61,562 bases of DNA from NCBI GenBank assembly GCA_937899645.1, contig CALCCD010000059.1:1-61562 (forward strand), given 5' to 3'. Every line of letters begins with the position of its first letter. Positions within the stretch are counted from its first letter, which is position 1. A program made the translations under genes and the position numbers. Positions 1-61,562 of this stretch are shown in pieces. Origin of the DNA: an uncultured cyanobacterium (lineage in GTDB: Bacteria; Cyanobacteriota; Cyanobacteriia; Cyanobacteriales; Geitlerinemataceae). Under the pieces are notes generated by a model. The model saw only the letters and a program-made list of their open reading frames with translations, did not search any database and was not told the origin of the DNA.

Positions 1-284
1 AAATCCTGCTCCTGGTGCGTATTTACTCCCCCGGGCGCGGGGGTGCATTCGGGGTCCCTGCGGGCTTGCGGGCTAGCTTTGTGGGGGCGGCTCTCGCCCG
101 ATCGCCGACGGCGATTTGCAGTGCGGAAAAGTAGGCGTTGCGCGATTCGGGATAGCAGAATTGCAACTAGTAAGCGTGGCCGAGGCGGGTGAGCCTCTCG
201 CCGCTCTATGGCTGATTGGGCAGGAGCACTGTCGATGCCGATCGCCGTTCGGCGCGGGTTACGAAAATCACTCGTAGAGCGCGT
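1..284. other. Left-edge non-coding stretch
   Basis: I see no convincing gene here. The GC-rich start can fold (for example a CCCCC...GGGGG hairpin near 28-43), which could be the 3' end of a transcript entering from the left, but there is no clear T-run. The stretch lies downstream of the minus-strand gene that ends at 285. Confidence 0.4.
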
Positions 285-1421
285 TCACGGCTTGGCCTCG
301 CGCAGCCAGACGAGCGTGCTGTAAAGCTGAAAGGCCGGATCCCAATTCGAGGGCTCCTCGCGCATCACGTCCACGTAGTGGTCGATGCTCTCCATTAGCA
401 GGTAGTAATCGAGCGTCGTTTCGGCAAAGGGGGCAAAGTCGCGCCACAGCGGCACGTTCGGACACTGGCGATCGATCGCTGCCAGCATTCCGTTCCAGTT
501 GATGCGCGTTGTCGCTGCACTCGACGCTAGACCCTTTTCCTCTTGCTCGAGCTGCTCTTGGGTGAAGATCGCGCCGCTGTCGAAGCGATAACGTCGATCG
601 CAGAACCGCAAAATGCAACCGCGATCGAGCAGGTGTAAATCGAGCAGCTGCACGTAGTCGCGAATTTCGGGCTTGCGCTTAATTTTTTCCTTGTCCTGCT
701 TGCTGATGTCGAAGGAGACGGCATTGATAAACAGCGGTACGCCACCGCGTACCTGCCGCGTCACTTCGCCGGGCTCGAATTCGATGCGCCCCGCCCGATC
801 GCCGCGCTCGACGCAAACCGCGACGAAGTTTGGCTCGATTTGCTCCAGGTAATCGACGCGGAAAACTTCAATCTCGTCGATCGCCGCGCGATCGACCCAA
901 AACGTCTTCAGACCCGCTTTCCGCAAATCGCGCCCGTACACGTCAAGCTCCGCAAAGTCGCCGACGCGATAGAGCCGCCAGCCGTGGGTTTGGAGCTGCA
1001 TCCGCGCCGAATAAGGATCGATATCGAGGACGTGCGCCAGGGCTTGAGCCAGCTCGCGGCGGCGTTCGGCGGGCGTGGCTTCCAGGATTAGCAAGCCGAG
1101 GCGATCGGGTTTTGCGAGCTTGGCGGACTCGATGCGATCGCGGCGGCGCAGCTTGTCGCTGGCGGCGAGGCGCTCGATGCCCTGACGGGCTTTGCGAGCG
1201 ATCGCGGGCGACACGTTTCCGGCCTTGAGGAGCTGGCGGTAGACTTTTTCGGCTAGCTCGGCGCGATCGCGCACTTCGTTAACCCGCGCGACCAGATACA
1301 GCACCTGCGGGTCGTCGCGCCGCTGCTGGTAAATCGGCTTCAGCAGTCGCTGCGCCCGTACGCCATCACCGCGATCGAGCAGCTGGGTAATCTTCTGAAA
1401 GACGGTGGCATCGTCGGCCAT
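285..1421 (-). CDS. TPR-like helical-repeat protein, conserved in cyanobacteria
   Basis: A 378-residue soluble protein with no signal peptide or membrane segment. Roughly the first 90 residues look like tetratricopeptide-type helical hairpins (FQKITQLLDRGDGVRAQRLL, then a segment around VYRQLLKAG), so it probably acts as a protein-binding scaffold. The C-terminal two thirds match no domain I can name and carry many charged and aromatic residues. The ATG at 1421 opens the first helix without a leader. The protein is transcribed in the same direction as ftsH just upstream, but a strong terminator lies between them, so it is probably a separate unit. The repeat call is by eye; the function is unknown. 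Confidence 0.7.
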   Translation of the reverse strand: MADDATVFQKITQLLDRGDGVRAQRLLKPIYQQRRDDPQVLYLVARVNEVRDRAELAEKVYRQLLKAGNVSPAIARKARQGIERLAASDKLRRRDRIESAKLAKPDRLGLLILEATPAERRRELAQALAHVLDIDPYSARMQLQTHGWRLYRVGDFAELDVYGRDLRKAGLKTFWVDRAAIDEIEVFRVDYLEQIEPNFVAVCVERGDRAGRIEFEPGEVTRQVRGGVPLFINAVSFDISKQDKEKIKRKPEIRDYVQLLDLHLLDRGCILRFCDRRYRFDSGAIFTQEQLEQEEKGLASSAATTRINWNGMLAAIDRQCPNVPLWRDFAPFAETTLDYYLLMESIDHYVDVMREEPSNWDPAFQLYSTLVWLREAKP

Positions 1422-1515
1422 AATCTCGACCTATGTGGGGCGATCGGGTATCGATCGGGCATCACTTTCAGCGTAGCGAAAGTCACGCCCGAAACCGAAA
1501 CCGAAGCACCCAATA

Positions 1516-1562
1516 TGAAAAAGCCGAGGCAGAAGAGTCGTACAACTCTCCCGCCTCGGCTT
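1516..1562 (-). terminator. Rho-independent terminator of ftsH
   Basis: On the minus strand, 53 bases past the ftsH stop, a long imperfect hairpin (arms AAGCCGAGGC and GCCTCGGCTT, extended inward by GGGAGAGTT/ACTCTTCTG, loop about GTACG) is followed by a T-run (CTTTTTC). This is a textbook intrinsic terminator. Confidence 0.88.
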
Positions 1563-1614
1563 AACTCTAGAGACCGAGCCGAAGCTCAAATCTCAGATGT
1601 GAAATTCCGGCAGT

Positions 1615-3501
1615 TTAGACTGCGGGAACGAAGCGCTCTTTCTCGGGCACTTCTGCGTATTCCGCAACGATTTGACGGAATTCGTCACCGTCGATCGTCT
1701 CTTTTTCGATGAGCAGATCCACCAGGCGGTCGATCGCTTCGCGATTGTCGCGCATGATGTCGAGCGCATCTTCGTAGCACTTGGCAACGATGTTGCGGAC
1801 TTGGCTGTCAACGCGCGAGGCGATGTCTTCGGAGTATTCCGAGCGCGACATCAGGTCGCGGCCCAGGAAAACTTCGCCCGACTGGCTTTCCAGCGACACC
1901 GGGCCGATGTCGGACATGCCGTAGCGGGTGACCATCTGGCGCGCCATATTGGCAACCTGTTGCAGGTCGCCGCCCGCGCCGGTGGTAACTTCGTCGTCGC
2001 CGAAGATGATTTTTTCAGCAGCGCGGCCACCGAGTGCGCCGGTGATACGTGCCAGGATTTGCGATCGCGAGATCAACATTTGGTCTTCCGACGGCGTGAA
2101 CCAGGTTAGACCCTGAGCCTGACCGCGCGGAATCAGCGTAACTTTCTGGACAGGGTCGTGAGCGGCAATCAGCGTACCGACGATCGCGTGACCGACCTCG
2201 TGATACGCAATCAGGCGCTTGCTCTTACCGTCGGTGAGCGGCGTGCCTTCCATTCCGGCAACGACGCGATCGACGGCGTCATCGATTTCGACCATTTCAA
2301 TCGCGTCTTTGCGACGGCGAGCGGTCAGAATCGCGGCTTCGTTAAGCAGGTTGGCTAGATCCGCGCCGGTGAAACCGGGGGTGCGGCGGGCGATCGCTTC
2401 AAGGGAAATCTCGTCGCTAACTTTTTTGTTACGGGCGTGGACTTCCAGGATCGACAGGCGACCTTTGATGTCCGGAGCCGAAACGGTGACCTGACGGTCG
2501 AAACGACCGGGACGCAGCAGCGCCGAGTCGAGAACGTCAGGGCGGTTGGTTGCGGCGATCACGATGATGCCGGTGTTGCCCTCGAAACCATCCATCTCCG
2601 TGAGGAGCTGGTTCAGGGTTTGCTCGCGCTCGTCGTTACCGCCACCGATGCCCGCGCCACGCTGACGACCGACCGCGTCGATCTCGTCCACGAAGACGAT
2701 GCAAGGGGCGTTCTCTTTGGCTTTGGTGAACAGGTCGCGGACGCGAGATGCGCCCACACCGACGAACATTTCGACGAACTCCGAACCGGAGACGCTAAAG
2801 AACGGCGTACCCGCTTCGCCTGCAATAGCTTTTGCGAGCATGGTTTTACCGGTTCCCGGAGGACCGACGAGCAGCACGCCTTTCGGGATGCGCGCGCCGA
2901 CAGCGGTGAAGCGTTCGGGCTTTTTCAGGAAGGTGACGACTTCTGCCAGTTCTTCTTTAGCTTCTTCGACGCCAGCGACATCATCGAACATGACGCCGGT
3001 TTGAGCTTCCATTTGGAAGCGGGCTTTCGATTTACCAAAGTTCATCGCCTGGCCGGGGCCGCCGGGGGCGTTGTTGCCCGAGCGACGGAACAGGAAGAAC
3101 AGACCGACAATCAGCAGCACCGGGAAAATCAGGTTTCCGAGGATGCTCCAAGCCGCACCTTCGTTTTGAATCGGGTGGCTGTCGAAAGCGATGTTTTCAT
3201 CGCGCAGACGCGAGACGAGACCCGGATCTTCCATCGGGAGATCGACGCGCAGGCGCTGGACGCGGTTGTCGAGGTCGAGATCGACCGCTTGGACGATCGC
3301 CGTGCGACCGCCTTCGTATAGATCGACACTGGTGATGCGACCGGCGTCGAGGTAGTCGAGGAAGCGACCGTAACTCATCCGGGTCGCAGCGGCGTTATTA
3401 CCGGCGGTGAATCCCGGATTGGCAAAGGCTCCCTGCCAAATAAAAAATCCGATCGTGACGATCGGAAGCGCCCAGAGCAGCGCGACTCTCCACGATTTCA
3501 T
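1615..3501 (-). CDS. ftsH: ATP-dependent zinc metalloprotease FtsH (FtsH2 type)
   Basis: A membrane-bound AAA+ protease that extracts and degrades membrane proteins; in cyanobacteria FtsH2-type subunits turn over damaged photosystem II D1 protein in thylakoids. Of 628 residues, the order is: first membrane helix about 7-25, lumenal domain about 30-115, second helix about 118-138, Walker A GPPGTGKT at 213-220, Walker B FVDEID near 270-274, the second region of homology with ATNRPD and RPGRFDRQ, and the zinc-binding HEVGH at 434-438. The full-length sequence resembles Synechocystis Slr0228 (FtsH2) throughout, including the start after MK and the end EYAEVPEKE, so the length is normal. The upstream region (3502-3635) contains only a weak match to the high-light HLR1 box, so light control is not shown. 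A strong terminator follows. Confidence 0.97.
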
Positions 3502-3635
3502 GACTTATGCAATCTCCATCTGTGCTGACGACATGCAGACGCGCAGGAGCGCGATCGTTTATCGTGCTTGCTTTGATTAAATTTCTTTACTAAATGTAAC
3601 ACGCGCGTCGAAATGCCGGGAACTCCAACCGGTGG

Positions 3636-5027
3636 TTAGGGTTCGGTTTCCCTATCTGGCGCGGCGATCGGCAGGGTAATCTCGAAGCGGCTGCCGCCGT
3701 CGGGGCGGGGATGGTAAGCGATCGTGCCGCTGTGCTGTTCGGTGACGATCGCGTAGCAGGCGGAGAGGCCGAGGCCGGGGCCACGCCCGAGGCGCTTGGT
3801 GGTAAAGAACGGGTCGAAGATGCGATCGGCGTTATCGGGTTTGACGCCGATGCCGTTGTCGGAGATCTCGATACGGACGCGATCGCCATCGGTGGCGGTG
3901 GCGATTTCGATCTTTCCTGGGCGATGGTTGCCGGTAGCGGTCAGCGCGTCGATCGCCTCGGTCGCGTTCTCGATGATGTTGAGAAACACCTGATTGAGCA
4001 GACTCGGCTGGCACAGCAGGGGCGGCAGCTCACCGTAGTTGCGCGTCACGTCGATCGGCCCCTGAGTCTCTGTTTCGGCGAGCTGCGATTCGAGCAACAC
4101 CAGAACGCTGTCGATGTTTGCATTGAGATCGATCTTTTTGACCGCCGACTCCTGACTGCGGGCAAACGTCCGCAGAGATTCGACGATTTTGACGACGCGA
4201 TGCACGCCGCCCTCCATCGAGCTGACGATACGCGGCAGGTCGCAGACAATGTAGTCCACGTCGAGAGATTCGAGCCGATCGGCCACATGCTCGGGCGGCT
4301 CGGGCATTGCCTGTTCGTATAGCTTGACGGCCTCCACTAGATCGGCGGTGTTATCGCGCACGTGGCTGAGATTGCTGCCGATAAAGCCGATCGGGTTGTT
4401 GATTTCGTGGGCGATGCCGCCAACCAGCCGACCGAGCGCCAGCATCTTGGCGTTTTGCACGGCGCTCGCCTGAGCTTTGTTGAGCTCCTGCACCGTACTT
4501 TCCAGGCGATCAAGATTGAGTCGCGCATCGAGCTGGTCTATTACCTGGCGACCGAGGGCGGCCAGGGTATCGATTTGTGCGGTGGAGAGTTGGCGTGGCT
4601 TGATGTCGATCGCACATAGCGCCCCGATCGCATAGCCTTCTTTCGTGACAAGCGGCGTCCCGGCGTAAAAGCGAATCCCGTTAGGTTGAGTAACGAGAGG
4701 ATTGTTGACGAAGCGCGGATCTTTGGTGGCGTCGGGCACGACCATAATCTCGTCCGGCTCGAGAACGACATGGGCGCAAAACGACGGTTGGCGCGGCCCT
4801 TCATCCGCTTCGTAGCCGACCTTGGACTTAAACCACAGCCGATCGCGATCGACGAAGCTCACCAGCGCCGCTGGCGTGCCGCAAATCTGAGCGGTAATCC
4901 GACTCAGATCGTCTATCGCAGGTTCGGGCAGCGTATCGAGAACTTTGTAGCGTTTGAGCTCTGCCAGCCGCGCCGCCTCGTTGACAGGAATCGGAACAGT
5001 CTGATGAAACGATGGAGAAGAGGTCAT
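3636..5027 (-). CDS. GAF-domain sensor histidine kinase
   Basis: A cytoplasmic sensor kinase of 463 residues. Residues about 15-170 form a GAF domain of the bacterial RLDTLPEPAIDDL type, with the VSFVDRDRLWFK and PSFCAHVV motifs. A short coiled stretch leads to the H-box, LGRLVGGIAHEINNPIGFIG, with the phospho-acceptor His. The ATPase follows: N-box NIIENATEAID, G1 DNGIGV, F-box DPFFTTK and G2 GRGPGLGLS. There is no receiver domain and no response regulator next door, so it is an orphan kinase. It is a close tandem paralogue of the next gene upstream (5184-6578), with the same architecture throughout. Signal and partner are unknown. The ATG at 5027 lies just before the conserved GAF leader. 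Confidence 0.93.
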   Translation of the reverse strand: MTSSPSFHQTVPIPVNEAARLAELKRYKVLDTLPEPAIDDLSRITAQICGTPAALVSFVDRDRLWFKSKVGYEADEGPRQPSFCAHVVLEPDEIMVVPDATKDPRFVNNPLVTQPNGIRFYAGTPLVTKEGYAIGALCAIDIKPRQLSTAQIDTLAALGRQVIDQLDARLNLDRLESTVQELNKAQASAVQNAKMLALGRLVGGIAHEINNPIGFIGSNLSHVRDNTADLVEAVKLYEQAMPEPPEHVADRLESLDVDYIVCDLPRIVSSMEGGVHRVVKIVESLRTFARSQESAVKKIDLNANIDSVLVLLESQLAETETQGPIDVTRNYGELPPLLCQPSLLNQVFLNIIENATEAIDALTATGNHRPGKIEIATATDGDRVRIEISDNGIGVKPDNADRIFDPFFTTKRLGRGPGLGLSACYAIVTEQHSGTIAYHPRPDGGSRFEITLPIAAPDRETEP

Positions 5028-5183
5028 TAGTGTGGCGCAGTCTGGGCGGGGCGGAGGCTTTGGCGAGCAATCTCTACCTCGGCGGGGACGAAAGTGTCGC
5101 GTCTATCTTTACACCATATTGCCAAAGTAATCGGTAGCATTGCAGCCCATTTTCGCCCCAGATCTTGGCCTGCCGCTCCATCG

Positions 5184-6578
5184 CTAATTTTTGGTGTGCA
5201 GTGATGAGTCGGGCGCGACGATCGGCAGGGCGATCTCGAAGCGGCTGCCGCCTTCGGGGCCAGGATGATGAACGATCGTACCGCCGTGCTGCTCGGTGAC
5301 GATCGCGTAGCAGGAGGCTAAACCGAGGCCGGAGCCGAGGCCGAGGCGTTTGGTGGTAAAGAAAGGCTCGAAGATGCGATCGGCGTTTTTAGGGGCGATG
5401 CCGATGCCGTTATCGGAGATGGAGAGATAGATACGATCGGCGTCAGCGGCGGTTTCGATCTCGATATGGCCGGGTCGATCTTCACCGCGATCGAGAAGTG
5501 CGTCGATCGCCTCGATCGCGTTGTCGATCAGGTTAAATAGCGCCTGGTTGATGGTGGCGGGGCAGCAGAACAGCGGCGGCAGCTTGCCGTACTTGCGCGT
5601 TATGGAGATGCGCGCCCGCGTTTCGGTTGCGGCGAGTCGCGATTCGAGCGAGAGCAGCGGGTTTTTGAGGGTGGCGTTGAGGTCGATTTCCTTTCGCTCG
5701 GCCTCGTTGTTGCGGACGAAGGCTTTCAGAGCATCGACGATTTCGGAGATTCGCCAGACGCCGACTTCGATCGAGCCGACGACTTTGGGCAGGTCGGTGA
5801 CGATGTAGTCCAGATCGAGTTCTTTCAGCCGCTGGGAAAATTCGGGTGGTGGCTCGGGCAGCGCGGCGCGATAGAGCGAGAGGGCCTCGAGGGTGCTTTC
5901 TATGTATTCGAGGATATGGGGCAGATTGCTACCGATAAAGCCGATCGGGTTGTTGATTTCGTGGGCCACACCGCTGACGAGCTTGCCGAGGGCAGCCATC
6001 TTGGCGTTTTGGACGGCCTGGACTTGGGTGCGTTTCAGTTCTTGGAGCGTACGGCGCGCTTCAAACCTGTCGACCGTCTGGCGACCGAGGGCCGCTAGCG
6101 CTGCGAGCTGTTCGTCGGAGAGGTGGAGCGGCTGCGTATCCAGTACGCACAGAGTTCCGAGGGCGTAGCCGTTGCTGGTAACGAGGGGCTTTCCGGCGTA
6201 GAAGCGCAGGTGTGGCGGGCCGGTGACGAGATCGTTGTTAGCGAAGCGAGGATCTGCGTGGGTGTCCGGGACGACGAGGATTTCCTCGGGCTCTAGGATG
6301 GCATGGGCACAGAAGGCTAAGCTTCGCGGCGTTTCGCTGGCTTCGAGGCCTCGCTTGGATTTAAACCACTGACGATCGCGATCGACCAGGCTGACCAACG
6401 ACATCGGCGTTCCGCAGATCTGCGCCGCAAGGCAGGCTATATCGTCGATGGACTGCTCGGGCAGAGTGTCGAGAAGTTTGTAGCGCTCGAGTTCTGCCAG
6501 CCGCTCCGACTCGTTGGCGGGAATTGGGGCAGCGCCAGAGTTTGGGGCAGCCGGATCGCGGGGTGAAGTAGGTGTCAT
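5184..6578 (-). CDS. GAF-domain sensor histidine kinase, paralogue of its neighbour
   Basis: The same domain order as the downstream gene: GAF (YKLLDTLPEQSIDDI, VSLVDRDRQWFKSK), H-box LGKLVSGVAHEINNPIGFIG, N-box NLIDNAIEAID, G1 DNGIGI, F-box EPFFTTK, G2 GLGSGLGLA. The frame is open to a codon at 6617, but I prefer the ATG at 6578 (MTPTSP...), because it aligns with the MTSSPS start of the paralogue; this gives 464 residues. The two genes are 156 bases apart, on the same strand, and clearly arose by tandem duplication. No receiver-domain gene is adjacent. The pair may have diverged in signal while sharing a partner, which is inference. Confidence 0.92.
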   Translation of the reverse strand: MTPTSPRDPAAPNSGAAPIPANESERLAELERYKLLDTLPEQSIDDIACLAAQICGTPMSLVSLVDRDRQWFKSKRGLEASETPRSLAFCAHAILEPEEILVVPDTHADPRFANNDLVTGPPHLRFYAGKPLVTSNGYALGTLCVLDTQPLHLSDEQLAALAALGRQTVDRFEARRTLQELKRTQVQAVQNAKMAALGKLVSGVAHEINNPIGFIGSNLPHILEYIESTLEALSLYRAALPEPPPEFSQRLKELDLDYIVTDLPKVVGSIEVGVWRISEIVDALKAFVRNNEAERKEIDLNATLKNPLLSLESRLAATETRARISITRKYGKLPPLFCCPATINQALFNLIDNAIEAIDALLDRGEDRPGHIEIETAADADRIYLSISDNGIGIAPKNADRIFEPFFTTKRLGLGSGLGLASCYAIVTEQHGGTIVHHPGPEGGSRFEIALPIVAPDSSLHTKN

Positions 6579-6826
6579 GGTGTCGGGGCAGCACAGAGGC
6601 TCTGCCCGTCGAATCAATTTTCAGTTTGCGCGCGCGCAGTGGTTGTTCTCCTAGCTTAGCGTCGGCGAGATTGGCTGCGATCGGCCTTTCGGGCCATACC
6701 GCCACTAGCTTCTCGAGACTCTAATGCTCATAACGGTAATTACCGGATTTAGAAAAGCAAGCCCGGCAATCTCAATACACCTCCGACTCGCGATCGCGCA
6801 TCGCGCTCGAACCGACAAAAGCGCCG

Positions 6827-7855
6827 CTAAGCCAACTCGCCTGGAGGAACTTCCAGCGTGGCACTCTCGCCCATCGCTTCCGAATAGGCGATCGCCCGGT
6901 TTCGCCCGCCCTGCTTGGCCTGATACAGCGCGATATCCGCCTCGTGGATCGCCCCCTCCGGCGTCTCAGCCAACTCAGGAAACACCGTCGTCATGCCGAT
7001 GCTTAGAGTTAGGCGCTCGCTAACATCGGAGCCCTCATGGGGAATATCGAGCTCGCGCACGGCGGTGACGATCGCGTCGGCAGCTTGCAAGACCTCTTCT
7101 CGGGACGTCTCGGGCAAGATCGCAGCAAACTCCTCACCGCCGTAGCGCGCCATAATGCCGCTGGTTTGGGTTTTGACGATGCGCTCGATCGTCTGAGCGA
7201 CCATCTTCAAAATTCGATCGCCAAAAACATGGCCGTAGGTATCGTTGTAAGCCTTGAAATAGTCCACATCGATCATCATCACCGACATTCGCTGCTGACT
7301 CTCTTGCAGGCGAAACCACTCTTTAACGAGATACTCATCGAAATAACGGCGGCTTGGAACCTGCGTCAAACCGTCGAGATTCACCAAATTTTGCAGGTGC
7401 TGGTTGACTTCCCCGAGGGTCGCTTCGAGGTCTTTTTGGGCAGTAATGTCCGCAAGGCTGCCGACCGAGCCGGTATTTTCGCCCGTCTCGTCGAAAGTAA
7501 ACACGCAGCGTGCCAGCACCCAGACCACGCGCCGATTGCGGTGGACGAACCGAAACTCTTCCTGCCAAGGCTCGCGCTTGCTAAAAGCGCACCGCCACGA
7601 ATCTAAAACGCGGGCTTTGTCGTCCGGATGTAGGCGCTTGCTCCAGCCCAAGCCGAGCGCCTCATCAAAGCTGACATCGAGCAAATCGCAGGCCCGCTGG
7701 TTGACGTAGACGCAATCTCCGCGCGTGTCGTTGCCGTATAAGCCGATCGGCACCGCATCGACGAAATCGTGGTAACAAAGGCCGTCCGGCAGTAAATGGG
7801 CCGAAAGCGAGCGCTCGAAATTAGTAGGCATCGTAAAAATCGCGACGGTTCCCAT
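6827..7855 (-). CDS. PAS-GGDEF diguanylate cyclase
   Basis: Makes the second messenger c-di-GMP from two GTP. An N-terminal PAS domain (about 25-160: DFVDAVPIGLYGNDTRGDCV, then a PAC segment) senses an unknown cue. A GGDEF domain fills the C-terminal half, with LTQVPSRRYFDEYL, the metal-binding MMIDVDYFKAYND, and the active-site motif RYGGEEF. The usual product-inhibition site RxxD, which should sit just before the active-site motif, reads QTSG, so feedback inhibition by c-di-GMP is probably lost. There is no EAL domain. Of 342 residues, none form an obvious membrane segment. The ATG at 7855 is used here; an in-frame ATG at 7831 is an alternative. Confidence 0.92.
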   Translation of the reverse strand: MGTVAIFTMPTNFERSLSAHLLPDGLCYHDFVDAVPIGLYGNDTRGDCVYVNQRACDLLDVSFDEALGLGWSKRLHPDDKARVLDSWRCAFSKREPWQEEFRFVHRNRRVVWVLARCVFTFDETGENTGSVGSLADITAQKDLEATLGEVNQHLQNLVNLDGLTQVPSRRYFDEYLVKEWFRLQESQQRMSVMMIDVDYFKAYNDTYGHVFGDRILKMVAQTIERIVKTQTSGIMARYGGEEFAAILPETSREEVLQAADAIVTAVRELDIPHEGSDVSERLTLSIGMTTVFPELAETPEGAIHEADIALYQAKQGGRNRAIAYSEAMGESATLEVPPGELA

Positions 7856-8071
7856 ACCGGAAGCTTAGGAGACCTCTGCGGGTTAACGATACCCGAAGCA
7901 TTCGATATGCTGACCTGCGTGAGATCGTAATAACGATTGAATTAATGTTAAGCCGCGCGATCGGGCACATCAACTTCTGCACCCACCCCCAACCGGAAGA
8001 TTTTGATGCTCGCGCGCGGAGTCAATCCAGAGATACCCCAAGCTCAAACTTCACCGACGATTGAGCTAGCC

Positions 8072-8136
8072 GTCACGGCTGGCAGTCGCAGCTAATCGTC
8101 ACGGCTGGCGGCCACGGCTGGCGGTCACGACCGGCG
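8072..8136. repeat. Five tandem 13-bp repeats at the 3' end of the rluD-like gene
   Basis: Five end-to-end 13-bp units with consensus GTCACGGCTGGCG start at 8072, 8085, 8098, 8111 and 8124; the second unit is the most diverged. The last unit contains the stop codon of the pseudouridine-synthase gene, so the repeat forms its final residues. It resembles the short tandem repeats common in cyanobacterial intergenic DNA. Confidence 0.8.
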
Positions 8137-9057
8137 ATTTCGCAGAACGCGCAGCAGCTTGTCAAACGTGAGCGGCGGCTCGGCGACGGCGGCGATCTGT
8201 GCGCCCGTGCGCGGGTGAATAAGTGTCAGTTTCCAAGCGTGCAGGGCTTGGCCCGGAAGATTGACCCCGATCGCCCGTCCCGAGGCGTAGAGGGGGTCGC
8301 CGACGATCGGATGGCCGATCGCGGCGCTGTGGACGCGGATCTGATGAGTGCGCCCAGTTTCAAGCTGGAAATGCATCGTGGTGTGGTTGCCGAGCCGCTC
8401 GAGGACGCGCCAGTGGGTCACGGCCTGCCGTCCGCCGCGATCGACCTCGACGACGGCCATTTTCTTGCGATCCTGAGGGTGCCTCCCGACCGGTAGCGCG
8501 ACCGTGCCAGTGTCGGTGCGCGGGGAGCCGTAAACGATGCCCAGGTATTCGCGGCGAGCGGTCTTGGCAGCAATCTGCGCTTGCAAATGCTGGTGGGCGA
8601 GATCGGTTTTGGCGACGACGATCGCGCCAGTGGTGTCCTTATCGAGGCGGTGGACGATGCCCGGTCGCTGCCTGCCGCCGATGCCGGAGAGGCGATCGCC
8701 ACAGTGGTACAGCAGCGCGTTGACCAGCGTATCCTGGGCGTGGCCGGGGGCGGGGTGTACCACCAGTCCGGCAGGCTTGTCGACCACCAGGAGGTCGTCG
8801 TCTTCGTAGAGGATATCCAGGTCGATCGCCAGCGGCACGAGCGTATCGAGCGGCTCGGCTTCGGGCACGACCACCGCCACGCGATCGCCCGGTTTGAGCT
8901 TGTATTTTTTCTGGGTGCAGGGAGTGTCGTTAACGCAGACTTGCCCCGCTTCGATAAGGGCTTGCAGGCGCGATCGCGACAGATGTTCGATGCCATCGGC
9001 CAGAGTGCGATCGAGGCGATCGACGCTTGCGGCGGTCAGGACGATGGGCTCGGTCAT
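8125..9057 (-). CDS. RluA/RluD-family 23S rRNA pseudouridine synthase
   Basis: Isomerises uridine to pseudouridine in structured RNA, most likely 23S rRNA. Of 310 residues, about 10-75 form an S4 RNA-binding domain (LSRSRLQALIEAGQVCVND), and about 85-300 the RluA catalytic domain. The catalytic aspartate sits in the signature GIVHRLDKDTTG; DKPAGLVVHP and LETGRTHQIRVH are further family motifs. The length is normal for RluD. Residue-level target specificity cannot be read from sequence. The gene stands alone, and its last codons fall within a tandem 13-bp repeat, so the extreme C-terminus may vary among strains. Confidence 0.93.
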   Translation of the reverse strand: MTEPIVLTAASVDRLDRTLADGIEHLSRSRLQALIEAGQVCVNDTPCTQKKYKLKPGDRVAVVVPEAEPLDTLVPLAIDLDILYEDDDLLVVDKPAGLVVHPAPGHAQDTLVNALLYHCGDRLSGIGGRQRPGIVHRLDKDTTGAIVVAKTDLAHQHLQAQIAAKTARREYLGIVYGSPRTDTGTVALPVGRHPQDRKKMAVVEVDRGGRQAVTHWRVLERLGNHTTMHFQLETGRTHQIRVHSAAIGHPIVGDPLYASGRAIGVNLPGQALHAWKLTLIHPRTGAQIAAVAEPPLTFDKLLRVLRNRRS

Positions 9058-9281
9058 GGCGTCGGTGTCACGGTGCGAGATGGCAAAGGCGCAAGATTCA
9101 AGGTGCAGGATTTCAAGAAGATTCTGGGAGGGCGGAGACTGCGAGCGATCGCGCCAGCCGTTTCGCTCACTTCTACTAAAGCCCGTCCAGCATAATAAAC
9201 CGACGCGCCCGCCACGATTGCTGAAATCGAGCCGAACCGATAGGGTTGGCTAAACGAGAGTTCGACGCTGTCAATCGCGCC

Positions 9282-9944
9282 ATGCTATTTCAAATCCCCA
9301 ACGTTCTGAGCGCTGAGGTCTTGGCCGAGCTGCGCGATCGGCTCGATCGCGCCGAATTTAAAGACGGCAAACTCACAGCGGGCTGGCACGCTAAAACCGT
9401 CAAAGAAAACACTCAGCTCGCCGCCAAAGACCCCCTCGGACAGCACGTCAAAACCACCGTCCGTCAGGCGCTGCTCGGTCACCCGCTTTTCCAGTCCGCC
9501 GTCCGCCCCCAGTCCATTCACTCCCTGCTCGTCAGCCGCTATGGCGAGGGCATGTCCTACGGACGCCACGTCGATAACGCCGTGATGAACGGCCACCGCA
9601 CCGACGTGTCGCTCACCGTCTTCCTGAACGAGCCGGACGAATACGCAGGCGGTGAGCTGACGATCGAAGGCGCAGACCGCGAAACGGGCTACAAGCTGCC
9701 CGCTGGCTCGGCGATCGTCTACCCGTCCACCACGCTCCACCGCGTCGATCCCGTCACCAAAGGCCACCGCCTCGTCGTCGTCGGCTGGGTGCAGAGCCAC
9801 ATCCGCGACGCCAGCCACCGCGAAATCCTCTTCGACCTGGAGACCGTGCAGCGCAGCCTGTTCGCCAAACAGGGCAAGACGCCGGAGTTCGACCTTATCG
9901 CCAAATCCCATGCCAACCTGATGCGCCAGTGGCTCGACGGCTGA
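9282..9944 (+). CDS. PKHD-type Fe(II)/2-oxoglutarate hydroxylase (PiuC/YbiX family)
   Basis: A non-haem iron dioxygenase of the prolyl-4-hydroxylase fold; the natural substrate of this family is unknown, though some members are iron-regulated. The iron ligands are visible as HVDNAVMNG (H and D of the HxD motif) and, about 60 residues later, TTLHRVDPVTKGHR with the distal His and the Arg that binds 2-oxoglutarate. The length of 220 residues suits the family. The frame is open from a TTG at 9246, but the ATG at 9282 (MLFQIPNVLS) matches the conserved N-terminus and is preferred. It is monocistronic as far as can be seen. Confidence 0.9.
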   Translation: MLFQIPNVLSAEVLAELRDRLDRAEFKDGKLTAGWHAKTVKENTQLAAKDPLGQHVKTTVRQALLGHPLFQSAVRPQSIHSLLVSRYGEGMSYGRHVDNAVMNGHRTDVSLTVFLNEPDEYAGGELTIEGADRETGYKLPAGSAIVYPSTTLHRVDPVTKGHRLVVVGWVQSHIRDASHREILFDLETVQRSLFAKQGKTPEFDLIAKSHANLMRQWLDG

Positions 9945-10062
9945 GCCGAGATTTTCCCGTGTCCGCCGCTTCGTCCGCTCCGTTCGCCAAACCCACCGAG
10001 AAGTCTCGAACGTCAGACCCCGAACGCTAGACTATAGGGCATTCCCACCGGACGATCGCCCG

Positions 10063-10926
10063 ATGAAACCGCTCCGCACCGGCAAGCTGCGTATCGAACG
10101 TCTCGTCGTTCCCTTCGCCAAGCTGCCTCAGCACCTGCACGGCCTCAAAATCGTCCAGCTCTCCGATATTCACTTCGCCAACGACCAGCTCTCGCCCCGC
10201 CTGCTCGCCCAGGCGATCGCCGCCGCCAACCGCAACGACCCGGACATCATCGTCCTCACCGGCGACTTCATCCACAAAGAGCCCGAGCCGATCGACAAGC
10301 TCGTCCCCTACCTGCGCCAGCTCCAAGCCCGCCACGGTATCTACGCCATCCTCGGCAACCACGACAACTACACCCCTCAGGCGCGCACCTACGTCACCCG
10401 CGCTCTCTCGCGCATCGGCATCTGCGTCCTTTGGAATCGGGTGGTGTATCCCGCAGGGGACGGGCTGGCGCTGGTGGGACTCGCCGACATTTGGTCTGGC
10501 GAGTTCGACCCCGCGCCGGTGTTCCGCGACCTCGACCCCAACGTGCCGCGCATCGTCCTCTCGCACAATCCGGACACCGCCGAAACGCTGAAGCGCTGGC
10601 GCTGCGACCTGATCCTCTCCGGCCACACTCACGGCGGTCAGCTCGTGATTCCCGGCTTGGGGCCGCTGCCAAAATATCTGGGCTTCTTTCGCTGGTTGAT
10701 TCCCAACTTCCTGCATCCGTACCTGCCCCTGCTCGATAAAGAGTGCGAGTACATTACGCGGCACTGGGAGTGGGCGTCGGGGATGTTTCGCCTCGGTCGC
10801 AATCGAATGTATGTCAATCGCGGACTGGGATCGCACTTTCCCGGTCGGATCTTCTGTCCGCCAGAGGTTACGGAGCTGGTGGCGATCGCCCAGCCCAACG
10901 CACCGAAGCACGGCTTTGACGTATAG
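10063..10926 (+). CDS. Calcineurin-like metallophosphoesterase (YkuE-type)
   Basis: A two-metal phosphoesterase of 287 residues. All family motifs are present in order: QLSDIHF (DxH), VLTGDFIH (GDxx), ILGNHDNY (GNHD), LSHNPD and SGHTHGGQ (GHTH). The GHTHGGQ plus C-terminal YVNRGLGSHFPGR pattern resembles YkuE-like enzymes, some of which act on UDP-sugars or phospholipid headgroups; the substrate here is not known. I see no signal peptide, so it appears cytoplasmic. An intrinsic terminator follows at 10955-10979, separating it from the convergent GST gene. Confidence 0.92.
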   Translation: MKPLRTGKLRIERLVVPFAKLPQHLHGLKIVQLSDIHFANDQLSPRLLAQAIAAANRNDPDIIVLTGDFIHKEPEPIDKLVPYLRQLQARHGIYAILGNHDNYTPQARTYVTRALSRIGICVLWNRVVYPAGDGLALVGLADIWSGEFDPAPVFRDLDPNVPRIVLSHNPDTAETLKRWRCDLILSGHTHGGQLVIPGLGPLPKYLGFFRWLIPNFLHPYLPLLDKECEYITRHWEWASGMFRLGRNRMYVNRGLGSHFPGRIFCPPEVTELVAIAQPNAPKHGFDV

Positions 10927-10954
10927 CCCGATCGAGATTTGAAGTTTCCAGTAG

Positions 10955-10979
10955 CGGCGCACTGCTGTGCGCCGTTTTT
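10955..10979 (+). terminator. Intrinsic terminator after the metallophosphoesterase gene
   Basis: An 8-bp perfect stem (CGGCGCAC / GTGCGCCG) with a 4-base loop is followed by TTTTT. The leading sequence GTAGCGGCGCAC recurs in the terminator at 38651 and, with G for C, in the element inside the CHAT gene at 60798, so this stem may derive from a dispersed repeat. Confidence 0.88.
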
Positions 10980-11032
10980 AGGTGACAACCGCAGCCAATT
11001 CGATCGAACGCCCAGCCCCAAAGTTGCTGGCG

Positions 11033-11584
11033 CTACCGGCTGGCGAACACCGTCTGGAACGCCGCGCGCGACTGGAGCTTCTCGCTGTACGTCCGTACCG
11101 CCTCGTGTTCCGACAACGACAGACCGAACAGCAGCGGCCCATAGTAAAGCATCGAACCCACGGCCACATCCGCTGCTGAGAAATCCTCGCCCAGCAAGAA
11201 TTCATTTTTGCTTAGCACGGCTTCGAGGCCATCCAGCATACGTGGCACCGACGTCCCGCTCGCCTCTTTCATCGCCATTGCCGAGCTAAGTGTAGAGTTC
11301 GCAAAATCAATCCACTGATCGAGCAATGCGCTCTCTTGGATATTCGTGACATCGCAGTACTTCGTCGCTAAATAGCCGAGGATCGCGCCGGACTCCCAGA
11401 GCACGAAGTCGCCATCGACGATCGCCGGAACCTTACCCATCGGGTTAATCGCTAGGAACGGCTCCTGGCGATTCTCGCCCGCCTGAAAATCGAGCATCAC
11501 GAACTCGTACTCGAGCCCGAGTTCCTCGAGATACCACTGGACGATCGAAGCGCGGCTGCGTGCGCCACCGTAAAGCTTCAGCAT
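11033..11584 (-). CDS. Glutathione S-transferase family protein
   Basis: A 183-residue thioredoxin-fold transferase. The N-terminal GST domain has MLKLYGGARSRASIVQWYLEE, with a candidate catalytic Ser or Arg near the start, and the cis-proline glutathione-site motif NPMGKVPAIVDGDFVLWESGAI. The all-helical C-terminal domain carries the conserved FSAADVAVGSMLYY motif (N-capping box). Slightly shorter than typical GSTs (about 200). It likely conjugates or reduces electrophiles with glutathione, but the substrate is unknown. Convergent with the metallophosphoesterase gene. Confidence 0.9.
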   Translation of the reverse strand: MLKLYGGARSRASIVQWYLEELGLEYEFVMLDFQAGENRQEPFLAINPMGKVPAIVDGDFVLWESGAILGYLATKYCDVTNIQESALLDQWIDFANSTLSSAMAMKEASGTSVPRMLDGLEAVLSKNEFLLGEDFSAADVAVGSMLYYGPLLFGLSLSEHEAVRTYSEKLQSRAAFQTVFASR

Positions 11585-11672
11585 GTGTTCCTGTTTTGAA
11601 GTTAGCCTGACGTCAGATCGAGGTCAGTCTGATTCTGCCCGAAGCAGGCGAGATCGGCGACCCAAATCGGCG

Positions 11673-12779
11673 TTACTCGATCTCCAAGCCTGCCTTCGGC
11701 GCTGCGGACGGCGGCGGCGCGCTAGCAAAATCGAGCGATGGCGCGGATGGGCTGCTCGCGATCGGCTCCGGGGATGGAGACACCTCGACGGGGCTCGGCT
11801 CGGAAGCGGGCTTGGCCGTAGGTTTGGAACTGGGCTCGGGGCTCGGCTCGAAACTGGGCTCGGAAGCGACCCGAACATCCGACTGGAAATCCGACTGGAA
11901 GTACTGGGCGATCGCCGCGTCGATCGCCGCAATCCGCCGCGCCTGATCTCGACGGATCGTCGCGTAGGTATTGCCCAGCCCCGGCGCGTCCCAACGATCG
12001 AAGCGCGGATGCCAGAACGACCAAACCCGCGCCTCCAGAAGCTGCGTCTCGGCATCGGGAAATTTATCGCGCATTTGCGCCAGGCGATCGAGATAGCCCA
12101 TCGGACTCAACGCCGCCAGCGGCGCTTGATTGGCCAAATCGAGACCGTTAATCAGCTCGCGCATCGACAGCGTCATATTTTTTTCGGCAGCCTGGGCGCG
12201 CAGCCGATCGTGAAACTGCTCGATGCGGGCGAAAGCATCGCGATCGGCCACCTCCGCCAAACCGAGCTGTGCCGAGCGTTCGCGTTTCTGGGCCGTCGAG
12301 CCCGCTCGCACGATCGGGGCCATCTGCTTCGGCGACAGGTGCTGCCAGCTAAACGTGCCGAAGTTGTTCGCGCCGTTGCCCGGATCGAAGTGCCAGTAAT
12401 AAGCCGGGTTTTTGCCACCATCCGGACGGCGCGTCCCCTCCGCCCCACCGATCGCCACCGCCACCGGCGAGGCCGACCCCTGCGACCACCAGTCTTTAGG
12501 AACCGCCGCGATCGCGTCGCCGCTGACAATCGCGACCGTCGAGGCCGCACTCGTTGCAATACCTCCATCACCGTCAGACTCTGAGGAATCGGATGGAGTC
12601 TCCGCACCCGCTCCAGAAAAGTCCAGCGTTGACGACACCGCCGCCTGCCGAGCGGGCTGAATCCCCACCGGCACTTGTCCCCGCGCCGAAGCCGTCAACC
12701 CGATCGCCGGTAAGGCCGGTAACATCGCGATCGCCGCCAACCGCCCCCACAGCTTGCCCGTCCACCCACGTTTTGCCAT
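11673..12779 (-). CDS. Exported protein of unknown function with Pro/Ser-rich tail
   Basis: About 368 residues. The frame is open upstream, but the ATG at 12779 is chosen because GAGG lies 8 bases before it and because the upstream part would overlap the next gene. A signal peptide is clear (MAKRGWTGKLWGRLAAIAML, then ALPAIGLTASARG). A central domain carries NPAYYWHFDPGNGANNFGTF and a helical part; I do not recognise it. From about residue 275 the tail is built from short SEPSPEP-like repeats, typical of a wall- or periplasm-spanning linker. It follows another envelope protein on the same strand with a 68-base gap, so the two probably form an operon. Confidence 0.72.
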   Translation of the reverse strand: MAKRGWTGKLWGRLAAIAMLPALPAIGLTASARGQVPVGIQPARQAAVSSTLDFSGAGAETPSDSSESDGDGGIATSAASTVAIVSGDAIAAVPKDWWSQGSASPVAVAIGGAEGTRRPDGGKNPAYYWHFDPGNGANNFGTFSWQHLSPKQMAPIVRAGSTAQKRERSAQLGLAEVADRDAFARIEQFHDRLRAQAAEKNMTLSMRELINGLDLANQAPLAALSPMGYLDRLAQMRDKFPDAETQLLEARVWSFWHPRFDRWDAPGLGNTYATIRRDQARRIAAIDAAIAQYFQSDFQSDVRVASEPSFEPSPEPSSKPTAKPASEPSPVEVSPSPEPIASSPSAPSLDFASAPPPSAAPKAGLEIE

Positions 12780-12847
12780 CGTTTTTACCTCATGCATTTG
12801 CCCGTTCGCTCTCACAGATTCCAGTTCTGGTAAATCCCACCCGACGC

Positions 12848-14212
12848 TCAGTTCTCGCTCTCGATCGCCAGCGATAAAAACTCCGGCGACGGCGACACGT
12901 AAACCCACTCCGCCTCGTTCGCCGCCCCATCGCGACGGCGAGACAGCAGCGACACGTGCAACATGCTGTTCGTCCGCCCGATCGGCTCGCCCGCGCGCAC
13001 CTCGCCCAGATAGCGCTGCACCAGCCCGCAGGCTTTCACCAGATAGGCCGGAAGCTGCGGACTAGAAAACAGTACGCATCCCGGCTCGTTGGGCAGCAGC
13101 CGCTCGCCGACGATCGTCACGAAATCCTCCTCTACGCGACCGTCGAGCGGCGCGAGAACGCGGCCACTGTAAGCCAGCGAAATATCCCCGAGGCTGCCCG
13201 ACACCGACGCCGACCCTACGTCATCGCCGATTTGCACACCCCAGTACTGCTGCACCTTCACCTCGCGCAGCCGATTCGGATCGCGCGCGCCATCGGGAGC
13301 TGGGGCTTGCGGAGGCCCAGAATTCAACGGAGCGGGCGCAGCCGGATTGCTCGGAATTTCAGCGTGCGGCTCGCCCGATGCCGCCCCAACGCTCGCCTGC
13401 CGCGCCACGCCGATTTCGGTAGCAGTCTCAATACCTGCCCCCAGCAGCACGCCGTCTTCATAAGACAGCACCACACGGCTGTTGTCCGCCGTCAGATACA
13501 GGTCGCGCTCGACTAGCACGCCGTAGCGCACCGCCATCTTCGGCAGCGTGCAGTAGGGCTCGCCCATGCTTTGGACGACCTCGCTGCGGGCGCGTCCGAC
13601 GGCCTCCGGAAGCTGCGATACCGCTTCGGGAGTCAGCGTCGCGCCGGGGCGAACGCTACCGACACACCAGCTATTACGCAGCGGCGCGCGATCGCCCGTA
13701 AAAACCGGCCCGCTGCCCGCGACATGAAAGGCTGCCGCTAGCCCCACCCCCAAGACCCCGGCATACACTGCGATCGCCGAGGGGAACTGCGAACGAGCGC
13801 GACGTGGACGGCGGGCGGGTACGCTCGACGCCGCCGGAGCTGCCGACACGACGGGCACAACATCCGCGTGGTTGGGAGGCTCGCTTGGGGCGGCAGTCAA
13901 AATCTCTGACGAAAACACGTCTCGCAAGTCGTCCCGTCCTACAGGCGTCTCTTCAGCGCGATCGAGCTTCGATTTGGAGATATCGCTCCAGGACAGCTTC
14001 GCGCTCAGCGCCCGGAAGCCTTCGGTCGGCGGTCGCAAGGGTGGCAGCTTCGAGATCGGCAGCGGCTCGCGCTCGATCGCGGCTGGCTCGAAACGCGGCT
14101 CAAAACGCGACTGACTGGAACGCGACCGATCGAGATGCGCTGGAGCGGGACGTACCGGAGCGGAATTTGGCAGCTCGGACATCGGCAATTCGGACATTGG
14201 CAGTTCGGACAT
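12848..14212 (-). CDS. Single-pass membrane protein of unknown function
   Basis: About 454 residues. A long disordered, charged N-terminal region (about 1-135) leads through RRPRRARSQ to one membrane helix (AIAVYAGVLGVGLAAAFHVAG), giving a cytoplasmic N-terminus and a large outside domain by the positive-inside rule. The outside part contains CVGSVRPGATLTPEAVSQL and SMGEPYCTL, which resemble cyanobacterial conserved proteins without assigned function. The first residues are a triple MSELP repeat, so three ATG codons (14212, 14197, 14182) could start translation and the true start is uncertain; no ribosome site settles it. Probably co-transcribed with the exported protein downstream. Confidence 0.7.
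   Translation of the reverse strand: MSELPMSELPMSELPNSAPVRPAPAHLDRSRSSQSRFEPRFEPAAIEREPLPISKLPPLRPPTEGFRALSAKLSWSDISKSKLDRAEETPVGRDDLRDVFSSEILTAAPSEPPNHADVVPVVSAAPAASSVPARRPRRARSQFPSAIAVYAGVLGVGLAAAFHVAGSGPVFTGDRAPLRNSWCVGSVRPGATLTPEAVSQLPEAVGRARSEVVQSMGEPYCTLPKMAVRYGVLVERDLYLTADNSRVVLSYEDGVLLGAGIETATEIGVARQASVGAASGEPHAEIPSNPAAPAPLNSGPPQAPAPDGARDPNRLREVKVQQYWGVQIGDDVGSASVSGSLGDISLAYSGRVLAPLDGRVEEDFVTIVGERLLPNEPGCVLFSSPQLPAYLVKACGLVQRYLGEVRAGEPIGRTNSMLHVSLLSRRRDGAANEAEWVYVSPSPEFLSLAIESEN
14168..14212 (-). repeat. Triple 15-bp repeat at the 5' end of a gene (MSELP x3)
   Basis: Three direct 15-bp units, each encoding Met-Ser-Glu-Leu-Pro, open the coding region of the membrane protein. Every unit brings its own ATG, so loss or gain of units would keep the frame and a start codon. 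Confidence 0.8.
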
Positions 14213-14701
14213 CGGCAATGCGGTCGAAACCGGGAGAACGGGATGAGAGTCGATAAGCTTAAAGTCTTTAAATGATTTCAGTACGAAATTAAAAAACAGC
14301 GCTGCCCGGAATAAGAAGTAAAGGGCGAGCGACGCAATCGAGGCCGGGCAGAGATTAGCGATCGAGGCGAGCGGCGAAAATCTGGCGCTATGTCAGGGCA
14401 GAACTCAAGCCCCTAATAGGGCACGCCGCGGCACGCCTGTCTCTCAACAGCGATCGCCCGAACGACGATCGCGGCTAATCCAACACCCAACCCTTGAGGC
14501 TCGACAATGTCTCAGAGCCGCGCTTTGATATTTGTTCATAAATCAAAGATAGCATCGCGCCTTGCACTTTGGCATCATTTTTCAGGCTGAAATCGTCCGG
14601 TTTCGAGACCGGTTATCCGACCCCCCCAGAGCCGGGAATTCTCGCGGGGATTTTCTGGAGAAATCTCGGATCGGCCGATCGAAACGTCAGAGCAGGCTCC
14701 A
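14213..14701. other. 489-base intergenic region with a long inverted repeat
   Basis: No gene is seen. It holds the leader of the minus-strand gene starting at 14212 and the 3' side of the fusion gene ending at 14702. An 8-bp inverted repeat (CTGCCCGG at 14302, CCGGGCAG at 14344, 34-base spacer) could form a leader stem. Near 14500-14519 a weaker GGCTC...GAGCC stem is present. Functions are not known. Confidence 0.5.
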
Positions 14702-16165
14702 TTACAGAAGCCACAGCCGCTCGCCGTCGTAACTCCAGTCGATCGCGACGGGCGGACGCTCCAGACGCACCTCGAGCTGCCAGACGATCGCGGCCACCTC
14801 GCGCAGCAACCACGCCGGGATTTCATCCGAAGGCCGTCCGTCATCGCGGGGCAGCGGCGTCAGCGACAGCTCGGCGATCCAGGCAGGAAGCTGGGCGTCG
14901 GGCAGGCTGTCGGGCTGCGATCGCGCAAAACGATCGGCATGGGGTGGAATCGCCAAGACAGTCTGCGGCTCGATATCGGACGCAATGCTAACGCGATAAC
15001 GCTCGGCACTGAAGCGCTCGGCCTGTCGTCGCAGTGCCGTCCCCAGCCACGCCTCGATCGCGATCGCGACATCCCCACCATCTGCGGTATCTTCTCCTGC
15101 AACAGCCTCAGCCCGAGCGCCAAGACGACAGGCCGTCCCAGAAAAAATCCCGTCGATCTGCCGCTGCACCAGCACGGCCATGCCTCGATTTTCCAAGCCC
15201 CGATCGCGCCGATAGGCCACTGCCTCTGGGCGATCGTAAACCGTCCAACACTCTTCGATCGCCAGCACCAGTACGTCGCGATCGTCGATATTGGCAACGC
15301 AGCCGTAGGGCTCTCGCGCCGCCAGCGGAACCGTCAATTCCCCAATTGGCGACGATCGCACGATCGCCTTAACTTCCGCACCAGGAGCCACTGCCGCCGC
15401 CACCAGCTCCGGATCGTCGCCCGCCTCCCAAACCCAGCCCTTAGGCACGGCATAGCCCCAGTGGCGCAGCTGCGAGAATCGCGCAACCTTGTCACCAACG
15501 CGATCGGCCTCGAGGGTGTCGTCGAGAGTCGTCACGGCGCGATCGGCCTGAAAAAAGCGAAACACCCGCTTGGCGTCCGGCTGGGCTTCCTCAGCCTCGA
15601 GATCCAAATCGTCGGGAATCTTTTGATAAATCCAGTACAGCAAACCGCTCAGCGCCGCCGCCGCCCCCACGCGATCGAGCTGCGTCGGATACATCATCAG
15701 GATCACGGCAGGCAGCACCACCAGCGAAAACAGCTTGCCTGCCTGCCGCTCGCGCACGATCGTAAAACCCACGCCGCAGATTGCCGCTGCCAGGATCGCC
15801 ACGATCGGATCGTGAGCCAAAATCGCCCAGACCACGTTGGTGACCCCCGCGCCCCGGCTCGACCAGTAGCGCCCCAGCACCAACCCCACGACCGCCACCA
15901 GCTCCCACACCGACTGCGCCGGAAAAAACAGCCGCGCGAAATACACCACCGCAAAACTTTTCAGCGCTTCGGAGACCACTGCTGCCACACCCGCCGGGCG
16001 CCCACCGTGGTAGAACGCTGCCGAGACGCTAACGTTCCCCGTTCCCACCCGGCGCAGGTCGATACCCGCGATCGCCACCGTCAGCCACTGGGTCAGCGGC
16101 AACGCCCCCAGAAGCGGACAGAGCAAAAAAATCAGCAAAACGCCGCCGACTTGAGCCAAGCTCAT
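14702..16165 (-). CDS. PlsY-like membrane domain fused to PEP-synthase/PPDK N-terminal-like domain
   Basis: A 487-residue fusion. Residues about 1-200 form five or so membrane helices with the PlsY-like signature RRVGTGNVSVSAAFYHGG (compare GSGNxGATN in acyl-phosphate:glycerol-3-phosphate acyltransferase, the first step of phospholipid synthesis). From about 225, FSQLRHWGYAVPKGWV and AIVRSSPIGELTVPLA resemble the ATP-grasp-like N-terminal domain of PEP synthase and pyruvate phosphate dikinase (compare GxxVPxGF and VRSSAxxEDS). The His-carrying swivelling domain and the PEP-binding barrel are absent, so it cannot be a complete dikinase. Catalysis by either half is inference. The protein ends YDGERLWLL, a typical end for this half. 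Monocistronic on the minus strand. Confidence 0.72.
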   Translation of the reverse strand: MSLAQVGGVLLIFLLCPLLGALPLTQWLTVAIAGIDLRRVGTGNVSVSAAFYHGGRPAGVAAVVSEALKSFAVVYFARLFFPAQSVWELVAVVGLVLGRYWSSRGAGVTNVVWAILAHDPIVAILAAAICGVGFTIVRERQAGKLFSLVVLPAVILMMYPTQLDRVGAAAALSGLLYWIYQKIPDDLDLEAEEAQPDAKRVFRFFQADRAVTTLDDTLEADRVGDKVARFSQLRHWGYAVPKGWVWEAGDDPELVAAAVAPGAEVKAIVRSSPIGELTVPLAAREPYGCVANIDDRDVLVLAIEECWTVYDRPEAVAYRRDRGLENRGMAVLVQRQIDGIFSGTACRLGARAEAVAGEDTADGGDVAIAIEAWLGTALRRQAERFSAERYRVSIASDIEPQTVLAIPPHADRFARSQPDSLPDAQLPAWIAELSLTPLPRDDGRPSDEIPAWLLREVAAIVWQLEVRLERPPVAIDWSYDGERLWLL

Positions 16166-16270
16166 CGCATTCAGCCTCGCGCTACAGAACGAGCGGGGCG
16201 GCGCTTATCGGCTCTCGGGCTGCTCGGACTGCCCAGTCAGACTTTCCGCAGTCAGACCGCTCGCGGCCCG

Positions 16271-16367
16271 ATTCCCCAAAGCCCGGTTCCCAGAAGCCCA
16301 GTTTCCCAAAGCCCAGTTCCCAGAAGCTAAATATCTAGAAGATAAATATCCAGAAGCCAGATATCTA
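16271..16367. repeat. Six tandem 15-bp repeats after the sugar-transferase gene
   Basis: Six direct units of 15 bp with consensus close to GTTCCCAGAAGCCCA start at 16271, 16286, 16301, 16316, 16331 and 16346; a partial seventh reaches the sugar-transferase stop codon. The right-hand units are AT-richer (ATATCCAGAAGCCAG), so two subfamilies are visible. The period is a codon multiple, but the array lies downstream of the stop and I do not think it is translated. Confidence 0.82.
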
Positions 16368-17024
16368 ATACGCACCGCTCCGGTCAAACAGCATGACACA
16401 CACCGTCTTAAAGATGAGCATCAGATCGTAGGACGGATTCCAGCGATGCTGGTAGCGTATGTCGAGATTGACCACATCCTCAAAGCTAGTCACGCTCGAT
16501 CGCCCGTGCACCTGCCACTCGCCCGTAATTCCCGGTTTCACGTTCAGCCGACGCCAGTGCCTAAGCGAATAACGCTTGACCTCATCAGAAGTCGGCGGAC
16601 GCGTCCCCACCAGGCTCATATCGCCCATCAGCACGTTCCAGAACTGCGGAAACTCATCGAGGCTCGTCTTGCGCAGCAGCTTGCCGACCCGCGTCACGCG
16701 CGGGTCGCTCTTATTTTTAAACATCAACCCGTCGTTTTCGTTGGCGATGCGCTTTTTCTGAAGGTCGGCGCGATCGACCATCGAGCGAAACTTCCAAATC
16801 TTAAACGGACGACCGTAGAGCCCGTGGCGCGTCTGAGAATAAAACACCGGGCCGGGACTATCGATCGCGATCGCCACCGCGATCGGAATCAAGAGCGCAC
16901 CGAGAAAGGCCAAGCCAATACAGCTACCGATAATGTCGATCGTGCGCTTGACTGGCGAGTCGATCGAGGGGTGCTTGCGCGTACTAGTCGAGACGATAGA
17001 CGTCGTGGAAACCATAAGGAGCAT
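16365..17024 (-). CDS. Undecaprenyl-phosphate sugar phosphotransferase (bacterial sugar transferase family)
   Basis: Transfers a sugar-1-phosphate from a nucleotide sugar to the lipid carrier, the first step in assembling an exopolysaccharide or glycan repeat. Of 219 residues, [20 protein letters not shown] forms the membrane-associated helix, followed by the family motifs [50 protein letters not shown] and [14 protein letters not shown]. It is the short ExoY/RfbP-like form, lacking the multi-helix N-terminal part of WcaJ. The divergent neighbour is a sugar aminotransferase, supporting a polysaccharide role. A four-unit 11-bp repeat lies about 275 bases upstream of its start and may be a control site. 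Confidence 0.93.
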
Positions 17025-17693
17025 TCTCTAAACGGGGTGGGCAGGAGTCCGGAGCGAAAAGCGTCAGTCGGGCAACAGCGCTCGGTCTCCGAGTTCGTCG
17101 AGGTCTCATACGGTCGCTGACGGAAAAACAGCGGCGTTGCTCCCAAGCGTTGAACCAGACTGCACGCGCAAATTTTCGCAACTGACGATCTTTCGCCGCC
17201 TATGCTGAATTCGATTACGCACCCCGATCACAAACTTAGTACGCGCACTTGCCCTAAGAAAATCGTAAAAACACCCGAGTTTTTCGTGTGTATATTCAGA
17301 TGAAGTTTCGATGAAGTTGCGATGAAGTTTTGATGAAGTCTCCATAAAATCTCGGATAAAAATTTACGGTCTCCACGCAGGCGAAATCTCGTGCGATCGC
17401 ATGTACTCCGTAATCGGACGCAAATCGCACGTGAAGACCCAGTCGGCGGATTCGTAATCTCGACAGGCCCGCCGCGTCTGACGCTGCAGAGCAAAAGCAC
17501 GAGCGGGCCAGCCCGACAGGCGATCGCGGTCACACCACACTCGGATTTACACGTATCCTATGTAAAAGCCCCGTAAAAGCTCCGTAGAGGCTCTACTAGT
17601 CTCATTCACCATCGAGGCGCTGCTTTACGCATTTTTGCGACGCGCGGGCTCGCGCCCGTACCGCTGTTTCAGTCCCCGAGAGGTAACGATCGC
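17025..17693. promoter_or_regulatory. 669-base divergent intergenic region
   Basis: Separates the sugar-transferase gene (minus) from the aminotransferase gene (plus) and must hold both promoters. The middle (about 17240-17370) is AT-rich compared with the flanks and carries the four 11-bp repeats listed separately. A ribosome site GAGAGG at 17678-17683 serves the plus-strand GTG start. I see no gene in it. Confidence 0.6.
17299..17342 (-). repeat. Four 11-bp direct repeats, TTCATC core, upstream of the sugar transferase
   Basis: GATGAA occurs at 17299, 17310, 17321 and 17332, exactly 11 bases apart, in units close to GATGAAGTTTC. Read on the minus strand the unit is (G)NAACTTCATC, pointing toward the sugar-transferase gene 275 bases away. 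The 11-bp spacing is what OmpR/PhoB-family regulators use. The same core and spacing occur at 26112-26155. Confidence 0.75.
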
Positions 17694-18809
17694 GTGAGTC
17701 TCATCCCCCCCATCGACCTAGCCCGCCAGTACGCGCACTTCCAGCAAGACGTCGAATCCGCCGTCTGCCAGCTCATGGCCTCCGGGCGCTACATCGGCGG
17801 GGCCGCCGTTTCCGACTTCGAGCGCGAATTCGCCATCTACGTCGGCACGGGCGAGTGCGTGAGCTGTAACTCCGGCACCGACGCGCTCTATCTCGCGCTC
17901 AGGGCCTTCGGCATCGGTGCGGGCGACGAGGTCATCGTGCCGTCGTTTACCTTCGTTGCCACCGCCGAGACCGTCAGCGCCGCCGGAGCCACCCCCGTTT
18001 TCGCCGATATCGATCCGGTCACCTTTACCCTAGACCCCGATCGTCTCGAAGCCGCCGTGACCGACAGCACCCGCGCTGTCATCCCCGTCCACCTGTTCGG
18101 TCATCCGGCCAACCTAGATCGCATCGGCGAGATCGCCCGCGATCGCGACCTCAAAATCATTGAAGACTGCGCCCAGTCCACTGGCGCGTACTGGCGCGAT
18201 CGCCAAGTCGGCAGCATCGGCCACGTCGGCTGCTTTAGCTTCTTCCCCACCAAAAACCTCGGCGCGTTTGGCGACGGTGGCGCGATCGTCACCGACGACC
18301 CCGAGCTCGCTCAGCAGATGCGCGTCATCAAAGAGCACGGCTCGCCCCGCCGCTACCACCACACCGAAATCGGCATCAACAGTCGCCTCGACGCTATCCA
18401 GGCCACCATCTTGCGCGTCAAGCTGCCCTGGCTCGATCGCTGGAACGAGTCCCGCGCTGCGATCGCCGCCCGCTACGACGACCTACTCGCGCCGATCCCC
18501 GACCTCATCCGCCCCCGCCAAGTCGAACCGGCCCGCTCGGTCTGGAACCAGTACACGATTCGCCTCGATCGCCACGATAGTGCGGCCCGAGATCGCCTGC
18601 GCGAGCTGCTGCTAGCGCGCGAGATCGTCAGCTCCGTCTACTATCCACGATCGCTCCACCAGCAGCCCGTCTACGACAGCGACGCCGCCCTGCCCGAGTC
18701 CGAGCGCGCCGCCCGCGAAGTGCTCTCGCTGCCGATGTTCCCCGAACTCACCGAGCCAGAGCAAGAGCGCATCGCCTACGCTCTCAAAGATTGCATCGTC
18801 GAGTTGTAA
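17694..18809 (+). CDS. DegT/DnrJ/EryC1/StrS-family PLP sugar aminotransferase
   Basis: Transaminates a keto-sugar nucleotide, giving an amino sugar for surface polysaccharide or a glycoside. Of 371 residues: PPIDLARQYAHF, GRYIGG, the phosphate-binding SGTDALYLALRA, GDEVIVPSFTFVATAE, the cofactor aspartate in IIEDCAQSTGA, and the catalytic lysine in FSFFPTKNLGAFGDGGAI. The length is normal. The start is a GTG at 17694 with GAGAGG ten bases before it. Divergent from the sugar transferase; together they suggest a small glycan-assembly locus. The exact sugar cannot be assigned. Confidence 0.94.
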   Translation: MSLIPPIDLARQYAHFQQDVESAVCQLMASGRYIGGAAVSDFEREFAIYVGTGECVSCNSGTDALYLALRAFGIGAGDEVIVPSFTFVATAETVSAAGATPVFADIDPVTFTLDPDRLEAAVTDSTRAVIPVHLFGHPANLDRIGEIARDRDLKIIEDCAQSTGAYWRDRQVGSIGHVGCFSFFPTKNLGAFGDGGAIVTDDPELAQQMRVIKEHGSPRRYHHTEIGINSRLDAIQATILRVKLPWLDRWNESRAAIAARYDDLLAPIPDLIRPRQVEPARSVWNQYTIRLDRHDSAARDRLRELLLAREIVSSVYYPRSLHQQPVYDSDAALPESERAAREVLSLPMFPELTEPEQERIAYALKDCIVEL

Positions 18810-18835
18810 GGAAGCATCGAGTCTCGCGCTTCGCG

Positions 18836-21800
18836 TCAGCTCTCATCGCCGTGCGAGCGGTCGTCAGAGTCGTCATCTCGTACGCGATCGCTGGAGACAA
18901 TGGTTGAAGTATCGTCGATCGTCAATGAGTGAACCTCCGCAATGACTTCCTCCAGCTTCGCCCCTTCGTGCTGGAGATCGTAGTCGCTACGGTACTGGAA
19001 GAATCCATTGCGATCTTTCAGCCAGTACGTTTTCATCTCGCCTTTACCCTTCACCTCGATCGTACCGCGCGGCTCGCACTCGTAGCGCGTGTGGATCGCC
19101 TGGTAAGTCGCCTCAGAAATCTGTATGCAGTCGGGTTCGCCGGACGACTCCATGCGGCTGGCGATGTTCACCGTGTCGCCCCACAGGTCGTAAGTAAATT
19201 TGATCGCACCGATGACCCCCGCCACCACCGGGCCAATGTGAATGCCGACGCGAATCGAAAGGTCGAGACCGAGCTGCTCGCGCAGTTTTTGCACGGCTTC
19301 TTGCATTTCGAGCGCCATCTCGGCGATCGCGTTGATGTGGTTGGCATTTTCGATGGGCAGACCGCCCGCCACCATGTAAGCATCGCCGATCGTCTTGATT
19401 TTCTCGAGGCCGTGATAGCGGGCGCGACTGTCGAAGATCGAGAAAATCTGGTTGAGCAAGTCCACTAGCTCGATCGGCTCTAGCTCTGCGGACAGTGGCG
19501 TGAAACCGACGATATCGGCAAACAGAATCGAGGCGCATTTGAAACTCTTGGCGATCGAGCGCTGCTCGACTTTCAGACTGGCGGCGATCGACTCCGGCAG
19601 AATGTTGAGCAGCAACTCCTCCGAACGCTCCTGTTCCTTGCGCAGAGCCTCTTCCGCCTCGCGGCGAATGGTGATGTCGTCGATCACGCCGAGGATGCCG
19701 ATGACGTTTCCATCTTCATTGTGAATCGGCAGCTTGCTGATATCGAGCCAGATTTTCTTGCCGTCCTCTCCCGGCTTCGACTTTTCGGCTTGGACGTGCA
19801 GCACCGGCGCATTGTTCTCGATAATCGCCCGGTCTGCCGCGCGAAACTTTTGCGCTAGCTCCTGCGGCAGCAAACTGAAGTCCGTCTTTCCGATCGCATC
19901 ATCTGGCGATTCCAGCCCCGCCGCTTTTGCCCAGTGCGTGTTGCAGCCTTGGAACACTAGCTTTTTATTTTTCCAGAACACCTGCTGTGGAATGTTGTCG
20001 AGAATCATGCGGACATAAGCTTCGTTTTCGCGAGCTTTACGCTCCCGCTGTCGCAGGTCTGTCACATCTCTAAAGAACCAGATCCGCCCGAAAAACTCTT
20101 TTGTTGAGTCCTGCGAGAAGATCGGCGCGGAGTGACGCTCGAAGATGCGATCGCCCTGCACGGGCAGTTGCAGCTCGATATCCTGTTGTCGATCGGGTCG
20201 CGTGCGGTACTCCCGATAGAAATCTAGAGTGCTGGAGAACTCTTGAGGATCCTTCAGGCGAGCGCACATCGCCGCCGTGACGGCCTGCGTCACCGCATCT
20301 GGTTCGCCCTCAACATCCTCAAACATTGCGGGATCGATTTCCCACAGATCGAGGAAGCGTTGGTTGCGGGTCGCGATCCTAGAATTCTCATCCCAGATCA
20401 AGATTCCGTCGGGTGCAGCCTCACGCTGGGCGCGCAGCTTGCTCTCCAGCTTCCGGCGCTCGGAGATGTCTGTCGCCGTCGCCATCAAGCAGGGCACACC
20501 TTCTAGCTCGATCGGTGTCGCCGAGAGTAGTACCGTGACGATCTTGCCTGTCGCTGTAGAGAACTTCGCCTCGACATCTTGAACTTCATCGCCGCGATCG
20601 ATTCTGTCTTTGATTCGCTGGCGCTGCTCGGGCTCAGCCCACCAATGCTCTTCGGTTTCGCCGATCGAGCTGGACTTGCCTTCGCCGACCTCGAATAGTG
20701 AGATAAAGCGCTTGTTGACCTGAAGGATTTTCCCGTCACGCCGATCGACAATCACGCTCGGGTGCGGCGATTCGCGAAAGGTTGAGGCGAAGCGCTCTTG
20801 GGACTGGCCGATCTCTGCCGTGAGGTGGTCGAGCGATGCCTGAAGCTGATACCGCATCTTCTCTAAAGCATCACGTAGAAGCTCGATTTCGTGGATGCGC
20901 AACCGTGGCCGAATGCGAGCCGACAAGAATCGATCGAAATTGCCGTCGAAATTGCCGTTCGAGAGACGATGCGCCATGCCGCTCAAGGCGAGGATGGGAA
21001 GACCGATGCTGCTTCTAATCAGGGCAACGATCGCCATTGCCAAAATCAGTGCGAACGCACAGAGCGCGAGAGTTTGATTCTGCATTTGCTCTCTAATGCG
21101 CCCGGAGAAGTCGTCGGGAGACACGACAGATACCAGCGCCCAGTCGAGCCCGAGCTTGCTTTTGAGGCTCGTGCAGTGGACGAAGTAGTCCTGCCCACCG
21201 ATCGAGATACTTCGCACTTCAGCCCGCGCGAAGAATGCGTCCCACCCCGCTTGCAAGCCTCCCTCCGACGCGATCGACGTCCAAATACTCTTCAGCAGCG
21301 GCAAATCCGCCAACGTGAGGCGCACCTGCGAGCCGTCTTCGGCGGTTCGGAAGATCTCGCCGTCCGAGGTGGCGATCGGATCGGGCTTGCCGTTTTTGCG
21401 TTCGAGCAGATACGCCTTGCCGTTATCCCCCGGTGCGGACTTCGCCAAAAAGCCCGCCAGCGTCCCGAGGCGCAGATCGGTCCCGACGATCGCCACCAGG
21501 CGTCCCTCAGAGTCGAACAGCGGGTCGGTGCCCATGATGCCCAGCTCGCGCGCGCTAACTGTGGTGTAAACCGGGCTCCAGGTGAAAGCGTCACTCTTGG
21601 CGGCGCTGGCGACAGCGTTGGCATACCAGTCGCGCCCGTTGAGGTCGTAGCCTTCGCGGCGATCGAGTTCCTCTCTCGTCGTGCCGTCCGATCGATAGCG
21701 ATACTGCACGAAGTCTGCTGTACTCTTTCCTGCCTCGCGATCGGCTCGCTTGACGACCGGATCGTCTTCCTTCAGGCCGTCTTCCGCCAACGTGCGGGCG

Positions 21801-22198
21801 TACCCGACCCCGAAATAGCGCCAGTCTTCGCCCACCGTAGCGATCTGCACCGTCTCGGCAGTGTTGAAGAATTCCAACTGCTGTGCGAACAGGCGCGCTA
21901 GGGCAGGTCGATCGTCGAGATCGAGCGCTGCCGTTTCGAGCGCGACCTTCACGGCATGGTTCGCATTCTGCGGCACGTCGAAGTAGTGGGCGATCTCGAG
22001 CTGTAGTTCTTGTGTCGCTCGCTCGGTCAAGCGTTTTGCCAGCTCGTCCACGGCGAGGCGACCGTTGTGCAACGACAGCGCCCCGACTGCGACCACGACG
22101 AGGACAATTTGAGCGGCGAAGGCAAGCGCCACAGTCCGCAGGGACAGCTTCGGAGCGCGCCAACGCCGTCGTTTTCGGATGGGTGGAAGGTTTAACAT
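18836..22198 (-). CDS. Cache-HAMP-PAS adenylate cyclase (class III)
   Basis: A membrane receptor that makes cAMP. The preferred ATG is at 22198 (MLNLPPIRKR), giving about 1,120 residues. In order: a membrane helix near the N-terminus, a large periplasmic double-Cache-like sensor, a second helix (LALCAFALILAMAIVALI), a HAMP-like segment, three PAS/PAC units, and a C-terminal class III cyclase. The catalytic domain shows FADIVGFTPLSAEL (metal aspartate), KIKTIGDAYMVAGG and YDLWGDTVNIASRMES. The Lys of EKIKT and the Asp of YDLWG are the pair that specifies adenine rather than guanine, so ATP is the likely substrate. It ends 26 bases from the convergent aminotransferase gene. The ligand is unknown. 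Confidence 0.93.
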   Translation of the reverse strand: MLNLPPIRKRRRWRAPKLSLRTVALAFAAQIVLVVVAVGALSLHNGRLAVDELAKRLTERATQELQLEIAHYFDVPQNANHAVKVALETAALDLDDRPALARLFAQQLEFFNTAETVQIATVGEDWRYFGVGYARTLAEDGLKEDDPVVKRADREAGKSTADFVQYRYRSDGTTREELDRREGYDLNGRDWYANAVASAAKSDAFTWSPVYTTVSARELGIMGTDPLFDSEGRLVAIVGTDLRLGTLAGFLAKSAPGDNGKAYLLERKNGKPDPIATSDGEIFRTAEDGSQVRLTLADLPLLKSIWTSIASEGGLQAGWDAFFARAEVRSISIGGQDYFVHCTSLKSKLGLDWALVSVVSPDDFSGRIREQMQNQTLALCAFALILAMAIVALIRSSIGLPILALSGMAHRLSNGNFDGNFDRFLSARIRPRLRIHEIELLRDALEKMRYQLQASLDHLTAEIGQSQERFASTFRESPHPSVIVDRRDGKILQVNKRFISLFEVGEGKSSSIGETEEHWWAEPEQRQRIKDRIDRGDEVQDVEAKFSTATGKIVTVLLSATPIELEGVPCLMATATDISERRKLESKLRAQREAAPDGILIWDENSRIATRNQRFLDLWEIDPAMFEDVEGEPDAVTQAVTAAMCARLKDPQEFSSTLDFYREYRTRPDRQQDIELQLPVQGDRIFERHSAPIFSQDSTKEFFGRIWFFRDVTDLRQRERKARENEAYVRMILDNIPQQVFWKNKKLVFQGCNTHWAKAAGLESPDDAIGKTDFSLLPQELAQKFRAADRAIIENNAPVLHVQAEKSKPGEDGKKIWLDISKLPIHNEDGNVIGILGVIDDITIRREAEEALRKEQERSEELLLNILPESIAASLKVEQRSIAKSFKCASILFADIVGFTPLSAELEPIELVDLLNQIFSIFDSRARYHGLEKIKTIGDAYMVAGGLPIENANHINAIAEMALEMQEAVQKLREQLGLDLSIRVGIHIGPVVAGVIGAIKFTYDLWGDTVNIASRMESSGEPDCIQISEATYQAIHTRYECEPRGTIEVKGKGEMKTYWLKDRNGFFQYRSDYDLQHEGAKLEEVIAEVHSLTIDDTSTIVSSDRVRDDDSDDRSHGDES

Positions 22199-22370
22199 GC
22201 GCGAGAACAGCCAGCGAGCTGGTATGCCACGGGTCGATCGAGTCGATCGAATAGATGCACAGCGCGACAAAGGGCTTTAGCTCCAATTGTACGGTGCGGT
22301 TTTTCGACTTGTCGTGCGTGCGGTCGGCGTCCGTGACGCTACGCTCCGGAACCAGCTAGCAGCACGTCAC

Positions 22371-22404
22371 GCGAGCGGAGTCTCAGGAGATCGGCTCCGC
22401 TCGC
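22371..22404. other. 10-bp hairpin between the cyclase and SDR genes
   Basis: GCGAGCGGAG and CTCCGCTCGC form a perfect 10-bp stem around a 14-base loop. It lies past the SDR stop on the minus strand, so it may be a terminator or RNA-stabilising stem, but no T-run follows. Confidence 0.45.
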
Positions 22405-22482
22405 ACGGATAGCAATTTACGGCAGTTTTTTGCAGTATTCCTGCAATTTCGTGCCGGATGTGAACTCGGGTTGCGATCGCCC

Positions 22483-23178
22483 CTAAACGCTGCCGTAGAC
22501 CGGTACGATCGCCCCGCGCAGATCGCCCGCTGCCGCCGACGCCAGAAAACAAATCGTCTGCGCCAGCGACTCCGGCGTTACCCACTTGTCCGCCTCCGCC
22601 TCGCCCATCGCATCGCGGTTGCTCGGCGTGTCGATAATGCTGGGCAGCACGCAGTTGGCCGTGATGTCCGTACCGCGCGTTTCCGCCGCGATCGTCTGGG
22701 TCAGCGCCACGACGCCCGCCTTCGAGGCGCAGTACGCCCCCAGATTCGCGCCGGGTTCGACTGCGCCGCGCGAACCGATCGTCACGATGCGACCGTAGCC
22801 CGCCTGGCGCATTTTTGCGAGACAAGCTTTGCAAGTCAGAAAAGTCGTATGCAAATTCAGCGCGAAATCTTTTTTCCAGTCAGAAAACTCGTACTCGTCG
22901 ATCGCGCCCATCGCGAAGCCGCCGACCAAATGGATTAGCACGTCCACCCGCGTCATATCCGCCACGAGCTGCTGCACCGCGCCCTCGTCGAGCAGATCGA
23001 GCTTGACGAAGTTAATTTTCGAGAAAGCATCCGCGCCGATTTTCTCTTTGAGCCGATCGAGATCGCCGTCGCTGCGATACGGAATTGTCACGTCCGCCCC
23101 GCGCGCGACAACCTCCGGCGTGACGCCGAGCCCCAAGCCGCCCGTGCCGCCCGCTAGCAATACTCGCTGACCTTTCAT
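22483..23178 (-). CDS. Short-chain dehydrogenase/reductase
   Basis: A NAD(P)-dependent oxidoreductase of 231 residues. VLLAGGTGGLGLGV is the dinucleotide-binding glycine motif, VDVLIHLVGG replaces the usual NNAG strand, VTIGSRGAVEPGANLGAYCASKAG gives the catalytic Ser, Tyr and Lys. The substrate is unknown. The chosen ATG at 23178 overlaps the stop of the upstream gene as ATGA, which implies translational coupling. The frame stays open to 23313, but that extension is inside the neighbour. Confidence 0.93.
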   Translation of the reverse strand: MKGQRVLLAGGTGGLGLGVTPEVVARGADVTIPYRSDGDLDRLKEKIGADAFSKINFVKLDLLDEGAVQQLVADMTRVDVLIHLVGGFAMGAIDEYEFSDWKKDFALNLHTTFLTCKACLAKMRQAGYGRIVTIGSRGAVEPGANLGAYCASKAGVVALTQTIAAETRGTDITANCVLPSIIDTPSNRDAMGEAEADKWVTPESLAQTICFLASAAAGDLRGAIVPVYGSV

Positions 23179-23816
23179 CGTATTTTCTCCAGTGTCTGAC
23201 AGACTGTTTGATTTTGCGCCGAATCCCGCGCCGCCACAAACGCGATCGCCTGCGGGAAGAACTCCAGAAAATCCGCACTCAGCCCTTCGCGCGCCGCAAA
23301 CAACGACGGCCACGCCCCCACCAGCATCCCCTCGAGCCGAGGCGATCGCCTAAACCGCCGCGACACCCGCCGCAGCGCCAGCTCGATGCCGTCCCACGTG
23401 GCATACGACCCCAGCCAGTCCTGCGCCACGATCGACGGCAGCACCGCCCGCAGCCGAGGCGGCAAACTCGTCACGTTGCGATCGAGCAGCGCGTACGCCT
23501 CGCCCACGAACGCCGAAAACGGCACGTCGGTAAACCGCGCCCAATGCTCGACCAGGAGTCGATCGTAGGCCAAATCGATCGCGATCCCCGCCACGCGCCG
23601 CACCGAGCCATCGAGCCGCGCGCAACTGCGCCGACACACCGGATGCGCGTCGGTAAACGCATCGATCGCCCGGTGACAGGCAATCCCCTCTAGAACGGCA
23701 GCGCTGTAACGATCGCGCTGGCGATCGAGCGTCCCCTTCACGAAATCTCCCAGGAAATTCCCCAGACGCGCCTCGTCGTCACTGCCCGCCAAATAGAGAT
23801 GAGCGAGATAATTCAT
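23175..23816 (-). CDS. Acyl-carrier-protein phosphodiesterase-like protein (AcpH family)
   Basis: AcpH enzymes are metal-dependent HD-like hydrolases that remove the phosphopantetheine arm from acyl carrier protein. The 213 residues begin MNYLAHLYLAG with the family motif GNFLGDFVKG, then GIACHRAIDAFTDAHP, with the expected His and Asp residues. The role in ACP recycling is from the family and is not tested here. It shares an ATGA overlap with the SDR gene, forming a two-gene operon. Six 11-bp tandem repeats sit immediately before the ATG (23816), so they may lie in the leader. Confidence 0.85.
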   Translation of the reverse strand: MNYLAHLYLAGSDDEARLGNFLGDFVKGTLDRQRDRYSAAVLEGIACHRAIDAFTDAHPVCRRSCARLDGSVRRVAGIAIDLAYDRLLVEHWARFTDVPFSAFVGEAYALLDRNVTSLPPRLRAVLPSIVAQDWLGSYATWDGIELALRRVSRRFRRSPRLEGMLVGAWPSLFAAREGLSADFLEFFPQAIAFVAARDSAQNQTVCQTLEKIR

Positions 23817-23819
23817 AGT

Positions 23820-23885
23820 CCCAAGTGTGCCCCAAGCGTTCTCCAAACGTTCTCCTAGTGTTCCCAAAGCGTGCCTCAAGCATGC
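23820..23885 (-). repeat. Six tandem 11-bp repeats before the acpH-like start codon
   Basis: On the minus strand, six contiguous 11-bp units (consensus about GAACGCTTGGG) run from 23885 down to 23820, ending four bases before the ATG. The frame through the array is open, so it could be translated from an upstream start, but the protein family starts at MNYLAH. Confidence 0.8.
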
Positions 23886-24058
23886 GGTCATCGTGGAACC
23901 ACGCCCCGAGCCTCACCAATCAAACGTTTCGCGCTTCAGCGCGATTGCGAACCTTACCCTTAGAATGGTCTAAATGCACGCGCAGCCCTCCGCCGCACCT
24001 TGAGATCTCGGCGACTGCTCGCTTATCATGATGTAAACAAAAGTAAAGCTATACACCT

Positions 24059-24421
24059 GTGTTTGTTCTTAGCGGCTACGAGTACTTCCTCGGCTTCTTC
24101 TTAATTTGTAGCCTCGTGCCGGTACTGGCGCTGACGGCCTCCAAAGTCGTCCGTCCCAAGACCCCCGGAGTCGAGAGCTACACCACTTACGAGTCCGGGA
24201 TGGAGCCGATCGGCGGCGCGTGGATTCAATTCAATATCCGCTATTACATGTTCGCCCTCGTCTTCGTCGTCTTCGACGTCGAAACGGTCTTCCTCTATCC
24301 CTGGGCAGTCGCTTTTCACAAACTCGGTCTGCTGGCCTTTATTGAGGCTCTGGTCTTTATCGCCATCCTCACGATCGCACTGGTGTATGCATGGCGCAAA
24401 GGAGCATTGGAATGGTCATGA
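24059..24421 (+). CDS. ndhC: NAD(P)H-quinone oxidoreductase subunit 3
   Basis: A membrane-arm subunit of the photosynthetic NDH-1 complex, which moves electrons from ferredoxin to plastoquinone. The 120 residues have three membrane helices and the conserved loop [24 protein letters not shown] with the family ESG motif, then [11 protein letters not shown]. The start is a GTG ([10 protein letters not shown]). It opens the ndhC-ndhK-ndhJ operon and overlaps ndhK by 10 bases. Confidence 0.97.
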
Positions 24422-25167
24422 GCAATAGCACAACGCAACCCAACGACGCGCAGGCACTCCAAAGCCTGCTCAACCCCGTCGAGCGGCCGCAGATCACCCA
24501 GGAGCTGTCGGAGAACATCGTTTTGACCTCCCTCGACGACCTCTACAACTGGGCGCGTCTGTCGAGCCTCTGGCCGCTGATGTACGGTACGGCCTGCTGC
24601 TTTATCGAATTCGCCGCCCTCATCGGCTCGCGCTTCGACTTCGATCGCTTCGGCCTCGTCCCCCGCAACAGCCCACGTCAGGCCGATCTGCTGCTCGTCG
24701 CCGGAACGATCACCATGAAAATGGCACCGGCGGTAGTCCGTCTCTACGAGCAGATGCCCAACCCCAAATACGTCATCGCAATGGGCGCGTGCACGATTAC
24801 TGGCGGCATGTTCAGCGTCGATTCGCCCAGCGCCGTGCGCGGTGTCGACAAGCTGCTGCCCGTAGACGTTTACATCCCCGGCTGCCCGCCCCGCCCGGAA
24901 GCCATCATCGACGCCGTGATCAAGCTGCGAAAAAAAGTCGCCAACGAGTCGGTCTCCGAGCGCAGTCTAATCGAGCAAACGCACCGCTTCTCTACCGTCA
25001 AGCACGAAATGAAGCCCGTTGCCCCGATTCTCACCGGCGAGTACATCCGCAGCGACGCCCGCAGCGTTCCGCCGAAGGAACTCACCGACGCGATGGGCAT
25101 GCCGATTCCGCCCGCACTTCAAGCGACGGCAGCACAAGAAGAAGCCCTGGAGGCACAAGGTGGCTGA
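24412..25167 (+). CDS. ndhK: NAD(P)H-quinone oxidoreductase subunit K
   Basis: The peripheral-arm subunit that binds the N2 [4Fe-4S] cluster, the last iron-sulphur centre before plastoquinone. The cluster cysteines are seen in [21 protein letters not shown] and [10 protein letters not shown]. The ATG at 24412 (MVMSNS) is chosen because AAAGGAG precedes it by seven bases; 251 residues. It overlaps ndhC at its start and ndhJ at its end, as is usual for this operon. The C-terminal tail past about 200 is variable in the family. Confidence 0.97.
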
Positions 25168-25696
25168 AGACAAAGCAAAAATCGAGGGTCAAACTGAGGA
25201 GCAAGAGGAAGCGCTCGTACCTGCTGGCCCGATTTCAAGCTGGCTGACGGGCAACAACTTCACGCACGAGACCCTGCCCGCCGATACCTCGAATGTCGAG
25301 ATCATCCGCGTCGAGCCGGACTTCCTGCTGCCGATGTGTACGGCGCTCTACGCCTACGGGTTTAACTACCTCCAGTGCCAAGGCGCGTACGACAGCGGCC
25401 CGGGCGGCGACCTGGTCAGTTTCTATCACCTGGTGAAAGTGGCGGACGACGTCGTCAAGCCGGACGAGATCCGCGTCAAGGTCTTCTTGCCGCGCGATAA
25501 CCCGAAGGTTCCATCGGTGTACTGGATCTGGAAAGGTGCGGACTGGCAGGAGCGCGAATCCTACGACATGTACGGTATCGAGTACGAAGGCCACCCGAAC
25601 CTAAAGCGCCTGCTGATGCCCGAAGACTGGAAGGGCTGGCCACTGCGGAAAGACTACATTTCGCCGGACTTTTACGAGATTCAAGACGCTTACTAA
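25160..25696 (+). CDS. ndhJ: NAD(P)H-quinone oxidoreductase subunit J
   Basis: Homologue of the 30-kDa complex I subunit, in the peripheral arm of NDH-1. The GTG at 25160 is the likely start, with GGAGG six bases before it and an 8-base overlap with ndhK; 178 residues. Conserved C-terminal motifs are [23 protein letters not shown] and [18 protein letters not shown] poorly conserved, Glu-rich N-terminus precedes the domain. A probable terminator follows about 90 bases downstream. Confidence 0.97.
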
Positions 25697-25787
25697 GTTC
25701 GTGGCGGGTCGGGCTTTTGAGGTGTTAGAAACCTCTGAAGTTTCAGCTAAAATTTCAGCGCCACGTTCGCAAAGCAACAAACATGAT

Positions 25788-25820
25788 GGGGGTGCTGGCT
25801 ATTGGCATCTCCGTTTTTTT
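25788..25820 (+). terminator. Probable terminator of the ndhCKJ operon
   Basis: GGGGGTGC pairs with GCATCTCC (two G-U pairs) around a nine-base loop, followed after one base by seven T. Placed 92 bases after the ndhJ stop. Confidence 0.65.
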
Positions 25821-26111
25821 GCGTCAAGAATCGAAGCCCGCGCCTCCCCCACGCGAGAAGGTCGAATTTGTCGAATCATAATGCCGAGCTTTTCGTGCTG
25901 AATTTCCTGTAGCATCAGCCGCCCCGACTGCTTTAGATTTTTGAACTGTGCAAGAAGTCCACATGCAAGAGGTCTGGTGGTATTGGCTTCGGGCTGCGTT
26001 CGCCTCTCCGTGTAGCCCGCGATCGCACTGAGGCCGCACCGAAGCCGCGTGGCCTCAAGTTCCGCGATAACCACAAGCAAACTTGGCGTCGAGCTTCGGT
26101 ATCGCTGCGAG

Positions 26112-26155
26112 TTCACGCAAACTTCACGGGAAATTCACGCAAACTTCATGAAAAT
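26112..26155 (+). repeat. Four 11-bp direct repeats, TTCAC/T core, upstream of the PEP-CTERM gene
   Basis: TTCAC or TTCAT starts at 26112, 26123, 26134 and 26145, exactly 11 bases apart, in units such as TTCACGCAAAC. They point toward the PEP-CTERM gene, with about 316 bases to its ATG. This is the same core, period, copy number and orientation as the array at 17299-17342. Confidence 0.75.
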
Positions 26156-26464
26156 CGCCGTAAGTAAGGATCTCCGCATCCTAGACTGAGCATACGAAAT
26201 CCAGTTTTTCACAAAGCCAGAGCGCGGTAACGAACTAACCGGAAAACAGCCGTTCGTTTCGCGCCCTCGATAGAAAAGGAGCGCCGCTCGAGTTCGCCAG
26301 GGCTCTGTAGTGGCCGATCGCCATGAAAGTTCCCGCATGGTAACGAGCTTGTGAGCTTTTGGCGATCGCGTTTCGGCCTCTTGGTGATGTTTTGTCAGAC
26401 CTGCCAGTGCTTCAAACTTGCTTCTGAAGCGCATTTGACCGAGCGAACTATAAATCAAAGAACG

Positions 26465-27262
26465 ATGTCCCATTCCCGATTTCTCCAGGTTTTAGCCGCA
26501 ACTGCCGCCGTCTCTGGCGCGCTTGCGATCGCCGCTGACCCCGCTGCCGCCAAGCTTTACCGCTATGAGTGGAACCGCAGCGAGAGCGTCCTGATCGAAA
26601 AGCCCGACTCGAAACAATGTCCCGGCACGTGCTACTCGATCGGGGGCCAGCCGTTCGGCATCAACGATCGCATCGGTGAATTCCAAAGCGTCTCGACGAC
26701 CTACGACTCCGGCACTCACGACTTCTTTTGGTCGTCGAGCTTCAGCGAACACAAAGGCAAACTGCCAAACGGCGCGTGGCTGGTGATCAACAACGGTCCG
26801 ATGCCGAAAAGCGATGACAGCAGCGCAATCCTTTACATGGACGGCGTCACCGGTCGCCTGACGGCTTACAAATTCAACAAGTCGAAAAAAGCGAATAGCT
26901 GGAAAAAGGGCATTCTACTCGGTTCGTGGGACGGTGTCGTCGATCTCGCAACAGACGGCACGAACAGCACGCTGAGCCTCAATGCCAACATGGCTGACAT
27001 CAACAACCACGCGTTCGGCGACGATTGGATGGGTGTCCAGTTCGACGAGCGCGTCGGCCTTTGGTTCCACCCGGTGAAAAATCTGGCGGCCACTTACGAC
27101 GAGTCTGGCGAGATTACGGCCTTTAAAAAAGGCGGCACGAGCTGGCTCGACAGCGGCGGCAACGGCATGGAAACCGAGGTTGTCCCCGAGCCTTCGACGG
27201 CACTCGGCCTGATGGCGATCGGCGCACTGACCGCTGGCATCAAACGTCGCCGCGATCGCTAG
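26465..27262 (+). CDS. PEP-CTERM sorting-signal protein, secreted
   Basis: A 265-residue secreted protein. It begins with a signal peptide (MSHSRFLQVLAATAAVSGAL, ending AAAK) and ends with a PEP-CTERM anchor: VPEPSTALGLMAIGALTAG then the basic KRRRDR. Exosortase cuts such tails and hands the protein to the surface; this class often goes with exopolysaccharide. No exosortase gene lies in this window. The mature part shows no catalytic family I know; it has a Cys pair (CPGTC) near the start. The ATG at 26465 is preferred over an upstream GTG since it begins the signal peptide. The gene's end runs into a 52-bp palindrome. Confidence 0.92.
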   Translation: MSHSRFLQVLAATAAVSGALAIAADPAAAKLYRYEWNRSESVLIEKPDSKQCPGTCYSIGGQPFGINDRIGEFQSVSTTYDSGTHDFFWSSSFSEHKGKLPNGAWLVINNGPMPKSDDSSAILYMDGVTGRLTAYKFNKSKKANSWKKGILLGSWDGVVDLATDGTNSTLSLNANMADINNHAFGDDWMGVQFDERVGLWFHPVKNLAATYDESGEITAFKKGGTSWLDSGGNGMETEVVPEPSTALGLMAIGALTAGIKRRRDR

Positions 27263-27301
27263 AGCGGTTTCGCCTCGCCCGCGATCGAGGCACGATGCAG
27301 A

Positions 27302-27353
27302 AACAACGCAAAGGAAAGCTCGAGCGTACGCTCGAGCTTTCCTTTGCGTTGTT
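27302..27353. terminator. Perfect 52-bp palindrome between convergent genes
   Basis: Two 26-base arms (AACAACGCAAAGGAAAGCTC... and its exact complement) meet with no spacer, between the PEP-CTERM gene and the convergent DUF790 gene. It touches the last base of the DUF790 stop codon. It probably acts as a two-way terminator or RNA-end stem, although long T-runs are absent on both sides. Confidence 0.7.
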
Positions 27354-28600
27354 CAAGGCTCTACGGTAGCGACACGCTCGATCGCCTCCAGTACTGCCTT
27401 AGGTTGCAATTTCCCTTTAAACCAAACGATCGGCACCGGCAAATCGCCAATCTTCACGCCCGCCTTCTCCAGATTCAGCCGTTCCGACACCGCCAGCACA
27501 AAGCTCACCGCCAACCCGCCCGCGTCGATCTTGCGCGCCTGGGCGAATTTTTTACGTAAATACTCCGGTCGCCAGTAGCCGACGATTTCCACCAACACGC
27601 GGCGACCGTCGGGGTGGACGAGGCGAAAGTCCGGGATCGCCACGCTGCCGGGAATCGGAACGAGATCGACTTCACGCTCGAGCTGCCAGGGCGTGTCTAG
27701 CTTCGCCCAGCGCTTCGCGAATGATTCTTCGAGCATGCTGTCGAACTCTTTCCCGGGCGGATAGTGGGACACCAGGCCGCAGTCGGAGTCGAGGCTGTAG
27801 CGGCCTTGTTTCCAGTTTCCGGAGTCACGATCGCGGTTGTGCAGCGTTGCGGTCAGGTTCCAGCGGCTGACGTGGAGCAGCGCCGGGACGAGCTTGGCGA
27901 TCGAGAGGCCGTAGCGGGTGCTGGGTTTGAAGAGGCTAGTGGGGCCGTCGATCGTCACGGTGAAGCCGTGGTCGGCGTCGCCCTCGATGTAGCACATCAG
28001 GCCGAACAGCTTCAGGTAGCGAAACAGCAGCTTGTACTGCCCCGGCACGTTGCGATAGGCGTTGATGACGATGTCGCTGGCGCGGTAAAAGATGCCCTGG
28101 ACTTGCGAGAGGTTGTAGAAATTCAGCAGCGTTTCCGGCTCTGGCGCGTCGAACTCGGTCAGGCGGCGATTTTCTTGGAGGTCGGCGTAGAGACCGTCGC
28201 GGACGAGTTCGGGGCGAATTTCGCGATCGAGGTCGCGCGAGAGTTCCATCGCCACGCGATCGAGGGTTTTGGCGGCGCGATCGGGGTGGGGGACGCTCTG
28301 GGCTGCGAGGGCGAAGACGCGGCGGCGCAAGTCTTCCGGCGGCAGGGGGCTGACGATCTCGATCGTCGAATATTTGCTCTTGAGCAGGTGGGCGAAGCCG
28401 CGCCGGACGCGATAGTCGGGGAAGTCGCCCTCGAAGTCGGCCAGCTTGCGGCTTAGCTCGCCCTGGGTTTCGCCGATCGCGCTCTTGAAAATGGCGATCG
28501 CTTCGCTGGCTAGTTCCAGATTTGTGGTGTCGATCGGCAGGCGCTTCGGGGTCAGTTCTTCGCCGCGTTTGCGGTGTTCGAGCAGTTCTGTTGGTAGCAT
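27353..28600 (-). CDS. DUF790 protein, Bax1-like nuclease
   Basis: The 415 residues match the DUF790 family, whose archaeal member Bax1 is a structure-specific nuclease that partners the XPB helicase in repair. The N-terminal start MLPTELL is typical. The C-terminal nuclease region shows VAIPDFRLVHPDGRRVLVEI then GYWRPEYLRKK, the PD-(D/E)xK-like core with Asp in PDF and Glu in VEI. No XPB-like helicase gene is present in this window, so the partner, if any, lies elsewhere. Role in DNA repair is from the family. The stop codon overlaps the 52-bp palindrome. Confidence 0.87.
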   Translation of the reverse strand: MLPTELLEHRKRGEELTPKRLPIDTTNLELASEAIAIFKSAIGETQGELSRKLADFEGDFPDYRVRRGFAHLLKSKYSTIEIVSPLPPEDLRRRVFALAAQSVPHPDRAAKTLDRVAMELSRDLDREIRPELVRDGLYADLQENRRLTEFDAPEPETLLNFYNLSQVQGIFYRASDIVINAYRNVPGQYKLLFRYLKLFGLMCYIEGDADHGFTVTIDGPTSLFKPSTRYGLSIAKLVPALLHVSRWNLTATLHNRDRDSGNWKQGRYSLDSDCGLVSHYPPGKEFDSMLEESFAKRWAKLDTPWQLEREVDLVPIPGSVAIPDFRLVHPDGRRVLVEIVGYWRPEYLRKKFAQARKIDAGGLAVSFVLAVSERLNLEKAGVKIGDLPVPIVWFKGKLQPKAVLEAIERVATVEP

Positions 28601-28665
28601 GGGCGCACTTCACCGGACAGCTTTTACCGTAGCTTTCTTTGACCCTGCGCTTGCCTGCTTTTGCC

Positions 28666-29322
28666 ATGATTGCCCCGCTCAGCCCGAACTCGCGATGTTT
28701 GAAAGCCCTGGTGCGGCGCGGCGCGATCGCGGCCTTGCTGGGCGGGATCGTGGCGACCCCCGCGATCGCCGAGGTCGATCGCCCGGAGGCAAACGCACAA
28801 ATCGCCCAACTGTTGCCGCTGGAATCTCCCAACCGCTTCGATCGCCCGACGCTGATGCGCGAAGCCAATCGCCTGATGCGCGATGGCCAATACGCCGACG
28901 CTGAAACGATCTTCCGGCAGCTGCTCGATCGCAACTCGCGAGACGCCGTCCTGCACTACAAACTCGGGCGATCGTTGGCAGAGCAATATCGCGACGTGGA
29001 AGCCGAAGCTGCCTATCGCGAGGCGATCAAGCTGGAAGATCGCTACGTTCTGGCGCTACACGGCCTCGGCGAGCTGCTCTCGAGACAAAGCCGCTGGCTC
29101 GAGGCGATAGTGATGTTCGAGCGTGCGGTGGACATCGAAGGCAACTACACCGACGCCCAACTCGGCCTGGGGCAAGCGCTCTGGCAGCTCGGGCGCGATC
29201 GCGAAGCCCTAGACGTGTTAGAAACTGCCCTCGAGCAGCTCGTCGCCGACGAAGAACTCTGGCAGGCGATCGCCGTCGCGCAACTCATGCAAAAGATCGA
29301 GCGCACTCAGGATCTCGTCTAG
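28666..29322 (+). CDS. Exported TPR-repeat protein
   Basis: 218 residues from the ATG at 28666, preferred over an upstream TTG. A signal peptide (LVRRGAIAALLGGIVATPAIA) is followed by four or so tetratricopeptide repeats, for example ANRLMRDGQYADAETIFRQL, VLHYKLGRSLAEQYRDVEAE and AQLGLGQALWQLGRDREALD. Likely a periplasmic or lumenal scaffold for protein complexes; no partner is evident. Divergent from the DUF790 gene with 65 bases between the starts. Confidence 0.88.
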   Translation: MIAPLSPNSRCLKALVRRGAIAALLGGIVATPAIAEVDRPEANAQIAQLLPLESPNRFDRPTLMREANRLMRDGQYADAETIFRQLLDRNSRDAVLHYKLGRSLAEQYRDVEAEAAYREAIKLEDRYVLALHGLGELLSRQSRWLEAIVMFERAVDIEGNYTDAQLGLGQALWQLGRDREALDVLETALEQLVADEELWQAIAVAQLMQKIERTQDLV

Positions 29323-29357
29323 CGCGCGCTTGAAGGGCGAGGGTCAACCGGGCGGGC

Positions 29358-32300
29358 TTAACGGCGGCGCGACGGGAACAGCGCGAAGCGCGACAGGTTG
29401 AGCTGCGGCCAGTTCACCTGGGGCGCTTCCTCGGCGGCCTCGGAGGCATTGGGCTCCTCAACACCATCGCAAATGGCGCGCTCTTCGTCTTCGAGATGGG
29501 TGCTGCTTTGCAGGTAGTCTTGCGCCCAGCTACAGCCGTAGTAGAGCAGCGCGCTCGCACCCATGATTTCGTCGATCGGCGTGACGATCACGTTCGAGTC
29601 ATTACCGCCCGACACCACATGGTTACCGTCAGCGCTGAAAGCCACGGCCATCACCGCGCCGCTGTGGCCGCTGAGGGTGGTGAGCAGATTGCCCTCCAGA
29701 TCCCAGAGGTTGGCCTTGCCGTCGGTACTGCTCGTGACCACGCGCTGACTGTTGGCGCTGAAGGCCACCGAAGTCACCAAGCCTTCATGCGCTTCGAGGC
29801 TGGCGACTTCGTTCCCTTCACTGTCCCAGAGCTTAGCCGTACCGTCGCCGCTGGCGGTGGCGATGTACTTGCCGTCAGGGCTGTAGGCAACCCCGAGCAG
29901 GGCGGCTTTGTGTCCTGCCAGGGTCAGCAGTCGTTCGCCGTCCGTATTCCAGACGATCGCCGTGGTGTCATCGCTGGCGGACACGAAGCGATCGCTACTC
30001 GGGTCGGCGGCGATCGCCGGGATTTCATCCAGGTGTCCCGTCAGAAACTGGAGGTTCTCGCCGGTTTCCGCGTCCCAAATGCCGACGGTCTCGTCGTCGC
30101 TGGCAGAAACGACGTACTTGCCATCGCCACTGAACGCCACGCTGTTGACTTTGTCTTGGTGGCCTTCGAGCACCTTTAGCTCCTCGCCGGTATCCGCCGA
30201 CCAGAGGCGAATCGTGCTGTCTTTGGCCGCCGAGGCGATCGTCAGGCTATCGGGGCTATAGGCAACGCCGTACACCTCAGCCGTGTGGCCGCTCAGCGTC
30301 GTTTTCAGAAGACCTTCCGGCGACCAGATGCGCACGGTATTGTCCCAGCTTCCGCTGGCGAAGTGTGCGCCGTCGGGGGCGTAGGCGAGGCTGCGAATGC
30401 GGTTGCCGTGCTCGGTGAGCACCGTCAGCAGTTCGGTGTCGCGCTGCCAGAGGCGAACGGTGGTATCGCGGCTCGAGGATGCGACGAGCGTGCCGCCGTT
30501 TCGCTGGAAGGAGATGCCGGTAACATCGCCTTCGTGGCCGACCCACGCGCCGAGCAGCTTGCCGTCGCCCGACCAGATTTTGACGACGCCGTCGAGGCTA
30601 CCCGAGGCGATCGTGCCGTCATCGGGTGAGAACGACAGACCCGTGACGCCCGCTTCGTGCGCTTCCCAGCGTCCTTCTTCTTCACCGTCGTAGCTCCACA
30701 GGGCGATTTCGCCATTGCGGCTCGACGAGGCGATCGTCTTCGACTCGGAATCGACCGAGACGCCCCAGACATTGCTGTCGTGGGCTTCGATGTTCTGAGT
30801 CTCTTCGCCCGCCTCGACGTCCCAAATGCGAACGCTGCGATCGTCACTGCCAGAAACGAGCAGCTTATTATCAATAAACGCGAGGTCGTTGACGGTTTCT
30901 CCGTGGCCTTCTAGGGTCGCTTTCTCCTCACCGGAGGCCACATCCCACACCTTAATCGTGTTGTCCGTACTGCCCGAGGCTAGCGTCTCGCCGTCGCGGG
31001 TGAAAGCCAAGCTGCGAACGCGACCGTTGTGACCTTTGAGTACGGCCAGCTCTTTCATGGTTTCCACGTCCCACAAGCGGACGGTGCGATCGATGCTCGA
31101 CGAGGCGATCGTCTTGCCATCCGGGCTGAATGACACGCTCCAGACCCGCGCCGTGTGGCCTTCGAGCGAGCCGACTTCCGTGCCGTCCGGCTTCCAGAGC
31201 TTGATGGTGCGATCGCCACTGGCCGACGCAAGCAGCTCGCCGCTGGGCGCGAACGATACGTCATTGACCCGCGCCTTGTGGCCTTCCAGGCGATTGGCTT
31301 CGCGCACGCCGTAGACCGCCTGCCGCAAGACCCGCTCGGCGTTGTTCGTCAGAGATTCCGGCGGGTTGGCGATATTGTTGACGGCCTGCTGCGCCTGAAT
31401 CGCCACCACGAGGGCATCGAGGCGCTGATCGAGGGCAAAGACGGCGCTGGAAGATTTCGTCAGGGCGTTGACGCCGCTGCGGAGGGCGGCTTGGCGCTGT
31501 TCGATCGCCGCTTGGCGCTGGATGAAGGCCGCAACGCCGAGACCGACGGCAACGACGAGCGCACCGCTGACCGCGCCGAGGAACACTTTTTGCTTGCGCG
31601 CCAGCTCTTCGGCGGCTTTGACTTTGTCTTGTTCGAGACGCAGGATGCGCTCCTGGCGCTCGCGTTCGGCGCGTTCGGCAGCCTCGATCGCGTCCTTACT
31701 CGCCCCGACAAAGCCGTGCTGCAAGTCGGTGACGGGCGGATTTTTGCCGTACTCGTCGGCTTCATCTTTCCAGGCTTCGGCGATCGCGAACTCCGAGCCA
31801 CGCAGCAACAGGTCGCCGGGACGGCCTTTGGTGTCCCATTCGATCGAGCGTTGCAGCCATTTCGTGTGGCTCTGGACGTGCTCGCGATCGATGTCTAGCG
31901 TGCGCACCAGTTCGTTGAAATCTATGAAGAAGTCGTCGCCGTCGGAGAAGTCGATCGTCGGTAGCGATCGCACGTCTGCGTCGATGTCGCCCCGATCGAC
32001 CTCGCGGTGCAGCAGCGGAACGATCCGCTTCGTCAAAGACTGAGCGTAGGCCAGCTCCGCATCGACATCTTCGTTCCCGATCGACGCGGGCGATATCACG
32101 TAAATAAAGTTGTCGGCCTGAGCCACGCCTTCGCGCATCTCCGCGTCAGCATCACCGGTTGCCGAGAGCGACTCCTGATCGAACCAGGTAACTTTACCCT
32201 GAGACTGGAGTGCGTCGTTGAGCTTGCGGGCGAAATCGCCGTCAGCACGGGCATAGGACAGGAACACGTCGATCGACGGATCGGGCGGCTGATTTTTGCT

Positions 32301-33584
32301 TTCCTCGATCAGCTTCTCGTGAATCTCCAGCGGCTTCGAGGTCGGACGCGACTTCCCGGCCTTCAGCCAAGACTCGGCATTTTCGAGCATGTAGCCACGC
32401 AGCAACAGCCCGTTATTGAAGTTCTGGGTTTCCCACTTCAGCGCCCGCACCAGCAGGTTTTTGTGCTGCTCGAAGTAGGCCGACTCCTCCTTCATTTGCT
32501 TGAGTACCGAGCCGATGCCCTTGTCGTAATCCTTCTGCGTCTCGCAGCTATCGAGCTTGACGAATTGTCGCGTACGCAGGCTTTCGGGCAGGTCGGCGGT
32601 GGGCGTTGGCGCAACCTTAATCGTAATGATGCGCTTCTTAAGCGAGAGGGCGTACTCGAGCTGCTTCGCGCACTGCTCGGAGGCCACAGACTCGGGCGAG
32701 ATCAAGTAAATGAAGTTGGTGGCCTGCTCGATGCCGCGATCGATCGCCTTTGCCAAATCGCCGCCCGAGCCCGCACTGCCCTTTGCCCAGAGCGTAATGC
32801 CATCGCGCATCAGTGCCGCTCGCAGGCGATCGGAATCTTTCTTGTTACGCGACGAAGTACAGATGAACACGTCGCTGAGCAGATTGTTGGCGTTCTTGAT
32901 GCTCTCGCAAATGTACTCACAGTGAAGCAGCGTCGGTTCGCAGGGAGCTTGCTTTTTGCCCGTGAAATGTGTCGTCAGCCACGCGATCGCCTCAGTGCGA
33001 TCGTCTCCGGCCAGGAGATAGCGCGACTGGCGCTGGTTGCGATCCCAGGCCAGCGCTCGATCGAGCAAAATCGTATGCTGTTTGACGTACTGCTCGTGGC
33101 GGCGCAGCAGCTCTACCAATCCTTTAAACGACGCCTCGAAATCGTCGAGGCCCTCGCGGAAATACACCCAGTTAATCTTGCCGATCTCTGGATGCATGTT
33201 CGGAAAACTGGAGTGCTTTCCGGCCTCCTTGTAAGTTTCCCATTGAGCGTCCGTCCCGCTAGGGTTGCGGCTTTGCCAGGTTTCGCGCGAGACCTCCTCG
33301 ACGTGGAGCAGCGGGATGATACGTTTCTTACGCTTCAGCGCCAGGACGATTTCCTTCAGGCAATAGGGCGAGTTGATCGAGTGGGGCGCGATTAAAAATA
33401 GGAAGTTGTCGGCCTTGTCAATGCCGTCATCGATTTGGTTCTGAAAGTCAACACCAAGGGGAATATCGTTCTGGTCGAACCAGATATTGAGGCCGACTTC
33501 GCGTAGACGCTGATGGAGTTTGGCCGCAAAAGATTTGCTGTCCGCACGACCGTAGGAAATGAAAGCGTTCCAAAATTCACTCAT
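29358..33584 (-). CDS. Triple-TIR, single membrane helix, 14 x WD40 protein
   Basis: A 1,408-residue protein. Three TIR domains begin at about residues 5, 238 and 440, each followed by a helical linker with an LLxRALxW core and a LLxRG...AxxWL end. A coiled coil (about 632-667) leads to one membrane helix (FLGAVSGALVVAVGLGVAAF). From about 765 there are 14 WD40 repeats, enough for two seven-bladed propellers. Bacterial TIR domains often cleave NAD+ using a conserved Glu. It is present in TIR1 (SPYCLKEI) and TIR3 (DVDAELAYA) but is Gln in TIR2 (QCAKQLEYA). The ATG at 33584 is preferred to a GTG three codons upstream. Role could be immunity or signalling; no partner gene is adjacent. Confidence 0.9.
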   Translation of the reverse strand: MSEFWNAFISYGRADSKSFAAKLHQRLREVGLNIWFDQNDIPLGVDFQNQIDDGIDKADNFLFLIAPHSINSPYCLKEIVLALKRKKRIIPLLHVEEVSRETWQSRNPSGTDAQWETYKEAGKHSSFPNMHPEIGKINWVYFREGLDDFEASFKGLVELLRRHEQYVKQHTILLDRALAWDRNQRQSRYLLAGDDRTEAIAWLTTHFTGKKQAPCEPTLLHCEYICESIKNANNLLSDVFICTSSRNKKDSDRLRAALMRDGITLWAKGSAGSGGDLAKAIDRGIEQATNFIYLISPESVASEQCAKQLEYALSLKKRIITIKVAPTPTADLPESLRTRQFVKLDSCETQKDYDKGIGSVLKQMKEESAYFEQHKNLLVRALKWETQNFNNGLLLRGYMLENAESWLKAGKSRPTSKPLEIHEKLIEESKNQPPDPSIDVFLSYARADGDFARKLNDALQSQGKVTWFDQESLSATGDADAEMREGVAQADNFIYVISPASIGNEDVDAELAYAQSLTKRIVPLLHREVDRGDIDADVRSLPTIDFSDGDDFFIDFNELVRTLDIDREHVQSHTKWLQRSIEWDTKGRPGDLLLRGSEFAIAEAWKDEADEYGKNPPVTDLQHGFVGASKDAIEAAERAERERQERILRLEQDKVKAAEELARKQKVFLGAVSGALVVAVGLGVAAFIQRQAAIEQRQAALRSGVNALTKSSSAVFALDQRLDALVVAIQAQQAVNNIANPPESLTNNAERVLRQAVYGVREANRLEGHKARVNDVSFAPSGELLASASGDRTIKLWKPDGTEVGSLEGHTARVWSVSFSPDGKTIASSSIDRTVRLWDVETMKELAVLKGHNGRVRSLAFTRDGETLASGSTDNTIKVWDVASGEEKATLEGHGETVNDLAFIDNKLLVSGSDDRSVRIWDVEAGEETQNIEAHDSNVWGVSVDSESKTIASSSRNGEIALWSYDGEEEGRWEAHEAGVTGLSFSPDDGTIASGSLDGVVKIWSGDGKLLGAWVGHEGDVTGISFQRNGGTLVASSSRDTTVRLWQRDTELLTVLTEHGNRIRSLAYAPDGAHFASGSWDNTVRIWSPEGLLKTTLSGHTAEVYGVAYSPDSLTIASAAKDSTIRLWSADTGEELKVLEGHQDKVNSVAFSGDGKYVVSASDDETVGIWDAETGENLQFLTGHLDEIPAIAADPSSDRFVSASDDTTAIVWNTDGERLLTLAGHKAALLGVAYSPDGKYIATASGDGTAKLWDSEGNEVASLEAHEGLVTSVAFSANSQRVVTSSTDGKANLWDLEGNLLTTLSGHSGAVMAVAFSADGNHVVSGGNDSNVIVTPIDEIMGASALLYYGCSWAQDYLQSSTHLEDEERAICDGVEEPNASEAAEEAPQVNWPQLNLSRFALFPSRRR

Positions 33585-34046
33585 GGCGCACACCGCTGGC
33601 TTGGTAGGGAAGTGGAGATGAAATAGGAGAGCTTGCCGATTGCAATTCGGACGCGAGTCGAACGCAAGCGGGCGAGCAGTAGTCGGGCGCTGCTGCTTGG
33701 AGCGTCTCGGACAAGACCGCAGGATGGGCGGAGGCTTTCATCAAATTACATTGGAAACCTTTGCCCAGCTTCCCAGCAAAAGGCTCAACCCCTCGCCTGG
33801 ATTTTTGGTCGGGTGCTCGATAGCTCGCTCCGTTAGAAGCTTTGCGTCATCTGATATCAGTGGATGACACGGTCTAGCGCAAACCTGCGTATTCTCAATT
33901 AACCCTCACGCGGGCACGGCAATGCGCGGCCTTGCGGTATTCGTCCAGATCTTAGGCGTTTGTCCGGGGTTTTGGGAATCGAATATTCACCCAGATCGAG
34001 GAACTCCGGTGCTGCGTCTCACGCCGGTGTCGTTGCCTTTCGGATT
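33585..34046. other. 462-base intergenic region upstream of the TIR-WD40 gene
   Basis: This must hold the promoter of the minus-strand TIR-WD40 gene and the 3' end of lgt. I see no gene, array or clear terminator. An AT-rich patch lies near 33895-33903. Confidence 0.4.
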
Positions 34047-34937
34047 CTAGCTCGATCGCGAGCGTCGGGATGCTGTCGTATCGTTTGCGGTGTCGGGCAG
34101 CGATCGCTTCAGGGCGTACATCCAGAACAGGCCGAGCGCGGCGATCGAGATCCCGATGAGGCTGACGACCTGGGCGATCCGCAGCGGCCCGAGCATCAGG
34201 CTGTCCATCCGCAACGCCTCGATCCAGAAGCGACCCAGGCTGTACGAGCCGAAGTACACCAGGAAAATCGTCCCCGGCGCGATCGCGATCGCGCCCCGCA
34301 CGCCGCGCCGAAACAGCCACAAAATCAGCGCAAACACGGCGATATTCCACAGCGACTCGTAGAGAAACGTCGGGTGGAAATATTCAAAGCTGGTGTAGCC
34401 CAGCGGTCGCGAAGCTGCCGGAATATAGAGCTTCCAGGGTAAGTCGGTCGGCGCGCCGAATGCCTCGGAGTTAAAGAAATTACCCCAACGCCCGATCGCC
34501 TGACCCAAAATCAGCGACGGCGCGACCACGTCCAGCAGCCCCCAGACCGAAAGCCGCAACTTGCGCGCGAAAATCACCGCCACGATCGTACCGCCGAGAA
34601 TCGCGCCGTGGATGGCGATCCCACCCCGCCAGATTTGCAGCGCTCGCACCCAGTCTCCCGCATAGGACTGCCACTCGAAGGCCACGTAATAGATCCGCGC
34701 GCCGACGATCGAGCCGACGATGCCCCACAACGCAAAGTCACCAACCGCCTCGGGGTCGAGCTGGCGATACGGCGCTAGATACTGCGACAAGTTAATGCCG
34801 ATCAGCACGGCCATCGCAATTAGCAGACCGTACCAGCGAATCGCCAGCGGGCCGATATCGAGCAAGATCGGGCCGGGAGAGGCAAACTCAGCCAGGAGCG
34901 GCAGGCCGAAGGGGAGCGAAAAAAAAGCGGCGAGCAT
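34047..34937 (-). CDS. lgt: Prolipoprotein diacylglyceryl transferase
   Basis: Transfers a diacylglyceryl group from phosphatidylglycerol to the cysteine of prolipoproteins, the first step of lipoprotein maturation at the membrane. Seven membrane helices are visible. [15 protein letters not shown] opens the core, the family signature reads [13 protein letters not shown], and [11 protein letters not shown] and [13 protein letters not shown] are further conserved blocks. The frame extends 19 codons upstream, but the ATG at 34937 gives the usual N-terminus and 296 residues. The last residues are basic and variable. Confidence 0.95.
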
Positions 34938-35023
34938 AAATGGCGACAGGGTCGGTGAAAGGTCGGTAACTGAGAAGCCAAACGTTACGCCCATCAGTAT
35001 ATCGATCGCCCGATCGCTCGGAC

Positions 35024-35067
35024 TGCGCCCGGCCCGCGCCCGGCCCGCGCCCGAACCGCGTCCTAAG
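35024..35067. repeat. Four 11-bp tandem repeats between lgt and the hybrid kinase gene
   Basis: Units starting at 35024, 35035, 35046 and 35057 follow CGCGCCCGGCC; the fourth is diverged. The last unit overlaps the stop codon of the hybrid kinase gene (35063). Another case of the 11-bp period seen elsewhere in the window. Confidence 0.72.
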
Positions 35068-37198
35068 ATTCGCGAGCCGACGCCGCAGGCAAATAGCGCT
35101 CGAGCAGAGCTGCCAGTCGCCGACTGTCGATCGGCTTGCTGATATAGTCCTGCATCCCCGCCGCCAGGCAGCGCTCGCGATCGCCGCGCATCGTCAGCGC
35201 CGTCATCGCCACGATCGGCAGATCCACCCAGCGTGGGTCGTCGCGCAACACCTGCGTTAACTCCAAGCCGTTCGGCCCCGGCAAATCGACATCCATCAAA
35301 ATCAGACCGGGCGCGTGGTGCGCCATCCAGGCCAGAGCATCGCGCCCGCAGGTTTCACGCTGGATGTCGTAGCCCCAGGACTCGAGCACGTCGCACAGGA
35401 ACCGCGCATTTGAGTCGTTGTCCTCGACGATCAAGATCGGCAAGTCGCACTGCACCGCACTGCGCGCCGACACGCTCGCTCTGGTCGGCGCGGCGGCGGC
35501 GACCGCAGACGGACGCGAGTCCGGCAACACGATCGTAAAGCGGCTGCCTTCGCCGAGCCGCGACTCGCAGGTGACGCTGCCGCCGTGAAGGCGCGCGAGC
35601 TGCTGGGTGAGCGCCAACCCGAGACCCGTCCCCTCGTGGGCGCGGCTCAGGGAGTTGTCGAGCTGCTGGAACGGGCGGAACAACAGCTCCATATGCTCTT
35701 CGGCAATACCGACGCCGCGATCCCATACGGCTAAGGCGATCGTCTCGCCCTCCAGGCGCGCGTCGATGCCGATTTTGCTACCGGGCTCGGAGAACTTCAG
35801 CGCGTTCGAGAGCAGGTTGAGCAGCATCTGTCGAAAGCGCAGCTCGTCAACCTCAATCACATCGAGATCGGGATCGACGCTCAGCTTGACGTCGATATCT
35901 TTTTTGCGCGCTTGGCTGCCCACCAGCCCGATCGCGTCCTGACAGATCGCCACTAGCGAGCAAGGCGCGACTTCCAGATCGATGCGACCGGCCTCCACCT
36001 TAGAGAGGTCGAGAATATCTTTAATCAAATTCAGCAGGTGCGTGCCGCTATCTTCGATGCCGCGCACGTAGTCCCGCTGCTTGGGCTTCAGATCGCCGAA
36101 CAGCCCCTGGAGCAGCAACGACGAAAACCCGAGAATCGAAGTCAGCGGCGTGCGCAGCTCGTGGGACATGCTCGCCAAGAAAGCCGACTTATGGCGGCTG
36201 GCCTGCTCCAGCTCCAGATTTTTGGCCGCTAGCTCCGCCTGAATGTTTTTTTGGTCGCTGATATCGCGGCAGGAAATCGAGACCATCGCCGGATTCATGC
36301 CGTCGCCGGGAATCGGGCTGATCGAAATGCTGGCCGGGAAACGCTCGCGGTTGTGGCGCTGGCACACCGCCTCGCCGCTCCAGCCGGGAATGCCGCCCAG
36401 TGCCGCGTGCCAGTCGTGGTGGGCGAGATCGATCAGCGCCTCGATCGGCAGCTCCGTATCGTCCGGGTAAAACAGCGCCGCGTTGCGCCCGACGATCGCC
36501 TCGCGATCGCGACCGAACGTCCGCGACGTCGCCGAATTGGCGTAGACGATCGTTCCGTCCAGCTCGACGATCGCCACGCTATCGTAAGACGACTCGATCG
36601 CCCGCAGGAACATCCGCAACCGCCGTTGAGACTGTTTGCGCTCGGTGATATCGCGCGCGATACCCAACCCGCCGATCGGCTGGCCCTGGCGGTACAACAC
36701 CCGACCGTTCACCTCCATCCAGACCGCCTCGCCGTCGTGCAGCGGCTGGATCGTAAACTCGTAACCCTTCAGCTCGCCCGTTCGCAGCAGTTGCTCGAAG
36801 GCTATCGCCGTCTCTTCCTTAAACTCGGGCGCGACGAAAGACAGGTAGGGACGCTCGAACCATTCGTCCGGCGCGCACTTCAGCAGACTGCGACCGTAAT
36901 CGTTCATAAATGTCAGCCGCCCCTGAAGATCGACGGTGTAAACCATATCGCTCGCGGTCTCCAGATACGCTTGAAACAGAGTCTCCGTAACCTGCGAGTC
37001 GAAATGAAACTCGGCGAATGAAGCCGCCGGGTCGGCAAGGCGGGCGGGCGCGGTGGAATCGCTCGAGATGGGATCGGGCGAAGTGATTTCAGGCGATCGA
37101 GACTCAAAAGAAGCGGTTTCGGACGCAGCGTCGCGATCAGACGGTAACGGAGATTGAGACGGCTGGGCGGGTAAATCGCGATCGAAAGCGGAGGACAT
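35063..37198 (-). CDS. PAS-PAS hybrid sensor histidine kinase with receiver domain
   Basis: A soluble hybrid kinase of about 711 residues. A low-complexity acidic start is followed by PAS1 ([20 protein letters not shown]), PAS2 ([19 protein letters not shown], then a PAC segment), the H-box [20 protein letters not shown], an ATPase with N-box [12 protein letters not shown] and [13 protein letters not shown], and a C-terminal receiver ([15 protein letters not shown], phospho-acceptor Asp in [10 protein letters not shown], conserved Lys in YISKPID). It lacks an Hpt domain, so phosphate probably passes to a separate protein. The ATG at 37198 is preferred to a GTG two codons earlier. No output regulator is adjacent. 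Confidence 0.94.
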
Positions 37199-38251
37199 AA
37201 ACACTAGGAGGAACGTGCGAGAGCGTTCCCCATAAGGAAGTCAAAGCTTGAACGAACAGGCCGGAAGAAGAGGCCCAGCTTCGACGCATCGAATGCACGG
37301 CGCGCAAACATAGCAGGCACTGCAAAGATGCGGCAAAGGCGGCTCTATCGCCGTGAGTCCTGTCCCTAGGAGATCTCACCCCGCGCGCGCCCTCGCCCCT
37401 CGGAGCCCGGCAAGACTCAACAAAGTCCGACACAGACACGCGATAAATTTGCGAAGGCTGGGCGACAGTCAAAAGAGCCGCGATAGATGCAAAGGTCTCG
37501 GCAGCGACCCGATGGTTCGCGCTCTTTGGCCTTGAAGATGCTCGATCGGCTCGCAGGCAGAGCTGCGAACGGGAACGACCCTGAAACGACGAACGTTCGC
37601 GCGACTCGCGTCCTAATGTAGCCAGGTTTGAGTAACGCAGCAACCGCAACTTTACCTCGGAGTAAGTCACAGGCCCGCTCCGATGAATTCTGCATGCTGA
37701 AGAATCGCCGCGATCGGCGAACTCGCGCGAGGGCGGATTTATCGATTTCGTTTGTAAATTTCGTTTGCTGAGTGGCTGCAATTTTGGGGATAGAAGACGA
37801 CCATAAAAGGCAGCGGGACTCTTCCGAAGCCCGCTATTGATGTCGAGATAGATCTCGGGCGATCGCGCAGTGACGATCGAGCCAACCGCCCGCGACTCGC
37901 GGCGATCCCCACCGCTCTCACGCCATCGGAACGATCGAAATCGAAGTTTTATGTCGTCTTGTATCAACCAAGAGCGCGCCCTCAATTCTCCCGCTACGCT
38001 GTGGAATATAAAATAATTGTTAAAAACAACACGGAACGCGACCTCATAAGCAGTAACAATCGAAACTGCGAGAAAGTTGGGCTAGTGGCTAACCCCGCCA
38101 CCCCGCGTCGAGACTTCTTCATTTCTTTGACTTTCCCAATTCGCCACCCTCCAGCCCCAAGCGCTGCGATTGTCCTTTCGTCACGTTTTGCCCTCCAGCA
38201 TTTCGCGAGCGCACCGAGCTTTTTAACGTCTTAAAACCCAGGAGACCGTCA
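37199..38251. other. 1,053-base gene-poor region
   Basis: I support no gene here. A minus-strand frame (37137-37985) overlaps the kinase start and has composition typical of a chance frame. Visible features are a two-copy 13-bp repeat (ATTTCGTTTG core, near 37745-37770), an AT-rich patch at about 38000-38035 with TTGTTAAAAACAA, and the ribosome site CAGGAG of the next gene at 38240-38245. The region may hold promoters for both flanks. Confidence 0.45.
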
Positions 38252-38482
38252 ATGAAGCCTTTCCTCATGCGCCAGTTCTGGCAACTTATCGAAGAGACGC
38301 AAACGAGCCGACTCCTTGGCATGGACGACAAGAGCCTGGCAAGCTGGTTGACCCACGAGCTTATCGAACACAACGTGGCGATCGATCGCACCGACGCTTC
38401 GGCGATCGACAACTACATCCGCCAAAAAGCGCCCCTCATCCGTGACTTGGCCCATCAACGCGCGGCAGGCAGTTTTTCCTAG
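38252..38482 (+). CDS. Small conserved cyanobacterial protein, 76 residues
   Basis: A short helical acidic-basic protein (MKPFLMRQFWQLIEETQTSR, ending RDLAHQRAAGSFS) with a good ribosome site, CAGGAG, eight to nine bases before the ATG. I recall similar small proteins in many cyanobacteria but no assigned function. No membrane segment. It stands alone between two long gene-poor regions, so it may have its own strong promoter. Confidence 0.72.
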   Translation: MKPFLMRQFWQLIEETQTSRLLGMDDKSLASWLTHELIEHNVAIDRTDASAIDNYIRQKAPLIRDLAHQRAAGSFS

Positions 38483-38650
38483 GGCGTGCCATCAATTAGC
38501 GCCCGACCCTTTGCGAAGTGAGCGGTTGAGCGCTCGACTCAAAATAAAACCAGGGACTGAAATCCTCTCTGGGTAAAAGCGGCAAGCTCTGATTGATGAC
38601 AGCCCTTAGGGCAACAGCTGCTAATACAGCAGCACGCGGGACGATGGTAG

Positions 38651-38676
38651 CGGCGCACGGCAGTGCGTCGTTTTTT
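38651..38676 (+). terminator. Intrinsic terminator
   Basis: CGGCGCAC pairs with GTGCGTCG (one G-U) around a GGCA loop, followed by TTTTTT. The preceding GTAG plus stem closely copies the terminator at 10955, suggesting a shared repeat origin. Confidence 0.85.
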
Positions 38677-38701
38677 GTTGGGGCCTTCTGAGCTTTGCCG
38701 A

Positions 38702-38760
38702 CGTCGTGTCTCAGGCGTCGTGTCTCAAACGTCGTGTCTCAAACGTCTGAGACATGACGT
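38702..38760. repeat. Three 14-bp tandem repeats merging into a 13-bp hairpin
   Basis: CGTCGTGTCTCAAA-type units start at 38702, 38716 and 38730. The third unit forms one arm of a stem (ACGTCGTGTCTCA 38729-38741, TGAGACATGACGT 38748-38760, one G-U pair, six-base loop). Tandem and inverted copies of one word in the same 59 bases suggest slippage plus inversion. Confidence 0.8.
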
Positions 38761-39193
38761 CGTTCTGCTGAGATTTTGAAAGGCCGCCGAGGTTTTCAAT
38801 CCGCGCGTCAAGGCCACTCAGCCGATACCTCCGCAAGCGGCGCGTTTCAGACGGCCCTGAGGCGGCATATCCGGCAGAATCGACGAACTAGCCCGAATGG
38901 AGATAGCCGTTGTCCGTCTCCCTACGCTACGCTCGTACCCACAGTCTGCGCTTCCGGCGATCGCGGCGAGTCTACCGTCCGACACCGGTGCGTATCGGGC
39001 CAGCGCGGCTTGAGTCAACCCAGTTCGGGTCGGCGCGCGCGAACGTATGCAGCAGCCCCGCCAGCTCCCACAGCTGCTTCGCTACGCTGCCACAGCTCCA
39101 GTGCATTTACCTCGATCGCCTTGGGTATGCCCGCGATCGACGTCTCCACTCTTTCTAACGATCGCAGCCCCTCAATCGCAGCTCACGCATTCC

Positions 39194-40651
39194 ATGTCCA
39201 TCCTGTCGAACCGGTCGTGGCAAGTCTTTATCGTCCGGACGGGCGTTTTTTCAACGCTCGTCTGTACGCTCGCGCTCGTCGCGGGCGGCGTCTGGGTGGG
39301 GGCGCGTCTCACCCTCAATCCTAAATCTGTCGCCTGGCTCCAGCCCTACCTGCCGCCGCCGAGTTCGGCCCTGGCTGAGTCCGCCTACGCGCCGCTGACC
39401 CTCGATCGCATCCAGGAAGAGGTGGCCGCAGAGGGTAGGAGCGCCGGAGAACCAGTTGTAATGGTCGCAGCGGACGAAGCGACCTCCCCGCAGCATAGGG
39501 AAGCGGCATCGTTATTGTTGCCGATCGTCGAGGCGAAGTCCGGCTGTCGAGAAGCGCCCTGCGAGGCGATCGTGGCGCTGCGGCTCTATCAGCCCGACGG
39601 TACGTTCGATCGCTTCGGCGACCCGCTCTACTACCTACAGCGCGAAGTCGAACTCGAGGGGCCGCCTGAGTCTCTGGCGATCGCCCCGTTAGTCGAAGGC
39701 AACCCGCGCCTTGCCGCCTCGAACCGACCGCTAGCTTTTCATTCCTTACAGCGCTTTGAGGCGCACGCGCCGCGTACCGGCATCTGGCTCAACCTCGTTG
39801 GAGAATACCCCTTCGGCGATACGACGGTGTCCTATGGCCAAGTCCTGCACTTCAACCCCGGACGCCTGCACCTGAGCCCGCTGGTTCAGTGGAGCAGCCC
39901 CACCGGAAAACTGCCCGTCTGGCAAGACTTCACCGGTGCGGGAGATCCGGAACTGGTCGTCGATCGCACCGTCGGCCTCGAGCCCAATTACGAGATCTAT
40001 CGCGTCACCTCGCGCCACTTTTTGCTCGACCCGATTTACCTAGAGCCGATCGCCCTGGCCGAACCAGCGCTCGACATCGACGCCTATCGCGAGGCGCTGC
40101 TGCTCGCCCGTAGCGGCCTGTGGTCGGCGGCGCACGCCCGCCTCGAACCCCTTGCCCAACAGCGTCAGCAGCAGGGTCAACCTTGGCCCGAAGACGCCCA
40201 GGCCCAGCTCGACACGATCGCGCTCCACGCCCGACTGCTGAGCGCCCACGCCGACACCCAATGGGCCAGCCCCGATCAAGCCACGATCGCCGCACTACTC
40301 GACGGGCGCTGGTCTCAGGCGCTGCGACAGCTCGAAACCTGGGACAACTGGCCGAACGATATCTTCCCCGCGATCGCCAGCAACCCCATGCGGCTCTGGC
40401 GTCGCGTCGAAACCTCGCTGCGGCTGCTGCCCGAAGAGCGATCGGCGCGCGTCTGGGCGGCGATCGTTATGGCCGCACGCTACGACCGGGCGCGAGCCCA
40501 ACTCTGGCTGAGCGAGCGTCGCAACTCGATCGACGCCACCGAACGCGCCACGATCGAGCGCTTCCTCAGTCAAATCGACGCCGCGCCTCCCGCCAGCCCC
40601 GTCAGTTGGACACCGGACGACCCCGCCACAAGTCCCACCACCAGCGAGTAG
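39194..40651 (+). CDS. Membrane-anchored protein of unknown function with helical repeats
   Basis: About 485 residues from the ATG at 39194 (MSILSNRSWQVF). One membrane helix lies at about residues 17-40 (TGVFSTLVCTLALVAGGVWVG), so the bulk is probably periplasmic. The middle (about 120-320) is a beta-rich region with FDRFGDPLYYLQRE and GIWLNLVGEYPFGD. The last 160 residues look like helical repeats (YREALLLARSGLWSAAHARL). I do not recognise a family. It converges with the DUF389 gene 132 bases away. Confidence 0.75.
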   Translation: MSILSNRSWQVFIVRTGVFSTLVCTLALVAGGVWVGARLTLNPKSVAWLQPYLPPPSSALAESAYAPLTLDRIQEEVAAEGRSAGEPVVMVAADEATSPQHREAASLLLPIVEAKSGCREAPCEAIVALRLYQPDGTFDRFGDPLYYLQREVELEGPPESLAIAPLVEGNPRLAASNRPLAFHSLQRFEAHAPRTGIWLNLVGEYPFGDTTVSYGQVLHFNPGRLHLSPLVQWSSPTGKLPVWQDFTGAGDPELVVDRTVGLEPNYEIYRVTSRHFLLDPIYLEPIALAEPALDIDAYREALLLARSGLWSAAHARLEPLAQQRQQQGQPWPEDAQAQLDTIALHARLLSAHADTQWASPDQATIAALLDGRWSQALRQLETWDNWPNDIFPAIASNPMRLWRRVETSLRLLPEERSARVWAAIVMAARYDRARAQLWLSERRNSIDATERATIERFLSQIDAAPPASPVSWTPDDPATSPTTSE

Positions 40652-40783
40652 CGGCGCGCAGATGCGGAGACATAGAACATCCGGTTTTCTTGCAAGCGCA
40701 TAGCTCCTTCGATGATGGCCGGTGGCGATCGACCGATGTCGCGGGCGCGCTGCCGTGACGCCCCGATCGCGCTCGAATGTTGT

Positions 40784-41980
40784 TTATGGCGAGCCGGGCG
40801 AGCCGGACAAGTCGAGCGAGTCAGGCGAACCCGCATCATCCGCTGCCGTCGCAGCGTTCGGCGGCGCGGGTGGCCGACTCGGCAGCTCGGGGTCGAACCC
40901 TGGCGGCGGCGCGAGCAGTGGCGGTGGCGCGAACGTCTCCGGCGGCTCGGTCTGCCGCGACGGCGGCAACAGCTCGCCCGGAATCGGCCCGCTAAGATAA
41001 TCGTCCGACGTCAGCTCCGCAAACTCCTGCACCTGGAAAATCAGCTCGAAACGCCGGCCCATCACCCGTGAGACCAGCTCTTCCACAGCGAAAACCTGGG
41101 TCGGCGTTACCGGCTCGTTCGGGTTGCTGCGAATGCTCAGATACACCCGAGGCGGCGAAGTGCCCCAGTCGATATCCGTCCCCAGCAGCTCGGCCTGCCG
41201 ACCGATCGTAATCGTCCGCTGGATCAGCGTCTCGCGTAGAGCCGCCTGAAGCCGCACCTGACTCAACAGATCGCGCAGGCTAAACGAAAGCGGCACGACG
41301 ATCGCGCCGATCAGCACCAGCGTCGAAGAAAATGCGCGCGTCACCCCCGAATTCGGCAGATAGTAGCCCGCCAGCGCGAATACCGTCATACAGGCCAGCG
41401 TGATTCCCAGCAGGTTGGTCGTGTAGAGCAACATCGCCCCACGCGCGTAGGGGTAATTCCCCTGGGAGACGCTCAGACCCACCACGCACAGCGGCGGCAT
41501 CAGCGCCACGGAAATCGCCGTCCCCGCCAGCGCGTCGCTAATGTGAGGGCGGATCTTGGCAAACCCGGCGATCGTTCCCGCCGCTAGTGCGATCGCCAGG
41601 TCTACCAGTGTCGGCTGCGTTCGCGCCAAAATCTCGCTGCCGAACTCCGTCGCAGGGATTTGAGAGAGCCGCCCCAGCATCGCCGACATTCCCACCGATA
41701 GCAGCAGCCCCACGAAAATTGAAATCGCGCTGGAGCGAAACAGGTTTACATCCCCCTCCAGCGCCCCTAGCGCCAGACCGCGCATCGGCGTCATCAGCGG
41801 AGCGACGATCATCGCGCCGATAATCACCGCGCTGCTGTTGACCAGCAAACCGAGGCTGGCAATCGCGCAGGCCGCAATGCACAGCACCACGTAGTCGAGA
41901 TCGAACAGCGAGTCTTCGCAGAGGCTACGGCGCAGCGCGCAGAGTTCCGCCTCAGACACTTTCGGTAGGTAGCGGCGCAT
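40784..41980 (-). CDS. DUF389 integral membrane protein
   Basis: A 398-residue member of the DUF389 (TIGR00341-like) membrane family, unknown function. About six to seven helices carry the family motifs GLLVNSSAVIIGAMIVAPLM, GLALGALEGD, AALAAGTIAGFAK-like, and ISVALMPPLCVVGL. A cytoplasmic domain follows, ending in a Pro-rich tail (residues past about 350). The ATG at 41980 (MRRYLPKVSE) is preferred to the TTG seven codons upstream; GGAAGGTG lies just before it. Confidence 0.9.
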   Translation of the reverse strand: MRRYLPKVSEAELCALRRSLCEDSLFDLDYVVLCIAACAIASLGLLVNSSAVIIGAMIVAPLMTPMRGLALGALEGDVNLFRSSAISIFVGLLLSVGMSAMLGRLSQIPATEFGSEILARTQPTLVDLAIALAAGTIAGFAKIRPHISDALAGTAISVALMPPLCVVGLSVSQGNYPYARGAMLLYTTNLLGITLACMTVFALAGYYLPNSGVTRAFSSTLVLIGAIVVPLSFSLRDLLSQVRLQAALRETLIQRTITIGRQAELLGTDIDWGTSPPRVYLSIRSNPNEPVTPTQVFAVEELVSRVMGRRFELIFQVQEFAELTSDDYLSGPIPGELLPPSRQTEPPETFAPPPLLAPPPGFDPELPSRPPAPPNAATAADDAGSPDSLDLSGSPGSP

Positions 41981-42001
41981 GGAGGTCACCTTCCTCGTCA
42001 A

Positions 42002-42519
42002 GTCGCAGTCAGTAGCAGATTAATAAATTAGGGCAAAAAGCTGGATTTACGATAGCCCGCCAGCCCGACTCTCGTCAGCGCTCTCATCTCGTGCGGCGAT
42101 CGATGCACGAACTGAAGCCAGATCGGGGTAAACTCCAGACCGCTCGACGCGATCCTCCCTAACTCCCGACAGGCTGCGCTACTCCGGAGATTGACGCCGC
42201 TTCCCGCAGCCCGGCAACGTTTGCGCTACTCCCAAGGCCCGCAATTGCTTCATCAAAATTCGCGAAGGTTACAAATCTTAAATTCGTTTAAGTTTGCGGC
42301 TGTTTATTATTTGGGGAACAGATAACGAGTGGTATAGACGCTTACGGATTTTTGCGCCCGCGATCGCTACAGCCCGATTCTGATGGCCGCGATCTTCCAG
42401 GCTAAAAACTATCAAAGCTGGAGCTGATAAGTTCTTTCATCTCGACCCTATCACCTCGATTTACCGTCGTTACCTTCTGTTACAAAAAACATTTTTTATT
42501 CATTTAGGAGAAAGTTTTT
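42002..42519 (+). promoter_or_regulatory. 518-base upstream region of the rod-linker gene
   Basis: AT-rich compared with its surroundings and free of genes. It has the HLR1 box at 42469-42486, a half-matching HLR1 (GTTACAAATC then TTAAAT) at 42268-42283, and a strong ribosome site (AGGAG, nine bases before the ATG). It must hold the linker promoter and possibly a long leader. Confidence 0.6.
42469..42486 (+). promoter_or_regulatory. HLR1 box (RpaB-type site) before the rod-linker gene
   Basis: The sequence GTTACCTTCTGTTACAAA fits the cyanobacterial HLR1 pattern (G/T)TTACA(T/A)(T/A)NN(G/T)TTACA(T/A)(T/A) with one mismatch (ACC for ACA in the first half). RpaB is known to bind such sites in light-responsive genes. 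It sits 33 bases before the ATG. Confidence 0.6.
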
Positions 42520-43371
42520 ATGGCTTTCCAATACTCGGCGCAGCTCGGGCTCACTCCTTTCGAGGATGCGACGCCCTCCGAGCTGTGGATGACGCGCTCC
42601 GATGAAGAGATCGACAACATCGTCCGCGCCGTTTACAAGCAAGTGCTCGGCAACACCTACGTGATGAAGCGCGAGCGCCTCACCTCGGAAGAGTCGAAAC
42701 TTAAAGACGGTCGCTACACCGTTCGCGACTTCGTTCGCGCCGTCGCTAAGTCCGAGCTGTACCGCGATCGCTTCTTCGATTCGTGCGATCCGCTGCGCTT
42801 CACGGAAGTCAACTACAAGCACCTACTCGGTCGCGCGCCCAAGGACTACGACGAGATCAAGCTACACAGCGACATCCTCGAGGCCCGAGGCTTTGAAGCC
42901 GACATCGACTGGTACGTCGATAGCGACGAGTACACCGAAACCTTCGGTAACGACACCGTTCCGTTCCTGCGCGGCTACAAGACGGAAGCGACTGCCAACC
43001 TGGTCAGCTACACCAACTTCTTCCAGCTCCAGCGCGGTCCGGCCAGCAGCGACTTCGGCAACACCCGCGCTCGCCTGACCCGCCAGATCGTTCGCAGTTC
43101 GCCCGCTTCGGTCGTGCCGCCGTCGGGTGGTTCGTCCGGTTGGTCGTTCCAGTCCTCGGCCACCGATGCCAAGGGCGCTGTGACCGCAATGGGCAACAGC
43201 AAAATGTACCGCATCGAGACCACTGGCTACCGCGCCAAGAAGCTCAACCGCATCCCCAAATACCGCCGCAGCAACAAGGTTTACCTGGTTCCCTTCGACA
43301 AGCTGTCGGAAGAGTACCAGCGCATCCACCGTCAGGGCGGCGTAATCGCCAGCATTACCCCGGTCGGTTAG
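42520..43371 (+). CDS. Phycobilisome rod linker polypeptide with C-terminal CpcD-like domain
   Basis: Joins phycobiliprotein hexamers in phycobilisome rods. Residues about 20-155 form the linker domain (IVRAVYKQVLGNTYVMKRERLTSEES, KSELYRDRFFDSCDPLRFTEVN, RGYKTEA). A Gly/Ser-rich hinge leads to a CpcD-like domain at about 228-280 (SKMYRIETTGYRAKKLNRI, YLVPFDKLSEEYQRIHRQGG). The 283 residues match CpcC/CpeE-type rod linkers. I cannot tell phycocyanin from phycoerythrin association; no phycobiliprotein genes adjoin it. An HLR1 box lies just upstream and a terminator just downstream, so it is a one-gene unit. Confidence 0.93.
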   Translation: MAFQYSAQLGLTPFEDATPSELWMTRSDEEIDNIVRAVYKQVLGNTYVMKRERLTSEESKLKDGRYTVRDFVRAVAKSELYRDRFFDSCDPLRFTEVNYKHLLGRAPKDYDEIKLHSDILEARGFEADIDWYVDSDEYTETFGNDTVPFLRGYKTEATANLVSYTNFFQLQRGPASSDFGNTRARLTRQIVRSSPASVVPPSGGSSGWSFQSSATDAKGAVTAMGNSKMYRIETTGYRAKKLNRIPKYRRSNKVYLVPFDKLSEEYQRIHRQGGVIASITPVG

Positions 43372-43460
43372 AAGCGAAGCCTCCGGCGCCTCTTTGCTAG
43401 GTATTGCCGAACATTTCGCCTTCGGGCGGCGTTTTGCCGGTCGGAAGCGAGTAACCCCGT

Positions 43461-43495
43461 AAAAGAGAGTGTGGCGCTTGCCCGCTCTCTTTTTT
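43461..43495 (+). terminator. Terminator of the rod-linker gene
   Basis: AAAGAGAG pairs with CTCTCTTT, with an inner GGC/GCC stem, followed by a run of T. Ninety bases after the linker stop. Confidence 0.85.
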
Positions 43496-43652
43496 CTTGG
43501 CGATTCTCTCGAACGATCGCGGCGATCGCACGCTGGCAAAGCGGGCGCGGCGGTCACCGACCGCTACACTGTTTGAGTGTCTGCTGGAAGATAGCGCCCG
43601 CTGTCGGGCAACGATCGACCGTTTCCCGCGCCTGTTTCCGCATTTAGCCTTT

Positions 43653-44831
43653 ATGTCGTCCTCTTCGCATACACCCCGAACCGCGTCCGGTGGCCTGCCT
43701 GCGCCGTTCTCGATCATGGATCGCTATATCGTCTCGGAGACGATCGCGCCGTTTTTGTTCGGGCTCGGAGCCTTTGCGTCGCTGGGGCTGGCGATCGGCG
43801 TGCTGTTCGAGCTGGTGCGCGAGCTGAGCGACAACGATATCTCCTGGGCGATCGCGCTCAAGGTGATCGGCCTACAGCTGCCTTACTACGTCTCCCTAGC
43901 GCTGCCGATGGCGATGCTGCTCGGGGCGCTGCTGGGTTACTCGCGCCTGTCGAGCGATAACGAAATCGTCGCGCTCCGCAGTTGCGGCGTCAGCCTTTAC
44001 CGCATCGTGCGTCCGGCGGTGGCCCTGGGTCTGGTTATCGCGGGCCTAAACTTCGCCTTCGACCAGACCGTCGTGCCGGAGATGCGCTACGAAGCCAAGA
44101 TGACGCTGCTGCGCGCCCTCAAAGACGAAGACACGATCCAGCGAGACGAGAACATCATCTATCCCGAAATTCGCGACGTGGAGCGCGAAGATGGCGAAAA
44201 AGGCCGCACGCTGGTGCGTTTGTTCTACGCCGACACCTACGACGGCCAGATGATGAACGAGGTCACGATCCTCGATCGCGGCGACCCAGACTACACCCAG
44301 CTCGTCCAGGCCGAGTCGGCCCAGTGGGACGCCGCCACCGAAACCTGGAACTTCCTCAACGGCGCGATTTACATCATCTCCGCCGACGGCAGCTACCGAA
44401 ACGTGCTGCAATTTGAATCCCACAGCCTGCCGCTGCCCCGCGCCCCGCTCGATATCACCAGCCGCCGCGACTACGCCGAGATGAACCTGGTGCAGGCTTT
44501 TCAGCAGCTCGCCATTCTTAAAACCAGCGGCCGCGAAAGCAAGATCCGCAAGCTGGAGATCCGCATCCACCAGAAGTTCGCGCTACCGATGGCCTGCTTG
44601 GCCTTTGCGCTGTTCGGCGCGACTCTGGGCATTCAGTCCCAGCGGGCTAGCACCTCGCGCGGTTTCGGGGTCTGCGTCCTGGCGATTTTGGGCTACTACG
44701 TCCTCATGTCGATCGCCGATGCCCTCGGCCTCAGCGGTGCACTGCCGCCCTGGATGGCAGGCTGGATGCCGACGGTGGTGATGCTGGTGGCGGGACTGGC
44801 GGTGATGCGCACGCGCCTGAGTTGGAACTAG
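43653..44831 (+). CDS. LptF/LptG (YjgP/YjgQ) family permease
   Basis: A membrane subunit of the lipopolysaccharide-export ABC transporter, which lifts LPS from the inner membrane toward the outer membrane together with LptB and LptC. Six membrane helices flank a periplasmic beta-jellyroll: MDRYIVSETIAPFLFGLGAF opens it, PMAMLLGALLGYSRLSSDNE is the coupling-helix region, the jellyroll runs about residues 150-280, and RIHQKFALPMACLAFALFGA starts the C-terminal helices. 392 residues from the ATG at 43653; an ATG at 43716 is the other choice. Cyanobacteria often have a single such subunit. Confidence 0.9.
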   Translation: MSSSSHTPRTASGGLPAPFSIMDRYIVSETIAPFLFGLGAFASLGLAIGVLFELVRELSDNDISWAIALKVIGLQLPYYVSLALPMAMLLGALLGYSRLSSDNEIVALRSCGVSLYRIVRPAVALGLVIAGLNFAFDQTVVPEMRYEAKMTLLRALKDEDTIQRDENIIYPEIRDVEREDGEKGRTLVRLFYADTYDGQMMNEVTILDRGDPDYTQLVQAESAQWDAATETWNFLNGAIYIISADGSYRNVLQFESHSLPLPRAPLDITSRRDYAEMNLVQAFQQLAILKTSGRESKIRKLEIRIHQKFALPMACLAFALFGATLGIQSQRASTSRGFGVCVLAILGYYVLMSIADALGLSGALPPWMAGWMPTVVMLVAGLAVMRTRLSWN

Positions 44832-44907
44832 CAGTAGATGTTCTCCTGCCGCAGTTACGCTGTGCCTATCTCAAACACGAGCTCGTATGAATACGGTTCG
44901 TTGACTA

Positions 44908-45085
44908 AGAATACTCCAACAGTATATTTGTCCAGAAGTCACCAATGAAGGCTGAGCTTGTCGTTCGCGAAGCGTCGGCTCCGCCGATAGCGTGTGACGC
45001 ACTATCTGCTTCGCAGGGGTTATGCCAACAACAAGCTCAGTGCTCAAATACCGATCGTTGAGTGTTTATTTCCTTGGAGTACTCT
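44908..45085 (-). mobile_element. MITE-like element A, related inside to the 49-kb and 50-kb elements
   Basis: A 178-base non-coding element with ends AGAATACTCCAA and TTGGAGTACTCT (one mismatch as an inverted repeat). Inside, on the minus strand, it shares TATTTGAGCACTGAGCTT, GCGAAGCAGATAGTGCG and AAGCTCAGCCTTC with the elements at 49135 and 50258. Its inner arms (CTGAGCTTGT / ACAAGCTCAG) are also inverted. Its right end overlaps the stop codon of the permease-kinase gene. No target duplication is clear. Confidence 0.6.
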
Positions 45086-48000
45086 AAGGTCTATTTTCCT
45101 TGTTGTCTTGATAGACCTCACAGCGTACGGGCAGCTCGATCGAAAATGTCGTCCCCATCCCTAAATCAGACTCACACTTCAGTCGTCCCTGGTGCTTCTC
45201 TACCACAACTTGATAGCTAATCGACAACCCAAGCCCTGTACCTTTACCCACGTCCTTGGTTGTGAAAAATGCATCAAACAGTCGCTCTAAATTTTCGGGC
45301 GCAATGCCGCGGCCCGTATCTGAAATCGCGATCTGCACCCAGTTTTCCTGCAATACGACCGTACGGATTGTCACCTCTTTTGGTACTGTCTGCCGCTCTG
45401 GTTGCGGTGCTAATTCGATCCGCTCTTCGATCGCATCCACTGCATTTGCCAGCAGATTCATAAAGACCTGGTTAAGCTGCCCCGCCAAGCACTCTACCAG
45501 TGGCAGCTCGCCGTACTCTCGAACCACCTTCACTCCCACGCCACCACCGCGCTCCTGAAAGCGGTGAGCCAGAATTGTTAGCGTGCTGTCAAGGCAGTCG
45601 TGAAGATTAACGGCCTTCAGCGCAGCCTCGTCCACCCGTGAAAAGACCCGTAGGGAGCGCACAATTTCGCGAATCCGATTCGTCCCCGTTGACATCGACG
45701 TCAGCAGTTTTGGCAAATCCTTCTGTAGGAACTCGATGTCAATATCCTCGCGCAGGTCGGCAACATGCTCCGGCGGCGCGGGGAAAGCCGCCTCGTAGGT
45801 GTCGAGTAGCTCGAGCAGGTCATCGAGATATTCCATGGCGTGGGTCAAGTTGCCGTGGATAAAGTTAACGGGATTGTTGATTTCGTGAGCCACACCCGCC
45901 ACTAGTTGACCGAGACTCGACATTTTTTCAGTTTGAACGAGTTGGGTCTGAGCTTCCTGGAGAGTCAGCAACGTCGAGGAGAGTTCGGCGGTTCGTTCCC
46001 GTACGCGATTTTCGAGATCCTGCGTCAGATTTTGGAGCTGGGCCTCGGCACTGCGGCGCTCTTGCACTTCGTTTTGGAGCTGTAGATTTTGCTCGTCGAG
46101 TTCTTCTTCTACCAGCTCGCGGCTTTCTTCACTGAGTACGAGCCACCATGATGCGGTCGCGGCTACCAATCCCAGAAAAGCGCACAGAATAACGAAGATC
46201 TCGCCGATCCAGCCCGTCAGGTCTGGATCGTGTATGTCTCCCTGTGATACCGCAAAGTAGTAAACCAGCCCGACTGTGACAATCGTCGTGCCAAAGATAG
46301 CGGTAAAGGTGGAGGCAAAGCGGAGAACACGAGCGCCAAGTCTGGGCGAGAATTTGCCCCGTAGGAGCGCGCGAGAGATTGGAACGCCAGGGGGGGGCGT
46401 TTCCCCAGGGATCGAGTCACGATTCTCGTTTTGCGCCAGGGAAGGAAGCGTATTTGCCGCGAGGACGCCAGGGATCGAGAGGTTAACGGAACGGGAAGGT
46501 GCTTTCTTACAGCGATCGTGGCAGTGTGTATCGAGGGTGCAGCACAACGAACAAATCGGCCCTGCATAAACCGGGCAGTAGGCCATATCGAAGGACTCGT
46601 ACTGGTTCTCACAAACGCTACAGGTGAGCAGGGTTTCGGTCGCGTGCGGTGCAGTGTCATCGTGAAAGACGTTTTCGCGAGCGAGGTAATAGCGCCCTTT
46701 CGTTAACCAAGCGATCGTGGGAGCCAGGACAAAGGCAAGCCCCAAGGCGAGAAATGACGAGTACGCCTGAGCGTAGGGCCCGAAAACGTTGAGAAAGGCT
46801 AAAATCGAAACCAGTGAGGCGATCGCGGTCGATCCCACCCCAACTGGATTGAGACTGTAGAGATAAGCCCGCTTGAACTCGATATAGGACGGGCTTAGCT
46901 TTAGTGGCTTGTTAACGACCAAATCCGCGACGATCGCCCCCACCCAAGCGATCGCCACGTTGGAATACAGACCGAGCACCGATTCCAGCGTTTTAAATAC
47001 GCCGCACTCCATTAATACCAACGCGATCGCAACGTTGAACACCAGCCAGATTACGCGACCGGGATGAGTATGAGTCAGACGCGAAAAAAAATTCGACCAG
47101 GCCAGCGAGCCGGCATAGGCATTGGTGACGTTAATTTTGATTTGCGAGACGACAACAAAGATAAAACTAACCGTCAGGGCAACACTCGGATCGGAAAAAA
47201 TATCCAGGAACCCGACCAGATACATCTGAATGGGTTCTTTCGCATCGACGATCTCGACGCCGTGATGAATGGCCAAGGACGCTAAAAATGCTCCCCCCAG
47301 CTGCTTGGCGACTCCCAGCACGATCCAACCCGGCCCTGCCGCGATCGTTGCCGTCCACCAACGGATGCGATTTTCGGATGTCAGGGGCGGTAGAAATCGC
47401 AGGTAATCGACCTGCTCGCCAATTTGAGCGATCAGCGAAAAGCTCACTGTCGCTGCCATGCCGAAAAGCACAGGGTCGAACGCCGTGCCGTAGGGCGAGT
47501 TGCCGGAAAAGTGAATGAGATTGTTGAGTGCGTCGGGCTCCTTGACGAAAACGAAGCCGTAGGGCGCGAGCATCAAAGTCAGCCAAACAAGCTGCGTCCA
47601 GAGCTGCAGCTGATTAATGGCCGTAACGCCGTAGAACACCAGCGGAATAATGACGACGGAGCTGAGAATATATCCGAGCCAAAGGGGCACATGAAGGTAA
47701 AGATCCAGCGCTTGGGACAGGATAGTTGCTTCGAGCGCGAAGAAAATAAAGGTAAAGGAGGCGTAAATCAGCGAGGTGATCGTCGAGCCAATGTAGCCAA
47801 ACCCAGCCCCTCGGGTCAGCAAGTCCATATCGATGTTGTACTTGGCGGCGTAGTACGCGATCGGCAGACCCGTCAAAAAAACAACCGCCCCAACAGTGAC
47901 GATCGCCCAAAATGCGTTGGTAAAACCGTAGGCGATCGTTAGCGATGCCCCGATCGCCTCGAGGGCGAGAAACGAAATGCCCCCAAGCGCAGTGCTGGCC

Positions 48001-48158
48001 AGCAGCCACTCCGACCACCTACGGAAGGACTTGGGCGCGTAGCGTAGGGAGTAGTCTTCCAGCGTTTCGTTTGCAACCCACTGGTTGTAGTCGCGGCGTT
48101 CCTTGACGACCGTTTGCTTAGGAAACATGGCCGGACGCTTCGGCTCTTGGGTGTTCAT
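45084..48158 (-). CDS. NCS1-type permease fused to a histidine kinase
   Basis: A 1,024-residue chimera. Residues about 25-495 are a 12-helix transporter of the nucleobase:cation symporter (purine-cytosine permease) type, with GAGFGYIGSTITSLIYASFT and EQVDYLRFLPP. Residues 513-550 carry eight cysteines (CSVC, CPV, CSLCC, CHDRC), likely a metal-binding knuckle. Two more helices (about 613-637, 650-676) and a coiled coil lead to the kinase: H-box LGQLVAGVAHEINNPVNFIH (His 758), N-box MNLLANAVDAIE, G1 DTGRGI, G2 GKGTGLGLS. No receiver domain is fused. By analogy with CbrA (a transporter-like kinase), it may sense a transported nitrogenous compound; this is inference. Confidence 0.9.
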   Translation of the reverse strand: MNTQEPKRPAMFPKQTVVKERRDYNQWVANETLEDYSLRYAPKSFRRWSEWLLASTALGGISFLALEAIGASLTIAYGFTNAFWAIVTVGAVVFLTGLPIAYYAAKYNIDMDLLTRGAGFGYIGSTITSLIYASFTFIFFALEATILSQALDLYLHVPLWLGYILSSVVIIPLVFYGVTAINQLQLWTQLVWLTLMLAPYGFVFVKEPDALNNLIHFSGNSPYGTAFDPVLFGMAATVSFSLIAQIGEQVDYLRFLPPLTSENRIRWWTATIAAGPGWIVLGVAKQLGGAFLASLAIHHGVEIVDAKEPIQMYLVGFLDIFSDPSVALTVSFIFVVVSQIKINVTNAYAGSLAWSNFFSRLTHTHPGRVIWLVFNVAIALVLMECGVFKTLESVLGLYSNVAIAWVGAIVADLVVNKPLKLSPSYIEFKRAYLYSLNPVGVGSTAIASLVSILAFLNVFGPYAQAYSSFLALGLAFVLAPTIAWLTKGRYYLARENVFHDDTAPHATETLLTCSVCENQYESFDMAYCPVYAGPICSLCCTLDTHCHDRCKKAPSRSVNLSIPGVLAANTLPSLAQNENRDSIPGETPPPGVPISRALLRGKFSPRLGARVLRFASTFTAIFGTTIVTVGLVYYFAVSQGDIHDPDLTGWIGEIFVILCAFLGLVAATASWWLVLSEESRELVEEELDEQNLQLQNEVQERRSAEAQLQNLTQDLENRVRERTAELSSTLLTLQEAQTQLVQTEKMSSLGQLVAGVAHEINNPVNFIHGNLTHAMEYLDDLLELLDTYEAAFPAPPEHVADLREDIDIEFLQKDLPKLLTSMSTGTNRIREIVRSLRVFSRVDEAALKAVNLHDCLDSTLTILAHRFQERGGGVGVKVVREYGELPLVECLAGQLNQVFMNLLANAVDAIEERIELAPQPERQTVPKEVTIRTVVLQENWVQIAISDTGRGIAPENLERLFDAFFTTKDVGKGTGLGLSISYQVVVEKHQGRLKCESDLGMGTTFSIELPVRCEVYQDNKENRP

Positions 48159-48574
48159 TTGCGACAGTCACGGTGAGTGGAGCAGTAAGCGGCCGAGCAG
48201 AATGTTTGCCTCAGGCATTCCCAGTCTTGCAACATGCTTTCTTTCTTTCTGTATCCGAGCTGGGGCTTTTGTCTTTCACTTGAAACAATACAGTTTCAAT
48301 TTTCCCCATCAGGGTATTGCCGGTTCGATACTTGCATCCTTCGCAGAGAGCGATCGGCGTCAGTTATTGCTGTGGCAATGTTCCTGAGGTTGGCTCGCAA
48401 TCAAAATCGATCGCTCTTGACCCAAGCACTAGACTGTCGGTGGAGCTGACGCTGTGCGAAAGACACCGCTCAGCGATCTCCGGTATTCAGGATGTTCTGA
48501 CCGGGGAATCCTTCCGGGGCAGGCATTCTCTGTTTAGGTAACGGCCTCTGGAGAGAGCCGCGACTCTGGCAGGT
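48159..48574. promoter_or_regulatory. 416-base region upstream of the permease-kinase gene
   Basis: No gene is seen. The likely promoter region of the permease-kinase gene is AT-richer near 48230-48310 and carries the inverted repeat listed at 48280. The far side is downstream of the peroxiredoxin gene; no strong terminator is evident. Confidence 0.5.
48280..48299. promoter_or_regulatory. Inverted repeat TTGAAAC-N6-GTTTCAA, candidate operator
   Basis: A perfect 7-bp inverted repeat with a 6-base spacer, about 120 bases before the permease-kinase start. The size and symmetry suit a dimeric regulator. It could instead be a small transcript end, since ATTTT follows on the plus strand. Confidence 0.4.
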
Positions 48575-49060
48575 CTATCCCTGATTCGATGACACCCCTA
48601 AATCAGCTAGCACTTCTGCCGGATGGGGTTCGGCCTTGACCTTGTTATAGATTTTGGCGATCGTGCCCTCCGGATCGATAACGAAAGTGCTGCGGACGAT
48701 GCCCATATACTCCTTGCCCATAAACTTCTTCAGGCGGTAAACGCCATAGGCCGTGGAGATTTCGGCTTCGGTATCGACGAGTAGCGGGAAGGGCAGATCG
48801 TACTTCTTCGTAAAATTCTGGTGCTTCTTGGCACTGTCGGTGCTGACGCCGAGGATAACGATATCGTTGGCCTGGAAGTCGGCGTAGCGATCTCGAAACC
48901 CGCAGGCTTCAGCGGTGCAGCCCGGCGTATTGTCGCGCGGGTAGAAATAAAGCACGACGGTTTTGCCGCGCAGGTCGGCGAGGCGGACGGTGTTGCCATC
49001 GCCGTCGGGAATTGAGAAATCAGGGGCGCGATCGCCCACGGCCAGCGGTGTATCGGTCAC
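48575..49060 (-). CDS. bcp: Peroxiredoxin Q / bacterioferritin comigratory protein
   Basis: A thiol peroxidase that reduces peroxides using thioredoxin. The peroxidatic Cys sits in [15 protein letters not shown], and the resolving Cys five residues later makes it an atypical 2-Cys PrxQ. The 161 residues match the family, with [15 protein letters not shown] and [13 protein letters not shown] motifs. It begins at a GTG (49060, [10 protein letters not shown]). A MITE lies just upstream (49135-49258), so its promoter is near or within that element. Confidence 0.94.
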
Positions 49061-49476
49061 GGTAAGGTATTGCGCTACGGACGCTCGTTATTGTGGCACT
49101 ATTCCCGCGCGCGAGCCGCCGCCACCGGCAGCATCAGGGCAAACGCCCGCTCATTTTCGGTGGCTCAAGAGCAGTATTTCGAGCACTGAGCTTCGACTAC
49201 GCTCAGCCCTCAGTTAACTGACTTCGAGCTTAAAAGTTTGGAATCTGCGTTTGCCCTGCCGGCAGAATTTGCCGACCCCGCTCGCAATCCGCCCGCAGTC
49301 TATTTGCACTCCGTTTGGGAATAAATCGAAACTTCGGGCACAGCGTCCGGTTCGGACCGATCTTTCCGGAAATATGTCTTACGCTTGGAAGCGCAGGAAA
49401 GCAACCGCCTCAGATCCGAACGGCTGCGATCGGCTCGATCTTCCCAACGACGCAACCCCCTCCACGGCTAAATTTC
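49061..49476. other. 416-base intergenic region holding MITE B
   Basis: Divergent region between bcp and the sensor-module gene. It contains the 124-base element at 49135-49258 with its target duplications. The rest shows no gene; the promoters for both flanks must be here. Confidence 0.55.
49135..49258. mobile_element. MITE B (124 bp) with matching target-site duplications
   Basis: Ends are perfect 12-bp inverted repeats, CAGGGCAAACGC (49135-49146) and GCGTTTGCCCTG (49247-49258). Flanks are near-identical 10-bp direct repeats, CCGGCAGCAT (49125-49134) and CCGGCAGAAT (49259-49268), as expected for a target duplication. The interior shares TATTTCGAGCACTGAGCT, CGCTCAGCC and TGACTT with element C at 50258. 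It has no coding capacity. Confidence 0.82.
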
Positions 49477-50247
49477 ATGATCGCTCCTTGTTATCAGTTC
49501 GAGAACTTCTCCTTCACCGATATGGTCACCTGCGTCCGCGAGCTGAGGCATGCTGGTGTCGGGGCATTTTGCATGGAAGACGTCACCGAAGCCGTCGTAC
49601 GCTACCTGTACGATCGCTTCCGCAACCCCGAAACCGGCGAGCGGGAAATCGCCCTGGTGCGCTGCTTCAAAACCGAGCGCTACGCCGACCTCGGTGACTG
49701 TTACCTGCAACAGATCGCCCGCACCACCGGCCAGTGCGACAGCCTCGACGACGACGTGCGCTGCCTGACGCTGCTGGGTACGGCGGGCCAGGAACCAGAG
49801 TGGAACGAGCGCCACCAGTCGCGCGGCCACAAGGCGATCCCCCTCGTTAGCAAGCAGTTCGTGCTGCAACTGCCGATGATCGCTCGGCTCATCCAGCAGC
49901 TCGGCCTGGAAATCGAGTCCGTTCTGACGCCCGACCCAGAGCTGCTCGTCGATCTCGACGAAGAGTCGTTCAATGTCTTTCACGTTCCTGAAGCGCCGAG
50001 TAGCGAATACATCCCCGCCCAGGACGAGTTCGTGATCCCCTATGGCGTTCAGTCGGTGCTGGGTTTCGGCGGAATGATGCCGTCGGGGAATCTATTTGCG
50101 GTGATTATTTTCTCGAAGGCGAAGATTACGCGCCCGATCGCCGATCGGTTTAAGACCATCTCCTTAAGCGTCAAAACGGCGCTACTGCCCTTTGACAGCG
50201 GGCAAATCTTCCGCGAGGCCAGCCTGTACGCCGAGCGCAAGCGCTAA
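49477..50247 (+). CDS. Stand-alone sensor-like domain protein of cyanobacterial type
   Basis: A 256-residue soluble protein from the ATG at 49477 (MIAPCYQFENFSF). ALVRCFKTERYADLGDCYLQ, CLTLLGTAGQEPEWNERHQS, GHKAIPLVSKQFVLQLPMI form a block I associate with an unnamed sensor-type domain that precedes kinase modules in cyanobacterial histidine kinases; here no kinase is attached. The C-terminal VIPYGVQSVLGFGGMMPSGN resembles the GAF-like end of that block. A likely role is binding a signal and acting on a separate partner. It is bracketed by MITEs B and C. Confidence 0.65.
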   Translation: MIAPCYQFENFSFTDMVTCVRELRHAGVGAFCMEDVTEAVVRYLYDRFRNPETGEREIALVRCFKTERYADLGDCYLQQIARTTGQCDSLDDDVRCLTLLGTAGQEPEWNERHQSRGHKAIPLVSKQFVLQLPMIARLIQQLGLEIESVLTPDPELLVDLDEESFNVFHVPEAPSSEYIPAQDEFVIPYGVQSVLGFGGMMPSGNLFAVIIFSKAKITRPIADRFKTISLSVKTALLPFDSGQIFREASLYAERKR

Positions 50248-50257
50248 GGCCTGCGCC

Positions 50258-50431
50258 CCAGGGCAAACGCATACTAATTTTCAACGATCCAAAATCGATA
50301 TTTCGAGCACTGGGCTATCTGCAAAGCAGATAGTGCGGCCACTTTTCGCAACAACACCCAGGCTGCGACTCCGCTCAGCCTTCGATTGACTGACTTTGGG
50401 CATGAAAACTTGGAGGATGCGTTTGCCCTGG
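50258..50431. mobile_element. MITE C (174 bp), same family as MITE B
   Basis: Perfect 15-bp inverted ends, CCAGGGCAAACGCAT (50258-50272) and ATGCGTTTGCCCTGG (50417-50431). Flanking direct repeats CCTGCGCC (50250-50257) and TCTGCGCC (50432-50439) fit an 8-bp target duplication with one change. It is longer than copy B by an interior segment containing GCAAAGCAGATAGTGCGG, which element A also has. Confidence 0.82.
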
Positions 50432-50488
50432 TCTGCGCCCCTAGTTATTGTCCCCCTCACTGCGGGGCGGGGCGGGCTCGAATCCTGG

Positions 50489-52123
50489 CTAGCGATCGGA
50501 ACTTTCAGGCTGGCTGCGGATATGGATATCGCGCTGGGGAAAGGGAATTTCGATGTCGTAGCGCGCCAGGGCGTCGTAAACGCGGTAGTTCAGCTCGTTG
50601 GCGTAGCGAAACTGGTTCTGTGGATCGCGAATCCAGACCAGCAGCTCGAAGTCTAGGGAGCTGTCGCCAAAGCCGCGAAACCACACCTGGGGCTCCGGCG
50701 CGAGCAGCAGCGGCTCGTAGCCCCGCGCCACCTCCAGCAGCGCCTCGCGCACCTGCTCGCTGTCGGTTCCGTAGGCGACACCGACGGGGATGCCGATGCG
50801 GCTGACGGGGTTGCCGTGGCTCCAGTTGACCAGCGCCTGCTCTAGAAAGCGCGAGTTGGGCACGACGATCGATACGTAGTCCGGCGTGCGGATTTCGATG
50901 CTGCGCGCGCCGATGCGTTCGACGGTTCCCATTAGGTCGTCGAGCTGCACGAAGTCGCCGACCTTCATCGAGCGATCGAAGCTGATAATAATGCCGCTAA
51001 TAAAGTTATTAGCAATATTTTGCAGCCCGAAGCCGATCCCGACGCTGAGGGCGCTGAGCAGCACGGCCAACGAGGCCAGGTCGATGCCCCAGACTTGCAG
51101 GACGATCGATAGCCCCACGAACAGCAGCACGCAGCGGCTGAAGACGATCGTAATGTCCTGAATGCCGCGATCGGCCCCCGTCACCGACAGCACCTGCGTC
51201 CGGAATCGATCGGTCAGCCAGATGACGGCAAACCACAGCCCGACGAGCATCGCCAGCAGCAGCACCAGATCGAGGATCGACGAGTTGCGATCGCCGAGCA
51301 GCAGAATTGGCCGCGTAAAGTTGGCGATAAAGTCGTAGCGCCACTGCCGCGACTGGGGAAACAGGCCGGTGATGTAGTACGCCGCGATCGTCCAAACCGA
51401 CACTTGACCGGCGACCAGCAGCAGGTGCAGAAGCGTCTGGCGCGGTTTCGATCGCGGCGTCGGCGAACTCGTCGCGGGCGAGCCCGACTCAGCGCGCTCG
51501 TCTTCCTCCGTCTGGCTTGGCCGCCGCAAAATCGCATCTAGCTCCCAGGAGCAGAGATAGAGCGCGACGGCGAATCCCAGCCCCTTAAACGCTGCTTCTC
51601 GCTTGTCTCGGATGTACTCGGGGCTACGCTCGAAGATGGCCTGACGCAGCTTTTTTTCCACGAGGGCTCGCCATTCTTCGGCCTGGTCGGTGGTGGTCGA
51701 GAGCGGATCGATGTCGCGCTCGGTCACCGTCATTAGCTGGCTACCGTTAATGTGGATCGTCTGGTTTCCCGCCACGTTCTCCGTGCTGATGTCGATCGCG
51801 ACGCCGTTGCTGACATTGGCGGCCAGAAGATCTTCCAGCGCGGCCTCGAGCCTTGCCTCAACGCGGGCAGCGCGATCGCGAGCCGAAAAATTCCCTGCCG
51901 CTTCCAGCTCGAACAGCTTGCGACCGTCCAGCACCACGGGCGCGGTGATACGCGGTGCGGTCGCGGTTGTGGGCACTTCGGGGGCGTTCGCCAAACCAGG
52001 CGCGCTCGCCAGCGTCAAAACGATCGCCAGCACCCAGGCGATCGCCACAGCCCGTCTCAGCGCTCGGACAGTGTCCCGAACGGCCTCCCGAACGGCCTGA
52101 CGCCACCAGCTCGATCGATGCAT
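50489..52123 (-). CDS. MscS-family mechanosensitive channel
   Basis: An inner-membrane small-conductance mechanosensitive channel that releases solutes on osmotic downshock. Of 544 residues, an N-terminal signal or anchor (about 25-45) is followed by a periplasmic part with a glycine-free linker and then five or so helices. The channel core is clear: AVLLSALSVGIGFGLQNIAN (TM3 pore helix), FISGIIISFDRSMKVGDFVQ (beta domain), DLMGTVERIGARSIEIRT and VVPNSRFLEQALVNWS. Longer than E. coli MscS (286) because of the extra N-terminal part, as in many cyanobacterial members. Confidence 0.93.
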   Translation of the reverse strand: MHRSSWWRQAVREAVRDTVRALRRAVAIAWVLAIVLTLASAPGLANAPEVPTTATAPRITAPVVLDGRKLFELEAAGNFSARDRAARVEARLEAALEDLLAANVSNGVAIDISTENVAGNQTIHINGSQLMTVTERDIDPLSTTTDQAEEWRALVEKKLRQAIFERSPEYIRDKREAAFKGLGFAVALYLCSWELDAILRRPSQTEEDERAESGSPATSSPTPRSKPRQTLLHLLLVAGQVSVWTIAAYYITGLFPQSRQWRYDFIANFTRPILLLGDRNSSILDLVLLLAMLVGLWFAVIWLTDRFRTQVLSVTGADRGIQDITIVFSRCVLLFVGLSIVLQVWGIDLASLAVLLSALSVGIGFGLQNIANNFISGIIISFDRSMKVGDFVQLDDLMGTVERIGARSIEIRTPDYVSIVVPNSRFLEQALVNWSHGNPVSRIGIPVGVAYGTDSEQVREALLEVARGYEPLLLAPEPQVWFRGFGDSSLDFELLVWIRDPQNQFRYANELNYRVYDALARYDIEIPFPQRDIHIRSQPESSDR

Positions 52124-52188
52124 GAATCGTCCTCCTGGAGCCGCGCGACGGCTCGTCGTGGTTCGGCGCGGATCGTGTTTCTGTATCC

Positions 52189-53430
52189 CTAGGCAAGTGT
52201 AAAGTGACGCGCGATCGACGCTGTAAGTTCGTTCGAGGCGTCGCCAGAATTGTCGAAATTATCGGCATCGGTCGAGTTGCGGGAGATCGCCGCGATCGCC
52301 GTTGCCAGATCGAGCTGCCGCAGGTTCAGCCCCGCCGCCCGATCGCCCAGTGCCGAACGCAGTACCGCGATCGCCGCCGTCTCGCCCGCCATCACGATCG
52401 GCGCAACGACCGGCTTGCGATAGGCCGACACCGAGGCCACATCGAGCTGGAACGCACCGGACGTAAAGGCCGGATTGAGCTGGCGATCGTACTCGAACTT
52501 GCTGAGCATGAGCTGGAACGCCGCAATCGCGGAGCCATCCAGGCGCGGGCTGTCGGGCACGGACTTAGCGCGGAAAGTCGGCACGCACTCGGCAAACGGC
52601 ACGCGTACGGCGATCGCGGCATCGGGCTGCGTATCGAAGCTGTAGCAGTGGGCGACGCCGTCCCAGGCTTCGCGATCGCGCAGAATAAATTTATAGCGGT
52701 TACCATCGCCCGTCAGTCGCAGCTCCAGCCCCGTATTCGCGCCCAGTTGCCGGGCAGCATCAGGCTCGGACGCCGCGACGCCGCGCAGGTCGAGCGCTGG
52801 AGAAATCGCTCGCGTCCGAATCGAAGCAAACCCGCCCGAGTTCGCCGTCGAGACGTTGCCTGCAAAGCGCATGGTCTTCGGCATCGCGATCGCCTGACTC
52901 TCGCTAACGCCACCCATCACTACATCGTCCACCGAGCCCCACAGCGCCCGCAGGTCGATGTCTTCGCGCGAAAAATCAAACACCGTTTGCGGCGTCAGGT
53001 CGGCATCGAGACGAGCGATCGCGCCATCGAGCTCCGCTGCCGGGAAGTTCGCCGCCGCCCCAACGACGATCGCCACGAGCAGGTCGCGATCGGTCAACCT
53101 CGCCAAACCGCCATCACCCAGGTCGAGCGTCGCAAGCCCCAGCACCTCGAACTTTGCAGCCAGCCCCGACGGCAGTGTCCCCAGCGGATCGAGAAGACCG
53201 ACGATCGGGCGGCGGGAAGTAACGGAATCGGGGGCGAACAGCATCGGCGAACTGGCGGCAGACCCGCCGCTCCAGAGGGATTGCAGCCACCGCATCGTAT
53301 CGGAAAAGGGCAGCACGTCGAAGTAGGTCAGCGTCTCAAACAGGCGAGCGGGATTCCAGCTCCGATCGGATGTCGATCCGGGTGTCGGTTGGGGCTCTTG
53401 CTGGGGTGTCGGGGAAGTCGGGCGGTTCAT
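52189..53430 (-). CDS. CIA30 (NDUFAF1)-domain protein without its usual Rossmann half
   Basis: 413 residues from the ATG at 53430. The C-terminal half is a CIA30 domain (FDFSREDIDLRALWGSVDDV, VMGGVSES, GFASIRTRAI, YSFDTQPDAA), named from the complex I assembly factor. The N-terminus keeps the leader seen in cyanobacterial CIA30/epimerase fusions, RLFETLTYFDVLPFSDTMRW. After it I do not see a GxxGxxG nucleotide-binding motif; the segment RRPIVGLLDPLGTLPSGLAA is about 90 residues where roughly 200 would be expected. It may be a degenerate or shrunken form. NDH-1 genes lie 28 kb away. The frame stays open to 53619. Confidence 0.8.
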   Translation of the reverse strand: MNRPTSPTPQQEPQPTPGSTSDRSWNPARLFETLTYFDVLPFSDTMRWLQSLWSGGSAASSPMLFAPDSVTSRRPIVGLLDPLGTLPSGLAAKFEVLGLATLDLGDGGLARLTDRDLLVAIVVGAAANFPAAELDGAIARLDADLTPQTVFDFSREDIDLRALWGSVDDVVMGGVSESQAIAMPKTMRFAGNVSTANSGGFASIRTRAISPALDLRGVAASEPDAARQLGANTGLELRLTGDGNRYKFILRDREAWDGVAHCYSFDTQPDAAIAVRVPFAECVPTFRAKSVPDSPRLDGSAIAAFQLMLSKFEYDRQLNPAFTSGAFQLDVASVSAYRKPVVAPIVMAGETAAIAVLRSALGDRAAGLNLRQLDLATAIAAISRNSTDADNFDNSGDASNELTASIARHFTLA

Positions 53431-53463
53431 TGGCGGTTCGTGGGGCGCTTTGTTGGCAGCTTG

Positions 53464-53502
53464 CGGGCGATTCGCGGGCGATTCGTGGGCGATTCGTGGG
53501 CG
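53464..53502. repeat. Three and a half tandem 11-bp repeats upstream of the CIA30 gene
   Basis: CGGGCGATTCG, CGGGCGATTCG and TGGGCGATTCG stand end to end from 53464, followed by a partial fourth unit. It lies just before the CIA30 start on the other strand, within its upstream open frame. Confidence 0.78.
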
Positions 53503-53893
53503 GTAGCGGGTCGCGATCGATCTTAACCAGAGCCACGAGCATTCCGCGCGGCGGCTCCCGACGCCTCCAAGGGCCTTCCCCGATCTTCCCAAAGAAGCCG
53601 AACCTCCCCACGACCGCAAGAGATTTTCACTTCTTTACAGCGCGGGCCAAATTCCTCTCTCGCGATCGTCAATTTTCGTTTGCGTTTCGGCCATGCTGAG
53701 GCGATCGCGCGGCGAGTTCTGCTAGATTGCGAATCCCTGCACGCGAATCGATCTTCGGCCCGCGCACCGACACACTAGCGCCGCCCCGCCGATCGCGCCT
53801 AGACACGACACGCCGACCCCAAAAGGGCTCCGAGATCGAGCCACAGCACCCCGATCGAGCCGCAATCCCGCCCCTGACGCAATACGCCACATC

Positions 53894-54095
53894 TAGCGTC
53901 TTAAGAACTTAAAAGAAAATCAAGCCGCCACCTATAGCGTGCGATAAGATCGCAGGCCCGACGATCGCGGTGTGCTTCTCGGCGATCGCGATCTTTGAGA
54001 ACAATCGCGATCGCAATCTGACGTTTCACTACAAAACCCCACATCTAGCGCTTCACTTCTCTAGAATTGCATTCACACGCTATTGATAGCGTGTG
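53894..54095 (+). repeat. Iteron-like TAGCG repeats and palindrome before the CyRepA1 gene
   Basis: TAGCG occurs at 53894, 53935, 54046 and 54087. The first and third are within ACATCTAGCG and the second and fourth within ATAGCGTG, so a two-word module with the same 41-base spacing appears twice. The fourth word is also half of a perfect palindrome, CACACGCTAT-TG-ATAGCGTGTG (54074-54095). The layout resembles plasmid replication-control or origin repeats. Confidence 0.6.
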
Positions 54096-54129
54096 TCTGG
54101 ATCGCAGTTCCCGATTTGGGAGGTACTGG

Positions 54130-57100
54130 GTGAACTACTTAGACGAGTGGAAACAGAGCGGCGTCGATCCCGAACTCGTGCGGCTGAATGTCGTCGCGCT
54201 GGACGGGACGGAGGCGTACGACTATCTGTGCTACTCGGATAAGCTGCCCCGCCGCAACGACGGTCGCTTGGCGAGCGGCATGCTGAAGCGCTACGCCCAC
54301 GTCGAGTCCGGCGGCTGGTGGTGTTCCGGCACGAACCTGCTGACGGGAACCGACGACCTTTGGGGCTGCTTTAAGCCAGAGCTGCCGCGTGTGGCGGGCG
54401 ATCGCGACAAGCCGATCAAGTACGAACATCCACCCAAGGTCGAAACCGGTGTCTTCGCGCTGCGCGTGCCCGTCGCGATTTGGCGGCGCATCGCCGAGCG
54501 AGCGGAGCTGAAATTTGACGAGAACTGGATCGATCGATCGCGCCATGATTTCGGCTTCTGGGCGTGGCTGCGGGAAACCCCGAGCGTGCCGGTCTGCATC
54601 ACTGAAGGCGCGAAAAAAGCCGGGGCGCTGCTAAGTGCGGGTTACGCCGCGATCGGCCTGCCGGGAATCGACAACGGCATTCGGACACCGCGCGACGAGA
54701 ACGGACGCCGCACCGGCACGTCCCATACGATCGCGCAGATTTCAGCGCTGACCCAGAACGCGCGCCCGGTTTACATCGCCTTCGATCGCGACACCAAGCC
54801 GAACACTGTCCGCGCTGTCAATAGCGCAATTCGGCGGTTGGGCTACCTGATTTCGCAGTCGGGCTCGCCCGTGCGCGTCGTCACCTGGTCGCCGGAAGAC
54901 GGCAAGGGTGCGGACGATCTGATCGTGGCGCGGGGAACCGAAGCTTTCGATCGCGCCTTCACCGACGCACTCAGCCTCGACACCTGGAAAGCCCAGCTGC
55001 TCGGCCAGCTCAGCTACCGCGTCGATATTGACCTAGAGGCGCGCTACCTGCCCGCCGCGATCGCGATTCCCGACGATGCCCGCCTGGTGGCGATCCAGTC
55101 GCCGAAGGGAACCGGCAAAACCGAGGCGATCGGCCAGTGGGTGCAGCAGGCGATCGCGCGGGGTCAGCGTGTCTTGGTCGTCGGCCACCGCGTCCAGCTC
55201 GTCGAGGCGCTGTGTCGGCGCTTCGGGTTGCCTTACGTCACGGAGATCGAGGATTTGCGACAGGTCGGCAATGGCTACGGCCTCTGCATCGACTCGCTCC
55301 ACGGCACGTCTCAAGCAAAATTCCGCGTGGAGGACTGGCGCGACGCGATCGTGATTTTCGACGAGGTCGAGCAAGTCCTCTGGCACGCGCTGAACTCGGA
55401 AACCTGTCGCGGGCGGCGTGTCGAAGTCCTGGAAACGCTGAAGCGGCTGATGCACGTCACCCTCGGAGCCGCTGGCCGGATCTACGCCGCCGATGCCGAT
55501 CTGAGCGATACGTCGCTGGACTATCTGCTGGCGCTGTCTGGGGTCGATCGCGAGCCATTCGCGATTCGCAACCGCTGGAAGCCCACCACCCCCTGGCAGA
55601 TTTCCCACTACACGGACTCGACGCCAAAGCGCATCTTCCGCGACCTGGAAGCTCATATCGCCGCTGGGGGACGCCCGTTCGTTTGCCTCTCGGCGCAGAA
55701 GCTGAAAAGCAAGTGGAGCACCACGACGATCGCAGCCTACCTGCAAGAAAAATTTCCCGATCGCAAGCTGCTCCGCATCGACTCCGAGTCCGTTTCCGAC
55801 ACCGATCACCCGGCTTTCGGCTGCACCCACGACCTCAACCGTCGCCTCGCCGACTACGATATCGTCCTAGCGAGCCCTTCAATTGAGACCGGCATCAGCA
55901 TCGACCTGCGCGGCCACTTTACGTCGGTGTGGGCGATCGCCCAGGGCATCCAAACCGAAAACAGCGTCCGCCAATCCCTCAGCCGTCTGCGCGAACCCGT
56001 GCCGCGCTACCTATGGGCCGCGCCTTACGGCTTTAATAAAGTCGGCAATGGCTCGGACTCGATCCCGGCGCTGCTGGGTTCCAGCCAAAAGCTGACGCAG
56101 CTCAATATCCGGCTGCTACAACAGAGCGACTTTAGCGGCTTCGAGGATTTCGACGCGGGCTTCCAGGCGGAATCCTTGCAGTGCTGGGCGAAGTTCGCCG
56201 TGCGCTTCAACGCCACGATGAGCGGCTACCGCGAGGCGATCGCCGCCGCCCTCACCGCCGAAGGCCACCGCATCACCGACCCGAAAAAAGCCAAATCTAC
56301 CTCCAAGTCCGCCGCTAAGTCCGCCGCCAACCCCGAACCCGCGCCGCCCGCCCTCGAGCTGATGGCGACGATCGCCGACGTACGCGAGCGCAACTACCTC
56401 GATCGGTGTCGCACGATCGCCCGCGCCCGCGACCTCAACCACCGCCAGTACCGCACCCTGCGTCAAACCCTGGTCAAATCCCAGGCCGATCGCCAAGTGC
56501 TGCGAAAATACGAACTCAAGCGCCGCTATGGCGTCCCCGTCACCATCGATCTGGTACGTAAAGACGACGACAATTGGCACGATAAACTGCGCCGCCACTA
56601 CTTCCTCACCGTGGGGCGCGAGTTCCTGGCCGATCGCGATCGGCGCGTGGCGCGGCAAATTTTGCAGCAGGGCGGCGGGCAGGTCTTCTCGCCGGACTTC
56701 AATAAATCCCAGCTCGGTGCGACGATCGGCATCTTGGACTTGCTCGGCCTGCCGACCCTGCTCGAGAACGTCGATCGCGAGCTGCGTAACAACGAGCCGG
56801 ACTTGCAGGCGATGAAGGTCAAAGCCCTCGAATCGCGCCCGCAAATCAAAGCCGCCACCGGCATCGGCCTCGCGAAAAACTCCACGCCAATGGTGGTGTT
56901 GCGCCGTCTGCTGGAGAAAATTGGCTACGGACTCAATCAATTGCGCTGGGAAGGCGGCCGCAAGCAGCGCCAGCGCGTCTACGCGATCGCGGTTCCCGAC
57001 GACGGGCGCACCTCGGTGTTCGAGCACTGGCTGACGACCGATCGGCGCTTCCCCGGCTGGTCGGAAAGCGCGATCGATGGCGTTATGCCGCCGGTATTGG

Positions 57101-57180
57101 CCGAGCGGTCGGGCGAGTCCGCCAACGTCGGCAGCTTCGAGCAGCTCTCGCTAGTGGATCTCGCCGATCCACCGACGTAG
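54130..57180 (+). CDS. CyRepA1-type replication protein (TOPRIM-like DUF3854 plus helicase)
   Basis: Resembles CyRepA1, the replication initiator known from Synechocystis plasmid pCC5.2. The GTG at 54130 is the likely start, with GGGAGG six bases before it; an upstream TTG frame from 54067 would run through a palindrome and is disfavoured. About 1,016 residues. The first part (about 155-225) holds the DUF3854/TOPRIM-like motifs VPVCITEGAKKAGALLSAGY and AFDRDTKPNT (DxD). The helicase follows: Walker A SPKGTGKTEAI (about 324-332), Walker B IFDEVEQ, motif VI-like QSLSRLR. It combines primase-like and helicase-like parts. It sits among chromosomal-looking genes. Confidence 0.85.
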   Translation: MNYLDEWKQSGVDPELVRLNVVALDGTEAYDYLCYSDKLPRRNDGRLASGMLKRYAHVESGGWWCSGTNLLTGTDDLWGCFKPELPRVAGDRDKPIKYEHPPKVETGVFALRVPVAIWRRIAERAELKFDENWIDRSRHDFGFWAWLRETPSVPVCITEGAKKAGALLSAGYAAIGLPGIDNGIRTPRDENGRRTGTSHTIAQISALTQNARPVYIAFDRDTKPNTVRAVNSAIRRLGYLISQSGSPVRVVTWSPEDGKGADDLIVARGTEAFDRAFTDALSLDTWKAQLLGQLSYRVDIDLEARYLPAAIAIPDDARLVAIQSPKGTGKTEAIGQWVQQAIARGQRVLVVGHRVQLVEALCRRFGLPYVTEIEDLRQVGNGYGLCIDSLHGTSQAKFRVEDWRDAIVIFDEVEQVLWHALNSETCRGRRVEVLETLKRLMHVTLGAAGRIYAADADLSDTSLDYLLALSGVDREPFAIRNRWKPTTPWQISHYTDSTPKRIFRDLEAHIAAGGRPFVCLSAQKLKSKWSTTTIAAYLQEKFPDRKLLRIDSESVSDTDHPAFGCTHDLNRRLADYDIVLASPSIETGISIDLRGHFTSVWAIAQGIQTENSVRQSLSRLREPVPRYLWAAPYGFNKVGNGSDSIPALLGSSQKLTQLNIRLLQQSDFSGFEDFDAGFQAESLQCWAKFAVRFNATMSGYREAIAAALTAEGHRITDPKKAKSTSKSAAKSAANPEPAPPALELMATIADVRERNYLDRCRTIARARDLNHRQYRTLRQTLVKSQADRQVLRKYELKRRYGVPVTIDLVRKDDDNWHDKLRRHYFLTVGREFLADRDRRVARQILQQGGGQVFSPDFNKSQLGATIGILDLLGLPTLLENVDRELRNNEPDLQAMKVKALESRPQIKAATGIGLAKNSTPMVVLRRLLEKIGYGLNQLRWEGGRKQRQRVYAIAVPDDGRTSVFEHWLTTDRRFPGWSESAIDGVMPPVLAERSGESANVGSFEQLSLVDLADPPT

Positions 57181-57291
57181 CACGTCCGGTGATTTCGGCA
57201 ACGCTCGCGCGATGGAGGAACGAAACTTCACCTCCAGCCGAGGCTTTCGGGGTCGCGCTAGGATTGCAGCAGCATTGAGGGGAATGGCGTC

Positions 57292-57708
57292 ATGGCCGAA
57301 CCGATCGATCGTCGCGAGCTGGCGAACTACAAAGATCTACTGGCGGACTACCAGCCAGGACTGGACGCGATCGCGACGCTGGAGCGCAACGGCGGCGACT
57401 GGGCTGCAGGCGTAGACGAGCTGTGGGCGGAGTCGAACGCTCCGGCGAGTTTCGGGCGCGGCCGCAAGCTGTGGGAAACGGTGCTGCGGGTGTTGCGGCA
57501 GGAGCTGTGCGGCGACGAGGGCTTTCGCGCGCAGGTGAAGGAATACAAAAAGCAGCCGAATAGCGCGACGCTGCTGACGGGGCTGGTCGTGTCGCTGACG
57601 GCGTCGGCGGGCTTGCCGATCGATCCGGCGATTTCGACGATCGTGGTGCTGTATATCGTGAAGTTCGGGCTCGATGTGTTTTGCGAGTACACCGAACCCA
57701 CGACATAA
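57292..57708 (+). CDS. Small membrane-associated protein of unknown function
   Basis: 138 residues from an ATG with GAGGGG shortly upstream. A charged helical N-terminal part (RRELANYKDLLADYQPGLDA) is followed near the C-terminus by one or two hydrophobic helices (TLLTGLVVSLTASAG and STIVVLYIVKFGLDVF). It does not match a family I know. It lies in the CyRepA1-to-CHAT segment and ends four bases before the stop of the convergent MNT-HEPN gene. A membrane-active effector or partner for the CHAT protein is possible but purely an inference from position. Confidence 0.6.
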   Translation: MAEPIDRRELANYKDLLADYQPGLDAIATLERNGGDWAAGVDELWAESNAPASFGRGRKLWETVLRVLRQELCGDEGFRAQVKEYKKQPNSATLLTGLVVSLTASAGLPIDPAISTIVVLYIVKFGLDVFCEYTEPTT

Positions 57709-57712
57709 TCCG

Positions 57713-58474
57713 CTAGCAAAATTCTCGAACGAGCGCCTCGATTTCGGGTAGCAGCGCCGATATATCGCGATTGATGATGTCCGAAACAACGGCCAGATTC
57801 ACGTTGTCGTATTCGTGAATCAAGAAGTTGCGCGTTCCGGCGATTTGTTTCCACTGGATTCGATCGTAGCGATCGCGAAATTCCGGCGATAGGCGCTTCG
57901 TCGCTTCGCCCAGAATCGTGAGCTGGTACAGGATGGCAGAGTGACGCAGCTCGTCAGCTTCGAGGTCTGCTGCCGTCATGCCCCGCCCGTAGTTTCGGGC
58001 TTGCTTGGCCGCTTTCAAAATATCTAGGAGCGTTGCCCGATCGCGATCGTTGGGAATCGTCATGGCGGTTGGCGGCGTCGGGAGCAGTGCGGTTGGCGTT
58101 GTCGCGATGGCCGCAGGGTAGATCGTCCGAGCCGTACCGAAGATGTTGGCGCGGCGGATGTAATTGTCGCTGTGTTCGATATTCGATCGCATCACCACAT
58201 CCACGGCGCGGCCAATGCGATCGCCGAGATCTTGCTGCATTCCCAGCAAATCCAGCAGGCCGATCTGAGCCTCAGGCGCGAACACGACCAGGCAATCGAG
58301 GTCGCTATCGGGCCGAAAGTCGTCTCGCAAAATCGAGCCAAACAGCGCCAATTCCACGATCTGCCACCGTTCGCAGTAGCCTGCGATGTCGCTGGGTTTT
58401 AGCCCCACCCGATCGAGCGTCGCGATCGCGTCTGTTTCGCTCAGGCGAGCTAGCGAGAGCGTCGTATCTGCCAT
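57713..58474 (-). CDS. Fused nucleotidyltransferase (MNT) and HEPN protein
   Basis: 253 residues from the ATG at 58474, with GGAGG eight bases before it. The N-terminal half is a minimal nucleotidyltransferase: ALFGSILRDDFRPDSDLDCL is the GS-x-D-x-D signature. A Pro/Thr-rich linker (about 118-140) joins it to a DUF86 HEPN domain whose RNase motif reads RNFLIHEY (R-x4-H with the Tyr). In HepT-MntA toxin-antitoxin pairs the nucleotidyltransferase AMP-modifies the Tyr of the HEPN toxin; here both parts are in one chain. Convergent with the small membrane protein, divergent from the CHAT gene with only 65 bases between starts. Confidence 0.88.
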   Translation of the reverse strand: MADTTLSLARLSETDAIATLDRVGLKPSDIAGYCERWQIVELALFGSILRDDFRPDSDLDCLVVFAPEAQIGLLDLLGMQQDLGDRIGRAVDVVMRSNIEHSDNYIRRANIFGTARTIYPAAIATTPTALLPTPPTAMTIPNDRDRATLLDILKAAKQARNYGRGMTAADLEADELRHSAILYQLTILGEATKRLSPEFRDRYDRIQWKQIAGTRNFLIHEYDNVNLAVVSDIINRDISALLPEIEALVREFC

Positions 58475-58539
58475 CTCCGCAGCCTCCAAAACCGTATTGC
58501 TATCCTACAAATATTCACCCCCGATCGCTGACTGCCACT

Positions 58540-61500
58540 ATGCCCAGCATCCGCATCCGTGAAGTCGCGCCCACCGCAACGGACTTCGAGGCCGACCTGA
58601 CGATCGAGACCGATCGCCGTGCGACCTACCGCATCGCGATCCGCAACCCGTTCGAGCCCGAGATCGGGCGCGAGCTGGAGTGGTATTTCGAGCGGTGGCT
58701 GGAATGCCCGGATCTCGACAAGGTTCAGGCAGCCCGGGTGGCGGCAAGCGTGGAAACCTACGGGCGAAATCTGTTCGAGCAGGTGTTCGGCGATCGTAAG
58801 GTCTATGCGGATTATCGCGAGCTGCGGCGATCGCTGAAGCTAGCCGATGGGTCGGTGCCGATCGAGATCGAAGGATCGCCGGAGTTTCAGGCGCTGCACT
58901 GGGAAGCGCTACGAGACGAGGATTTGCCGGAGCCGCTGTCGGCGATCGCGACGATGGTACGGGTGGACTCGAAAAAGCGGGCGGGGACTCCGGCGGTGAT
59001 GTCGGAGTCGGGGGTGCTGAATTTGTTGGTGGTGACGGCGCGTCCCAGTGGCGGGCGGGATGTGGGCTATCGGACGATTTCGCGACCGCTGATCGAGGCG
59101 ATCGACGATAACGAGCTGCCAGTCAACGTAGAACTGGTGCGGCCGGGGACGTGGGAGGCGCTCGATCGCCAGCTTCAGGAGCGGGGCGCGGGCTACTATC
59201 ACGCGATTCATTTCGATTTACACGGGTCGGTGTTGACCTATGACCAGGCGAAGGCGCTGCTGGAGGAGAAGTCGCCAGTATCGCGCCATACGTTTAAGCG
59301 GGGCTACGGGTTGCAAGATCTCAAGCCCTTTGAGGGGGCGCGGGGCTTTTTGAGTTTTGAGGGCGATCGGGTCGGCACGTCGATTTTGGTGTCGGCGGAT
59401 GAGGTGGCGACGTTGCTGATGGATAAGGGGATTCCCCTGTGTATTCTCAATGCCTGTCAGTCGGCGAAGCAGTTGCGGCGGGACGCCAGCGATGGCGACG
59501 ATAAACCGGCGGGGGAGACGAGTTTGGGGGCGCGGTTGTTGTCGGCGGGGATGCAGGCGATCGTGGCGATGGGCTATTCGGTGACGGTGGATGCGGCACG
59601 GGTGATGGTGACGGCGCTGTATGGGGCGCTGTTTGGCGGTAAGTCGGTGATGGAGGCGATTCGGCTGGGGCGGCGGGAGTTGTTGAACGATAAGGAGCGC
59701 ACGTCGGCGTGGTTTGGCAAGAAAATCGAGCTAGAGGATTGGCTGTTGCCAGTGGTGTATCAGGGCGCGACGGTGAATCTGGGGCTGCGGAAGCTGGACG
59801 CGCGCGAGAAGGCGGGGTTAATGCGCGATCGCGCCCGACGGTTTCGCTTCGAGCCGCCGACCTATGGGTTTATCGGGCGGGATACAGATATTCTGACGAT
59901 CGAGCGGCGGTTGCTGGCTCCGGACGATAACGCGCTGCTGCTTCAGGGGATGGGCGGCACGGGCAAGACGACGCTGTTGCGGTATTTGCGCGATTGGTGG
60001 CAGCGGACGGGGTTAATCGCGGACTCGTTTTATTTCGGCTACGACGAGAAGGGCTATACGCTGGCGCAGATTTTGTTCGCGATCGCGCAGCGGGTGTTAT
60101 CTGACGAGGAGCTGCGGGAGTTTCAGGCGTGCGACCTGGAAACGCAGCAGGTTTGGTTAGAGGATTCGCTACGATCGCAACGATACGCGCTGATATTGGA
60201 CAATTTGGAGTCGGTGACGGCGGTGGCGATGTCGGTGCCGAACGCGCTGTCGGAGGCGGAACAGGGGGCGATCGCGGCTTGGTTGCGGACGTTGGTGGGC
60301 GGCCAGACGTTGGTGGTGTTGGGATCGCGGGGGCGCGAGGCGTGGCTGTCGGAGGTGTATGGCAAAAATCACCTGACGTTGGCGGGGCTGGATCCGGCGG
60401 CGCGGTTGATTTTGGCGGAGCGGGTGTTGCAGCGGCAGGTGCGGGACGATCGCAAGATTGCGGCGATTCAGGCGGATGGGGATTTCAAGCAGTTGATGAA
60501 GCTGCTGGCGGGGTATCCGCTGGCGATGGAGGTGGTGCTGGGGAATTTGGGGCGGATGTCGGCGGGGGAGGTGTTGGCGGGGTTGGATGCGGCGGATGTG
60601 GATTTGGATCGGGCGGATGCGGCGGACAAGACGGAAAGCATTTTGCAGTGTATTGATTTTTCGTTTTGCGGGCTGTCGGAGTCGGCGCGGGAGCTGTTGG
60701 TGTGTTTGGCGCTGTTTTCGGGGTTTATTTACGTTGCCGAGGATGCTTTTGAGAATTTCGCGAAGGAGTTGGAATCGATCCCAGAATTGGCCGATCGCGT
60801 AGGGGCGCATGGCAATGCGCCCAACGATAATGCCGGGGAAACATCGGCTGGGCGCACTGCCGTGACGCCCCTACGGGAGCGGTTGGGGTTGGCGGTGCAG
60901 GAGGCGGTGGATTGGGGGCTGTTGTCGCCGATTTCAACCGAGTTGCCGCAACTATTGAAAATTCAGCCGACGTTGCCGTTTTTCTTGCGATCGAAGCTGG
61001 CGGGTTGGGAGGCGGCGGCGCGAGAGGGGCTGCGCACTGCGTTTAAGCAGCACTATTTGGGCTTGTCGAGGTCGTGCTGGAATTTGTTGCAGTCGAAGCA
61101 GGCGGACGAGCGACAGTTGGGGGTGTTTTTCGTGCGCCAGGAGTATGAAAACCTGGCGGCGGCGTTGCAGGTTTGCCTGGAGACTCAGGACAGGGCGCGA
61201 ATTTTCTTCTGTTTGTTCGATTATTTAAAGCTGAATCAGAGCTTTGCGGAAGCGTTGCCACTGTCAGAGCGAGTCTATGCAGCGCTGCAAGGCTATTCGG
61301 TTAAAAAGCGCCAGAACTTTGGCACCGATATCAGCATGACGCTCAGTCGGCTGGCGGGCTGTGCTTTGGAGCTGAAGGATTACGATCGCGCCAAAGCAGC
61401 CTATCTGGAGAATATCGAAGTCGATCGCAAACTCACCGGAGTGTCTGAGCAATGGAGAAACATCTCGATTGCGGGCACCTACCACCAGTTGGGAACAGTC

Positions 61501-61562
61501 GCCCAGGCGTTGCGAGAGTACGAAGAAGCGCGGCGCAACTATCAACAAGCCCTCGAAATCTT
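58540..61562 (+). CDS. CHAT protease - STAND NTPase - TPR protein (cut by the window end)
   Basis: Open from the ATG at 58540 to the window edge, at least 1,007 residues. The N-terminal CHAT (caspase-like) domain, about 160-330, has the catalytic pair in HFDLHG (His 228) and LNACQSA (Cys 306). A STAND NTPase follows with Walker A GMGGTGKTT at 470-478 and Walker B YALILDNLE. The end shows TPR-like helices (CALELKDYDRAKAAYLENIE, VAQALREYEEARRNY). This layout is known from regulated proteases in conflict and cell-death systems. A 78-base repeat is inserted in frame at codons 753-779. The neighbours are an MNT-HEPN fusion and a small membrane protein. Confidence 0.92.
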   Translation, partial: MPSIRIREVAPTATDFEADLTIETDRRATYRIAIRNPFEPEIGRELEWYFERWLECPDLDKVQAARVAASVETYGRNLFEQVFGDRKVYADYRELRRSLKLADGSVPIEIEGSPEFQALHWEALRDEDLPEPLSAIATMVRVDSKKRAGTPAVMSESGVLNLLVVTARPSGGRDVGYRTISRPLIEAIDDNELPVNVELVRPGTWEALDRQLQERGAGYYHAIHFDLHGSVLTYDQAKALLEEKSPVSRHTFKRGYGLQDLKPFEGARGFLSFEGDRVGTSILVSADEVATLLMDKGIPLCILNACQSAKQLRRDASDGDDKPAGETSLGARLLSAGMQAIVAMGYSVTVDAARVMVTALYGALFGGKSVMEAIRLGRRELLNDKERTSAWFGKKIELEDWLLPVVYQGATVNLGLRKLDAREKAGLMRDRARRFRFEPPTYGFIGRDTDILTIERRLLAPDDNALLLQGMGGTGKTTLLRYLRDWWQRTGLIADSFYFGYDEKGYTLAQILFAIAQRVLSDEELREFQACDLETQQVWLEDSLRSQRYALILDNLESVTAVAMSVPNALSEAEQGAIAAWLRTLVGGQTLVVLGSRGREAWLSEVYGKNHLTLAGLDPAARLILAERVLQRQVRDDRKIAAIQADGDFKQLMKLLAGYPLAMEVVLGNLGRMSAGEVLAGLDAADVDLDRADAADKTESILQCIDFSFCGLSESARELLVCLALFSGFIYVAEDAFENFAKELESIPELADRVGAHGNAPNDNAGETSAGRTAVTPLRERLGLAVQEAVDWGLLSPISTELPQLLKIQPTLPFFLRSKLAGWEAAAREGLRTAFKQHYLGLSRSCWNLLQSKQADERQLGVFFVRQEYENLAAALQVCLETQDRARIFFCLFDYLKLNQSFAEALPLSERVYAALQGYSVKKRQNFGTDISMTLSRLAGCALELKDYDRAKAAYLENIEVDRKLTGVSEQWRNISIAGTYHQLGTVAQALREYEEARRNYQQALEI
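60798..60875 (+). repeat. 78-bp palindromic element in frame within the CHAT-STAND gene
   Basis: The element starts CGTAGGGGCG and ends CGCCCCTACG. Each end is itself a small palindrome (GGCGCATGGCAATGCGCC; GGGCGCACTGCCGTGACGCC). It is exactly 26 codons long and adds a stretch around VGAHGNAPNDNAGE to the protein without a stop. Its arm resembles the terminator stems at 10955 and 38651. Confidence 0.85.

Follow-up and report, generated by a model that had tools for sequence, protein, structure and literature searches.

A GTAG-tagged REP dimer, probably an old in-frame insertion, in the winged-helix region of a cyanobacterial CHAT-NLR-like gene

Introduction

How does a palindromic repeat of a family lying mostly outside genes come to be translated as part of a protein, and did this happen recently? 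The question is raised by one locus in the draft genome of an uncultured cyanobacterium (G000; 4.55 Mb, 134 contigs), in a window, i.e., the whole stretch of DNA that was analysed, which is one entire contig of 61,562 nucleotides. A sequence-only reading of this DNA had noticed a palindromic repeat in frame in a CHAT-STAND protein and had proposed either a repeat that became protein-coding or an insertion of recent date that separates functional from non-functional alleles.

GTAG-tagged REPs are described as head-to-head dimers 20-100 bp apart, present in many copies and mostly extragenic, cyanobacteria included (Di Nocera et al. 2013, PMC3733652); for the intragenic ones, the same source indicates that over half of the inserts are dimers or groups coding for 20-30 residues. 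REP insertions are also reported inside cyanobacterial tnpA_REP genes of subclasses 2.4 and 2.8 (PMC6006769), and the Rickettsia palindromic elements are described as palindromic repeats that sit in frame within coding genes and are translated (PMC10969869, PMC3733652).

Results

Structure of the element

The host gene and the element comprise the following features (window coordinates):

58540..61560, + strand: host gene, with a CHAT peptidase-like domain (PF12770), an NB-ARC-like NTPase, a winged helix and TPR; cut by the contig end
60697..60930, + strand: winged-helix segment LVCLALFSGF..WGLLSP, 78 codons here
60799..60874, + strand: GTAG-tagged, REPIN-like REP dimer in head-to-head arrangement, 76 nt long, spanning codons 754-779 of the ORF that begins at 58540
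60799..60822, + strand: left REP arm GTAGGGGCGCATGGCAATGCGCCC, 24 nt; 8-bp hairpin with a GGCA loop; read as VGAHGNAP
60823..60849, + strand: variable middle of the REP dimer, 27 nt
60850..60874, + strand: right REP arm GGGCGCACTGCCGTGACGCCCCTAC, 25 nt; oriented opposite to the left arm

The ORF starting at 58540 stays open across the element up to the contig end; the window being a whole contig, the C-terminus of the host protein lies beyond it and the 3' end of the gene is missing. Folding of a 96-nt stretch of DNA around the element gave -40.4 kcal/mol versus -20.6 for shuffles (z -7.75), none of the 200 shuffles being as good, and in 100 shuffles of the window the left arm was never present, even with 3 mismatches allowed, so that a chance palindrome is ruled out. 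The single Rfam match fell far under its gathering score, and a known Rfam RNA was rejected. The initial observation is thus confirmed by folding, shuffles and open frame; the span first given, 60798-60875, contains the element plus one complementary base at either end. As in the GTAG class, both outer ends carry the GTAG tag and two inverted hairpins lie 27 nt apart, within the 20-100 bp of the dimers of this class. The two arms differ from each other in sequence.

The repeat family inside and outside genes

With the element as BLAST query, at least 57 genomic places were obtained on the two strands together (best 40 of 81 candidates scored), and a covariance model built from 23 copies gave 77 matches at E up to 0.01, which merged into at least 41 distinct places, a minimum since the scoring covered 150 of the 4314 candidates. 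In the family alignment the arms are nearly invariant and the middles variable. The 31 complete copies measure 78 nt (13 copies), 77 nt (9) or 79 nt (2), with single copies of 71, 75, 76 (the window copy), 80, 97, 100 and 111 nt; GTAG opens 28 of them and CTAC closes 28. A length compatible with the reading frame is found in only 5/31, window copy included. Upstream of a second CHAT paralogue, about 140 bp from its matched stretch (C51:8915-10474, 29% identity), there is another copy of the dimer (G000:C51:8694-8771).

The position of the copies relative to genes was monitored by a codon-score scan, a crude gene finder that may miss weak genes, in which a locus was called coding when the score exceeded 5 on both sides within one spanning frame. 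The 52 loci given included 3 duplicates, leaving 49, with the tandem pair on contig C116 counted in two. Only two are coding on both sides, namely the host CHAT gene and a 916-aa ORF of contig C61 that holds a lone left arm; the other 47 fail to score as such, and the family is thus dispersed and mostly extragenic, as are GTAG-class REP dimers. This answers the genome-wide count of copies in and out of genes that the sequence-only reading had suggested. Long open frames over other copies (L004, 674 aa; L027, 570 aa; L025, 372 aa; L214, 458 aa) were rejected, the upstream codon score being negative, and L003 and L013, positive but weak on one side, were not counted as coding. In two congeneric genomes (G001 and G002), which together hold 103 match places, 1 of the 29 loci scanned is coding on both sides, and it is the homologous CHAT gene of G001. 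The C61 arm (L218, G000:C61:13258-13282) is read in the same frame as in the host gene, giving VGAHGNAP, in a linker of an ORF labelled TPR/glycosyltransferase-like from a reading of its sequence; this linker varies in length, and the G001 and G002 homologues lack the arm.

Insertion or ancestral coding sequence

The segment was measured from LVCLAxFSGF to WGLLSP in 80 homologue loci obtained by a profile scan, the closest homologues of the host protein in the named collection being cyanobacterial. It is exactly 52 aa long in 69 loci, 51 in two, 54 in one and 59 in one, and is incompletely covered in five (47, 34, 0, 0 and 0). Clearly longer segments were found, among the covering loci, only in the two congeners, with 76 residues in G001 (L117) and 82 in G002 (L118). 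The 52-residue form also occurs in loci of Chloroflexi, archaea and proteobacteria, and the outgroup G027 lacks the extra residues. Aligned with its closest homologues, as had been proposed, the protein thus carries residues that are absent outside the genus, and by this comparison of sequences the window REP dimer is an insertion into the host gene. The number of extra residues, put at about 26, holds for the window protein (78 versus 52); 24 codons correspond to the net gain of G001, and the two further residues, which lie upstream of the element, are counted as a separate change.

The sequence-only reading had also named what would speak for ancestral coding sequence, i.e., the same residues in a genome free of the repeat. 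G001 (82% complete) has these residues and one complete dimer was found in it (best 150 of 1504 candidates scored), but this genome also has 39 left-arm matches in all. The gene copy is therefore rejected as the sole REP of G001, although it is the sole complete asymmetric dimer among the candidates scored. The other arm matches of G001, together with the outgroups without the residues, indicate an old insertion instead of ancestral coding sequence. That the 26 residues are an old protein loop in which the palindrome is incidental would fit their retention at the site in two congeners and the lack of a further complete dimer of the same type among the G001 candidates scored; it is already contradicted by the uniform length of the segment across phyla and by the membership of this DNA in a family with at least 41 genomic places, and is extremely improbable. 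The sequence data therefore support the proposal that a repeat became protein-coding, from a family in which 47 of the 49 loci scored do not appear coding on both sides.

Age of the insertion and evolution of its parts

All three congeners (G000, G001 and G002) carry an insertion at the same site with the same outer ends. In G001, the same element lies at the same codon. In G002, the outer ends are kept but enclose a different middle; the frame is maintained across the insert, and most of both arms is lost. A second REP family, of the GAGCACTGAGCGGAGTCGAAGTGCGG type, there replaces the dimer middle in frame (L034 1551-1644, G002:C87); at E up to 0.01 it has 49 matches in G002 (the query itself counted), 33 in G000 and 11 in G001. 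The G002 gene is frameshifted some 15 codons past the insert, on a contig labelled with about 3x coverage, and this copy may be broken or misassembled. The covariance search for the window dimer family in 14 genomes gave matches in two, G000 and G001, in the latter at the host gene only, and none at E up to 0.001 in G002 and the 11 other genomes (150 candidates scored in each).

When G000 is compared with G001, all 49 nt of the arms agree, the middle of the insert differs at 7/27 nt and the remaining gene sequence at 22%. The arms depart from the rest of the gene (p 1e-5) and the middle does not (p 0.64); of 2792 windows with this shape taken from other parts of the gene, only 4 have both arms identical. 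These p-values are optimistic, since identical stretches as long as 52 nt occur elsewhere in the host gene and sites are not independent. As the middle has diverged like the rest of the gene, it appears as old as the gene split, with arms that have not drifted, which makes a moderate case for constraint on the arms. The recent insertion proposed at first is not in agreement with this divergence or with the filled site in 3/3 congeners, and a division between functional and non-functional alleles finds no support, all three congeners carrying the insertion at the same place. As far as these alignments indicate, the insertion predates the divergence of the three sampled congener alleles and is not recent.

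The identity of the arms raises the hypothesis that they are kept within the coding sequence as a DNA or RNA hairpin, through binding of RAYT or another protein or through mRNA folding. The contrast between arms and middle, and the scarcity of equally conserved windows, are in agreement with it. However, the long identical runs weaken this signal, amino-acid constraint or copying between REP arms would look alike, and most of both arms is gone in G002; we consider such a nucleic-acid function doubtful.

The shared insertion would be no sign of age if the already interrupted gene had been transferred horizontally among the congeners. One further feature bears on this point:

57292..57705, + strand: 138-aa ORF with no Pfam or NCBIfam match

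The DNA of this ORF, over 371-392 nt, also lies upstream of the homologous CHAT gene in G001 and in G002, and apart from it the compared gene neighbourhoods differ. A plasmid replication gene lying 1.4 kb upstream in the window would also fit a transfer. In contrast, the host gene has diverged between G000 and G001 (76% aa identity overall, dS about 0.5 by NG86 over residues 1-750), a second protein compared is similarly diverged (72% over 92 aa), and the middle of the insert is as diverged as the gene. The divergence of the gene being like that of the second protein, any transfer would not be recent, and transfer of the interrupted gene is an unlikely explanation; an old insertion is the reading that we keep.

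As to the surroundings, a fused nucleotidyltransferase-HepT-like ORF (MNT-HEPN; 57716-58489, - strand) separates the 138-aa ORF from the CHAT gene; in G001, the stretches matching these two are only about 130 bp apart. The replication protein is of the CyRepA1 family (54067-57177, + strand; 501 bits), and a plasmid may be involved, either as the contig itself or integrated within it.

The insert in the host protein

The part of the host protein coded by the insert includes GAHGNAPNDNAGETSAGR. In an AlphaFold2 model (72 sequences, mean pLDDT 88.8), the insert corresponds to model residues 321-346 and is placed between helices of the winged helix. The site is thus inside the winged-helix subdomain, so that its first description, between the STAND and TPR parts, is not strictly correct. 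The ten-residue blocks of the insert over 321-340 have a mean pLDDT of 59 and 49, versus 85-89 for the neighbouring blocks; a second low-confidence stretch, residues 251-270, is unrelated to the insert. Foldseek with modelled residues 434-1007 matched plant NLRs, a TPR-STAND protein, CED-4 and Apaf-1, and no known anti-phage system of PADLOC-DB matched at E up to 0.001. Residues 1-750 are under purifying selection between G000 and G001 (NG86 dN/dS 0.19).

The model suggests that the insert forms an unstructured loop of about 25 residues, at low confidence, and a tolerated loop is its most likely status, in a host protein that is probably still active. A selected, domesticated loop, which for example would tune activation from the winged helix, could also be envisaged, the replacement in G002 then reflecting selection for a loop and not for its sequence. 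The frame kept through the insert each time in the three congeners and the likeness of the host fold to NLR, Apaf-1 and CED-4 proteins are compatible with this. Yet the sequence changed in G002, the model gives the loop no confident structure, and frame-keeping is equally expected of a tolerated insert in a useful gene. A selected function of the loop is possible but unsupported, and we regard it as unlikely.

Mechanism of insertion

Single-strand insertion of the IS200/IS605 type is not known to leave a target duplication. In this family, tetranucleotides located 5' of the palindromes are described as guides (PMC8266576). The window element would be similar in having left no target duplication, the use of a 4-nt target being suggested here by length only:

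60803..60874 if the target gave GTAG (equivalently 60799-60870 if CTAC), + strand: putative net inserted DNA, 72 nt (76 versus 52 aa in G001, element length 76)

The element had been taken for an exact codon multiple. Its own 76 nt are not; the net gain in G001 is, with 24 codons, i.e., 72 nt or 76 - 4, and that of G002 is 30 codons, i.e., 90 nt or 94 - 4. Since both gains equal the element minus 4, a GTAG or CTAC would already have been present at the target and used without duplication, as suggested by the length of the host protein in two related alleles. At the level of the family, an abutting direct repeat of at least 2 nt is absent in 29/31 complete copies; one copy has 2 nt and one has 4, the flank of the latter being itself an inverted repeat. 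Mismatched flank pairs give such a repeat in 10% of cases, and the real copies give no more. The target-site duplication typical of a MITE of a DDE transposon was thus not found, 29 of the 31 copies showing no abutting repeat of this kind and the G001 gain of 72 nt being smaller than the element.

A REP-associated tyrosine transposase (RAYT, REP_Tyr_transpos) is present in the genome on contig C103 (NF047646, 174.9 bits for a cut-off of 80). The repeat on the flanks of this gene (L031 1447-1998, G000:C103) is GTAG-tagged and longer, GTAGGGTGTGTT ... AACACACCCTAC, and belongs to a different family from the short dimer; within the locus of this sole RAYT found, no BLAST match to the window dimer was obtained (at least 57 places, in a draft of 134 contigs). 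Flanked as it is by another GTAG repeat, this RAYT is at most a candidate mover of the short dimer. Y1 transposase matches were found in 13 of the 14 genomes of the family search, the exception being the 82% complete G001, so that a resident mover is not favored there.

Discussion

Taken together, these data are in agreement with the following scenario. The GTAG-class REP dimer, non-autonomous and thought to be moved by RAYT/TnpA_REP, would have entered the winged-helix region of a CHAT-NLR-like gene, without disrupting the frame, at a time when the alleles of the three sampled congeners had not yet split. The target would have supplied a GTAG or CTAC tetranucleotide, with no duplication left behind. 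The frame would have remained open and the insert become an unstructured, tolerated loop; in the G002 lineage, a second REP family would later have replaced the middle, the frame again being kept through the insert. We assign to this account as a whole, an old in-frame insertion that is now a loop, with a later swap of its middle in G002, a probability of roughly 0.87.

The window element resembles the GTAG REPs described by Di Nocera et al. (2013, PMC3733652) as a hairpin dimer with an intragenic copy in a multicopy, mostly extragenic family. It departs from them in its host, an NLR-like CHAT gene, whereas PMC3733652 emphasizes DNA repair genes, and in its two arms of different sequence, the comparison being one of structure and not of the GTAG-12/15/16 consensus sequences. 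The inverted REP doublet and the RAYT gene in the genome recall the REPINs (Bertels and Rainey 2011, PMC3116915), but the RAYT found here is not flanked by the window family. REP sequence within a coding gene of cyanobacteria is also the situation of PMC6006769, where the host described is a transposase gene; here it is an unrelated receptor-like gene. With the Rickettsia palindromic elements (PMC10969869), compared by description and not by sequence, the likeness is in-frame placement only, in an unrelated organism, and coding copies are here the exception (2/49 scored).

In-frame REP dimers are thus already known and rare, and the window case is a clear new example with a fuller history than usual. 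Our literature search found no report of the window element in the host gene; most subscription papers being outside the search, this absence is unproven. A 10-nt piece of the left arm also occurs in three unrelated papers. Less usual are the serial in-frame reuse of one site and the arms that remain identical between species while the middle diverged. They lead to a more speculative proposal, which we hold to be improbable: one winged-helix site would be a recurrent acceptor of different REP families, with the frame kept each time and the receptor remodelled loop by loop, and the arms would be conserved as nucleic acid while being translated.

The locus offers a clean example of the passage from a mobile palindrome to protein, with the empty ancestral state in homologues of several phyla and a later swap by a second element. 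This system would permit a test of the no-duplication, tetranucleotide-target rule for REP insertion, and of the tolerance of a winged helix to such inserts in a receptor.
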